Positions 1 to 47,593 of a stretch of 47,593 bases of DNA are shown here, piece by piece. Positions within the stretch are counted from its first letter, which is position 1, and the number at the start of each line of letters is the position of its first letter. Both the position numbers and the translations under genes were made by a program. Below the pieces are notes generated by a model, which worked only from the letters and a program-made list of their open reading frames with translations, ran no database searches and was not told the DNA's origin. This DNA comes from Methylococcales bacterium (GTDB taxonomy: Bacteria; Pseudomonadota; Gammaproteobacteria; Methylococcales; Methylomonadaceae), in assembly GCA_026399095.1 (NCBI GenBank), contig JAPLRP010000057.1, positions 1 to 47,593 of the forward strand, given 5' to 3'.

Positions 1-2
1 TC

Positions 3-128
3 AAAACGGACACCTATAAAAAAATAAAACTACTTGCTGTTGAAATGGATATGCCCATTACCAGATTAATTGATCTGATGTATGATGAGTATTTAAGATC
101 AAGATCACACCTTACATCCCCGCCCTGA
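3..128 (+). CDS. Ribbon-helix-helix (CopG/Arc-like) protein, C-terminal part
   Basis: This open frame enters from the left edge and stops at 126-128, giving about 41 residues. The visible part looks like the two helices of a ribbon-helix-helix DNA-binding domain: a first helix around TYKKIKLLAVEMD, a turn at MPIT, and a second helix around RLIDLMYDEYLRSR. The beta strand that would contact DNA lies just outside the window or in the first few residues. Such small proteins act as dimeric repressors or antitoxins, or as partners of ParA ATPases. The gene is convergent with the parA-like gene at 174-920. The last residues (SPP) are encoded inside a GC-rich hairpin, so the C-terminus may have been set by an insertion or by read-in to a terminator. 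Family assignment rests on the helix pattern only. Confidence 0.45.
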   Translation, partial: KTDTYKKIKLLAVEMDMPITRLIDLMYDEYLRSRSHLTSPP

Positions 129-140
129 ACGACGGGGCTT
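118..140. terminator. GC-rich hairpin between convergent genes (terminator or IS200/IS605-type end remnant)
   Basis: CCCCG at 118-122 pairs with CGGGG at 133-137 around a 10-base loop; a short run CTTTA follows on the plus strand. It lies between the ribbon-helix-helix gene, whose stop codon is inside the loop, and the convergent parA-like gene. The overall look (CATCCCCGCCC...GACGGGGCTTTACGG) resembles hairpins often seen at the right end of IS200/IS605-type elements. No transposase is in the window, so either reading is possible. Confidence 0.4.
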
Positions 141-173
141 TACGGTGCTTTCTGGTAAATTGACAACCTTCAC

Positions 174-920
174 TCAGTCATCAGTCCGCATCATAAGTTC
201 TTTCCAGAGTTCATTGTATGCATCCGTAGAGCGACTCTTATTAGTAAAACCACCCAAGGGCATGCGCTCCAATCCCATACGTTCTATGTCACTGGCATAA
301 GGAATCGCAGTATTTAAAATTTCAGGATGACTTTTGGATAGATTATCCATAATATCTTTATGCATGTTTTTACGGCGGTCAGCCATAGAAAAAAACGGGA
401 TCAGTGCTAAATTTTGTAACTTATGATCTTCTATAAAATCCTTTAGTTGCTCCAGCGTTCTTAAAGACAAGGTAGTCGGAATAATGGGGGATAATAAAAT
501 ATCGGCTGCTTCAAATACGGCCTCAGATAACAAAGAGATATTAGGCGGACAATCCAGAAAAATAAAATCGTAATCTTCAGCCAAAGGCTTTAATAACTTC
601 TTAATTTGTTGAGTTGGTTTTTTTTTGGCATCTAAAACAAGATCCAGATTTCTGAAGGAAAAATCTGCCGGCAACAAATCCAGATTTTCAAAATCAGTGC
701 CTTTAATCAGTCCTTCCAGCTCACGTTTTCCAGCAATTAAATCTTTACTGCCACCTTTTACTTTAGGCTTGATACGAAAATAATAGCTGCTGGCACCTTG
801 CGGATCCAAATCCCAAACCAAAGTGCGATAACCTTTGCTAGCAGCAATATACGCCAAATTAACTGCGCTAGAGGTTTTTCCAACACCTCCTTTGATACTA
901 TACAAAGCCACTACTTTCAT
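174..920 (-). CDS. Orphan ParA-family (MinD-like) ATPase
   Basis: 248-residue cytoplasmic P-loop ATPase of the ParA/Soj family, which dimerises on ATP and positions cargo such as DNA or protein clusters. The deviant Walker A KGGVGKTS is at residues 10-17 with the signature lysine K10. The A' motif WDLDPQG is at 36-42 and Walker B FIFLDCPP at about 119-126. I chose the ATG at 920 because AGGAG lies 6 bases upstream; a TTG at 938 is in frame but would place that Shine-Dalgarno inside the gene. No ParB-like partner or parS-like site is seen nearby. The only small DNA-binding candidate is the ribbon-helix-helix fragment at 3-128, which is convergent rather than co-transcribed. The cargo cannot be inferred. 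Confidence 0.85.
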   Translation of the reverse strand: MKVVALYSIKGGVGKTSSAVNLAYIAASKGYRTLVWDLDPQGASSYYFRIKPKVKGGSKDLIAGKRELEGLIKGTDFENLDLLPADFSFRNLDLVLDAKKKPTQQIKKLLKPLAEDYDFIFLDCPPNISLLSEAVFEAADILLSPIIPTTLSLRTLEQLKDFIEDHKLQNLALIPFFSMADRRKNMHKDIMDNLSKSHPEILNTAIPYASDIERMGLERMPLGGFTNKSRSTDAYNELWKELMMRTDD

Positions 921-1256
921 TATATGCTCCTGTTGCAATGAATATGCTCATAAAAAACTATTGATAGTACCACTTGAACATCAATCAAGTTGCTCACATA
1001 TCTTTTTTGTTTGAACGATTATTTTATCTTAAATTAACACAGCAAAGAGGCCATTTATCAAGCAACTTGAATAAACTGTCATCTACCGATATTAAAAAGC
1101 CACATTAAATTAGCATTTAAATACTTTCTTATGCCAAGTTCATCAAGAACGCAACCGGCTTATAGTTTATAATTAGCTACTTTATTAAAGTTTTCATCGA
1201 CCAGCGTATGTTTATATTAACGCTAGGTATCGACTGTCATTGGTTAAAATATCTCC
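921..1256. other. Divergent intergenic region between parA-like gene and prfB
   Basis: 336 bases without a gene. A TATAAT hexamer at 1168-1173 is a possible -10 box for prfB on the plus strand, but no good -35 sits 16-18 bases upstream. The rest is AT-rich with no repeat or RNA gene that I can recognise. The first bases (921-938) contain the parA-like ribosome-binding site. Confidence 0.4.
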
Positions 1257-2355
1257 ATGCAAGAAATAAATCCGATTAAAAATAAAATAGCTGACCTGAA
1301 AGATCGTGGCGATGCCCTTAGGAGGTATCTTTGACTTCGATGTTAAGAATGAACGCTTAGTCGAAGTTTTACTGGAACTGGAAAACCCCAAGATTTGGGA
1401 TAATCCCGAACAGGCGCAAACGTTAGGTAAAGAACGCGGACAACTTGAAGTTATTGTTAATACCATTAATGAGCTAGAGCGTGGACTAACCGATGCTGAA
1501 GAATTGTTACTTATGGCGATTGAAGAAGATGACGAGGAAACCGTTGATACCGTTGTTGATGATTTGGCTCATTTTGAAAAAAGAGTGGCTGCGCTTGAAT
1601 TCAGACGTATGTTTTCAGGTGAAATGGATCCCAATAATGCCTTTTTGGATATACAGTCAGGTTCCGGCGGCACCGAGGCACAAGATTGGGCCTCTATTAT
1701 AGAACGGATGTTTTTACGTTGGGGTGAGCGCAAAGGCTTTAAAACCGAACTCATTGAAGAATCACAAGGCGATGTTGCCGGCATTAAAAGCGCCACTATT
1801 CGCTTTGAAGGTGAATACGCCTTTGGTTGGTTACGCACCGAAACCGGTGTCCATCGACTGGTTAGAAAATCACCCTTCGATTCCGGTAATCGTCGCCACA
1901 CCTCATTTGCGTCGGTGTTTGTATCACCTGAGATAGATGACGATATTGATATTGACATTAACCCTGCCGATATTCGGGTGGATGTTTATCGTGCCAGCGG
2001 TGCGGGAGGACAGCATATCAACAAAACCGAATCCGCCGTGCGTATGACTCATAATCCGACCGGCATTGTCGTACAATGCCAAAGCGATCGCTCGCAACAT
2101 AAAAACCGCGCGACTGCTATGAAGCAATTAAAAGCCAAATTGTATGAACTGGAAATGCGTAAACGGAGTGAATCAGCCCAAGCCTTGGAAGATACGAAAT
2201 CCGACATAGGCTGGGGCAGCCAAATCCGTTCTTATGTGCTAGACCAATCGCGCATTAAGGATTTACGCACCGGCGTGGAAACCGGTAATACTCAAGCCGT
2301 TTTGGATGGTGATCTGGATCAGTTTATTGAAGCCAGTTTGAAAAGTGGCTTGTAA
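1257..2355 (+). CDS. prfB: Peptide chain release factor 2, with programmed +1 frameshift
   Basis: RF2 recognises UGA and UAA stop codons and triggers peptide release on the ribosome. Translation starts at ATG 1257 and reads 25 codons to CTT (1329-1331). The next codon is an in-frame TGA (1332-1334). Slipping one base forward resumes at GAC 1333 and runs to the stop at 2353-2355, giving 365 residues, the same as E. coli RF2. The recoding signal is classical: AGGAGG at 1320-1325 acting as an internal Shine-Dalgarno, then TAT CTT TGA C. The downstream part has the SPF stop-recognition tripeptide (in [13 protein letters not shown]) and the catalytic GGQ (in [13 protein letters not shown]). Regulation is autogenous: low RF2 slows termination at TGA and favours the shift. 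It lies just upstream of lysS, as in E. coli. The start ATG has no clear ribosome-binding site. Confidence 0.97.
1320..1335 (+). promoter_or_regulatory. prfB programmed +1 ribosomal frameshift site
   Basis: AGGAGG (1320-1325), TAT, the slippery CTT (1329-1331), the stop TGA (1332-1334) and a following C form the standard RF2 autoregulatory signal. A strict conceptual translation from 1257 ends at codon 26; only a +1 shift joins it to the long frame that encodes RF2. Confidence 0.95.
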
Positions 2356-2419
2356 CTACTGAACAAAAAACCTCTCAATTCGACCAACGTTATTTTTATA
2401 ATATTATTGTTAAAAAGCC

Positions 2420-3919
2420 ATGTCTGAAATACAACAAGATGAACAAGAACAAATCAAGCAGCGCCGCAATAAACTAACTGAGCTGCGTGAAAGTGGCGGC
2501 ATTGCATTTCCTACCGATTTTCGTCGCAATGTGGTTGCAGGTGAACTTTTCGCCGAATATGGCGAAAAGACCAAAGAAGAATTAGAAGGCGAACCTGTCC
2601 GAGTCAAACTGGCTGGCAGGATGATGACCCGTCGTATAATGGGCAAAGCTAGTTTTGCACATATTCAGGATATGTCTGGAAAAATTCAGCTTTATGTCAC
2701 GCGAGACACCTTACCCGAAGGCTTCTATAACGAACAATTTAAAAAATGGGATATTGGTGATATTGTCGGTGCGGAAGGTGTGTTATTTATGACACAGACC
2801 GGCGAACTAAGCGTTAAGGTTGACGATATTCGTCTATTAACTAAAGCCTTGCGCCCTCTGCCAGAAAAATTTCATGGCCTTGCCGATCAGGAAATCAAAT
2901 ACAGGCAACGTTATCTGGATTTGATAATGAGCGAGCATTCACGCTCTACTTTTTTAATTCGTTCAAAGATAGTTGCCTACATACGCCAGTTTTTAATTGA
3001 GCGTCAATTCCTGGAAGTTGAAACTCCGATGATGCAAGTAATTCCAGGAGGAGCAACAGCAAGGCCTTTTACTACCTTTCATAATGCGCTAGATATGGAT
3101 ATGTTTTTACGCATAGCCCCAGAACTCTATTTAAAACGTCTGGTTGTGGGTGGCTTTGAACGAGTATTTGAAATTAACCGTAACTTTCGTAACGAAGGCT
3201 TATCGACTCGTCATAATCCTGAATTTACTATGCTGGAATTTTATCAGGCTTACGCAGAATATCACGATTTAATGGATTTAACCGAAGCCATGCTTCGCGG
3301 AATAGCCATTGAAGTGATGGGGGAAACGGTTGTCACTTATCAAGGTGAGCAATACGATTTTGGTAAGCCGTTTGATCGTATGACGGTAGTTGAATCTATC
3401 CTGCATTTTAATCCTGATTTGACTGCAACTGATCTTAACACCCGTGAAGCCGCTGTCAAAGTTGCTGAAAACTTGCGTATTCCCGTTAAGGAAGGTTACG
3501 GTTTAGGTAAAGTACAAATCGAGATTTTTGAAAAAACGGTAGAAAGCCGCTTAATGAACCCTACCTTCATTACTGCTTATCCGGTTGAAGTATCACCATT
3601 GGCAAGGCGTAATGATGATAATCCTCACGTAACCGATCGTTTTGAGTTTTTTGTCGGTGGCCGGGAAATTGCCAACGGCTTTACAGAGCTTAATGATGCA
3701 GAAGATCAAGCCGCTCGCTTTCAAAAACAAGTGGAAGAAAAAGAAGCAGGTGATGATGAAGCTATGCACTTTGATGCCGATTACATCGTCGCTTTGGAAC
3801 ACGGCATGCCCCCCACCGCTGGCGAAGGCATTGGCATTGATCGCTTGGTGATGTTATTTACCGACGCACCGTCAATTCGTGATGTATTACTGTTTCCACA
3901 CATGCGACCTAAAGGCTAA
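2420..3919 (+). CDS. lysS: Lysyl-tRNA synthetase, class II
   Basis: Charges tRNA-Lys with lysine in the cytoplasm. The 499-residue length fits bacterial LysS. The N-terminal OB-fold anticodon-binding domain covers roughly residues 55-150. The class II catalytic domain follows, with motif 2 visible as [19 protein letters not shown] and motif 3 as [17 protein letters not shown] near the C-terminus. It lies 64 bases after prfB on the same strand, the usual gammaproteobacterial pairing, so co-transcription is likely. No strong Shine-Dalgarno precedes the ATG at 2420. Assignment is secure. Confidence 0.97.
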
Positions 3920-3932
3920 AGGCTCAGTCTAT

Positions 3933-4009
3933 GAAAGACGCAGAAAAAGTTGTGAGAATTAATTGATTAGATTTTTCGCGCTTTTCGCGTCTTTCGTGGA
4001 CAACTTTTT
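3933..4009. repeat. Short scrambled repeat between convergent lysS and gloB
   Basis: GAAAGACGC (3933-3941) and AAAAAGTTGT (3944-3953) both recur in reverse complement at 3987-3995 (GCGTCTTTC) and 4000-4009 (ACAACTTTTT). The order is X-Y then X'-Y', so they cannot form one simple hairpin. The minus-strand copy (GAAAGACGCGAAAAGCGCGAAAA) looks like a fragment of a dispersed intergenic repeat. A minor CGCG-CTTTT-CGCG stem lies at 3977-3989. Its function is unknown; it may contribute to termination of the two convergent genes. Confidence 0.4.
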
Positions 4010-4029
4010 AAGCCATCACCCCAACCTGA

Positions 4030-4794
4030 TCAAAACGAATCTTTACGTTTTCGCAGTTCTGTAAAAACCAACACCGGCGATTGGCTCTCCAATCCCAGGT
4101 TTTTTTGTATGCTAACACTGTCTTCCCTAAAAAATGGATTAGTTGCTTTTTCTTCTCCGATAGTAGAAGGCACTGTAGATTGATTCGCAGATCTCAGTTC
4201 CGCCACTTCAATTATTCTTTGCTGCAACTTAAAATTATCAGTTTCAATGCTTAAAGCAAAACGACCATTCGCTTGGGTATATTCGTGCGTGCAATAAACT
4301 CGGGTTGAGGGTGGCAAAACTTTTAATTTTTGCAATGACGTCCACATTTGCTCTGCAGTGCCTTCAAACAAACGACCGCAGCCCATAGCAAACAAAGTGT
4401 CTCCACAAAACAGCGCTTCATCTTTGGCAAAGTAATAAACAATATGCCCGATCGTATGACCTGACGTTTCAATAACAATAGCCTGATGCTCACCCAATGA
4501 GATAACATCATGTTCAAAAACACCTCTATCAATGCCCGGAATTCGCTCGCTATCCGCATGTGCGGCAATAATCTTGCAACCCGTTTTTTGCTTTAATTCC
4601 AGATTACCGCCGACATGATCCCAATGATGATGGGTATTTAAGATGTAAGTCAATTGCCAACCTTTTGACTCCAACAAATCCAAAACCGGTTTTGCTAAAG
4701 CAGGATCAACGACAGCCGTTTCTCCAGATACCGAGTCATGAAGTAGATAAATATAATTATCAGTTAAAACGGGGATTTGTACAATATCCAACAT
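4030..4794 (-). CDS. gloB: Hydroxyacylglutathione hydrolase (glyoxalase II)
   Basis: Hydrolyses S-lactoylglutathione to D-lactate and glutathione, the second step of methylglyoxal detoxification. The 254-residue protein has the metallo-beta-lactamase fold signature THHHWDH at residues 54-60, followed by further metal ligands in CGDTLFAMGCGRLFEG and THEYTQAN. The C-terminal region of about 80 residues matches the glyoxalase II substrate-binding domain in length. The gene stands alone, convergent with lysS and downstream of oadB on the same strand. A perfect inverted repeat at 4847-4881 lies 53 bases upstream of its start and could control it or terminate the oad operon. Confidence 0.93.
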   Translation of the reverse strand: MLDIVQIPVLTDNYIYLLHDSVSGETAVVDPALAKPVLDLLESKGWQLTYILNTHHHWDHVGGNLELKQKTGCKIIAAHADSERIPGIDRGVFEHDVISLGEHQAIVIETSGHTIGHIVYYFAKDEALFCGDTLFAMGCGRLFEGTAEQMWTSLQKLKVLPPSTRVYCTHEYTQANGRFALSIETDNFKLQQRIIEVAELRSANQSTVPSTIGEEKATNPFFREDSVSIQKNLGLESQSPVLVFTELRKRKDSF

Positions 4795-4846
4795 ATTTTA
4801 TGTACTTGTATAATTGAACTATTCTCGTTAGAGTTGAGTTGATAAT

Positions 4847-4881
4847 GTCCTAATTAAAATACGATTTATTTTAATTAGGAC
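4847..4881. repeat. Perfect 14-bp inverted repeat between oadB and gloB
   Basis: The arms 4847-4860 (GTCCTAATTAAAAT) and 4868-4881 (ATTTTAATTAGGAC) are exact reverse complements with a 7-base loop. The element starts 29 bases after the oadB stop. It is not followed by a T-run on either strand, so it is an atypical terminator; an operator for gloB or an RNA-stabilising hairpin is also possible. Confidence 0.6.
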
Positions 4882-4909
4882 CACTAGACGTTTTAACGTT
4901 ACTTGTAGA

Positions 4910-6037
4910 CTACTTAACCAAACTCAATAACACACCTGCAGCTACTGCAGAACCAATTACACCGGCCACATTAGGCCCCATGGCATGCATTAACAAGAAA
5001 TTATGGGGGTTACTTTCCAGCCCTAGCTTATTTGCAACCCTTGCAGCCATTGGCACTGCCGATACTCCAGCTGCACCAATCAATGGATTAATCGGAGTAT
5101 CGCTAAACCTATTCATTACCTTTGCCATAATAACGCCAGAAGCCGTACCGATAGCAAAAGCAACTGCCCCTAGCGCCAAGATACCAAGAGTTTCTAATTG
5201 CAAGAAAGCCTGGGCGCTTAATTTTGAACCTACCGCCAAGCCTAGAAAAATGGTCACAATATTGATAAGCTCATTTTGAGCCGTTTGACTCAAGCGATCA
5301 ACTACACCACAAGCATTCATTAAATTACCCAATGCAAACATCCCTATCAAGGGCGTGGCGGAGGGCAATAACAAAATTGACAGCAACAATAACATCAGAG
5401 GAAACACGATTTTTTCAGTTTTACTAACGGGACGCATTTGTTGCATTTCAATTTTGCGTTCATCTTCTGTAGTTAATGCCCGCATGATGGGTGGCTGAAT
5501 TAAAGGCACCAAAGCCATATAGGAATATGCAGCAACGGCAATGGCTCCCAGTAAATCAGGCGCTAGTTTTGATGCTACATAAATTGCTGTAGGGCCATCG
5601 GCTCCGCCAATAATACCAATCGCAGCAGCATCTCTTAAGCTAAATTCTAAACCCGGCACTATATTAAGCGCCAAAGCACCCAACAAAGAGGCAAAAATGC
5701 CAAATTGTGCAGCCGCTCCTAAGAGCATGGTTTTTGGATTTGCGAGCATAGGACCAAAATCAGTCATGGCTCCGACACCCATAAAAATGAGCAAAGGAAA
5801 TATTCCGGTCTTAATACCATAATAAAGGTAATATAAAATCCCACCTTCTTCGGCAATACCCGCAACTGGAATGTTACTAAGAATGGCACCAAAACCTATC
5901 GGTAATAATAATAAGGGTTCAAAGCCTTTTTTAATCGCTAGAAACAGTAATAAAAAGCCAACCAGCATCATAAAAGCCTGTCCACCGGTAAAATTATATA
6001 AACCAGTACTATGCCAAAGTGAAAGCAAATTTTCCAT
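4910..6037 (-). CDS. oadB: Na+-translocating decarboxylase (oxaloacetate decarboxylase) beta subunit
   Basis: Integral membrane subunit that decarboxylates carboxybiotin and couples the reaction to Na+ export. The 375-residue protein is almost wholly hydrophobic with about nine to eleven membrane spans. It contains family segments [20 protein letters not shown], which holds the conserved Asp of the Na+ path, and [14 protein letters not shown]. It is shorter than Klebsiella OadB (about 430) but in the range of many family members. It is the last gene of oadG-oadA-oadB, 26 bases after oadA. The same subunit type serves methylmalonyl-CoA and glutaconyl-CoA decarboxylases; the alpha subunit next door points to oxaloacetate. 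Confidence 0.92.
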
Positions 6038-6063
6038 AAGATGTCTCTTGATTATTTCTGTTG

Positions 6064-7851
6064 TTACAAAGAAATCAAAGCATTACCGCCGGCTACTGCA
6101 CCGCCTTCCTTGATATTAACAGCTGTTACGGTACCTGCATATTTAGACCGCACCTCCGTTTCCATTTTCATAGCTTCCATGATAACAACAATCTCACCTT
6201 CCTCAACGACACTACCAACCTCAACCAGTATTTTAAGTATATTACCGGCCATTGGTGCATAAACAACTGAACTACTACTGGCTGGCACAACCGGACTTTG
6301 CTCGGCAATAATGGGTTGAATAGTTAGTGCTCCGCCAACCGGCCCAACAGTAACATTAAAATTTCTACCATCCACATTGACGGTATACCTTTCAGATCCA
6401 CCCTCTACAGCCACTGCTTTAGCCGCATTATTTGCCATTACAAAGGCATTTGCATCAGGACCTGCTTCAAATACGTCTGGATTGCCTCGATTAGCAAGAA
6501 ACTTCCAGCCAACTTGAGCAAACATGCCGTTAATCAATGCATCCTCTTCGATGTTTTCAGCGAGTTTTACCCCTTCAACTTTAGCTTTTTCTATGACTTC
6601 GGCGATCAATTTATCCATTTCCGGTTCTATTAAATCGGCTGGACGACAAATAATAGGCTGAGTACCATTTAGAACTCTATCTTGTAATTCCTTGTTAACA
6701 GGTGCTGGAGTTGCACCATACTCTCCTTTCAATATCCCCGCCGTTTCTTTGGTGATGGCTTTATAACGCTCACCATTCATGACATTCATAACCGCTTGGG
6801 TACCTACGATTTGCGAGGTTGGTGTTACCAGCGGAATAAATCCCAAATCTTCACGCACACGAGGAATTTCATTCATAACTTCATCAAACTTGTCAGAAGC
6901 ACCCTGCTCTTTAAGTTGACTTTCCATGTTGGTCAACATGCCGCCAGGCACTTGCGAAATCAAAATACGTCCATCAACACCTTTAAGGCTGCCTTCATAT
7001 TGAGCGTATTTTTTACGAATATCTCTAAAGTAATGCGCGATTTCTTCCAGTTTAACTAAATCCAAACCAGTAGCACGCTCGGTACCTTCAAGACTGGCAA
7101 CAATGGTTTCGGTAGCACTATGACCATAAGTCATACTGAGTGATGAAATCGCGGTATCAACATTATCGACACCGGCTTCTACAGCTTTAATAAGCGTACC
7201 GACACTTAAACCGGTTGTTGCATGACAGTGTAAATGAATCGGTATTTTAGTGCTTTTTTTCAATCGGCTAATCAACTCAAAAGCATCATAAGGCTTAAGC
7301 AATCCGGCCATATCTTTAATGCAGATAGAATGCGCACCCATATCTTCAATTTGCTTGCCCAAATTGACCCACGAATTCAACGTGTGAACCGGACTAGTAG
7401 TATAGGATATGGTGCCTTGAGCATGTGCGTCAGTATTGAGTACTGCTTTAACCGCATGCTCAATATTACGCATATCATTCATTGCATCAAAAATCCGGAA
7501 AACATCTATACCGTTAACGGCACAACGCTCAACAAATTTATCAACCACATCATCGGCGTAATGCCGATAACCCAAGATATTTTGTCCTCTGAGAAGCATT
7601 TGCTGAGGCGTTTTAGGCATTGCAGCTTTCAGCCTACGCAATCTTTCCCAAGGGTCTTCGCCGAGGTAACGAATACAGGCATCAAAAGTAGCACCACCCC
7701 ATGATTCGATCGACCAATAACCTATTTGATCGAGCTTTTCACAAATAGGCAGCATATCTTCTATGCGTAAACGAGTGGCTAAGATCGATTGATGAGCATC
7801 TCTCAACACTACTTCAGTGATAGCTAGGGGCTTTTTTTTATCTTTGGCCAT
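6064..7851 (-). CDS. oadA: Oxaloacetate decarboxylase alpha subunit, biotin-containing
   Basis: Carboxyltransferase that moves the carboxyl group of oxaloacetate to its own biotin, leaving pyruvate; OadB then decarboxylates the carboxybiotin and pumps Na+. The 595-residue protein starts with the TIM-barrel carboxyltransferase domain ([16 protein letters not shown] near the N-terminus; metal-site [11 protein letters not shown]). A PYC/OadA conserved domain follows, then a linker rich in small residues ([11 protein letters not shown]). It ends with a biotinyl domain whose EAMKMETEV motif puts biotin on about K562. A TGGAG ribosome-binding site precedes the ATG. In the absence of a Na+-pumping role it could resemble a pyruvate carboxylase B subunit, but oadB and oadG flank it. 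Confidence 0.95.
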
Positions 7852-7966
7852 TCTAAATTTTTCTCCAGGAATCTTTGTAAGTTCGAAATAGTTGAATTTT
7901 TTGGATCTATTGAATCTGCTAAATAATATTACCAGCTAAAGGCCACAGCCATTTAACCAAAAATCC

Positions 7967-8206
7967 TTAATTTTGTTTATGCTTACTTCGATGCTGATGT
8001 ACAGCTGCAGAAATAGCAGCAATGATGTTTTTATCAATGCCACTGGATACGGAGGGTGCTGTCCCAATAGCCGGAATATCGGGAAAAAAACGCTGCACCA
8101 ATGAGGACATTACGTTGATTGAGCCTACCAGCATGGTCAAAAAGAGAAACACAATGCCCATACCGGCAAACATTAATTCCACACCGCTACTCATCATTTC
8201 AGCCAT
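7967..8206 (-). CDS. oadG: Oxaloacetate decarboxylase gamma subunit
   Basis: 79-residue small membrane protein that anchors and assembles the alpha and beta subunits. It has one N-terminal membrane span (about residues 8-32, VELMFAGMGIVFLFLTMLVGS), a proline-containing linker, and a charged tail with histidines near the C-terminus (VHQHRSKHK), typical of the Zn-binding end of OadG. It is first in the operon, preceded by AAGG and by a good sigma-70-type promoter at 8266-8293. The 115-base gap to oadA contains no gene. Confidence 0.9.
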   Translation of the reverse strand: MAEMMSSGVELMFAGMGIVFLFLTMLVGSINVMSSLVQRFFPDIPAIGTAPSVSSGIDKNIIAAISAAVHQHRSKHKQN

Positions 8207-8265
8207 ATCGTCAAACCTTGATTTAATAATCTTTTATCTGTTGAAAATACTTAACGTTTTACTAC

Positions 8266-8293
8266 ATTATCCACAAAATCAAGCTTCTGACAA
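8266..8293 (-). promoter_or_regulatory. Candidate sigma-70 promoter of oadGAB
   Basis: On the minus strand TTGTCA (8293-8288) is followed after 16 bases by GATAAT (8271-8266), about 60 bases before the oadG start. Both hexamers match the consensus at 5 of 6 positions. Confidence 0.55.
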
Positions 8294-8728
8294 ACTAAAG
8301 ATACCTAATAGCTTTTTTTTACAAATACCCGATGATTTTATTGACTAGCAAGTACTAAAAAAGCACTAAAAATTCAACCTTGGCGGGACATCGCACGACA
8401 ACTAAAACAGCACAAACTTGACCAATTTTTCGAATACAATAATTATTAAATTAACCAAAATTGATACCTGAGAGCTCTTAACAAGAGTTTGATTATGACT
8501 TACAAAAAATCACACAAGATTAATCAAAGTAGCCATTCTCATTTCAAAAATACAAGGCCATCTTCACAAAACTGCACTGTTTTATATGGTTACGTATTGC
8601 ATTGGCAAGATACTCTCTTGTAAGAGAGTATCTGGGGGAAGATTTGTTATTTACATACAAGAGCGAAATTAGGACCTACGTTAAGAACAAGACCTAACAT
8701 CCGATGATTTCTATTTTAGAAGTTCTAA
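8294..8728. other. Intergenic region between oadG promoter and tpx end
   Basis: About 435 bases without a convincing gene. It holds a 24-base palindrome at 8609-8632 (listed separately) and a small CTCTT-AAC-AAGAG stem at about 8475-8487. It also holds a 42-codon plus-strand frame (8495-8623) that I do not accept as a gene. No RNA gene was recognised. Confidence 0.5.
8609..8632. repeat. 24-base palindrome downstream of tpx
   Basis: GATACTCTCTT (8609-8619) and AAGAGAGTATC (8622-8632) are exact reverse complements separated by GT. The element lies about 100 bases downstream of the tpx stop and about 400 bases upstream of oadG. No T-run follows on either strand, so it is either a dyad operator, a binding site, or an atypical terminator. 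Confidence 0.6.
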
Positions 8729-9223
8729 TTATAAAGCAGCATACACACTTTCGTAATCAGGTTCATTGGCAAGTTCACTGACCAGTTGCGTATAAATAAC
8801 CTTATCGTGCTCGTCAATAATGATAACCGCACGGGCAGTTAATCCCGCAAGAAAGGTGTTAATCAACTTCACGCCATACACATCAGCGAAATCTGACCTA
8901 AACGTTGATAAAGGAACAACATGTTTTAAGCCTTCAACTTCACAAAATCGACATTGTGCAAATGGCAAATCAGCAGATATAACTAATACAACAGTGTTGT
9001 ACAAATGTGCGGCTTTCTCGTTGAATACACGAGTTGAAACGGCGCAAGTAGGAGTATCAAGACTAGGTACAATATTCAGCACCTTTCTTTTACCTGCATA
9101 AGTTGCCAAATTCACGTCCTGTAATTTACTATTTGCCAAGCAAAAATCAGGGGCCTTGCTACCTACTTGAGGTAATTCGCCAGAGGTATGAAGAGGGTTG
9201 CCTTGAAATGTTATTGTTGCCAT
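8729..9223 (-). CDS. tpx: Thiol peroxidase, atypical 2-Cys (Tpx)
   Basis: Reduces alkyl and lipid hydroperoxides using thioredoxin. The 164-residue protein has the usual length. The peroxidatic cysteine is C60 in SLDTPTCAVS and the resolving cysteine is C94 in FAQCRFCEVEGL, equivalent to C61 and C95 of E. coli Tpx. An extra cysteine, C91, sits three residues before the resolving one, where E. coli has alanine. Strong AAGGA ribosome-binding site 7 bases before the ATG. The gene lies alone downstream of der, 68 bases away, on the same strand; part of its transcription may come from der. Confidence 0.95.
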   Translation of the reverse strand: MATITFQGNPLHTSGELPQVGSKAPDFCLANSKLQDVNLATYAGKRKVLNIVPSLDTPTCAVSTRVFNEKAAHLYNTVVLVISADLPFAQCRFCEVEGLKHVVPLSTFRSDFADVYGVKLINTFLAGLTARAVIIIDEHDKVIYTQLVSELANEPDYESVYAAL

Positions 9224-9291
9224 TACTTGATCCTTGTTGTGAAGTTAATAAAACTTAGGTTTAATCAATTCTTACCTTTAACCTTTGCCCC

Positions 9292-10689
9292 TCATTCTTT
9301 CTTGCTTTTTGCTCGTTTGACCAAACGTTCACGTTTTTGAACTTGCCACTCGGTAAGCTTTTTCTTTTGCCCGTGAAAAGGATTAACCGGCGACCTAAAC
9401 TCTAAACGGATGGGTGTACCGGACAATTTAAGCTTCTCACGATAATAATTCATTAAATAACGCTTGTACGAAATGGGCAAGGCATCGGTTTGTACGCCAT
9501 GGATAACTACAATAGGAGGATTTCGTCCGCCTTGATGTGCATATTTTAACTTGATTCGACGGGTATTAATTATCGGTGGTTGATGTGCAACCGTTGCTTC
9601 TTTAAGTATTCTGGTCAACACAGGGGTTGACATATCCAGCATGGCTGATTCATATAATTTAGAAACCACATCAAACAATTTACCAACACCACTACCATGC
9701 AAGGCAGAAATGGGATGTTTTTCGGCGAAATCAAGAAAGGACAATTTAACATCGAGCTGTCTTTTAATGGTATCTTTTTGCTCGGTAGTTATGCCATCCC
9801 ATTTATTAAGACCAATAATCAGCGCCCTGCCGGCTTCTAACACTAGGCCCAATAAATGAGCATCTTGATCAGCTATGCCGTCACGAGCATCAATTATATA
9901 AATGACGACGTTAGCCTGCTCAATCGCTTGCAATGTTTTAATAACACTAAATTTTTCAATAGTCTCAGATACTCTGGATCTTCGACGCATACCCGCAGTA
10001 TCAATTAGCGTAAACTGTTTGCCGCTGCGTTCAAACGGAATATAAATACTATCTCGAGTAGTACCCGGCTCATCAAATACAATAACCCTTTCTTCACCCA
10101 AGAGCCGATTAACTAATGTCGATTTGCCCACATTCGGCCGACCCACGACGGCAATAGAAATACCTTTTCGTGCATCATCAACAACGTCTTCAGTCTTGGC
10201 CGGTAAAAGCTGATTAACCCTTTCGAGTAACTCGGGTATTCCACGACCATGTGATGCCGCAATCTGCACAGGCTCACCAAGAGCAAGTGAATAAAAATCT
10301 GAAGCTGCAATAGTGGCATCAATACCATCAACTTTATTGGTTACCAACAATATTGGTTTATCCAGCTTTCTAAGAATATCAGCGATAACTTTATCGGAAG
10401 CGCTCAGCCCTTCGCGCGCGTCCACCATAAACAATACAATGTCTGCTTCTTCCAAAGCGATTTGCACTTGCTTTCTAGCAAAACTTTCTATACCTTCTGC
10501 ATCATCCGCGATACCACCGGTATCGACAACCAGACAAGGCCTATCGCCGTGCTTTACACGACCATATTGCCTATCTCTTGTTAATCCGGGAAAATCAGCG
10601 ACCAGAGCATCTCTACTGCGTGTTAAAAAATTAAACAATGTGGACTTGCCAACATTGGGTCGCCCTACCAGGGCTATTACAGGTAACAT
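9292..10689 (-). CDS. der: GTPase Der (EngA), ribosome assembly factor
   Basis: Essential double GTPase needed for maturation of the 50S ribosomal subunit. The 465-residue protein carries two tandem G domains, each with a P-loop GRPNVGKST (first at residues 9-17, second around 180). It has G3 motifs (DTGG, DTAG), NKVD and NKWD G4 motifs, and a C-terminal KH-like domain ending in a lysine-rich tail ([14 protein letters not shown]). It follows bamB with only 2 bases between the bamB stop and its ATG, so it is the last gene of the pilW-hisS-yfgM-bamB-der run and is probably translationally coupled. Confidence 0.97.
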
Positions 10690-10691
10690 AG

Positions 10692-11885
10692 TTAAGGTGC
10701 TCGGGTTTTTAAAGCGGCAAGCGTGCCGTCTTTTGCATAAATATAAACAGTATTATCTACCACGACAGGCTTAGCATCTATTGCACTATCAGCAACTTTT
10801 ATTCGACCTAACTGCCTTCCATCAGTGGTAGAAAGCCAATGAACATAACCTTCAAAATCCCCCACAACCACATAGTTTTCATACACTGCAGGGGCTGTTA
10901 ATTTTCTTTGATGCAAATCTTTTTGCTTCCATAATGACGAACCGGTGCGCTGCTCCAATTGCCAAACATCGTCGGTTGAATCTGATAAATACAAATATCT
11001 AAAATCATGACTCAAACCGGTATAAGAAGATATAGCTTCGTTACGCCACAATACATCGCCATCTAATTCTGAAACAGCCGCTGCGCCACCGTTATAACTG
11101 GCAATATAGATAACACCAGTAACTTCTATCGGATCAACATCTAAATCAACAAGTCTTTCAACCTCAGAGCGTCCTTTGGGAATGGCGACACTGGTTTCCC
11201 AGGCATACTTGCCATCCGTTAAGCGTAAGGCCATTAATTTGCCATTATCGTAGCCTTCAATGACGTTTTCTCCTACCACAAGCGGTGCACCAATACCACG
11301 AACACTCAATGCGGGTGCGTTATGCTCATAATTCCAAAGCTTGCCGCCGTTCTTTTCATTTAGAGCGATAATCTCACCATCGGTAGTACGAACAACGACA
11401 ATACCGTTAGCAATAACAGGCACTGAAAGCACTTCACTGGACACAGAAGACTTCCAAAGCAGAGCGCCATTTTCACTATTAAAAGCCGCTACTTCAGCAT
11501 CACTGGAGCCCAGAATAACCGTTCCTACTCCTAACCCAGGTCCGGCAGAGAAATGAATATCTGTCTCTGCTTCCCAGATCAGTCGACCTGTAGTCAAATC
11601 TCTGGCCTGTATCAAGCCATCCCTATCTGCAGCTAATATCTTGCCAAATCCAATAGCGGGGATCAATTTTAGAGACTGCTCATCTGAGCCCACGCCAATC
11701 GATTCACTCCATACTTCTTCTATTTTAATTTCAGGGGCGTACTCACCCAACACCGCAGGTGGATCAGAATTATCTTCTCCGCCAAGAAAGTAATTGGATA
11801 TACCTGAGACAGAGTCATTGATAGTGTCAAATGTGGAGCAACCCGCCAAAATAAGGCAACTGCATAGAAGTGTAATCTGACGCAT
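10692..11885 (-). CDS. bamB: Outer membrane assembly lipoprotein BamB
   Basis: Beta-propeller lipoprotein of the BAM complex, which inserts beta-barrel proteins in the outer membrane. The 397-residue protein has a lipoprotein signal with lipobox LAGC at residues 13-16, so Cys16 would be lipidated. Repeated PQQ-like blades follow (for example [49 protein letters not shown]), giving the eight-bladed propeller pattern. Its ATG overlaps the stop of yfgM by one base (TAATG), and der follows after 2 bases, so the three genes form one tight unit. Confidence 0.95.
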
Positions 11886-12547
11886 TATTTTCCAGGTTCA
11901 TTATTTTGAACCCCTACCTTTTCCGGGGTAGTCAAATCATCAATTTTAATTTGCAACAATGGTGATTTATAGCCATTTTCTAATGCTTTTTGGTAAGAGC
12001 TTCTTGCTTGATCCAAACGATCAAGCGCAACATATAAATCACCGACTAATTCATCGTAGTTACCTGAAAAACTTGATGAAGTAGCTGGATCAAGGTTATT
12101 AATTAACTCTAGACCCTGCTCATATTCACCGCTGGCCAGCATTAAACGAACCAACCTTATTTTGGCAACGTTACCTAATTCTTTATTCGAGCCTGCTGCC
12201 ATATCTTTAAGAATTAGTTTAGCTTTGGTCAAATCACCTTGCTGAACTTTTAACTTTGCCAGTAAAAGTGCACTATAAACACCATACTCGGTCTTGGGAT
12301 ATTGCTCATTTAAGCGCTCTGCCAATTTCTCAGCACTGTCTTTCTTGTCTGTTTCAATCGCTTGAATTAGTTGCCCATATAACGCTGAAGCCTGTTCAGA
12401 CTGAGCCTGCTTATGACCTTGCCAATAATTCCAGGCTAAAGTAACCGCTATTCCAAAAATCAGACCTATGATTGTTGATTGTCCATTTTCTTTCCACCAT
12501 CTTTTTAATGCGTCAAGTTGTTCTTCTTCTGTATCGTAAATTTCCAC
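11885..12547 (-). CDS. yfgM: YfgM-type TPR membrane protein (SecYEG-associated)
   Basis: 220-residue inner-membrane protein. A cytoplasmic N-terminus (EEEQLDALKRWWKENG) is typical of the family, then one membrane span (about residues 21-42, STIIGLIFGIAVTLAWNYW), then a periplasmic tetratricopeptide domain. In E. coli YfgM partners with PpiD at the Sec translocon and helps outer-membrane protein traffic, which fits its place just upstream of bamB. It overlaps bamB by one base and lies 50 bases after hisS. Confidence 0.9.
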   Translation of the reverse strand: MEIYDTEEEQLDALKRWWKENGQSTIIGLIFGIAVTLAWNYWQGHKQAQSEQASALYGQLIQAIETDKKDSAEKLAERLNEQYPKTEYGVYSALLLAKLKVQQGDLTKAKLILKDMAAGSNKELGNVAKIRLVRLMLASGEYEQGLELINNLDPATSSSFSGNYDELVGDLYVALDRLDQARSSYQKALENGYKSPLLQIKIDDLTTPEKVGVQNNEPGK

Positions 12548-12597
12548 GTGCTTTCTCTTGTTGTTATTTTTAAAAATAGTGTTTGGGCCTTTCTATT

Positions 12598-13881
12598 TTA
12601 ATTAAACGGCCCTAAAAACTCTTGCAAAAAAGTAATCGTTTGCTCTTGAGTAAGCGTTTTTTGAGCTTGCTCACTGCGCAATGATTTAATACTAAACTCT
12701 CCGCGACTGACTTCATCATCGCCCAAAATAATAGCGTATTCGGCACCTATTTTATCAGCTTTTTTAAACTGACTTTTAAAACTACCGCCACCGCAATTAA
12801 CTTGTAACTTCAATCCCGGCACTTCATTTCTGATAAGCTCGGCAAATCGCATTCCTTCCTGTTCTGCGGCGTCACCGACACGAATCATAAAAACATCAAC
12901 TGCTCTTGTCTGTGGTAAGTTGCCTGACACTTCAATTAAAGCTAATAATCGCTCAATACCCATGGCGAAACCAACAGCAAAGTTGGGTTTACCACCCAAT
13001 TGCTCTATTAAACCATCATAGCGACCACCTGCACAAACAGTACCCTGCGAACCTAATTCATCTGTTACCCATTCAAAAACAGTTTTGCTGTAATAATCCA
13101 GACCGCGAACCAATCGAGTCGTAATTTCGTAACTAACCCCAAGATCATCCAAGGTTGCCGTTAATGTCTTAAAATGTGCCAGACTTTCTTCACCTAGATA
13201 AGCCATTAATTCAGGTGCATTGGAAACCAATTGCAGCATGGCAGGATTTTTGGTATCTAAGATCCTTAAAGGATTAGTTTCAAGTCGACGTAAACTGTCC
13301 TCATCCAATTCACTGAGATGAGCTTGAAAATACTTAACCAATGTTTCCCGATAAACCAATCTCTCGGCGATAGTTCCCAAGGAATTAAGCTGCAAACGTA
13401 CTTTATCTCGGACACCTAATTTTTTCCATAAACGATCCATTAACAGAATCAATTCAGCATCAATATCCGGACCGGACATCCCGTAAGTTTCAACGCCCAA
13501 TTGGATAAACTGGCGATATCGTCCTTTTTGTGGTCGTTCATGGCGATACATCGGGCCGTAATACCATAATCGATGCACTTGGTTATGCAATAACCCATGC
13601 TCTAAACAGGCTCTAAGACAACCAGCCGTCCCTTCAGGACGTAAGGTTAAAGAATCTCCGTTACGATCATCAAAGGTATACATTTCTTTTTCAACGATAT
13701 CGGTCACTTCACCAATGGATCGCTTGAAAAGTTCTGTTTTTTCTACAATGGGCAGTCGTATTTCACTATAGCCATAAGAACCCAGCACATCTCTTAATAT
13801 TTTTTCTGCATACTGCCAGAGTGGTGTTTGATCTGGAAGCACATCATGCATTCCGCGGATTGCTTGTATATTATTTGCCAT
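12598..13881 (-). CDS. hisS: Histidyl-tRNA synthetase
   Basis: Class II synthetase that charges tRNA-His; cytoplasmic dimer of 427 residues. Visible are the N-terminal RGMHDVLP, motif 2 region ([14 protein letters not shown] and [18 protein letters not shown]), the histidine-specific [13 protein letters not shown], motif 3 ([15 protein letters not shown]), and a C-terminal anticodon-binding domain. The gene is 37 bases after pilW. In related genomes rodZ and ispG usually lie between these two genes and are missing here. The ribosome-binding site is weak. Confidence 0.97.
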
Positions 13882-13918
13882 ATTTCGTAAATTTTGTAGC
13901 GGTTAAAATCCTTAACCC

Positions 13919-14689
13919 TTAAAAATCTTTAACTCCTGCCAGTCGTTTTGCTTCATCTGAAAAAGGAAATTTTTCTACCAACAACTTCTGATATTCTTTT
14001 GCCAACGAGATGTTGCCCAAAGCTCGTTCAGTTTGCATACCAAACCATAAAGTGCCGGCTGTATAATCCGCAACCGACAAGTATCTTTGTAAATAAGCTT
14101 TTGCTGCTAAATATTCACCGTTTTGATAACTTATTGCTTGCATTTCCAATAATGCCGGCGGATAAGCCTCATTAAGCATCAGCGCTTGCTTGAAGTATGA
14201 TTTGGCACTTTGCTTCTGCCCCATAGCATACTGACATCGTCCGGCGTTTGTTAAGGCCAACCATTGCCTGTCATTTAACTGGGTTGAAATAGCCTTAGTC
14301 AGTAAAGCCATTCCTTGCGTATACTCTCCACGATCACATAGAAAGCGGCCATAATTATTCTGTACACTCCAATCATTAGGAGACAATTCCGTGGCTATCT
14401 CATATTGCTCTTTAGCTTGCTTAAAATCATTTAATTTTTCATATAAATAAGCTGCTGCATTATGCACTTGTGTATTATTAGGATCTTTTTTCTGTGCTAG
14501 TTGTAAATTTTCTTTGGCGATTTCCAGCTTACCTAAATCCAAATAGCGCACACCTAATTGTAAATAAATACTGGCAGATTCTTCATTCTTAGTGCCATTT
14601 TCGTTTGTTGAGGCACAAGAAGTTAAAACAATGCCAAAAACCAATCCAACAACAAGGCCTTTAAAAGACCTTAATGTTTCAAGTAACAC
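13919..14689 (-). CDS. pilW: Type IV pilus biogenesis/stability lipoprotein PilW (PilF)
   Basis: 256-residue outer-membrane lipoprotein (lipobox LTSC, Cys25) followed by about six tetratricopeptide repeats, for example [20 protein letters not shown] and [19 protein letters not shown]. The family acts as the pilotin for the secretin PilQ or in pilus stability. The gene lies directly after rlmN in many gammaproteobacteria, as here. The start is a GTG at 14689, overlapping the 3' end of rlmN by 11 bases; this gives a full signal peptide. The symbol pilF is also used for it. The window does not contain other pilus genes. Confidence 0.9.
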
Positions 14690-15791
14690 TTGCTGATCCC
14701 GCTACCTTTAACTTAAGATGCCTACGACTTTTATCTTCAACTTGCCCAACCAATTGCCCGCAAGCTGCATCAATATCTTCGCCACGTGTCTTTCTAATTG
14801 TCGTAATGATACCTGCATCGTTTAAAACAGTTTTGAAGCGATTGATAACTTCTCTACTTGAACAACGATATGCATTATTGGGAAAAGGATTAAATGGTAT
14901 TAAGTTGAGCTTTGCAGGAACTGTCTTTAATAACTTAATAAGTCCACGCGCGTCATCCATAGAATCATTGATACCATCAAGCATGACATATTCAAAAGTT
15001 ACCGTACGCCTTGGGGCAATTTTTGCGTTATCCCTGCACGCTTCCATTAATTCCTTTAATGGATATTTTTTATTTATAGGAACCAGTTCATTCCTTAACT
15101 CATCCGTTACAGCATGTAATGAAACAGCAAGACTAACATCACAGACCTGAGTTAATCGATACATCGCCGGCACAACACCCGACGTGCTAATGGTCACTCT
15201 ACGTTTGGAAAGTCCAAAGGTAAAATCATCCATCATTAAATTCATGGCCGCAACTACGTTATCAAAATTAAGCAAGGGCTCACCCATACCCATCATGACT
15301 ACATTGGTGATTTTTTTCGACGTACCCAAGCGCTTTTGTGCAACGATGACTTGACCAATAATTTCTGCCGTTGTGAGATTACGATTAAAACCTTGCTGGG
15401 CAGTAGAACAAAAAGTACAGGCCAAAGCACAGCCTATTTGTGACGAAACACATAAAGTGCCTCGACCTTCTTCGGGTATAAAAACTGTTTCTACCCGATT
15501 ACCGCAACTGGTTTCCAACGCCCACTTGCAGGTACCATCACTGGCGATTTGTTCAATTACAATCTCTGGAGTAGCCAGATAACAGTTTTCATTTAAGTAA
15601 GCTCTCAAAGGCTTGCTTAAATTTGTCATCAGGTCAAAATCTTCTACACCTTCCTGATAAATCCATTTAAGTAATTGAGTCGCTCGAAAAGGTTTCTCGC
15701 CTAAATCGACAAAAAAGGTCGCAAGACCTTTTCTATCGTAATCAAATAGATTAAATCTTTTAGGTTTAACGGGTTCTAGCACAGATTTCAT
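14679..15791 (-). CDS. rlmN: Dual-specificity 23S rRNA/tRNA methyltransferase RlmN
   Basis: Radical SAM enzyme that makes 2-methyladenosine at A2503 of 23S rRNA and A37 of some tRNAs. The 370-residue protein has the iron-sulphur motif CALACTFC (C121, C125, C128), the SAM-binding GMGEPLLN, and a C-terminal catalytic cysteine in AACGQL. The ATG at 15791 overlaps the 3' end of ndk by 26 bases. A GTG three codons later is an alternative start; neither has a strong ribosome-binding site, which suggests coupling to ndk translation. pilW follows with an 11-base overlap. Confidence 0.96.
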
Positions 15792-16197
15792 TGTCTGAGA
15801 AAAAGAAAGCGATTTCTCTTTTTGCAGTTTCTAAAGCATCTGATCCATGCACTGCATTTTCATCAATACTGGCTGCGAAGTCTGCGCGAATAGTGCCTGC
15901 AGCTGCTTCCTTAGGGTTAGTAGCTCCCATAATTTCGCGATGCTTAAGAACAGCATTTTCACCTTCCAGTACTTGCATGATGACAGGGCCTGAAATCATG
16001 AATGAAACCAAATCGTTAAAGAAACCACGTTCACTGTGCTCTGCATAAAAACCTTCAGCCTGTGCTTGTGTCAAGTGCAACATTTTTGCAGCAACGATTT
16101 TTAAATCATTTTTTTCAAAACGGCTATAAATTTCGCCGATAACATTTTTTGCGACAGCATCAGGTTTAATAATTGAGAAAGTGCGTTCTATTGCCAT
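15766..16197 (-). CDS. ndk: Nucleoside diphosphate kinase
   Basis: Transfers the gamma-phosphate of ATP to nucleoside diphosphates through a phosphohistidine. The 143-residue protein has the standard length, with [12 protein letters not shown] at the start and the catalytic H117 in [10 protein letters not shown]. It ends in [13 protein letters not shown], slightly different from the usual ENEICPR ending because the frame runs a few codons on into rlmN. It is first in the ndk-rlmN-pilW-hisS block and has a good promoter at 16248-16276. Confidence 0.97.
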
Positions 16198-16247
16198 TAT
16201 GTTTTAAAACTCCAAAGTAACATTAAATAAAAAATTTTTAATCGCTC

Positions 16248-16276
16248 ATTATACTCGATCACCTAGTCATTGTAGA
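16248..16276 (-). promoter_or_regulatory. Candidate sigma-70 promoter of ndk
   Basis: On the minus strand TCTACA (16276-16271) is followed after exactly 17 bases by a perfect TATAAT (16253-16248), about 50 bases before the ndk ATG. The -35 matches TTGACA at 4 of 6 positions. Confidence 0.6.
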
Positions 16277-16295
16277 TAATCGACAGATCGTTTGA

Positions 16296-17222
16296 TTAAG
16301 GCCTGTGATCTATTTCTGCACCTTCTTTAACTGGTATCATTAAATCTTCAGCACTAATTCCCAACAGTAATGCCATTGGACTCGCAATAAAAATAGATGA
16401 ATAAGTACCAAAAAATACACCAAACAGAAGTACGATAGAAAAATTATGAATAATTTCTCCACCTAGAAAAAACAGAGATACCAATACTAAAATAACCGTC
16501 AGAGACGTCATAATAGTGCGGCTTAAAGTAACATTAACCGAAATATTCATAATTTCTTCGGTCGATTTGTTCCTTAACAAGCGAAAGTTTTCTCGAATAC
16601 GATCATAAACCACAATCGTATCGTTTAAGGAATAACCAATTAGCGCAAGCACAGCCGCCAATACCGTTAAATCAAATTCCAGACCTAAAATGGAAAACAA
16701 CCCCAAGGTAACAACAACATCATGAATAGTCGCGATGACAGCTCCCGTAGAAAATTTCCACTCAAAGCGCCAGGCGATATAAACCAAGATACCTATCGTT
16801 GAATATAATAACGCCAAAAAGCCGTCTTCAGCCAAATCGTCACCAACCTGTGGACCAACAAACTCAACGCGTCGAACACTGGCAGGTTCTGCCGTAGTCT
16901 TATTAATTGCCTCAAGCACTTTAGTGCTCAAGTCTGCACTACTGACTCCCTCATGCGGCTTTAAACGAATCAAAACATCTTTTGCAGTGCCAAAATTTTG
17001 AACCGTCGCATCATCAAAACCCTCGGCATCTAAAGTATTTCGCAACACCGTTAAGTCTGCCGCTTTTTGGTAGCCAACTTCAATTAATGTGCCTCCGGTA
17101 AAATCTATACCCATCTGCAGTCCTCGGACAGCCAGAGATCCTATCGAGATAATCATCAGCATACCAGAAAATATCAGTGCAATATTTCGGTTACCTATAA
17201 AATTTATATTTGTTGTATTCAT
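16296..17222 (-). CDS. secF: Protein translocase subunit SecF
   Basis: Membrane partner of SecD; together they use the proton or Na+ gradient to help pull exported proteins across the inner membrane. The 308-residue protein has six predicted spans, the family segment GIDFTGGTLIEV after the first span, and DTIVVYDRIRENFR, a conserved loop. It lies 27 bases after secD and is the last gene of tgt-yajC-secD-secF. The next gene, ndk, has its own promoter. Confidence 0.97.
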   Translation of the reverse strand: MNTTNINFIGNRNIALIFSGMLMIISIGSLAVRGLQMGIDFTGGTLIEVGYQKAADLTVLRNTLDAEGFDDATVQNFGTAKDVLIRLKPHEGVSSADLSTKVLEAINKTTAEPASVRRVEFVGPQVGDDLAEDGFLALLYSTIGILVYIAWRFEWKFSTGAVIATIHDVVVTLGLFSILGLEFDLTVLAAVLALIGYSLNDTIVVYDRIRENFRLLRNKSTEEIMNISVNVTLSRTIMTSLTVILVLVSLFFLGGEIIHNFSIVLLFGVFFGTYSSIFIASPMALLLGISAEDLMIPVKEGAEIDHRP

Positions 17223-17249
17223 ATTTATTCTTCTAAAAGTAGAGGCAAA

Positions 17250-19097
17250 CTAAATAGATAACTTTTCAACCCTGCGGTTACCGTATACCCAGTTAATAAC
17301 CATTCGTGTTCCGGTGATTGCTGTAAACATAGATGATAAAATCCCGATAATCAGTGTTACCGCAAACCCCTTGACTGAACCCGTACCAAAAGCAAACAAT
17401 ACGACCGCCACAACAAGATTGGTAAAGTGGGAGTCAAGAATGGTTGCAAAAGCTTTGTCATACCCAACAAAAATTGCCGCTTGAGGTGTCACACCATTTT
17501 TAAGCTCTTCTTTGATGCGTTCAAAAATCAACACGTTAGCATCAACTGACATACCTACAGTCAAGATTATCCCGGCAATACCCGGCAATGTTAATGTTGC
17601 CTGCAACATAGATAAAATCGCGACAACAATAACCACGTTAAACGCCAACGCAAGGTTCGCGATCATACCGAAAAGTCGATAATAAACGGCCATAAACAAA
17701 ACAACCAGAGCAAAACCCACCACAAACGACAACATACCTTTATCAATGTTGTCTTGACCAAGACTGGGCCCTACAGTACGCTCTTCAACGATATCAACCG
17801 GCGCAGCAAGGGCTCCAGCCCTTAATAACAAAGACAAGTTTCGTGCTTCTTGGGGACTGTCCAAACCGGTAGTTTGAAAACGCTTGCTAAAAACGCCTTG
17901 AATAGTTGCCACGTTGATAACCTTTTCAACTTTCTCCTTGTGACGCACTTTTTGTCCATTAACCGTTTTTGTTTCCACCTTGTATTCAATAAATACGACT
18001 GCCATCGGTTTACCAACACTGACTTGGGTGGTTTTGGCCATTTTAGCCGCGCCAACACCATTTAATGAGATATTAACCGAAGGACGACCATCCTGATCTT
18101 GACCGGAAGAAGAATCAACAATTTGATCGCCTGTAACAATAACACGACGATCCAATAGTATAGGATTACCGTTTCTTTCATAGTACAAGCGACTTCCAAC
18201 GGGTACGTGCCCGGTAACCGCTTGCTGAACATCATGTTCAACATCAACCATTCGATATTCAAGTGTAGCTGTCGTGCCCAGAATTTCTTTAGCACGCGTG
18301 GTATCTTGCACGCCAGGCAATTGCACCATGATACGATTTTCACCTTGCTGCTGTATGACTGGCTCTGCAACTCCCAACTCATTTACGCGGTTACGTAAAG
18401 TTGTCATGTTTTGCGCAACGGCAAATTTCTTGATTTCACGCACTTCTTTTTCTGATACTTTTAACCAGACCTGATCTTGAGCTTCTGGCTCGGTAATATC
18501 TAGATTACGAAAGTCTTTATCCAGAAGAGCCAAAAGAGCCGGCTTATCATCAACAGACTTAAGCGTCACCTTAATAAAACCATTATCTTTAGAAACAGAT
18601 TGATAACGCATTTTTGCGCCTCTTAAGGCCAATCGCAAATCATCGTTATAGCGCTCTTCAGCTTGCTTTACAGCAGCATCCATATCTACCTCAAGTAGAA
18701 AATGCACCCCACCTCGCAAATCAAGGCCCAAATACATGGCTTGGGCACCCAAAGAACGCAACCAGTCGGGCGTTGTAGGAGCCAAATTTAAAGCAACCGT
18801 ATAATTGCTACCCATTTTTTCTCTCAATAAATCAGCCACTTTAAGCTGATCATCGGTATTGGTAAATCGCGCCAACACACGTCCATCTTTAAACTCAAAA
18901 GCTTTAAGAGGAACACCTGCTGTTTTAATAGTCGCATCGATCTGATTGGCCTGCTCTTGAGCAATATTGACAGCTTGTGTCGATGACACCTGAACAGATG
19001 GATCATCGCCGTATAAATTCGGTAACGAATAAATAATCCCGACACCAAAAACAATAAGGACTAATAAATTTTTCCAAAGTGGGAAATGGTTTTGCAT
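17250..19097 (-). CDS. secD: Protein translocase subunit SecD
   Basis: 615-residue RND-type membrane protein. One N-terminal span, a large periplasmic P1 domain (with GLDLRGGVHFLLEVD and RNRVNELGVAEPVIQQQG), then five C-terminal spans including the conserved GMSVDANVLIFERIKEEL. It lies between yajC (72 bases upstream) and secF. GGAA is a modest ribosome-binding site before the ATG at 19097. Function: post-translocational pulling and release of secreted proteins in the periplasm. Confidence 0.97.
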   Translation of the reverse strand: MQNHFPLWKNLLVLIVFGVGIIYSLPNLYGDDPSVQVSSTQAVNIAQEQANQIDATIKTAGVPLKAFEFKDGRVLARFTNTDDQLKVADLLREKMGSNYTVALNLAPTTPDWLRSLGAQAMYLGLDLRGGVHFLLEVDMDAAVKQAEERYNDDLRLALRGAKMRYQSVSKDNGFIKVTLKSVDDKPALLALLDKDFRNLDITEPEAQDQVWLKVSEKEVREIKKFAVAQNMTTLRNRVNELGVAEPVIQQQGENRIMVQLPGVQDTTRAKEILGTTATLEYRMVDVEHDVQQAVTGHVPVGSRLYYERNGNPILLDRRVIVTGDQIVDSSSGQDQDGRPSVNISLNGVGAAKMAKTTQVSVGKPMAVVFIEYKVETKTVNGQKVRHKEKVEKVINVATIQGVFSKRFQTTGLDSPQEARNLSLLLRAGALAAPVDIVEERTVGPSLGQDNIDKGMLSFVVGFALVVLFMAVYYRLFGMIANLALAFNVVIVVAILSMLQATLTLPGIAGIILTVGMSVDANVLIFERIKEELKNGVTPQAAIFVGYDKAFATILDSHFTNLVVAVVLFAFGTGSVKGFAVTLIIGILSSMFTAITGTRMVINWVYGNRRVEKLSI

Positions 19098-19169
19098 GTG
19101 TTATTCCAATAATTAAATCGTGCTATAGCTTTAAAAGAAGCTATCGCTGACTAGTTTTGCTCTACAACA

Positions 19170-19517
19170 TTAAACTTTAACAACTTTTTTAGTTATTGCC
19201 TTATAAGTTCCTTTTGGCATCATACTATCAATGCTTTGGCGTTGTACCTGAATAAAAATGTTGTCCGCAACCTCAATCTTCACGAAATTATCATCTAAAT
19301 CAACAACTTTACCTAAAATACCACCCGAGGTTACCACTTCAACACCTTTACTCATTGCTGCGATCATTTGTTTCTTTTCTTTGGCGCGTTTAGATTGAGG
19401 ACGCAAAAACAAGAAGTAAAAGAACACCAGAATACCCAGTGGAAACAGCATACCTTCTATGCCTGGTTGGGAAGCAGCAGGTGCTGCCGCTAACGCGTCA
19501 GATATAAAAAAACTCAT
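19170..19517 (-). CDS. yajC: Sec translocon accessory protein YajC
   Basis: 115-residue small inner-membrane protein that associates with SecDF. One span (about residues 20-40) is followed by RPQSKRAKEKK, the characteristic basic stretch, and a small cytoplasmic domain (VVTSGGILGKVVDLDD). I chose the ATG at 19517, which has GAGGAT a few bases upstream; an in-frame TTG at 19529 would put that site inside the gene. The gene is 40 bases after tgt. Confidence 0.95.
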   Translation of the reverse strand: MSFFISDALAAAPAASQPGIEGMLFPLGILVFFYFLFLRPQSKRAKEKKQMIAAMSKGVEVVTSGGILGKVVDLDDNFVKIEVADNIFIQVQRQSIDSMMPKGTYKAITKKVVKV

Positions 19518-19557
19518 GATTATCCTCAATTATTATAGTAATTAGCAAAGTTTGCTA

Positions 19558-20688
<1,131 letters not shown>

Positions 20689-20707
20689 TCATAAATTAAG
20701 GCTGCAG

Positions 20708-20737
20708 ATTATCCAGCTTTTTTAGTATTTAATCCAA
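20708..20737 (-). promoter_or_regulatory. Candidate promoter of tgt-yajC-secDF
   Basis: On the minus strand TTGGAT (20737-20732) is followed after 18 bases by GATAAT (20713-20708), about 35 bases before the tgt ATG. The rest of the 370-base divergent region to kup is AT-rich; a TATAAT at 20973-20978 could be the -10 box of kup, although no good -35 precedes it at the usual distance. Confidence 0.4.
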
Positions 20738-21043
20738 TAAACCATTAACTTATAAATTAAAATACTGAATATTTACCATCAACTTCACAACTTAAAATCC
20801 ATGATTCAACTAATATTACTGAACGTTAACCCTATAATTGACACACTCTCCATTTTTTAAATACAACATTACCTAAACTTCCCTTAAAATAGCGTAGCAT
20901 AAACCTAGTAAAACTAGTCCAAACTGATCGTAGACCAATAACTTTGTTTTTTTAAAGTGCGCACATGCTTTTTATAATCTGTTCTGAGCCTTTACTGCAT
21001 ACTCTTTCTTAAAATTTATCTAGTGCCTGATTAATTATCCATA

Positions 21044-22930
21044 ATGTCATCAAACTCTCAAAATCACTCAAAAGAACAAATAGCCGGTTTAGCACTAGGT
21101 GCTATAGGCGTAGTATTCGGTGACATTGGCACCAGTCCGCTTTACGCACTTAAAGAAGTTTTTCACGGTGGCTTACCTATTGATCAATTTCATGTGCTAG
21201 GCGTATTGTCGCTGATTGTTTGGTCATTAACGATGGTAGTAACCACCAAATACGCCATTTTTATTATGCGTGCCGATAACAAAGGCGAAGGCGGCATTAT
21301 CGCGCTCATGGCGCTGGCATTGCAGGGCTCCAAAGATAATCCTAAAAAAATGGCCTTCATTGTTACCATCGGGTTACTGGGCGCATCGCTATTTTACGGT
21401 GACAGTATTATTACGCCTGCGATCTCGGTGCTTAGTGCGGTCGAAGGCTTACAAATTATTGCACCCTCATTAGATCGCTACATATTACCTATTACCATCA
21501 CCGTGTTGGGCGGGCTATTTATTCTGCAAGCCAACGGTACCGGAAAAGTAGGCAAAATCTTTGCGCCAATCATGTGCTTTTGGTTTGGATTACTTGCGGT
21601 CTTGGGCGTGATTAATATTATTCATGAACCAAGCGTATTAATGGCGCTTAACCCTTATTACGCAGTGCATTTACTCATTGAATTAGGCTGGCATGGTTTT
21701 TTGATTATGGGAGCCGTTGTGCTAGCAATAACCGGCGCAGAAGCCTTGTACGCAGATATGGGACATTTCGGCTTAAAACCAATCCGTTATGCATGGTTCA
21801 GTTTCGTCTTCCCGGCTTTACTGCTTAATTATTTCGGACAAGGTGCATTATTGCTGAACCATCCCGAAGCAATACAAAATCCTTTTTATTTACTTGCGCC
21901 AACTTGGGCTTTATATCCCTTACTTATTCTATCAACCATGGCAACTGTGATTGCCTCACAAGCAGTTATTTCCGGGGCATTTTCTGTAACTCGACAAGCT
22001 ATACAACTGGGATATTGTCCTCGCATGAACATTTTACACACCTCAGGTGATGAAATGGGACAAGTCTATGTTCCAGCCGTCAACTGGCTGTTGATGGTTT
22101 CAGTTTTTGTGCTTGTATTAAGTTTTAAATCATCGTCAGCTCTGGCTTCTGCTTATGGAATTGCTGTTACCGGTACAATGATAGTCGACACTATACTGGC
22201 TTTTATCATCATCGAAGCCTTATGGAAATGGACAAAAGTTACCAGCATAACCTTCCTGACTACATTTTTAACCATAGACTTTCTGTTCTTTTCTTCCAAC
22301 AGTCTAAAAATCCCTACTGGTGGTTGGCTTCCCTTAGTCGTTGCTACCGTTCTGTTTCTGATATTAACAACATGGATCAAGGGACGTAAATTACTGACAG
22401 ACTATATGAATGCCAGACGCATGTTATTCGAAGACTTGGAAGCGACAATCAATGCCAAATTAGTCAGAGTTGAGGGAACTGCAATTTATCTAACCAGAAG
22501 TTTGCACGGTGTACCACAAGTGTTATTACACAACCTCGAGCACAATCACGTATTACATGAAAAAATCATTGTACTAAGCATAGTAACCACTAACGAACCC
22601 TATGTTGACGAAGCACACTTGGTCAAAATCAGAAGTTTCGGAGAAAAAGACAGTGGTTTTTATAGAGTTAAACTTTATTACGGGTTCAAACAAAATGCAG
22701 ATGTTCGCCGCGCCTTGGAACTTTGCGTACAAGAAGGCTTGGATTTTAATCCCAAAAATGCGTCTTTTTTCATTGGTAGTGAACAACTATCTTTTAAAAA
22801 TAAAAGTCCCATGCCCAAATGGCGCAGAGCTTTATTTAGATTTTTATTTCACAACTCTTCCAGTGCTATTGAGTTCTTTAAAATCCCTGTTGATCGAGTT
22901 GTCGAACTCGGTATTCGTATTGAACTATAA
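21044..22930 (+). CDS. kup: Low-affinity potassium uptake protein Kup
   Basis: K+/H+ symporter of the KUP/HAK/KT family in the inner membrane. The 628-residue protein has the family start LALGAIGVVFGDIGTSPLYA, then about twelve membrane spans to about residue 450. A cytoplasmic C-terminal domain follows with the usual length. Segments such as YGDSIITPAISVLSAVEGL and GAEALYADMGHFG are typical. The gene is monocistronic: divergent from tgt and closed by a hairpin terminator at 22933-22980. Confidence 0.97.
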   Translation: MSSNSQNHSKEQIAGLALGAIGVVFGDIGTSPLYALKEVFHGGLPIDQFHVLGVLSLIVWSLTMVVTTKYAIFIMRADNKGEGGIIALMALALQGSKDNPKKMAFIVTIGLLGASLFYGDSIITPAISVLSAVEGLQIIAPSLDRYILPITITVLGGLFILQANGTGKVGKIFAPIMCFWFGLLAVLGVINIIHEPSVLMALNPYYAVHLLIELGWHGFLIMGAVVLAITGAEALYADMGHFGLKPIRYAWFSFVFPALLLNYFGQGALLLNHPEAIQNPFYLLAPTWALYPLLILSTMATVIASQAVISGAFSVTRQAIQLGYCPRMNILHTSGDEMGQVYVPAVNWLLMVSVFVLVLSFKSSSALASAYGIAVTGTMIVDTILAFIIIEALWKWTKVTSITFLTTFLTIDFLFFSSNSLKIPTGGWLPLVVATVLFLILTTWIKGRKLLTDYMNARRMLFEDLEATINAKLVRVEGTAIYLTRSLHGVPQVLLHNLEHNHVLHEKIIVLSIVTTNEPYVDEAHLVKIRSFGEKDSGFYRVKLYYGFKQNADVRRALELCVQEGLDFNPKNASFFIGSEQLSFKNKSPMPKWRRALFRFLFHNSSSAIEFFKIPVDRVVELGIRIEL

Positions 22931-22932
22931 GC

Positions 22933-22980
22933 AAAAAAAGCCCTTATTAACTGATTAAATTTAATAAAGGCTTTTTATTT
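22933..22980. terminator. Rho-independent terminator between kup and dedA
   Basis: AAAAAAAGCCCTTATTAA pairs with TTAATAAAGGCTTTTT with one mismatch around a short loop. A-runs and T-runs flank both sides, so it can work for kup (plus) and for the DedA gene (minus). Confidence 0.85.
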
Positions 22981-22999
22981 TTCCTTGGTCTAACTTGGT

Positions 23000-23650
23000 C
23001 TAAAAAGTCTCTTTCGTATAAAACTTGTACCGGATATATTCAAACAGCGCCGGCAATATAGAAACTATAACAATACCTAAAATCACAATAGTAAAGTTAT
23101 GTTTAACTATTTCTATGTTCCCAAATAAGTAGCCACCAAACATACAAATCGATATCCAAGAGATGCCCCCGATAACGTTGTAATGTAAAAACTTCTTGTA
23201 GCCCATATCACCTATACCCGCGACAAATGGTGCAAACGTCCGAATAATAGGAACAAATCGGGCAATAATAATCGTTTTGGCGCCGTATTTTTCATAAAAT
23301 TTATGAGTACGCTCAACATGCTCCTTATTCAAAAATTGAGTCTTCTCTTGCTTGGCTATTTTAGGACCAAAAAAACTGCCAATCTCATAATTAACTGAAT
23401 CACCCAACACCGCTGCCACACATAAGGTTACATATAATATCCCAAGACTCATGTCACCTTTTGCAGCAAAAGTACCTGCCGCAAAAAGCAGTGAATCCCC
23501 CGGCAAAAAAGGCAATATAACCAAGCCGGTTTCACAGAAAATAATAATAAATAATATGATGTAAGTTACATACCCATAATTTTGAATAATCTCACTAAGA
23601 TATTTATCCAGGTGTAAAAAGATATTAATGAATTGGGTAATGTGTTCCAT
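23000..23650 (-). CDS. DedA-family inner-membrane protein
   Basis: 216 residues with several membrane spans. DedA/VTT proteins transport lipid carriers (undecaprenyl phosphate or phosphatidylethanolamine) or support proton-dependent membrane functions; which applies here is not shown. Family marks are the acidic residues in FCETGLVILPFLPGDSLLF and the arginine motif ARFVPIIRTFAPFVAGIGDM. It lies 28 bases downstream of exbD on the same strand and shares the bidirectional terminator with kup. Its lipid-carrier link is worth noting because a glycan cluster lies a few kilobases away, but there is no operon connection. Confidence 0.9.
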   Translation of the reverse strand: MEHITQFINIFLHLDKYLSEIIQNYGYVTYIILFIIIFCETGLVILPFLPGDSLLFAAGTFAAKGDMSLGILYVTLCVAAVLGDSVNYEIGSFFGPKIAKQEKTQFLNKEHVERTHKFYEKYGAKTIIIARFVPIIRTFAPFVAGIGDMGYKKFLHYNVIGGISWISICMFGGYLFGNIEIVKHNFTIVILGIVIVSILPALFEYIRYKFYTKETF

Positions 23651-23677
23651 GTTACTTCCTGTTATTGTTTTGGATGG

Positions 23678-24088
23678 TTACTTTTCTACTGTTACAAATG
23701 CTAATTTTGCTATACCCGCATGCTGAACAACTGCCATCACCTCTGCAAGTTTTGCATAGACCACTGCTTGATCCGCATATAAATGCACACCAATTTCCGG
23801 ATTTTTCATCAATTCGGCTTTTAACGCTAATTCAAGTGCCGTTAAATCAGTGATTGGACTTTTATTAATCGTTATTGCACCTTGTGCATCAATGCCAAGT
23901 TGCAAAGGCTGTACATTGATATCGGCGGTTGTTTCGACTGTTTTAGGTAAAGTAACATGAACCGACTGTGTGAGAAGTGGCGCTGTAACCAATAAAATAA
24001 TGACCAACACCAACATTACATCCACTAAAGGCGTAACATTAATTTCGCTCATCGCGCTTTCATCATCTGATTGAGGTTTAAACGCCAT
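23678..24088 (-). CDS. exbD: ExbD/TolR-family proton-channel component
   Basis: 136-residue inner-membrane protein with a single N-terminal span (PLVDVMLVLVIILLVTAPLL) that contains the conserved proton-carrying aspartate, then a periplasmic domain. With ExbB it converts the proton gradient into work for TonB-dependent uptake. I place the start at the ATG at 24088; an in-frame TTG lies immediately before it. It is tightly coupled to exbB, whose stop is 4 bases upstream. No tonB, tolA or receptor gene is in the window, so TolR-like or other roles are possible. Confidence 0.88.
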   Translation of the reverse strand: MAFKPQSDDESAMSEINVTPLVDVMLVLVIILLVTAPLLTQSVHVTLPKTVETTADINVQPLQLGIDAQGAITINKSPITDLTALELALKAELMKNPEIGVHLYADQAVVYAKLAEVMAVVQHAGIAKLAFVTVEK

Positions 24089-24091
24089 CAA

Positions 24092-24754
24092 TTATACCTG
24101 CTCGTTTTTAGCACTTAAGGCTACGCTTAAGAAACTGGCAACAAAGTTTTCCAGCCGTGTACGTTGTATTTTTACGCGCCTCAGAAAAAAGTTATAAGCC
24201 AAAACAGCCGGCACAGCCACTGCAATACCAATAGCTGTCGCGACCAAGGCATCTCCAATCGGTCCCGCTACAACATCCAAACTGGTTGATCCGCTTGCCG
24301 TAATTTCGTGCATTGCGTGCATAATGCCCAATACAGTTCCAAACAAACCCACAAAAGGTGCAGTACTACCGATACTTGCCAGCAATGTTAAACCGCTTTC
24401 CATCGCGTGCTGTTCTTTTTGTAATTGCACGCGTAAGGTTTGCTCCAACAACTCAGTAGAGTCACCACAATGTTTAAGCATCTTACCCGCAGCCTCTTGA
24501 TGCTCTTTAAGCCAGACTAAACCCTCATAAGCAAGGTTTGCTTGCGAACCTTTAGCAATATCAGGCGCCAAGTCTTTGACTTGCTCTAAATTTGGCAAAC
24601 TCCAAAAAGCAGCCTCGAAGCGCTCATTACAGCGACTATTATTTATAAATTGCCAAATTTTAAAAAAAATAAGCGTCCATGTTATGACAGAAAAAGCCAG
24701 CAACGTATAAAGTGTCGCATCAATAATTAATTTTGGAGCAATATTAGCGAGCAT
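24092..24754 (-). CDS. exbB: ExbB/TolQ/MotA-family proton-channel protein
   Basis: 220-residue membrane protein with three spans; the MotA/TolQ/ExbB domain is visible as LTLLASIGSTAPFVGLFGTVLGIMHAMHEI, preceded by an N-terminal span (ATLYTLLAFSVITWTLIFF). Its pentamer surrounds an ExbD dimer. The frame is open upstream to 24856, but I place the start at ATG 24754. This has AAGGA upstream and gives the usual N-terminus (MLANIAPKLIIDATLYTLL); the extra 34 residues would be atypical. Confidence 0.88.
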   Translation of the reverse strand: MLANIAPKLIIDATLYTLLAFSVITWTLIFFKIWQFINNSRCNERFEAAFWSLPNLEQVKDLAPDIAKGSQANLAYEGLVWLKEHQEAAGKMLKHCGDSTELLEQTLRVQLQKEQHAMESGLTLLASIGSTAPFVGLFGTVLGIMHAMHEITASGSTSLDVVAGPIGDALVATAIGIAVAVPAVLAYNFFLRRVKIQRTRLENFVASFLSVALSAKNEQV

Positions 24755-24983
24755 TGGGTGATTATCCTTGTTTAAACATTTTGAAATTATAAGGTGTTGC
24801 AAAAAATTGCGTTTGATAAGAGCAAGAAAATGATGATTATTTATAAACGGGATCAAATATAGCCAATTGCTATAAGATATCTGTTTTATTAACGGTATTA
24901 TATGGCATTTATCCTCAAATAATCGACCAACAATGCTATTGCGTTATCATTAGTACAACCCAAAAATACATACTTTCAGGCAT

Positions 24984-25016
24984 AAAAAAGGCTGGATTAC
25001 TCCAGCCTTTTTTGTT
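24984..25016. terminator. Rho-independent terminator of htpG
   Basis: AAAAAAGGCTGGA (24984-24996) and TCCAGCCTTTTTT (25001-25013) are perfect reverse complements around the loop TTAC. On the minus strand a T-run follows directly; it lies 10 bases after the htpG stop. Confidence 0.92.
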
Positions 25017-25025
25017 TTCTAAAGC

Positions 25026-26975
25026 TTATTTTAACAAGCCTTGTAATAAACCATTCAACTTATGCACAAAGGCAGCAGGATCATCTAAGTGCCCACCCTC
25101 ACTTAAAATAGCCTGATCAAACAAAATATGAGTCAAATCCGCAAAACGGGCATCATCCTGCTCATCTTTCATACGCACAACCAAAGGATGAGTCGGATTG
25201 ATTTCAAAAACCGGCTTTCTACCCCCCATACCCATTAATTGACCCGCATCCTTCATGATTCTTTCCATGTTAAGACTCATGCCATACACGTCCGCAACCA
25301 AACAGGCAGGTGATTCAGTCAAACGATGGCTCAAACGAACTTCACTCACTTTATCACCCAAGACTTCTTTAATCTGCGTAATAATTGCTTCAAAATCTTT
25401 ATTCACTTCTTCTTGAGCCGTTTTATCTTCTTCGTCTTCAAGAGCCCCTAAATTCAAATCACCCTTGGCAACTGACTGTAAATGCTTGCCTTCAAATTCG
25501 TCCAGATTAGAGACCAACCATTCATCAATACGGTCAGATAACAATAAAACTTCAATCCCTTTCTTACGAAAAATTTCCAAATGCGGACTGTTTTTTGCCG
25601 CAGAAAAACTATCAGCCGTCACATAATAAATGTGTTCCTGCCCTTCCTTCATCCGTGCAATGTAGTCTTCCAGACCCACATCCTGCTTATCGGTATCGGC
25701 ATGAGTTGAAGCAAAGCGCAGTAATTTAGCCACACGTTGCTTATTAGCATGGTCTTCAATCGGCCCTTCTTTTATAACTGCACCAAACTGAGCCCAGAAC
25801 GTTTCATATTTTTCAGGTTCATTTTTAGCCAGATTTTCCAGCATACCCAGCACTTTTTTCACCGCACCGGATTTAATGGCACTGATTTGTTTACTTTGTT
25901 GCAGAATCTCTCTTGATACATTTAAGGGCAAAGAGTTCGCGTCGATAATTCCGCGAACAAATCGCAAATAACGAGGCATCAACTGCTCAGCATCATCAGT
26001 GATAAAGACTTTACGGATATAAAGCTTTACGCCATGCTTGGCATCTCTGTCCCACATATCAAAAGGTGCGCGCGATGGCGTATAAAGCAACAAGGTATAT
26101 TCATTAGTACCTTCAACCTTACTATGCACAAAAGTCAATGGATCTTGGAAATCATGACCTACATGCTTGTAAAACTGATTATAGTCTTCGTCGGAAATCT
26201 CTTGGCGCGCCTTGGTCCATAATGCGGACGCGCTGTTAATGGTTTCTTCTTCAATTTGAGCAACCGGCTTGGCCTCTTCTTTAGGTTCTTCGCCCTCTTC
26301 TACATCCAAGTCCATCTCTGGCATCACTTCTTTATCCATTACGATAGGCAAAGAAATATGATCAGAGAACTTTCTAACGATAGAACGAATACGATAGCCG
26401 TCCAAGAATTCAGATTCAGCTTCTTTCAAATGCAAGACGATTTCTGTTCCTCGTGTTGCTTTTTCAACTGATTCCAACGTGTAATCGCCCTCGCCTGCCG
26501 ATTCCCATCGAGTCGCTTCACTTTTATCAGCACCAGCTTTGCGTGTTGTTAAAGTTACTTTATCAGCAACAATAAAAGCAGAATAAAAACCTACCCCAAA
26601 TTGACCAATCAGCTCACTGTCTTTTGCTTGTTCACCGGTTAAGGCCTCAAAAAATTGTTTGGTACCAGATTTTGCAATAGTACCAATATGCTCTTGGACT
26701 TCTGCACGGGTCATACCAATACCATTATCAATGATACTGATTGTGCGTTTTTCTTTATCAAACTCCAGACGAATTTTCAGCTCACTATCGCCTTCATACA
26801 AGCCATCATTCGACAATGCTTCAAAACGCAATTTATCAGCGGCATCGGATGCATTAGAAATTAACTCACGCAAGAAAATTTCCTTGTTACTGTACAAGGA
26901 GTGAATCATTAGATGGAGGAGATGTTTTACTTCGGTTTCAAAACCCAAGGTTTCTTTTTTGGCTTCAACAGTCAC
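25026..26975 (-). CDS. htpG: Chaperone HtpG (Hsp90)
   Basis: Dimeric ATP-dependent chaperone of the cytoplasm, 649 residues. The N-terminal GHKL ATPase domain shows [29 protein letters not shown] and [18 protein letters not shown] charged linker (residues about 220-240, [19 protein letters not shown]), the middle domain ([12 protein letters not shown]) and the C-terminal dimerisation domain follow. The start is a GTG at 26975 with AGGA 8 bases upstream. A sigma-32 type promoter at 27013-27040 and a strong terminator at 24984 make it a single-gene heat-shock unit. Confidence 0.97.
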
Positions 26976-27012
26976 GATACTATTCCTAAAGTTATTAATG
27001 TGAATGTCGAAT

Positions 27013-27040
27013 ATGTGGGGGCGTATGATTTTTTTTCAAG
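27013..27040 (-). promoter_or_regulatory. Heat-shock (sigma-32) promoter of htpG
   Basis: On the minus strand CTTGAAA (27040-27034) is followed after 13 bases by CCCCACAT (27020-27013). The E. coli sigma-32 consensus is CTTGAAA, 11-16 bases, CCCCATnT, so the -35 is perfect and the -10 differs at one fixed position. It lies 38 bases before the htpG GTG. Confidence 0.8.
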
Positions 27041-27100
27041 GCGAGTGATGCTATTTTCAAGAATATTGGAAAAATCAAAAATAAACATTTATGAATCTAA

Positions 27101-27985
27101 CTAATGCTTTTTAGTAAAACAAGCTGGTAAATCATCGACTATGGGATCAAAGCGTCTTGCCTTAAAGCCCAAGTCACGCTCAGCTTCGGAGTGATCAAAC
27201 ACCATATCTCTATTCATGCGCTCAGCCATACCCACTTTCCACAATCTAAAACGTGGAAATATCCTAAGGATCGTCATTGCTATCCGAAAAACCCACAGCG
27301 GCACCGTTAATATGCACTGACGTCGACCTAAAGCAGCAAATATAACGGCTACCATGTTACGGTATGTCAGTGCCTCACCACCGGATATATTGTAGGCACG
27401 GTTAGTAAAAGGTGCCGACAAAGCAGAAATACAAGCACTCGCCACATCTTCTGCATGAATAGGCTGACGCAAGCCACTTGCCTTACCAAACAAAGGGAAA
27501 AAACCAAACCTGTTAATAAAATACGCTATCTCGGAAATATTTTTATCGCGCCCCAAGTCATAAATAAGTGTTGGACGTATAATCACCCATTCCACCCCAT
27601 GACTTTCTGACCATGCCTGGACACGCGCCTCAGCTTCTGCAAATTGAAGTGCTAAAGCTTGCTCATCTGGGTCAGTGGAATCAACCTTAGTAAAGCGAGT
27701 AGTTGAAGAAAGCACCACCAAGCGCTTTACTCCACTAGCTTCCATTAACGAAAAATAATCTGGTAAAACCCAAATCGGAGCTACACAAACCCAGTTTATT
27801 AAAATGCTATCGCTAGTTAATGGTAAGTGTCGCCACTCTACGCCAAGCTTATTTGCATTAACCGGTTGCCTCGAAAATGCCGTCACGTGACAACCTGTAT
27901 TCGTTAATAACGTTAATAAACGCTCGCCAACAAAACTGGTTGCACCAATTACAGCAACTTTATTAACATTATCGTTATTAATCAC
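27101..27985 (-). CDS. Atypical SDR (NAD(P)-binding, NDUFA9/epimerase-like)
   Basis: 294-residue Rossmann protein. The glycine motif VIGATSFVGERLL is close to the N-terminus and VIIRPTLIYDLGRDKN plus QPIHAEDVASACISAL follow, as in NAD-dependent epimerase-like proteins. The catalytic YxxxK tetrad is not seen: the expected place reads FAEAEARVQAW. The protein is therefore more like the atypical SDRs of the NDUFA9/complex-I type than a sugar epimerase. It is the last gene of the glycan cluster and its start overlaps the end of the upstream GT2 gene by 8 bases. Its role may be nucleotide-sugar or quinone-related; I cannot decide. Confidence 0.75.
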   Translation of the reverse strand: MINNDNVNKVAVIGATSFVGERLLTLLTNTGCHVTAFSRQPVNANKLGVEWRHLPLTSDSILINWVCVAPIWVLPDYFSLMEASGVKRLVVLSSTTRFTKVDSTDPDEQALALQFAEAEARVQAWSESHGVEWVIIRPTLIYDLGRDKNISEIAYFINRFGFFPLFGKASGLRQPIHAEDVASACISALSAPFTNRAYNISGGEALTYRNMVAVIFAALGRRQCILTVPLWVFRIAMTILRIFPRFRLWKVGMAERMNRDMVFDHSEAERDLGFKARRFDPIVDDLPACFTKKH

Positions 27986-28871
27986 GATTAAACCCTATTG
28001 CCAGACCAACCCGTCTAAGCCAGTAATAACTCACCACAAATCCAAAACGTATCCAAACACCCGCCGAAACAATATTCATTAAAATACTTGGATAACGGTG
28101 TCGAAAAAACTTACGGTAAAAATACACCATCCCTTTGTGTTTATTCCACTCCACAAACACAGGTCTGTTTCTGCCGCAAACCCCCGCTATGTGAATGATT
28201 TCAGCTGCGGGAACAAACAGAATTTTCCATCCTGCTTGCCGAAAGCGCATACACCAGTCCAGATCTTCACAATGTAAAAAATAGCCTTCGTCCCATTCGC
28301 CTACCTTCTGGACCACCTCACGCCTAACCAACATACAGGCACCAGAAATTGCCTCTACCTCTATCGGATGGTCGGGTAAGGGCTCTTTATGTAAATTAAA
28401 ATCGTAAAACAAACGCGGGCAAATAGCCGCAAAACGGGCCAAGCCAAACGCCCGAACAAAAGACCGCCAAGGGGTAGGAACAGCGCGTCGAGCACCCTGT
28501 TGTTCAGTCCCATCAGCATTAATCAGCAAGCCGCCCACCATACCAACGCGCTCATCCAATTGCATCGCATCCAACAACTTACACAATGTGCCTGGTTCAA
28601 AGAAACAATCAGGATTAAGGAATAATACAAAAGGAGAAGTTACTTCGCGCATGCCGATATTACAAGCTGCAGCAAAACCCAGATTACTTGAATTTTTTAT
28701 GATTTTAACGTTTGGCAGATCTTGCAAGGCTTCCAAACTGTCATCGGCTGATGCATTGTCAACAACTATTACTTTAATTTCTAACGGGCAATTCAACAAC
28801 GAATCGACGCAATTACGTAATAACGCACCGGCGTTATAATTAACAATAATTGTTGAAATAATTGCGCTCAT
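27978..28871 (-). CDS. GT2 glycosyltransferase (WbbL/rhamnosyltransferase-like)
   Basis: 297-residue family 2 glycosyltransferase, cytoplasmic and probably membrane-associated. The N-terminus STIIVNYNAGALLRNCVDSL and VVDNASADDS bind the nucleotide-sugar; a metal-site-like NPDCFFEPGTL, then GACMLVRREV and GYFLHCEDLDWCMRFRQAG complete the fold. Such enzymes often transfer rhamnose or similar sugars to a lipid-linked glycan. It is 61 bases after another GT2 gene and overlaps the SDR gene by 8 bases. Confidence 0.85.
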   Translation of the reverse strand: MSAIISTIIVNYNAGALLRNCVDSLLNCPLEIKVIVVDNASADDSLEALQDLPNVKIIKNSSNLGFAAACNIGMREVTSPFVLFLNPDCFFEPGTLCKLLDAMQLDERVGMVGGLLINADGTEQQGARRAVPTPWRSFVRAFGLARFAAICPRLFYDFNLHKEPLPDHPIEVEAISGACMLVRREVVQKVGEWDEGYFLHCEDLDWCMRFRQAGWKILFVPAAEIIHIAGVCGRNRPVFVEWNKHKGMVYFYRKFFRHRYPSILMNIVSAGVWIRFGFVVSYYWLRRVGLAIGFNRD

Positions 28872-28931
28872 ATTTATTTTTAATAAAAACTAATGATACT
28901 CATCTGATTATCCAAAGACCCATAAATCACA

Positions 28932-29930
28932 TTACTTGACATAAGATACAGGAAGATGACGACATCTACCAGTTTTGACTTCAAGACATCCACTCACTCT
29001 TAGCATACCGTGCACCAATCCCAAACTTATCAAGCTAAAACGCAACCATCGCTGTTCTGCAAATAACATAAAATACCCAAGCCTCAAAATTCGCCCTATA
29101 AAATGAAGCCGCCATGTCCAAGGCATAACGGTATCATGCAACATCAACAAGGTATTGCGAATGTCGTAATAATTCCTTAAAGGTGAATGATAAATAACTT
29201 GTCGAAACCCTAAAAACCAGACTTGCTTAACAATGTCACCGAACTGGTGCTCCAGTTTTGCTACAGGCACACCTAATAACCGATACCCTTTAGCCTTAGC
29301 ACGAAGACACCATTCAGTATCCACATGATTAATGAAATAGTTTGAACGCATAGCACCGATATCCTTAAGTGCTTTAATTGAAATAAGTGAGCCTGATGCT
29401 ACTAAAACCGACACTTCAATGGGTTGTAAGCTTTGTTTACTATTTATTTCAGGCAACGATTTATGCGGAAAACCGTTTCGCTCAGTTATAAAATAATAGC
29501 TTTTACCTGTGCGCCTGTCGACAATAGCCGGGCCGACTGCCGCGACAGGACAAACGCTGGACTTAAATTCAATAGACGTTATTACAGCAAGCAATTCAGA
29601 TACTAAGGAAGGCGTTGATACACTATCTTGATCCAACAGAAACACAAAGTCGGCGTCCGACTTTATGGCCTGTTCAATAGCTATATTTTGAGCTACCGCA
29701 ATACCTAAATTTTCTTGTTGTGGAAGCACCTGTAATTTATCATCCGCCTTACCTATTAAATTGTCAGACCAGTCTGTTGAAAAGTTGGTTGATGCGTTAT
29801 CTACAACAATAACATCAGCTACTTGCGGAAAAATGGCTTGAACTGCAGCTCGAAGGGTTTCCATATCGGGATTATAAGTAACCAAAATCGCCGAAACCTT
29901 GAAGCCATCATTCTTTACTTCAAAGATCAT
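28932..29930 (-). CDS. GT2 glycosyltransferase (RfbF/rhamnosyltransferase-like), copy 2 of a tandem pair
   Basis: 332-residue family 2 glycosyltransferase. AILVTYNPDMETLRAAVQAI, VVDNAST, LLDQDSVSTPSL (the DQD metal site) and HVDTEWCLRAKAKGYRLLGV are typical of rhamnosyltransferases of the RfbF type; a C-terminal hydrophobic region may touch the membrane. I place the start at ATG 29930, which overlaps the upstream gene by 11 bases and has GGAAG before it; a GTG at 29948 is also in frame. It is clearly a relative of the adjacent upstream gene, so the pair arose by duplication. Its sugar is not known. Confidence 0.85.
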   Translation of the reverse strand: MIFEVKNDGFKVSAILVTYNPDMETLRAAVQAIFPQVADVIVVDNASTNFSTDWSDNLIGKADDKLQVLPQQENLGIAVAQNIAIEQAIKSDADFVFLLDQDSVSTPSLVSELLAVITSIEFKSSVCPVAAVGPAIVDRRTGKSYYFITERNGFPHKSLPEINSKQSLQPIEVSVLVASGSLISIKALKDIGAMRSNYFINHVDTEWCLRAKAKGYRLLGVPVAKLEHQFGDIVKQVWFLGFRQVIYHSPLRNYYDIRNTLLMLHDTVMPWTWRLHFIGRILRLGYFMLFAEQRWLRFSLISLGLVHGMLRVSGCLEVKTGRCRHLPVSYVK

Positions 29931-30867
29931 GACGTCTTCCACTAACACCTTTCAAACCATCAACAATACCAAGACTTATCATCTTCAAAAAATCCAATCG
30001 ATTTTCACCTGCCCAACACAAGAACACAGCCATTTTACAACACCTTGCCATATCAGCGAACTTCCAACCCCAAGGCGTATAACTTCGAAAATACAGTAAT
30101 ACACTATTGCGATACATATAATAATATCGGAAGGGCTTATGAACAGATATCGCTCGTTTACGAAAAAACCAAGGAATCTCCTGTCGTTGCTCGCCAAGGG
30201 TATGAGTCATTACAGCGCCGTATAACCCAATAATCAAAAAACCTTTGGATTTTGCCCGAAAGCACCACTCCGTATCTACCCCGTCAATAAATAGATTTTC
30301 CTCCATTAGCCCTACAACCTCCAGCGCAGCAACCGGTATCAATGAGCCTGAGGAAACTAAAAAATCTGCATCAGTAACACTTGGGTTCTGGGGGAAGTTA
30401 AAATGATTACGTCCTAATCCTACCCGCACAAAATCAGACAAAGCGCCAGTATCCGAGTCTCGGTACTGAGGACCAAGCGCCGCCACCTTAAAGCCATCTA
30501 TATTACTGAGTTCGTAGTAAGCTGTTCTTAATCGAATAACAACATCTTCTTGGAGCTGACTATCCTGATCCAGCAACATTACAAATTTTGAACCAAGTGC
30601 AATTGCCAACTTAATGCCGACATTATGGCCAGCACCTATTCCCAAATTCTCTTCCTGCTTAAGAAGATGTAATCGAGTACCCACTTGCTCACCAAGCTGA
30701 TCGAGCCAAGCGAATGTAGAATTTAATGAGGCATTATCGACAATAAAAATATCAGACACTTGACCCAGAACTGCTTGAATCACTGCAACAAGCAACTCAC
30801 TGTTGGGATTATAAGTGACCAACACGGCAGATACGTCATTACAATAATTTTTATCCAACATTACCAT
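29920..30867 (-). CDS. GT2 glycosyltransferase (RfbF/rhamnosyltransferase-like), copy 1 of a tandem pair
   Basis: 315-residue family 2 glycosyltransferase with AVLVTYNPNSELLVAVIQAV, IVDNASLNST, MLLDQDSQLQEDVVI and DGVDTEWCFRAKSKGFLIIG. Motif order and spacing match the next gene closely, including the VDTEWC-RAK-KG segment and a C-terminal LGIVDGLKGVSGR matching LGLVHGMLRVSG in copy 2. It follows the HepT-like gene by 58 bases and overlaps the downstream copy. The two copies probably add successive residues, or the same residue at two points, of a glycan. Confidence 0.85.
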   Translation of the reverse strand: MVMLDKNYCNDVSAVLVTYNPNSELLVAVIQAVLGQVSDIFIVDNASLNSTFAWLDQLGEQVGTRLHLLKQEENLGIGAGHNVGIKLAIALGSKFVMLLDQDSQLQEDVVIRLRTAYYELSNIDGFKVAALGPQYRDSDTGALSDFVRVGLGRNHFNFPQNPSVTDADFLVSSGSLIPVAALEVVGLMEENLFIDGVDTEWCFRAKSKGFLIIGLYGAVMTHTLGEQRQEIPWFFRKRAISVHKPFRYYYMYRNSVLLYFRSYTPWGWKFADMARCCKMAVFLCWAGENRLDFLKMISLGIVDGLKGVSGRRHDL

Positions 30868-30925
30868 TGTAATTTTATTAGCCCACTATTTGCCATTAAT
30901 GAAACCTTTAACCTCACTATTCAAC

Positions 30926-31393
30926 TCAATCACTTATCGCAACATAACGAGACTTTAAAGCAAGATAAATGGTTTCTAAAGTCCGCTTCGCTGCGTATAT
31001 AGCGTTTAGTGCAAATGATGCTTGCTCAGGCTCATCTTCATACTGATGTGCGATAGTGTTTCTTATTTTTCTAAGTTCCAACCAAACATTTTTATCTTCC
31101 AATAATTCAAGCTGTTCAAGTCTGTTAAGAATATCGATAAAGGGCTTGGACTTTATATTTTCTTCTTTTAAAAACTCCAATACCAATACAAACAACTTTT
31201 CGCCGATCACATCTTGCAGCTTTGAGAATCGATACAAATATTGATCAATATGCTCTACTTCATCATCAGTCAATTGCGCATATCTACTTGCGTCTAAAGG
31301 CATAAATACAGCCATTTTTAAAGAGGCGTGCTTGATTCTTTCCAAGTGTTTATCACATTGTTTAATTAACTTTTTCAGCCTCAAGTCGATCAT
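30926..31393 (-). CDS. HEPN-domain HepT-like toxin
   Basis: 155-residue all-helical protein with the HEPN ribonuclease signature R-x4-H-x-Y at residues 111-118 (RNTIAHQY). In type VII (HEPN-MNT) toxin-antitoxin modules HepT is an RNase that its MntA partner neutralises by adding AMP to the tyrosine. The start overlaps the MntA-like gene by 4 bases, as expected for a coupled pair. The protein is a little longer than the best-known HepT (about 130-140 residues). The pair interrupts the glycan cluster. The toxic activity is inferred from the motif and the neighbour. Confidence 0.82.
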   Translation of the reverse strand: MIDLRLKKLIKQCDKHLERIKHASLKMAVFMPLDASRYAQLTDDEVEHIDQYLYRFSKLQDVIGEKLFVLVLEFLKEENIKSKPFIDILNRLEQLELLEDKNVWLELRKIRNTIAHQYEDEPEQASFALNAIYAAKRTLETIYLALKSRYVAISD

Positions 31394-31677
31394 AACAACA
31401 CTCCGTTATTTATTGCCTGTTGTTCTATAGGTCTACTTTTATCTTCAGCAAAAACAACATCAATTTTCTGTTCACCAATTTGCTGCTCAAGGGCAACCAG
31501 AAATTTGATTTTATTTGAAAAATCATTGCCGGCTTCGGTTTTAATATACAGGTCTAAGTCTCCGCCTTTTTTTGAATCATCTACTCGGCTGCCAAACAAA
31601 AAAACCTGAACATTGTCCCCGAAGATTTCAAGAGCACATTGCTTGATAGCATTAATTTCGAATTCAGTTAATCGCAT
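31390..31677 (-). CDS. MntA-like nucleotidyltransferase antitoxin
   Basis: 95-residue minimal nucleotidyltransferase. The active-site pattern is present: G29-S30 in FLFGSRVDD, then D40 and D42 in GGDLDLYI (a GSx9DxD form of the family motif), and a third acidic residue in KIDVVFAED. It is the first gene of the pair with the HEPN protein. MntA-type proteins detoxify HepT by AMPylation. The 46-base gap from the flippase-like gene upstream could hold its own promoter; none stands out. Confidence 0.82.
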   Translation of the reverse strand: MRLTEFEINAIKQCALEIFGDNVQVFLFGSRVDDSKKGGDLDLYIKTEAGNDFSNKIKFLVALEQQIGEQKIDVVFAEDKSRPIEQQAINNGVLL

Positions 31678-31723
31678 TTTGGATTAAACAAACTTATCAA
31701 CTATTAGGTCGTTCAACAGACAT

Positions 31724-32686
31724 CTAACTCAGAGTGCTTATGAATAAACGAGCATTTAGTTTACGCACAGTTACACCCAACATAAACGCAACAGCATCCC
31801 CCACCGTAGTTGTCACCCTAAGCGTAATACCCAGCCCAACCGCTGTTCCAGCACCCAGTACCGGAGATAGCAAAAGCACCATCACCGCTTCTCTCACGCC
31901 TAAACCAGCCGGCGCACCAGGCAACAAGTAACCGGCAAGCCAAGCTACCGAAAACAAACAGGTCAATTCAAACATGTTGCCCTTTGTAACACCAAAAAAC
32001 CATTGCGCCTGCAGCTTCAAAATCAAGCCCATGATGACAAAACAGAGCAAAAATAATACTGCCACAAACACAGCTGTTAATAGCTTTGGAGTAGCCATCA
32101 CACCTCCACCTGACAAGCGTTTCGCTAATTTTGGCAGGTATTTATTTAAAAACCCAATGCCTAGCCAAGGCATAAACAGTAAAATAAATGTGCCCAAGCC
32201 TAATTGCAAAGGGGAAAATTGCAACCCTAGCTTATCTCCATCAACAAACTCAATCAAAGCCGCAATAGCCAATCCTCCACCAATGCCAACTCCCCAGAGC
32301 ATTTCGACCATCATTGTGCAAAGCGTTATCGTAATAGGTATATCAATTTCCTTTGCCATAAATACTCTACCGACATGCTGCCCCACATTACCAGGAAGAT
32401 ATTTCCCCAACTGAGCGATGGAAAAAATAACCAACACTTGCCTCCAGAAAACCGATACCCCATTATCCAACAAAAGACACCGCCAAATAACGCCACCAAT
32501 ACCAATATTCAAAACCACTAATCCAACTGTCATAGCAGCAGTAATAGTGGAAGCAGTATTCCATGATAAAGCAGGCACTTCATTGAAATGCTTCATGGCA
32601 GTAAGTACAAAAAATAGCAAAGAAAGCACCGTAACGAACAGGGCTACAAACCTATATACCCACTGACGAACGCTCAACTTATTCAT
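31724..32686 (-). CDS. Flippase-like integral membrane protein (LPG synthase TM / AglD family)
   Basis: 320 residues with about eight membrane spans and almost no soluble domain. The segment IAQLGKYLPGNVGQHVGRV and the later GYLLPGAPAGLGVREAVMVL are hallmarks of the lysylphosphatidylglycerol-synthase transmembrane family (UPF0104). In glycan clusters these proteins are often annotated as flippases or as lipid-linked-glycan handling factors. The assigned role is uncertain; it is the only multi-span candidate in this cluster that might move a lipid-linked intermediate. It lies 31 bases after the methyltransferase gene. Confidence 0.8.
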   Translation of the reverse strand: MNKLSVRQWVYRFVALFVTVLSLLFFVLTAMKHFNEVPALSWNTASTITAAMTVGLVVLNIGIGGVIWRCLLLDNGVSVFWRQVLVIFSIAQLGKYLPGNVGQHVGRVFMAKEIDIPITITLCTMMVEMLWGVGIGGGLAIAALIEFVDGDKLGLQFSPLQLGLGTFILLFMPWLGIGFLNKYLPKLAKRLSGGGVMATPKLLTAVFVAVLFLLCFVIMGLILKLQAQWFFGVTKGNMFELTCLFSVAWLAGYLLPGAPAGLGVREAVMVLLLSPVLGAGTAVGLGITLRVTTTVGDAVAFMLGVTVRKLNARLFISTLS

Positions 32687-32717
32687 ACAGAAAAGCTATA
32701 CAATCTAATGACTAACT

Positions 32718-33515
32718 TCAATGTTTAATAGCCTTAACAATATAACCATTTCCCATATCGGTACTTAAAAAAAGTCGTTGCACATTAACAAAAATCCAAA
32801 TTGCAACTTTTCCAACAAATGATTTTAGAAAAGGATAGAACTTCAAATCAGTTGTTCGATCTGTTCCACTTAATTCAGTACCTCTTTTACGCCCGACAAC
32901 TCCTGATTTCTCACGATTTGATACATTTAAACTATAAAATGGATTACCAAGGACTTCGGTCAGATTCGCCAAAGGAAACCCATAACATTCAAATCGTTCA
33001 ATACTGTAACCTGCCTTTTCAATAAGGTCGATAAGACCCTCTTTCTCATAACGCCTATAATGTCCAGCCCAAATGTCCCGAGAATTCCATGATTTCATGT
33101 GAGCAGGAACAGATAACAGAAAGGTTCCACCAGGCTTTAACCAAGAAGACCATTTTTCTAGAACTTCTCGATCATTTTCAATATGCTCTAAAACATCAAA
33201 CACACATATCACATCAAACTGGCCATCCCAATCAGCATGCTCTGATTCATTAATTGGCAATGAACAATCAAATTTGCTCATAAATTCTTTTGTAAGTTTT
33301 TGAGCTTCAGGTGAGCTTTCCAGAGCTTCACATTTGAAGCCCCTATTAGAAAATTCCACTAAAAGTGCGCCAGCACCTGGCCCTATTTCAAGTAATCTGC
33401 CAATCGGAACATTTTTCATAATTCGCTGAATTCGATCTCGGCGCAGCAAATAACGTGGCGCAGGAACCCATCCTAGCTCTGGTGCCGCTGGACCAAGGAA
33501 CGTATTAAAACTCAT
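32718..33515 (-). CDS. SAM-dependent methyltransferase (class I)
   Basis: 265-residue methyltransferase with motif I LLEIGPGAGALLVEF, an acidic end of beta2 (ALESSPEA), and FDVICVFDVLEHIENDREVL followed by LKPGGTFLLSVP. In glycan clusters such enzymes methylate a sugar or cap the chain end. A C-terminal extension (about residues 200-265) ends in a possible membrane-associated helix (VGKVAIWIFVNVQRLFL). Its ATG overlaps the stop of the upstream GT4 gene by 4 bases, so the two are coupled. The substrate is unknown. Confidence 0.82.
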   Translation of the reverse strand: MSFNTFLGPAAPELGWVPAPRYLLRRDRIQRIMKNVPIGRLLEIGPGAGALLVEFSNRGFKCEALESSPEAQKLTKEFMSKFDCSLPINESEHADWDGQFDVICVFDVLEHIENDREVLEKWSSWLKPGGTFLLSVPAHMKSWNSRDIWAGHYRRYEKEGLIDLIEKAGYSIERFECYGFPLANLTEVLGNPFYSLNVSNREKSGVVGRKRGTELSGTDRTTDLKFYPFLKSFVGKVAIWIFVNVQRLFLSTDMGNGYIVKAIKH

Positions 33516-34666
33516 TTTTTCTCTCCAAAACTTATTTTACTGGTAAGTAATTTATTAAACTGCGCCCCGATTGCATCTACGTTAATTTGATTAATAAGAG
33601 CCTTATGGCAGACGGGAAATTGATTGTGTTTTATTTGCTCCATGTGTTCACGAATGGCGCTAACCAAATCGTTGGCACTCCCGGCCTGAACAAGATATAT
33701 ACAAGGCGGGTTATGGCTTAAAAGCTCTCTAATAGCAGGAGAATCTTGTGTGATAATGGGCTTGCCACTAGCAACTATTTGAAAGACCTTGTTAGGAATC
33801 ACACTGGTTGCTTTTTTTGATGTACCAAATATTCCCAAACAAATATCAGCTTTCCTAATCCAGCCAACCAACTCTGAATAATCTACCCATTCAATCCAAT
33901 TAAGGAGAGGCAATGGCTCCTCTTCAAGCATTTCTTTAATACGTTGAGCTTCTTGCCCTTTCCCTATTAGCGTCCAATTCATATTTTCGTCACGGAGGAT
34001 ACGAGCAGCCTCCACGATATAATTAATACCGTGTAAAGGTATAAATTGACCATAAAACAATATTTGTAAAGGTCTGTCAAAAGCTTGACTTGCTTCAACT
34101 GGTAAATCATCCTCGATCCTTGGAAATTTATCTGCTTCTGCGCCAACCCAAACCGAACCACAAACTCCATCAGGAAGATTAAATAGTAACTCTATCCTTT
34201 TGGCGTGTGTATTTGTATCCATAAAAATGCAATCAGCAGCTCTAACTGCAAGCCATTCAAACACATACAACAACCATGAAAATGGATGATTAGGACTTAG
34301 CATTCGACGATCTTCTACCACCGTATCGTATGCAGAAATAAATACATCCCAGATCACAGGCACCTTCCGAAGCCATGCAAACACTCGGATTATCAGCACA
34401 TCTAATAAGCCAGGATAGCTCACCAAAACGACATCGTGTGGGGGTAAATGTAAATAGCGCCAGATAAGTTTTGGATACGCACCAAGCCAACCTAAGAGCA
34501 ACACAAACTTACTCACTAGGCCTTTTAACTGGCTTTTATCCTCAATGCCTCCCCAAATATCTTGGTGGCATTCAATTAACTCAAATCCCGCCTGTTGGAT
34601 TCCTTGGCGAAGCAACCTTACACGCGGTTTACCTGTATCATAAGTGCCCCAGAGAACCACTTTCAT
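33512..34666 (-). CDS. GT4-type glycosyltransferase
   Basis: 384-residue GT-B-fold glycosyltransferase. The N-terminal domain contains a short hydrophobic stretch (VSKFVLLLGWLGAYPKLIW) that could anchor it to the membrane. The C-terminal domain shows ILFYGQFIPLHGINYIVEAARIL, the GT4 phosphate-binding region, and GIFGTSKKATSVIPNKVFQIVASGKPII, with the EX7E-like region changed (VIPNKVFQIVASGKP). It precedes and overlaps the methyltransferase gene by 4 bases and lies 50 bases after the polyprenyl-phosphate-type GT2. The sugar donor is unknown. Confidence 0.82.
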   Translation of the reverse strand: MKVVLWGTYDTGKPRVRLLRQGIQQAGFELIECHQDIWGGIEDKSQLKGLVSKFVLLLGWLGAYPKLIWRYLHLPPHDVVLVSYPGLLDVLIIRVFAWLRKVPVIWDVFISAYDTVVEDRRMLSPNHPFSWLLYVFEWLAVRAADCIFMDTNTHAKRIELLFNLPDGVCGSVWVGAEADKFPRIEDDLPVEASQAFDRPLQILFYGQFIPLHGINYIVEAARILRDENMNWTLIGKGQEAQRIKEMLEEEPLPLLNWIEWVDYSELVGWIRKADICLGIFGTSKKATSVIPNKVFQIVASGKPIITQDSPAIRELLSHNPPCIYLVQAGSANDLVSAIREHMEQIKHNQFPVCHKALINQINVDAIGAQFNKLLTSKISFGEKK

Positions 34667-34716
34667 AGCGCTAGGTCCATTCTACAATCCTAACAAGACT
34701 GGCGCTTTGCTGCTGC

Positions 34717-35694
34717 TCACACAATATCTTTATCTAACGCTTGCTCAAGACTTGAATCAGCCTCACCTCCAGACTTCAACCGAAACCGCACATCCTCCAT
34801 CAACTTACGGTTGGCGGCCAGCAAATCAGCTAAAAACGCCACCAACAAGGTTTGAAAGCCTATTGCCAGTAACGTAGAAGCTAAAATTAAAGATTGCACA
34901 TGTCCTTCGCCCAAGCCATGCAAATATAGCCACATAAATCGGGCACCAATCACAAAACCGGCAGTAAATAAAACCGCTCCAATCGTGCCAAAAAACTTAA
35001 AGGGTCGATAAATGATAAAGATACGAACAATAGTGACAATGCTACGCTTAATATAAGAAGGTATGCTTTTTACCAATCGCGAAGGACGAAGATCTCCATT
35101 TACACGGATAGGTACCGAGGTAATGGCCATATTTTTCTGACCCGCCTGAATAATGGTTTCCAAGGTATAGGTATAATCATTAAACACCATTAACCGCTGA
35201 GCAGCATTACGACTCATGGCACGAAAGCCGCTAGGCGCATCCGGAATATCGGTATTACTCGCGACACGCACCACCCAACTACCTAACTTTTGCAACAATT
35301 TCTTAACCAACGAGAAATGCTCAATAGTCTCTATAGGCCTCGCACCGACCACGATATCCGCGCGATGCTCAAGAATGGGTAAAGTCAATGCCGGAATATC
35401 GTCGGCGTTGTACTGATTGTCTGCATCGGTGTTAACAATGACATCAGCTCCCAAGCGCAAACACGCATCCAAGCCATTCATAAAGCCGCGAGCCAACCCT
35501 TGATTACTGGTATGACGCACAACATGATCAACACCGTTTTCGCGAGCGACCTTGACAGTTTCATCTACACTGCCATCGTCGATAATTAACCATTCGACCA
35601 CATCAAAACCGGGCACCTGTCTGGGTAAGGCTGCCAAGGCAATAGCCAAGGTTCCTGCTTCGTTATAGCAGGGTATTTGAATAATGAGTTTCAT
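34717..35694 (-). CDS. Polyprenyl-phosphate-type GT2 glycosyltransferase (GtrB/DPM1-like)
   Basis: 325-residue GT2 enzyme that probably loads a sugar onto undecaprenyl phosphate on the cytoplasmic face. The catalytic domain has IIQIPCYNEAGTL, IDDGSVDETV, and the metal-site VNTDADNQY, followed by GARP and PSGFRAMSR as in DPM1/GtrB. The last 100 residues contain two membrane spans (about residues 225-250 and 262-290). The ATG overlaps the stop of the upstream gene by 4 bases. With the two upstream genes it forms a trio that resembles a GtrABC-like system in logic: loader, middle protein, GT-C transferase. Confidence 0.85.
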   Translation of the reverse strand: MKLIIQIPCYNEAGTLAIALAALPRQVPGFDVVEWLIIDDGSVDETVKVARENGVDHVVRHTSNQGLARGFMNGLDACLRLGADVIVNTDADNQYNADDIPALTLPILEHRADIVVGARPIETIEHFSLVKKLLQKLGSWVVRVASNTDIPDAPSGFRAMSRNAAQRLMVFNDYTYTLETIIQAGQKNMAITSVPIRVNGDLRPSRLVKSIPSYIKRSIVTIVRIFIIYRPFKFFGTIGAVLFTAGFVIGARFMWLYLHGLGEGHVQSLILASTLLAIGFQTLLVAFLADLLAANRKLMEDVRFRLKSGGEADSSLEQALDKDIV

Positions 35695-36395
35695 GTATTA
35701 TCCCTTTGGATAAAGTTTTTTTTGGAGTTAGAATTTATAGGTGTACAAGTAGAAGCAAAAAAAACCAATGCACAGCTCAAACAACAAATTAAACTTAAAA
35801 TAATAGAATGAATAAACTTATCATTTGAAACTCGTATTGTCTCAACACTAAAAATCAAGCTTCTTTCTAATACTGTGCCATCCTTGTATACAACTTTGCC
35901 CTGACGAACATCTTGAGTCATCCAAGCTGAAATTGCTGCGCCCTTTTGACTATTGATACCTTCGAGAACAATCTCCACTGGCTTAAATGCGATATCCACA
36001 AACTTGAGATCCTCAAAACAAATACGATGATTCGTGTTGTCACGCACTGTCTTCGCATCTACAACAACCCGATGCTTCTGAGCATCAACGCCTAAAGTCA
36101 AAGCAAAGGTACCATTATTTTTACGATCGCCATAGTTAGCCAAAAACATTTTCAAACAAACTGGACTCTTAGCATCATGCCGAAAAACTTCATTATCCAG
36201 TAAAGTCCAATTTAATGGCTGCATCATATAAAAATCTGCAACGATTTCTTTAGAAGGCTTATTATTTTTAGAGCTTGATTCCAAAACTGTGTGAAAAAAA
36301 GTACTAGAGTATGCATCACCTAAGCGAATCGACACCAGTATTACAAAAACGGCCATCCAAATAAGCGGTAAGATATATTGCTTTAAATTCATCAT
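35691..36395 (-). CDS. Unknown membrane-anchored protein between GT-C and GtrB-like genes
   Basis: 234 residues, no recognised family. One span near the N-terminus (about residues 8-24, ILPLIWMAVFVILVSIR) and a second near the C-terminus (about residues 195-213, SIILSLICCLSCALVFFAS) bracket a soluble domain of about 170 residues that would face the periplasm. The middle shows alternating hydrophobic strands (TFALTLGVDAQKHRVVVDAK; FKPVEIVLEGINS) suggesting a beta-sandwich, perhaps a carbohydrate-binding-like fold. Both ends overlap neighbouring genes by 4 bases (36392-36395 and 35691-35694), so it is made together with the GT-C protein and the GtrB-like enzyme. It is not a GtrA flippase, which is smaller and has four spans. 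Confidence 0.7.
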   Translation of the reverse strand: MMNLKQYILPLIWMAVFVILVSIRLGDAYSSTFFHTVLESSSKNNKPSKEIVADFYMMQPLNWTLLDNEVFRHDAKSPVCLKMFLANYGDRKNNGTFALTLGVDAQKHRVVVDAKTVRDNTNHRICFEDLKFVDIAFKPVEIVLEGINSQKGAAISAWMTQDVRQGKVVYKDGTVLERSLIFSVETIRVSNDKFIHSIILSLICCLSCALVFFASTCTPINSNSKKNFIQRDNT

Positions 36396-37975
36396 AATGA
36401 ACCACTAAGATAAAAAGGGATCGCTTGTAAAACATAGGTTTCAAGCTCTGCATATCCCAAGATAGTAGCAACTAAGGCAATTAAAAATGCAGGTATACGC
36501 AAACGTAAAACTGCTATCGATATTGATAATAGTACGATGGGTATTACAGGGTAAAAATATCTACCATGTGCCGCACGAAGACCACCTTCTTCAAGATATG
36601 CGCCGTAAACATGACTCAACAGAATTGCACCAAAAAAGACCGAAATAACCATGCCATAAAGCGCAATTCGATCAACTGGATCAGAAGTAAAAAATAGTAA
36701 TGCTACTGCCAAAATAGCAGCAAATATTATCATTGCAACGGCTAAACCACGCATGCCACCAAATAACGAAGGGATGACAAAACTCTTCATATTAATATAA
36801 CCAGCAAATAAAATTGCCACAAGAAACATGACTACTATCAGTAATTTTCTGAATTTATTTTTAATGATCAAGTTACTCGCCCAAGATATCAGTGAACTTC
36901 CCTTTGGCTGAGTTGAAATTGAATTTAATGCTCGATACATAAGCAAAAACACATAAATTACAGAAATACAAGACAAGCTAAATATCAACATTGAAAATAC
37001 TTCTCGAGGCAGACCACTCACCTGAAACCACTTAAGTGCCCCAATACCTGTACCAATCCCACCAAGTTGTCCATAAAAGTTAACTACAAAATGCTCAAAT
37101 ACAGGCTGTAAATGCAAATAATCAAAAAAGCTGTGATTCAACGGCACATCTAATGCAGTTTTTCTATTAGTTCCCGACGTATAAAAGGGGTTGCCAAAAT
37201 ACACTATATTACGTGTCATCCAAGCTAACGGCACTGACAATGTTAATAGTGATACTCCCCCTACATTTTTGATCCAGTTTTTTATAGGACCAGGCAATTC
37301 TACAAACAGTATTGCGATCATCGGTGCAAGCAAAGCCCATGGAGTCATCATCTTAGTGCCTCCCGCAATCGTAAGCCAAAGAGCGCACCAATAAACATCT
37401 CTAAGATTGCGAAAAATAAGATAACGAGCAAAAAAGTAAGTTGCCAATGCACAAAACAAAAAAAGCGAAACATCGTGACTAGTACCGGATGATAGGTGTG
37501 TCACCATAGGAATAAAGCCGACTGTTGCAGATATTCCGGTAGCCCTAGCTACATCTAGGCCAACTAATAAGAAAGTCCGAAAAAGAACCAACAAAAGCAA
37601 TGCACCGGACAACGCAGAAATAATCCTAGGCAAACGAAATAGAATTTCTGGATCATTCGTCATCCAACTTCCAATTTTTAATGGGATAGCAGCAATTAAA
37701 TAGTAGATCGGAGGATGCTGTGCAATCCAATTTACTGGAGACGAGAGACTTTGATCATTTTTAAGATGGTGCATAATCTCTAAATTTATTTTAGCCTTAC
37801 CAAGCAATGGTAGACCCCTGCTTTCTGCCAGATCCTGTACATAAGCAAAATGTCCGATCTCATCGGGTATATCCCATAGAGGAGTCACCCAAAAAGACAA
37901 ATAAATTGCTTTCACTGCAAAGAGCAACGAAATTAAAAGTATCGGTAATGGATACCTTTCAAAAAAAAATCTCAT
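36392..37975 (-). CDS. GT-C-type membrane glycosyltransferase (DUF2142/PMT-like)
   Basis: 527-residue protein with about eleven membrane spans. After the first span the loop reads TPLWDIPDEIGHFAYVQDLAE and then HPPIYYLIAAIPL, the pattern of GT-C enzymes of the DUF2142/PMT group that use a polyprenyl-phosphate sugar in the periplasm. The acidic pair in IPDE is the likely metal or catalytic site. It is the first gene of the overlapping trio with the 234-residue protein and the GtrB-like enzyme. The acceptor (polysaccharide, lipid A or protein) is unknown. A 231-base gap without a gene separates it from the sulfotransferase-like gene upstream. Confidence 0.75.
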   Translation of the reverse strand: MRFFFERYPLPILLISLLFAVKAIYLSFWVTPLWDIPDEIGHFAYVQDLAESRGLPLLGKAKINLEIMHHLKNDQSLSSPVNWIAQHPPIYYLIAAIPLKIGSWMTNDPEILFRLPRIISALSGALLLLVLFRTFLLVGLDVARATGISATVGFIPMVTHLSSGTSHDVSLFLFCALATYFFARYLIFRNLRDVYWCALWLTIAGGTKMMTPWALLAPMIAILFVELPGPIKNWIKNVGGVSLLTLSVPLAWMTRNIVYFGNPFYTSGTNRKTALDVPLNHSFFDYLHLQPVFEHFVVNFYGQLGGIGTGIGALKWFQVSGLPREVFSMLIFSLSCISVIYVFLLMYRALNSISTQPKGSSLISWASNLIIKNKFRKLLIVVMFLVAILFAGYINMKSFVIPSLFGGMRGLAVAMIIFAAILAVALLFFTSDPVDRIALYGMVISVFFGAILLSHVYGAYLEEGGLRAAHGRYFYPVIPIVLLSISIAVLRLRIPAFLIALVATILGYAELETYVLQAIPFYLSGSL

Positions 37976-38206
37976 GATTCTATATTCCTTTACACATTTA
38001 TTTTATTATTATACCTTGCTAAATATTTTATTTTCTTACACAAATACCCATACAAATCAGTAGCTTTCATTTTTAAATCTTACATAATCGAGTGATAATT
38101 CATCCGACAGTCACCTATGAAGACAAGGAGACTAATAATAAAAAGGTGAAAGCTTTTAAGTAACTACAAGCAAAATCCATAATCCATATTATCAATATCA
38201 AACATT

Positions 38207-39814
38207 TCAAATTTTATAAATTCTTCCTTCAGCCTTACCAAAATTAATGAAGTGTTTAATTGGATCGGCGCCGGAATAAAGCACATCCAGATTAAATATC
38301 AAATAAGAAAGCAAATCAAAATCTGACGGTAATCCAGGATAACAATCTATTGCTTTGTTTTGAGCTGTATTATTTAAAATATTTAATAGCTTATTACAAC
38401 GCAAATCTGACGAATTTTTCAGAATTTTCAATCTCTTAAGTGGCAACTCAAATTCTTTCATTTTCTCATCAATAAGACATGTAGAGTTGATCATTATTGT
38501 GTTGACGATCAATTCTTTAAATTGCTCTGAAAACAAAAAAAATGGGTTAGCTAAATATTTTATAAAAAAATTATTCAACCTAATTATCCAGCATTTTAAA
38601 TGATGCTGACATAGGCGCTTGTTATTTACTATCTTATAAGCTCTGCCTTCTGCCTTTCCATGATTAATAAAATGCTGAACGGGGTCCATTTCGGCATAAA
38701 AAACATCTTTATTAATTAATAAATAGGCTACAGCATCAAAATCATCTGGCACCCCCGGATACAAATTACCTGAATGATTTCGAGCGGCATCATACAACGT
38801 GTTAATTTTTCGCTGAATACGTTGCTCAGCCCCATCACGAAATTTTTTCATTATCTCAAGTGTCCAATCAGAAACTTGCTCATTTATAATACAATTTTGT
38901 AAAGGATTAATAATGCGTTCTTGATGAGAATTATGACTTATGGTTTCAAGTGGCAAAATTGACACCACTGGTTTATTTTCAAAGAAAGTATTATTAATCC
39001 AATCAACTTGATTATTGTAACGATCAAGCAATAATTGGTTCGTCATTTTACTATATGAAACAGTCTCAGCTCTTAAATCAGGACTTTTAGAAACAAAAAA
39101 ATCTGACAATTGTTGCGAAAAAGTATCCCCAAGTACCTTATTAAACCCAATTAAAACGTTGCGTTCTTGGTTAGTTAAAGAACGATTAACCTGCCTCTCA
39201 TGATCAACTTGATCAGTTATAAATAAGGCATTAACACCAATAAAATTCAAAAAACTACTGATTAATCTTTTTTTTTCTTGGTCATAGTTAAGTACATGCA
39301 AACTTTCTTTTGGTAATTCCTCAGACATTACCTGAAGGGAATTAACATGATCCCAAGCCGCTTCTAAAACCCATTCATCAAATAATCTCCATTCACCATG
39401 ACGCTTAATGACTTGGTCATAAGCAGACAACAGAAACGGAATAACATTACGCACATAAAATATAATCTTTAATTTAAAACCAAGTCTTACTGATGATTCA
39501 AGAAGCTTTCTCCAACCCATGGAATCAGTGTATTGGAAAAATTCACATGAACAAATTGCTCTATTACAGCTTCCAAAATAACTTAATACCAAGCTATCTA
39601 TTTCATTATCCGTGGTAGTTGCTAATGATAAGGCTTTATACAAAATCTTACCGTTACCACTATTGATTTCATAATCAGATTTAATATTAATTCTATGCTC
39701 ATAGGCTAAGCCGACTGCTTCAAGTCGAGAGGCATTATTTTCACAAAAATTCTGCAATGCACTTGACCCTGTCTTTGAACCGCCCGCATGAACAAATAAG
39801 GTTTTTTCAGTCAT
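38207..39814 (-). CDS. Sulfotransferase-like protein with duplicated C-terminal 44-residue repeat
   Basis: 535 residues from ATG 39814 (GGAG 10 bases upstream; an in-frame TTG lies at 39832). The N-terminal third is sulfotransferase-like: FVHAGGSKTGSSALQ (residues 7-21) is the phosphosulfate-binding loop and FYVRNVIPFLLSAYDQ resembles the 3'-phosphate site. Residues about 352-395 and 492-535 are two copies of one repeat that match at 28 of 44 positions, sharing YPG-P-DFD, DP and the block HFIN-GKAEGR-YKI. Repeats of this look occur in many polysaccharide-related proteins, usually near glycosyltransferase domains. The region between them is hydrophobic-rich and unassigned. The product may sulfate a surface glycan; donor and acceptor are not shown. 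Composition is AT-rich compared with neighbours. Confidence 0.7.
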   Translation of the reverse strand: MTEKTLFVHAGGSKTGSSALQNFCENNASRLEAVGLAYEHRINIKSDYEINSGNGKILYKALSLATTTDNEIDSLVLSYFGSCNRAICSCEFFQYTDSMGWRKLLESSVRLGFKLKIIFYVRNVIPFLLSAYDQVIKRHGEWRLFDEWVLEAAWDHVNSLQVMSEELPKESLHVLNYDQEKKRLISSFLNFIGVNALFITDQVDHERQVNRSLTNQERNVLIGFNKVLGDTFSQQLSDFFVSKSPDLRAETVSYSKMTNQLLLDRYNNQVDWINNTFFENKPVVSILPLETISHNSHQERIINPLQNCIINEQVSDWTLEIMKKFRDGAEQRIQRKINTLYDAARNHSGNLYPGVPDDFDAVAYLLINKDVFYAEMDPVQHFINHGKAEGRAYKIVNNKRLCQHHLKCWIIRLNNFFIKYLANPFFLFSEQFKELIVNTIMINSTCLIDEKMKEFELPLKRLKILKNSSDLRCNKLLNILNNTAQNKAIDCYPGLPSDFDLLSYLIFNLDVLYSGADPIKHFINFGKAEGRIYKI

Positions 39815-39868
39815 TACAACAACGCTCCACAATTTGCTTCTTTATTCCCAATAAAATCACTTAAAACC

Positions 39869-41959
39869 TTAAGATCTTTCATCACTACAAACTAATTGAT
39901 CAACCCTTGGCGGCCAAGCATATGAAAAATCCTCATGATCCAAGGTTAAATTAGGACTATAGGCGGGATCATTGATCAGTAAATCACCCCAGCGTTTTTT
40001 CATAAACAAGACTTCCTCGGTAAAGCGTAACTGCTTTGCTCGGGTATTCTCGGTTCCACGTGAGGCTGACTCATGATGATAAAGCTCTGCATAAGGTGTC
40101 CAGATGTTACGGTAACCCGCTTCCCGAACGCGTAAACAAAAATCGACATCATTAAAGGCTACTTTAAGGTCCGCTTCATTTAAGCCGCCAACTTCATGAT
40201 AGATGCTTTTTTTAATAACTAAACAGGCGCCTGTAACAACAGACATTGTTTGAATAAGCTGTGCCCTGGAAAAAAAGCCAGAAGCACCTTTCTTTAAATG
40301 TTTATGTGAATGACCAGCAATACCACCCACGCCAGTTACTACACCACCATGCTGCAAAGTATCATTGGGATACCAAAGCCTGGCACCTACAGCACCCACA
40401 CCAGACTGAAGAGCCAGGCTCATCAATTCACTTAGCCACTCAGGGGAGATGACTTCAATATCATTATTAATCAACCCAACATAGTCTCCACGCGCTTGCT
40501 GAACAGCCTTATTATTCAAGGCTGAAAAATTAAACGGTGATTCGTCCCTAAGAACCCTAACTTGATCATGACTACTTAGTCTGGCGAAATAATCTAATGT
40601 TTCAGGATCATCCGAATTATTATCAACAATAATAATTTCGTAATTTGTATAAGTAGTTTTGGCAAAAATACTGTCAATGCATTGCTTAATCAACTCCAAA
40701 CCATTACGCGTAGGAATAATCAAACTAACCAAAGGCGTATTATTAGGCATGCTATAACGTGCCCGATACATACCAAAACTTAATAACTCGGCTTGTGCGG
40801 CAACTTTAGTTCGGGAAAAGTGATCATTCAGTGCACGCTCTCCAGCCAACAATGCATAGTTTTTTTCACTGCCTGCATGCGCAGTACTTCCAGGATGGCT
40901 TCGCCAGTGATAAAGCACTCGGGGAATATGTACAATATTTTTATGATCAAGTTGCTCTGAACAACGCAAAGCTAAATCATAGTCCTGCGCCCCCTCTAAA
41001 CCTTCTCTAAAACCACCAAAATTTCTTATTAAATCAGTCCGATAGACACCTAAGTGACAAGCCATATTATGAGAAAGGAAGAGATCAGGATTCCAATCGG
41101 GTTTAAAATAAGGATCAAAACGCAACCCAGAAAGATCTATTTTATCTTCGTCTGAGTAAATTAATCCAACATCCGGATTCGCAACAATCGTCTCTGCAAC
41201 CCAAAACAAAGCCTGCTGCGGCAACAAATCATCATTATCAAGCAGCGCAACAAACTCGCCTTTGGCTAACGCCAGTGCCGAATTAGAAGCGGCAGAAATA
41301 TGCCCGTTTTCTTTCCTAAACACCACTTTAATACGGCAATCAGCCTCTATATAACGCTTTAGCAACTCATGCACTTCAACATTTGTGGAAGCGTCGTCGG
41401 CAATGCATAATTCCCAGTTTGGGTATAACTGGCTTTGCACTGATAAAATAGCCTCCTCAAGCATATCCAAAGGCGGATTATAAACCGGCATGACAATTGA
41501 AATAAGAGGTAACCGGTCTAACTGCTTAATGCGATTTTCAATTGCTTTAATATCCAGATCGTTTAACGTATCGTAACGACGCACCCACTCCGTATAATCA
41601 GTGCGATTATTTTTCTCATACCTTTCCACTGGCGTTGATGCGCCGGGTGCAGCTGAAAAAATCACCCGCCGTTTGATCCCATGAATACCCTCAGAGCGAA
41701 ATGTACGCCACATGTTCTTGGTTAAACCGCTATAACCACCAGACATTGCCACTGCATAAGGTAACCCTCTTAAAATTAACTTGGCTCTTAATACCTGATG
41801 ACCAATCAGTCTAACCGGATGCATTAAGCGCCACATTGTTGCTTGATGAATCTCAGTTGAAACTGATTTTTGATTTCCGGTAGAACCTTCTGGTTCACTG
41901 ACTAATTGATCAAGTTGACTAACCGCCGACCTTAACTCGTTACCTTCAAAATCATCCAA
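39869..41959 (-). CDS. Two-domain GT2 glycosyltransferase
   Basis: About 696 residues with two GT2 catalytic domains. The first (about residues 150-380) has ISIVMPVYNPPLDMLEEAI, DDAST and LLDNDDLLPQQAL; the second (about residues 420-650) has SLIIPTRNGLELIKQCIDSI, VDNNSDD and LINNDIEVISPEWL. Such enzymes extend a glycan by two different linkages. An N-terminal module of about 140 residues contains MWRLMHPVRLIGHQVLR, which recurs at the C-terminus of the divergent GT4 at 42408. Start choice: a TTG at 41959 has AGGAG 7 bases upstream and is better than the TTG at 41983. It is the first gene of the minus-strand glycan cluster. Confidence 0.85.
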   Translation of the reverse strand: MDDFEGNELRSAVSQLDQLVSEPEGSTGNQKSVSTEIHQATMWRLMHPVRLIGHQVLRAKLILRGLPYAVAMSGGYSGLTKNMWRTFRSEGIHGIKRRVIFSAAPGASTPVERYEKNNRTDYTEWVRRYDTLNDLDIKAIENRIKQLDRLPLISIVMPVYNPPLDMLEEAILSVQSQLYPNWELCIADDASTNVEVHELLKRYIEADCRIKVVFRKENGHISAASNSALALAKGEFVALLDNDDLLPQQALFWVAETIVANPDVGLIYSDEDKIDLSGLRFDPYFKPDWNPDLFLSHNMACHLGVYRTDLIRNFGGFREGLEGAQDYDLALRCSEQLDHKNIVHIPRVLYHWRSHPGSTAHAGSEKNYALLAGERALNDHFSRTKVAAQAELLSFGMYRARYSMPNNTPLVSLIIPTRNGLELIKQCIDSIFAKTTYTNYEIIIVDNNSDDPETLDYFARLSSHDQVRVLRDESPFNFSALNNKAVQQARGDYVGLINNDIEVISPEWLSELMSLALQSGVGAVGARLWYPNDTLQHGGVVTGVGGIAGHSHKHLKKGASGFFSRAQLIQTMSVVTGACLVIKKSIYHEVGGLNEADLKVAFNDVDFCLRVREAGYRNIWTPYAELYHHESASRGTENTRAKQLRFTEEVLFMKKRWGDLLINDPAYSPNLTLDHEDFSYAWPPRVDQLVCSDERS

Positions 41960-42407
41960 TGGTCTACTCCTAAAATTTAACAATCTCTGTTTTTCAGATG
42001 AGTTAGGCTCAAGCCAAGCTCTTTGCGATCGTATAACCAGTTTAAAAATGTAGTTTTATCATACATTATGCCATGATTGAATAGGTATATCGATTTAAGC
42101 GCTAACAAGCCAATATAAAATGCTGTGTCTGGCGTCAACTATTTTTGACGTTTAAGATCACACACCTTTAATTACTTAAACACAACGCCTGCGTAATACG
42201 AGGCGTATGGACAAATATTTAAACGGACTTTAATCAACTCGTTAAACCGCTGTTACTGAGAACCTCTTTGACCTCTTGTTGTTTTTGAAGTCTATATTTT
42301 TTTGGTTTCTCAACAGAAACACACACCTGAGATTAAAATTTAGGTTAGAGTAACTCAATTATTAAGGGTTTTCTTTTTCAATACCTCGCCAAAATTATCC
42401 AATTTAC
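41960..42407. other. Divergent intergenic region of the glycan cluster
   Basis: About 450 bases between two divergent glycosyltransferase genes, AT-rich, with no gene. Two small dyads are visible: CGTCAA-CTATTT-TTGACG (42133-42150) and ACGCCT-10 bases-AGGCGT (42185-42206). They may be regulator sites or hairpins in leader RNAs. No convincing -10/-35 pair was found for either direction. Confidence 0.45.
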
Positions 42408-43964
42408 ATGAATATATTGTTTGTTCTTTATGGGGATTTCACGACTAATAGTGCAGTCCATTTAACGCTTCATGCACGTGAACTAAATAGGTGTGGCCAC
42501 AGTTGTGCTGTAGCGGTTCCAAGTAACTTGGACACTATCACTCAGTGCCATGATGTTTTCTTTAGACCCGTTCTTTATACTGATGCGTTGATTGCCCCTG
42601 ATTCGATATTTCCTGATGGCCGGCCTGCTGATATTATCCATGCCTGGACGCCTCGTGAGAATGTAAGAAACTTTGTTACTGCTTATATGGCAAAACATCC
42701 AACCCCTTTAGTTGTTTATCTTGAAGATCATGAGTCTTGGATTTCTGGTCGAGCGTTAGGTTATGATGAAGTTACCTTGGCTCAACAAACCGAACAAAGC
42801 ATTTCAGATCGTCTTCCAGATGCATTGTCACATCCTTTTCGTTATGACAGCTTTATTGGTTTGGCAGATGCCGTGATACTTATTCAAGATAAATTAAAGG
42901 TAGGCGTACCCTCTTGGGTTTACTGCGCAACGGTAATGCCAAGCGTTGATCTTGATTTTTTTTCTCCTAGAGCGGCAAATGCTCTATTAAGAAAACAATA
43001 TAGCGTTGCAGACAATGAACGAGTGATTGTTTATCCGGGTGGCTTAAATGGTTTTACCCAACCGGCTATTGAAACATTATGTCGAGCAGTCGGGCTTATT
43101 AATAGCCAAGGTTTTCCGTGTCGATTATTGCGTACAGGGCCCTTTGCCTTGGATTTTCTTGAACAACTACCGCCTGAGACCGCTGCCGTTATTAATGATC
43201 TTGGCGTGCTTCCCAGAAGTGAACTACCTGATCTCCTTGCGTTAGCCGATGTTTTTGTTCAACCCGGTAAAATCGATCCCTTTGAAGACTTGAGGTTACC
43301 GGGTAAATTACCTGAACTTTTGGCAATGGGTCGCCCTGTCATTATGCCTGACGTAAATATTGCCCATTTGTTCAAGGATGGTATCGATGTAGTTTTAACC
43401 CAAACGGGAAGTGCAGAAGAGATTGCTGAAAAATGTGTAGCGCTGTTTTCTGATCCGCAGCAAGCTGAAAACATAGGAAAAGCAGGCCGTTTGTTTGCTG
43501 AAAGCTATTTTGAAATAAAAACCCAAGCCGAGAAACTGGTAAACGTTTATAAAATTGCTTGTGAAAATTTTAATCCTGTAATCGCCAAAGAAATATGGCA
43601 AATAGCTGATAAAAATACCCCAGTTACCTTATTACTGGCCCGTAAATTAAAGTTGTTGGCCGATACCAATCTATGTGTTGAAGCGCCTAAAATAATGAAA
43701 CAACATGCTAACTATATCGAATTAATACAACAGCGTATTAGTGGACTGGAAATTACCATAACCGGCTTGACTCAAGTTGTAGCAGAGCGAGATGAACAAA
43801 TAACCAATCTTAATAGAGAAGTTGCAGTGCGTGATGAGAAAATTTCACGTCTTAATGGGGTAATAGACGAAACACTTGGATCAACCAGTTGGCGGTTAAC
43901 ACGCCCGGTTAGATATGTGGGGCATCAATTATTAAAAATGAAAACACGATCTGATAAAATTTAA
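42408..43964 (+). CDS. GT4 glycosyltransferase with C-terminal coiled coil
   Basis: 518 residues. The GT-B domain occupies about residues 1-385, with VIVYPGGLNGFTQPAIETLCRAV and DLLALADVFVQPGKIDPFEDLRLPGKLPELLAMGRPVI; the conserved glutamates of the GT4 EX7E region are in the DPFEDLRLPGKLPELLAMG stretch. A helical region follows, then a coiled coil at about residues 430-480 with internal repeats AERDEQITNLN and VRDEKISRLN. It ends with TSWRLTRPVRYVGHQLLK. This last module recurs near the N-terminus of the divergent two-domain GT2. Nothing follows for 740 bases, so it is a single gene. The sugar and acceptor are unknown. Confidence 0.85.
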   Translation: MNILFVLYGDFTTNSAVHLTLHARELNRCGHSCAVAVPSNLDTITQCHDVFFRPVLYTDALIAPDSIFPDGRPADIIHAWTPRENVRNFVTAYMAKHPTPLVVYLEDHESWISGRALGYDEVTLAQQTEQSISDRLPDALSHPFRYDSFIGLADAVILIQDKLKVGVPSWVYCATVMPSVDLDFFSPRAANALLRKQYSVADNERVIVYPGGLNGFTQPAIETLCRAVGLINSQGFPCRLLRTGPFALDFLEQLPPETAAVINDLGVLPRSELPDLLALADVFVQPGKIDPFEDLRLPGKLPELLAMGRPVIMPDVNIAHLFKDGIDVVLTQTGSAEEIAEKCVALFSDPQQAENIGKAGRLFAESYFEIKTQAEKLVNVYKIACENFNPVIAKEIWQIADKNTPVTLLLARKLKLLADTNLCVEAPKIMKQHANYIELIQQRISGLEITITGLTQVVAERDEQITNLNREVAVRDEKISRLNGVIDETLGSTSWRLTRPVRYVGHQLLKMKTRSDKI

Positions 43965-44278
43965 TCGCAACCATTACTATCCTGCCAACGGTCAGCGTGA
44001 TTGCAAATGACCAGACCATAAAATGAACCCTGCGCAAAGTCAAACGATCAAAACATTTGACTGTTTCGACTTGCATTTGCTCAAAACGCTTATTTATTGA
44101 CTCAAGAACAAAATTAGCGTATAAGCATAGAAAATTACTTTTGTGTGATGTAGCATTAACAATTTAATAAGCTTGCGGTCGCCTGTCTTGCTGTTTTGGT
44201 AATAATATTGGCCGTTAGATTGCAACACATTGTTTATACATAAACATTTAACGGTTTACAGCCTTTAATATGGACATA
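43965..44278 (+). other. Intergenic region upstream of the 21-base repeat array
   Basis: About 315 bases without a gene, following the GT4 gene. A 16-base dyad TGTTTAT-AC-ATAAACA lies at 44231-44246 and may be a regulator site. No terminator with a T-run was found after the GT4 gene, and no RNA gene was recognised. Confidence 0.4.
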
Positions 44279-44590
44279 CAAAGCACTTAGAGCAAAAAGC
44301 ATCATTAAGTACCCCTCCTCAATCGTTAGGGAGCAATGATCAGTGCCTAAGGAGCGATCCTCAGCCTTCAAGGCAACGACTCAATTGCCTGGGAGTGCTC
44401 CGCAGTTAGTCGGGATCAATCATTAATGGATCAGGTGCACTGAGCAGACATCAATGCGACCCCTCAACCATTAAGGAGCACTGCTTGAAGACCCAAGAGC
44501 ACTGCTCAACCACTGAGTAGCCTTGATTAGCCATTAAGTAATACGCCTTAGCCCTTGCTAAGTGCGGCTTAATAGCTACGGCGCATTGAC
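44279..44590. repeat. Degenerate tandem array with 20-21-base period (about 15 units)
   Basis: Successive units begin at 44279, 44300, 44320, 44341, 44362, 44382, 44403, 44424, 44445, 44465, 44486, 44507, 44528, 44549 and 44570. Apart from three 20-base units (44300, 44362, 44445), each is exactly 21 bases. The consensus is close to CAACCATTAAGGAGCACTGCT: bases 1-3 are pyrimidine, A (G in one unit), purine, base 8 is mostly T, bases 10-15 are close to RGGAGC, and base 18 is mostly T. Units differ a lot, so the array is old or under relaxed selection. It lies upstream of a broken gene on the plus strand. It is not a CRISPR: there are no conserved repeats with unique spacers. Confidence 0.75.
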
Positions 44591-44634
44591 CTTTCAATGC
44601 GCAAACCGGCTTATATTATCAAAATAAACCGGTT
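44581..44634. repeat. Two hairpins between the repeat array and the broken gene
   Basis: GCGCATTGA (44581-44589) and TCAATGCGC (44594-44602) are a perfect 9-bp stem with the loop CCTT. Then AACCGG (44604-44609) pairs with CCGGTT (44629-44634) around an AT-rich 19-base loop. No T-run follows. They could be the end of a structured RNA formed with the array, or a processing signal for the following mRNA. Confidence 0.6.
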
Positions 44635-44703
44635 AAATAGTGTGTAAAGAAGATTAATTCGACTTTATGAGTTATTTAAACAACCCTTAGGAGTAACATT
44701 ATT

Positions 44704-45392
44704 ATGACTACTTCATCTTTTATGCCAAAAACCGATGATGGCAAAGCCAATCTACTAGAACATCTCGTTGCCATCTTACCTAAATATGCAACACTTTTAG
44801 ACATCAGCACCCGAGATTTTGACGAACTAAAAGCAGATTCACTATCCTTTCGGCATTCATTACATACCATGGGGATTACGCAAGCGTCCTCGCAATCATG
44901 GACCAACGCTAAAAACGTATTACGTGATGGCGGTTTAGGTAGTGCCGATTGGCCGGAAATGTCCACCTTGCCAGCCCCATCCCACCCATAGTCAAGCCCG
45001 GCATTATATCCAGGTTATCTGCCTTGGCCGCTCGGATTAAAGCCCATAGAAACTATACTGACACCATCGGCATAGAGCTATGGCTGGTCGTTGGCGAACA
45101 AAAAATCGATCTCACCACCTAGAAACCAGTCTTAAGTATTTTCTTACAAGCTGGACATCCTGTTATTACTTGGACTAAAGGCCGTGTCGGTGCCATAGAA
45201 ATTTGGGCAGACAGAATGGATGGTAACAATTTTATATTATTGGCCACCGATACAGAGCCCTATACCAATGACAACACACCCTTACCCGCCTCAGGTAGTG
45301 GGGCAGTATGGAAATACAAAGCCATTTACCGATTACATGATGCACCTGTTGGACACTGGAGCGATGTCATTAGTATTGCCGTTGGCGTGTAG
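44704..45392 (+). pseudogene. Broken gene of an unrecognised family (frameshift plus in-frame stop)
   Basis: The first frame runs from ATG 44704 (TTAGGAG upstream) to TAG 44989-44991: 95 residues beginning TTSSFMPKTDDGKANLLEH, with LPKYATLLDI and a helical look. The coding pattern then continues in the next frame (codons starting at 44985) to TAG 45390-45392, reading IISRLSALAARIKAHRNYTD, VITWTKGRVGAIEIWADRMD and AVWKYKAIYRLHDAPVGHW. That is a plausible C-terminal beta domain ending in SDVISIAVGV. A single-base deletion near 44985 explains the shift. An in-frame TAG at 45120-45122 is a second lesion. The intact protein would be about 229 residues. I cannot name the family. The fibronectin-like C-terminus is an impression only. 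Confidence 0.7.
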
Positions 45393-45642
45393 TTTAATAA
45401 ACTAACAAACCACAACCGGTGCATGACGCCGCGCTTTTCGCAGCCTACAAAATAACATGCAGAGTGAACAAGCAACGCGTCATCTACCAAGGACAAAAAA
45501 ACAACATGAGGAGGGTTAGCACTTTAATTGTGCCCACGAATACGTAGCGGCCCATATATGACCCTGGCAATTCTCTGACCAAGTTATTACCTCAGAGCCT
45601 TACTCTCTTGTTATTGATTTTTGTATTGTTAAAAAAATTTAA
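45393..45642. other. Gap between the broken gene and the dynamin-like gene
   Basis: 250 bases without a gene and convergent on both sides. A weak GGG-TTAG-CAC / GTG-CCC dyad lies near 45517-45538. No good terminator was found, although an AT-rich stretch with T-runs and A-runs lies at 45615-45645. Confidence 0.35.
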
Positions 45643-47592
45643 CTAATAGACTTGGGTATAGCTTTCCCTGACTTCTTTTAACTCCATGGCGATTTCTCTA
45701 CGTATACGAAAGTCACGCCTGGAATGGGCGATGTTGTAAGGGATTTTGGGGTTTCTTTCATATTTTACTGCTGTACGAACAAGACCTATCCATTGCCTGT
45801 CGTTATCTTCCATTTCTTTAAAGCGATTACGAATCCGCTCTAATTCCTGATTACAATAAGTAACAAAACCAGCGGCATAAAAAACGCTATTTTTTAAATA
45901 ATCTTTTAAAGCAGCCAAATCACCGTTTATTTCTTCAACGACCTGATCAAAATTATTAGGTTCCGGTAATTTTTCCTGGTCTTCCATTTTCTTTCGGGCT
46001 TGATTGGCTTGATCAGCCGCTGAGCCATTAGCCGCATCTTGGCCAATGGCCGCTTTAATGGCTGTTTTAACGGTTCTACCCACGACAGCAGGCACTGAAT
46101 CGTTATTTGACCACAAGCCATAACGCAAGTAATGAGTAACGTCTTGTTTGTTCATGTCTGCACCCTGATAAAAAGCTTCCAGCGTTTTAATCTCGGCAGA
46201 GCGCTCATTCAATAACCGCTCACGCGCTTGTAAGGGTTTAGCAATAAACGCTTCTACAGCAACACGACCAAATCTTAAAAACAATACCTGAAAACCATGC
46301 CGTATGCGGGCTTGCTCGATACTTTCGTCTGTATTCAACAAGGTTTTACGGACTTCTTCGGTTTCCCAAAGCAGTGATTGTGTTTTTTGAACAATTTGAT
46401 CAATCAGTACTTGTAAAGATTGTGCCAATTGATCTGTCAATTCGGTTTCAAATTTTTGCTGAATTTCTCTAAAGAGCTCTTCGCGGATTTTATAGTTACC
46501 TTCACGAGGATCAGGCATTGAGATGGTTCTGCCGGCCGTATAAATACGCTTTAGCTCATCCATTTGACCGGTTGTAAGATTGGATAACAAGGCGTCAATT
46601 TTTTCATCATACGCCGCGTGCAAGGTTGCCAACTCATGATGTTCTGCACCCAAGGCATCGGCTTCTTTACGTCCTTGAATACTTTCGGCATACCAGACAT
46701 CAAAATCTTTTTTGATGCGCTGCCATTCTCGCCCCCACCATTGGTTAAACTCTTTACCCAGAAGATCATCTTCTTCTACATCACCATCCGCTATGGCACC
46801 ATAGACTGGCTCCAGTTTAAGTAGAACATCACCGGCATACTGTCGCATATTGTTAACCAAAGCATCACAACGTTTTTGCAACACTTCGGCTCGTTCATGA
46901 TCAATATAATGATTGACAGTGTCTTTTAAGATCAGAATACCGTCAGTGATACCTATTTTCTTTAGTTTTAATTTGTCATCTGCGCTTTTATTGCGCCTTA
47001 GAGTATCTTCTGAGGGTATTCCAAACTCTACCAAATGTGCGCGTGCACAAACTGGAATCATTCGTCGTTCTGGAACAGCCGGCCAATAATTGCGGTGTTT
47101 TTCCAATGTTTCCCTAAAATCAATTTGATCATCCAAGGCATCAGCTTGAGTCAGTACTACAAATATCTTGTCTGACACTTTAATGCTGGGGTCTTCTGAA
47201 TCAGCAATCAGTAATATCTCTTTTTCCGGCCCTGTAATGGAAGGCTGCTTCATTTCTTTTGCATAAATTATCGCATCGCATCCTTTTAAACGATCAATGG
47301 CTTGATCGGAATGCATCTGAATGCCTGAGTTAAATCCAGGCACATCATGAAAAACGATATCTCTATCGCTTCTTAAACGAACTGTTTTAAGTTGAATACG
47401 CTTAATAGCTAAAGACTGGGCACGATTTTTAAATATCGCAGATTGTAATTGTTCATTAACTTCACTAATGTCTATAAAGCTTTGTGTATAGCCATTTTTT
47501 TGTTTGGTAAATTCATGAATAGCTGAAAGATTTTTTTCAGTATCATCAAAGTCTTCTTGAATCTCTTTTCTTTCTTTATCATTCAGCGTTCG
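45643..47592 (-). CDS. Dynamin-like large GTPase, N-terminal part outside the window
   Basis: The frame is open from the right edge to the stop at 45643, giving at least 649 residues. The P-loop (G1) must lie beyond the edge. G3 is seen as DVPG (in IVFHDVPGFNSGIQ) and G4 as TQAD (in FVVLTQADALDD). A long helical region follows with many charged residues and heptads, typical of the stalk of bacterial dynamins. A hydrophobic, alanine-rich stretch sits near residue 475 (VGRTVKTAIKAAIGQDAANG). A GTG at 47343 is not the true start: it is the valine of DVPG. Bacterial dynamins remodel or repair membranes and some act in phage defence; the role here is open. Confidence 0.82.
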   Translation of the reverse strand, partial: RTLNDKERKEIQEDFDDTEKNLSAIHEFTKQKNGYTQSFIDISEVNEQLQSAIFKNRAQSLAIKRIQLKTVRLRSDRDIVFHDVPGFNSGIQMHSDQAIDRLKGCDAIIYAKEMKQPSITGPEKEILLIADSEDPSIKVSDKIFVVLTQADALDDQIDFRETLEKHRNYWPAVPERRMIPVCARAHLVEFGIPSEDTLRRNKSADDKLKLKKIGITDGILILKDTVNHYIDHERAEVLQKRCDALVNNMRQYAGDVLLKLEPVYGAIADGDVEEDDLLGKEFNQWWGREWQRIKKDFDVWYAESIQGRKEADALGAEHHELATLHAAYDEKIDALLSNLTTGQMDELKRIYTAGRTISMPDPREGNYKIREELFREIQQKFETELTDQLAQSLQVLIDQIVQKTQSLLWETEEVRKTLLNTDESIEQARIRHGFQVLFLRFGRVAVEAFIAKPLQARERLLNERSAEIKTLEAFYQGADMNKQDVTHYLRYGLWSNNDSVPAVVGRTVKTAIKAAIGQDAANGSAADQANQARKKMEDQEKLPEPNNFDQVVEEINGDLAALKDYLKNSVFYAAGFVTYCNQELERIRNRFKEMEDNDRQWIGLVRTAVKYERNPKIPYNIAHSRRDFRIRREIAMELKEVRESYTQVY

Positions 47593-47593
47593 A

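Follow-up and report, generated by a model that had tools for sequence, protein, structure and literature searches.

The window array and its neighbourhood

The window, that is, the whole 47,593-nt stretch of DNA that was analysed, carries a tandem array in front of a broken gene belonging to a family of ∼229-aa proteins. On the array side of the window lie glycosyltransferase genes, one of group-1 type (42408-43964) and others with family-2 domains (39869-41983). The features of the locus are as follows.

44246-44300, plus strand: left flank common to the window array and its second copy (locus L002 on contig C10), from pairwise alignment, left limit by eye
44301-44589, no strand assigned: pseudo-palindromic array of about 14 (13.8) units of 21 bp, two of them of 20 bp, from indel-tolerant wraparound fitting
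44564-44584, no strand assigned: last full in-register unit, inside a 60-nt block 78% identical to C10:56900-56959
44604-44634, plus strand: 14-nt inverted repeat between array and gene, arms 86% complementary and 3 nt apart
44687-44694, plus strand: CTTAGGAG, by eye a plausible ribosome-binding site for the 44704 gene
44704-44991, plus strand: first intact piece of the broken gene of the ∼229-aa family (44704-45000 cover family residues 1-99)
44958-45392, plus strand: remainder of the broken gene, read in a different frame and interrupted by one internal stop (44958-45386 cover family residues 86-228)

The earlier note had described a tandem array with a period of about 21 bases, which was confirmed. 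Across 44279-44590, identity at lag 21 was 0.423, a value matched by none of 2,000 dinucleotide shuffles, whether at this lag or elsewhere between lags 8 and 59. When the whole window was scanned (312-nt segments, 30-nt step), the top five scores all fell on the array, with position 14341 tying for fifth. The array region is absent from the output of Tandem Repeats Finder at score 30, presumably because its units are too diverged. A second raised lag-21 signal (0.39-0.40) was seen at 14311-14652, over or beside minus-strand ORFs.

Fitting retained the 21-base spacing of the original description but placed the boundaries at 44301 and 44589, and yielded two units of 20 bases where three had been counted. 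In-register units start, for example, at 44314 (CCTCCTCAATCGTTAGGGAGC), 44459 (ACCCCTCAACCATTAAGGAGC), and 44501 (ACTGCTCAACCACTGAGTAGC). Each unit consists of a left arm CTCCTCAA, a central base, and a right arm TTAAGGAGC (also written TTAAGGAG), and the dyad symmetry of the array was significant against column permutation (p = 0.007). The column of CAA, CAG, TAA, or TAG triplets pointed out previously is present, but it constitutes the left arm of the pseudo-palindrome rather than a row of codons. Likewise, the AAGGAG- and GGGAGC-like cores exist, but as the right arm; their interpretation as Shine-Dalgarno sites was not supported, the AGGAG core giving way to different sequence in arrays whose period is unchanged. 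Each of the six reading frames of the window array contains 5-12 stops.

Further copies were found in the window's genome. That on contig C10 has the same left flank, an array, and a fragment of the same family gene. It measures about 550 bp and is flanked on both sides by a copy, in direct orientation, of the 3′ end of the preceding gene (L002 1257-1338 and 1893-1965), a gene that we take to be holA-like; the arrangement looks as if an insertion had occurred with a long duplication. Contig C32 carries an intact copy of the family gene with an array. On contig C27, a further gene copy is preceded by 63/21-bp periodicity (z 7.5 and 6.4), the array fit being modest (score 115, with 13 of 300 control blocks reaching 100). 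The broken gene copies on C84 and C8 have no array within the 359 and 205 nt available upstream, respectively, and C87 carries a solo array. As the gene in the window is broken, the window copy is probably in decay.

The ∼229-aa family is predicted to combine a helical N-terminal domain with an Fn3-like C-terminal domain of ∼85 residues (AlphaFold2, mean pLDDT 90, pTM 0.55; Foldseek). The Foldseek matches listed were Fn3-type domains of many kinds, with no DNA-binding fold among them. Pfam and NCBIfam gave no match above the curated cut-off (the best, to ZapB, had E 0.0032 and concerned the divergent homologue L065), PHROGs none below E 0.08, and a sequence search of the PDB no relative below E 0.03. 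A transposase or nuclease domain was absent from the family according to Pfam, NCBIfam, PHROGs, and Foldseek, and PADLOC, used to check for a role in defence, returned no match for three family proteins. The N-terminal domain was acidic or neutral in the five proteins counted; residues 100-130 are basic. No local segment that could specify the array class was found in the protein; array class tracks whole-protein identity. The protein alignment comprised 54 of the 72 full-length proteins from genome contigs plus three others.

Members of the family are present in 27 of 35 genus genomes, the window's own included. Among the best 80 of 158 relatives, hosts according to record titles include Methylococcaceae, Gallionellales, Zoogloea, Verrucomicrobia, and others; L069 (KS41) is the same locus as L047. 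A protein profile search of 398 phylum genomes recovered the family in one, the window's own, and the family is therefore patchy. A phage or plasmid origin was considered and rejected, with no relative confirmed in viral contigs, no phage match for the L069 protein, and no plasmid match for the L133 protein. Near the array-plus-gene locus L133 of Zoogloea dura lies a gene for a PD-(D/E)XK nuclease family transposase (3004-3468).

Arrays upstream of homologous genes

Whether arrays recur beside homologues of the 44704 gene had been set beforehand as a test, and they do so. Upstream sequence sufficed for analysis at 71 loci, and at 56 of these the upstream block showed an autocorrelation of z at least 5, exclusively at lags of 21 (31 blocks), 42 (23), and 63 (2). 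Of the other blocks of the same loci, 46 of 802 reached z of at least 5, at mixed lags, six of them at multiples of 21. Counted by protein cluster, arrays were found in 42 of 53 (90% identity), 14 of 16 (70%), and 5 of 6 (60%), other lags in none. Because arrays recur beside homologues, both outcomes that the earlier note had named as contradicting it, namely, a lack of similar arrays in relatives and an autocorrelation common in shuffled DNA, can be set aside.

An array of 21-bp units could be fitted with a score of at least 100 to 63 of 82 stretches upstream of the gene, a set that contains near-identical orthologs, and, with a near-identical fitter, to 13 of 300 random control blocks. The fit required no indel in 27 of the 63; the 19 arrays scoring below 100 were excluded from the symmetry tests. 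Arrays consist of about 8-27 head-to-tail units in non-coding DNA, and their gene-proximal end usually lies 30-400 bp before the start codon. In a second subfamily (L166-L190), an array with a period of a multiple of 21 (z at least 5) was present in 18 of 25 upstream stretches, the units often being 42 bp long (L181, L183, L186, and L189) or near-palindromic and 21 bp long (L176 and L182). Exceptions within this subfamily were L167, with a period of 43 bp, and L177, with one of 15; L171, L175, L184, L187, and L190 had no array upstream. Periods strongly favour multiples of two helical turns irrespective of how the units read, which suggests that the constraint acts on the DNA helix.

Two observations concern individual upstream regions. 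The divergent homologue L063 (genome G010) is preceded by near-identical tandem repeats of 57 bp, which is not a multiple of 21. In the second subfamily (e.g., L181, L184, and L189), a promoter-like pair of the TTGCTT-N17-CATTAT type was noticed by eye before the start codon, 3′ of the array where one is present.

Dyad symmetry beyond that of column permutation (p < 0.05) was found in 41 of the 63 arrays, that of the window included, where about three would be expected; the remaining 22 were not significantly palindromic. When arrays were grouped into 26 clusters (similarity cut-off 0.75) and aligned by their symmetry axis alone, a common consensus emerged, RYYCCGCAAYCATTGCKRRRC. Its relative entropy was 3.60, compared with 0.68 ± 0.14 for random rotation and 0.90 ± 0.14 for symmetric permutation (p < 0.0005); a looser cut into 15 clusters gave 3.41 versus 1.33 and 1.53, respectively. 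The polarity of the central base is fixed relative to the gene (C 0.56 versus G 0.16), which a symmetric dimer would not need and which points to common descent. The array alignment comprised 54 of 56 segments, all taken from arrays that passed a cut-off for symmetry.

A sequence-only model of six units, R1, was built without the window array. Its best match in the window's genome was nonetheless that array (44460-44562, E 5e-5), matched on both strands. Of 16 sources given to R1, 12 yielded arrays; L033, L095, L101, and L122 were missed at E ≤ 1. A strict core-pair pattern applied to 299 phylum genomes gave one match each in four of them, without a family gene (HMM) or a 21-bp array nearby. 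A class pattern allowing three mismatches was applied to 12 genomes; its matches fell within known arrays in G020 (6 of 7), G018 (3 of 4), G002 (8 of 10), and G025 (1 of 3), and in the remaining eight genomes it found scattered single sites. An alternation of constant and variable segments as in CRISPR was absent from the arrays inspected, in which units abut and variation is spread over the columns. By eye, a recurring deviant unit, a run of T followed by a GCTAACGATT-like stretch, was seen in the arrays of L062, L085, L093, L067, L235, and L238.

The earlier note had also raised the notion that the array is a decayed gene for a heptapeptide-repeat protein. Some arrays are indeed open in a forward frame, and open frames are commoner in the forward than in the reverse direction (33 versus 12), with 830 stops in forward and 1,109 in reverse frames; base composition yields, by our own arithmetic, a ratio near 1.17 and so explains the observed 1.34 only partly. 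However, 39 of the 63 arrays, mostly neighbours of intact genes, are closed by stops in every one of the six frames, and 1-bp indels occur in 36 of the 63, again mostly beside intact genes. In the 25 arrays with an open forward frame, entropy at the three codon positions was 1.07, 0.91, and 0.95, position 3 being the most variable in 9 of 25. A coding array is made unlikely by the six-frame stops, the lack of a third-position excess, and the indels, with the forward/reverse asymmetry of stops as a contrary sign; the decayed repeat gene retains a barely appreciable probability.

Inverted repeats in many units, together with the polarity fixed relative to the gene, would also fit a structured RNA or a small non-coding RNA composed of 21-nt hairpins. 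Such an RNA should leave a trace in the pairing of the arms, which was assessed with symmetry axes chosen from column frequencies only. Watson-Crick cells within units numbered 3,460 of 7,293, compared with 3,460.3 in column shuffles (covariation z about 0), G-T pairs 765 versus 764.6 expected, and A-C pairs 875 versus 851. If the axis was chosen on the same data, which biases the outcome, z was +5.3 for the best axis and −5.9 for the second. Rfam gave no match at the gathering score in the window or in L002. As covariation vanishes once the axis comes from column frequencies alone, the RNA reading was set low, and we regard it as very improbable. The absence of compensatory pairing and of a G-U excess over these pairs favours DNA palindromes over RNA hairpins.

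Averaged over the whole array, substitution was about equal to that in flanking DNA and not clearly slower, so that the arrays cannot be regarded as simply frozen. Change was rarer in columns conserved in a third related array than in others, 300 of 2,335 (12.8%) versus 449 of 2,645 (17.0%); the associated p of 5e-5 is optimistic because the 16 pairs overlap, the trios were chosen by hand with a third array that is not always an ortholog, and 5 of the 16 pairs ran in the opposite direction. A variant in which columns were ranked on one of the compared arrays gave 1,459 of 7,429 versus 2,225 of 8,317 and is partly circular. The slower change at conserved columns is, as far as such comparisons carry, a sign of moderate purifying selection.

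These data bear on whether the arrays are neutral minisatellites, generated by slippage and unequal exchange and situated before the gene by chance, without function. The flank-like substitution rates, the high divergence of units, the drift of unit class with protein divergence, and the many solo arrays without a cognate gene in their own genome (see below) would all be in keeping with this. What such a process leaves unaccounted for is the restriction to lags of 21, 42, and 63 in the 71-locus set, in spite of the exceptions L167 (43) and L063 (57) in the second subfamily, as well as the dyad symmetry, the consensus across phyla, and the slower change at conserved columns. We therefore consider neutral minisatellites an improbable explanation.

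Solo arrays, unit classes, and copying

R1 (E ≤ 0.1) matched 26 of the 35 genus genomes, 23 of the 27 with the family gene and 3 of the 8 without (Fisher p 0.015); the eight lacking it have a lower average completeness, and one of the three matched (G001) did not fit as an array. Many matches are distant from the gene. From the matches listed for R1, 33 loci were chosen for having no known family gene nearby, and 30 of these solo loci fit an array with a score of at least 100. Hmmsearch (E ≤ 0.01) for the family gene found it at none of the 33. Short remnants of the family gene were recognized by blastn beside three solo arrays (L237, L240, and L229), and the site of a solo array in G020 and G018 is occupied by gene plus array in G025; some solo arrays are, by this context, relics of gene copies. 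Solo arrays sit between main ORFs, up- or downstream of unrelated genes, so that a pure promoter role cannot be general.

For 22 of the 30 solo arrays, a gene-linked unit class of the genus was matched (similarity at least 0.85), and eight match none. A match to a gene-linked array of the own genome (at least 0.8) was obtained for 12 of 27, and the own genome provided the best match for 8 of 27. Own-genome pairs at 0.8 or above include L249-L045, L231/L232-L151, L248-L157, L243-L044, L247-L149, L229/L235/L236-L062, L237-L055, L240-L160, and L241-L053. With an own-genome match in only 12 of 27, a role of solo arrays as unlinked targets appears weak, although 46 of the 58 gene-linked arrays were kept for class comparison (score at least 100), and the partner of some solo arrays may simply be among those left out, as is L067 in G030. 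Gene-linked arrays sharing a genome mostly differ from each other, 29 of 39 pairs being below 0.5, five between 0.5 and 0.8, and five at 0.8 or above (three of them in G017). Over all array pairs, mean similarity was 0.446 within and 0.406 between genomes (permutation p 0.02). Unit classes thus belong to gene lineages throughout the genus rather than to single genomes.

Similarity between some arrays at different loci stops with the array or close to its limits. L238 is 90.6% identical over 427 bp to the array about 1 kb before the L067 gene, homology ending at the array edges, and between L235 and L062 identity is 83% over 381 bp, with the match stopping at these edges or close to them. For the array at the site in G025 orthologous to L235, identity is 65%, compared with 87-89% in the flanks. 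L229 shares 77% identity with L062 and 68% with its G025 counterpart, L236 shares 73% with L062 (both in G020) in an alignment spanning 90 bp only, and L231 and L232 are 92.8% identical over 567 bp, extending about 125 bp past one array edge. These alignments show that some arrays were copied or converted between loci. At the edges of three copied pairs, neither a target duplication nor a terminal inverted repeat was seen by eye.

The orthologous intergenic site before a gene of 634 aa (L293, L294, L295, L292, and L235) has variable content. It is nearly empty in G016, contains gene and array in G025, and a solo array with other repeats in G020 and G018. G002 and G024 carry another kind of insert there, for which reason the site offers no clean insertion boundary. 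A multi-copy dispersed repeat of the genus occupies about 2342-2608 of L235, a piece of about 37-39 nt being 95% identical in several genomes.

The copying evidence raises the prospect of a mobile cassette of the REP/RAYT type, in which the array would be a mobile or non-autonomous unit, the gene-linked copy its parent, and the agent that spreads or converts arrays either the ∼229-aa protein or a recombinase of the host. Consistent with it are the copying itself (L238/L067, L235/L062, and L231/L232), the two G020 solo arrays that are closer to their own gene-linked array (77-83%) than to the orthologous sites of G025 (65-68%), and the gene remnants at L237, L240, and L229. Furthermore, among 20 flanking proteins scanned from 10 loci, one, by L133, was a PDDEXK-type transposase. 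On the other hand, the family itself has no transposase or nuclease domain, three copied pairs lack, by eye, a target duplication or terminal inverted repeats, and much of the pattern is explained by gene loss or by conversion among paralogous arrays. Such a cassette is an unlikely explanation, if one to be taken seriously.

A candidate row of dimer-binding sites and its relation to known systems

The arrays are best described as rows of candidate dimer-binding sites, phased at two helical turns and travelling with the ∼229-aa gene family. Given period, symmetry, and consensus, we assign this description an even chance of being correct. Palindromic units, phasing at two turns, conservation by column and not by pair, a place upstream of a gene, and classes that track gene lineages are together what one would expect of such a row. 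The array of the window, together with the arrays of homologues in very different bacteria, suggests a hitherto undescribed docking strip for a putative DNA-binding protein. According to this description, a dimeric DNA-binding protein would occupy each 21-bp unit. As 21 bp correspond to two turns of the helix, the dimers would be aligned on one face of the DNA and would assemble into a co-operative nucleoprotein stretch by which the neighbouring gene is controlled or marked. The ∼229-aa protein is tied to the arrays by position and lineage; the binder may be this product of the gene itself or another protein. Unit classes differ between gene lineages, and stand-alone arrays of these classes may be what is left after a gene copy was lost, or additional sites for the same protein.

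A more specific version, which we put forward tentatively and consider rather doubtful as a whole, would join an orphan helical-Fn3 protein to a co-inherited, copyable phased array, with lineage-specific recognition at home and, where they persist, at solo arrays, long co-operative stretches, and spread or homogenization of the cassette.

From methanotrophs to Verrucomicrobia, the two-turn period persists while the unit sequence drifts almost beyond recognition. The arrays therefore amount to a natural experiment on the separate constraints acting on the spacing, the symmetry, and the sequence of sites. Were binding to be confirmed, related protein-DNA pairs would be available as a ready-made set in the array classes of the different gene lineages, and an unannotated protein family would gain a function. 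Beyond this case, a diverged array that Tandem Repeats Finder does not list can still be part of a conserved element.

The earlier note knew of no named element of this form, and no published description of one was found in the literature searched, the coverage of which was partial and included few subscription journals. Individual properties are shared with several known systems. With fibronectin type III proteins, the ∼229-aa family shares the predicted Fn3-like fold of its C-terminal domain, and it differs from them by the predicted helical domain at the N terminus.

In REP/REPIN-RAYT systems, a gene is tied to its own class of palindromic repeats, of which further ones are dispersed in the genome (PMC3116915). 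RAYT is a putative transposase, and REPs are usually abundant, with more than 100 copies per genome (PMC2817692). The relation of a gene to dispersed repeats resembles that seen here. In contrast, the present arrays are phased at 21 bp, few were detected per genome, and the linked gene has no transposase domain, of the Y1/IS200-like kind or any other. A repeat class is shared with a gene copy of the same genome by 12 of 27 solo arrays (at least 0.8) and with one somewhere in the genus by 22 of 30 (at least 0.85).

Centromeres of the sopC or iteron type are likewise built of tandem inverted-repeat units. That of the F plasmid has twelve 43-bp repeats and, in each of them, an inverted repeat to which a dimer binds (PMC9178275); 43 bp is close to the 42-bp units found here. 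This architectural parallel, and the occurrence of several arrays of one class in some genomes, would agree with a site for partition or nucleoid anchoring, that is, a chromosomal centromere-like array served by an adapter protein. sopC, however, lies downstream of the genes of a plasmid partition operon with ParA, whereas the arrays reside on chromosomal-type contigs, with several classes per genome. Among the 20 flanking proteins from 10 loci, no partition ATPase or replication initiator was found, ParA-, ParM-, and TubZ-like neighbours being absent, and one family protein had no match in a plasmid collection. An anchoring site is accordingly quite improbable. The arrays fail a defining feature of RAYT/REP systems and of centromeres alike.

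The operator of ArgR provides a third comparison. It contains 18-bp semi-palindromic ARG boxes 3 bp apart, that is, one box per 21 bp (PMC6640053). There are two such boxes, compared with about 8-27 units in the arrays, the repressor is a known hexamer, and the operator is not coupled to the ∼229-aa family. What both have in common is the two-turn spacing of palindromes near promoters, a likeness of spacing and symmetry.
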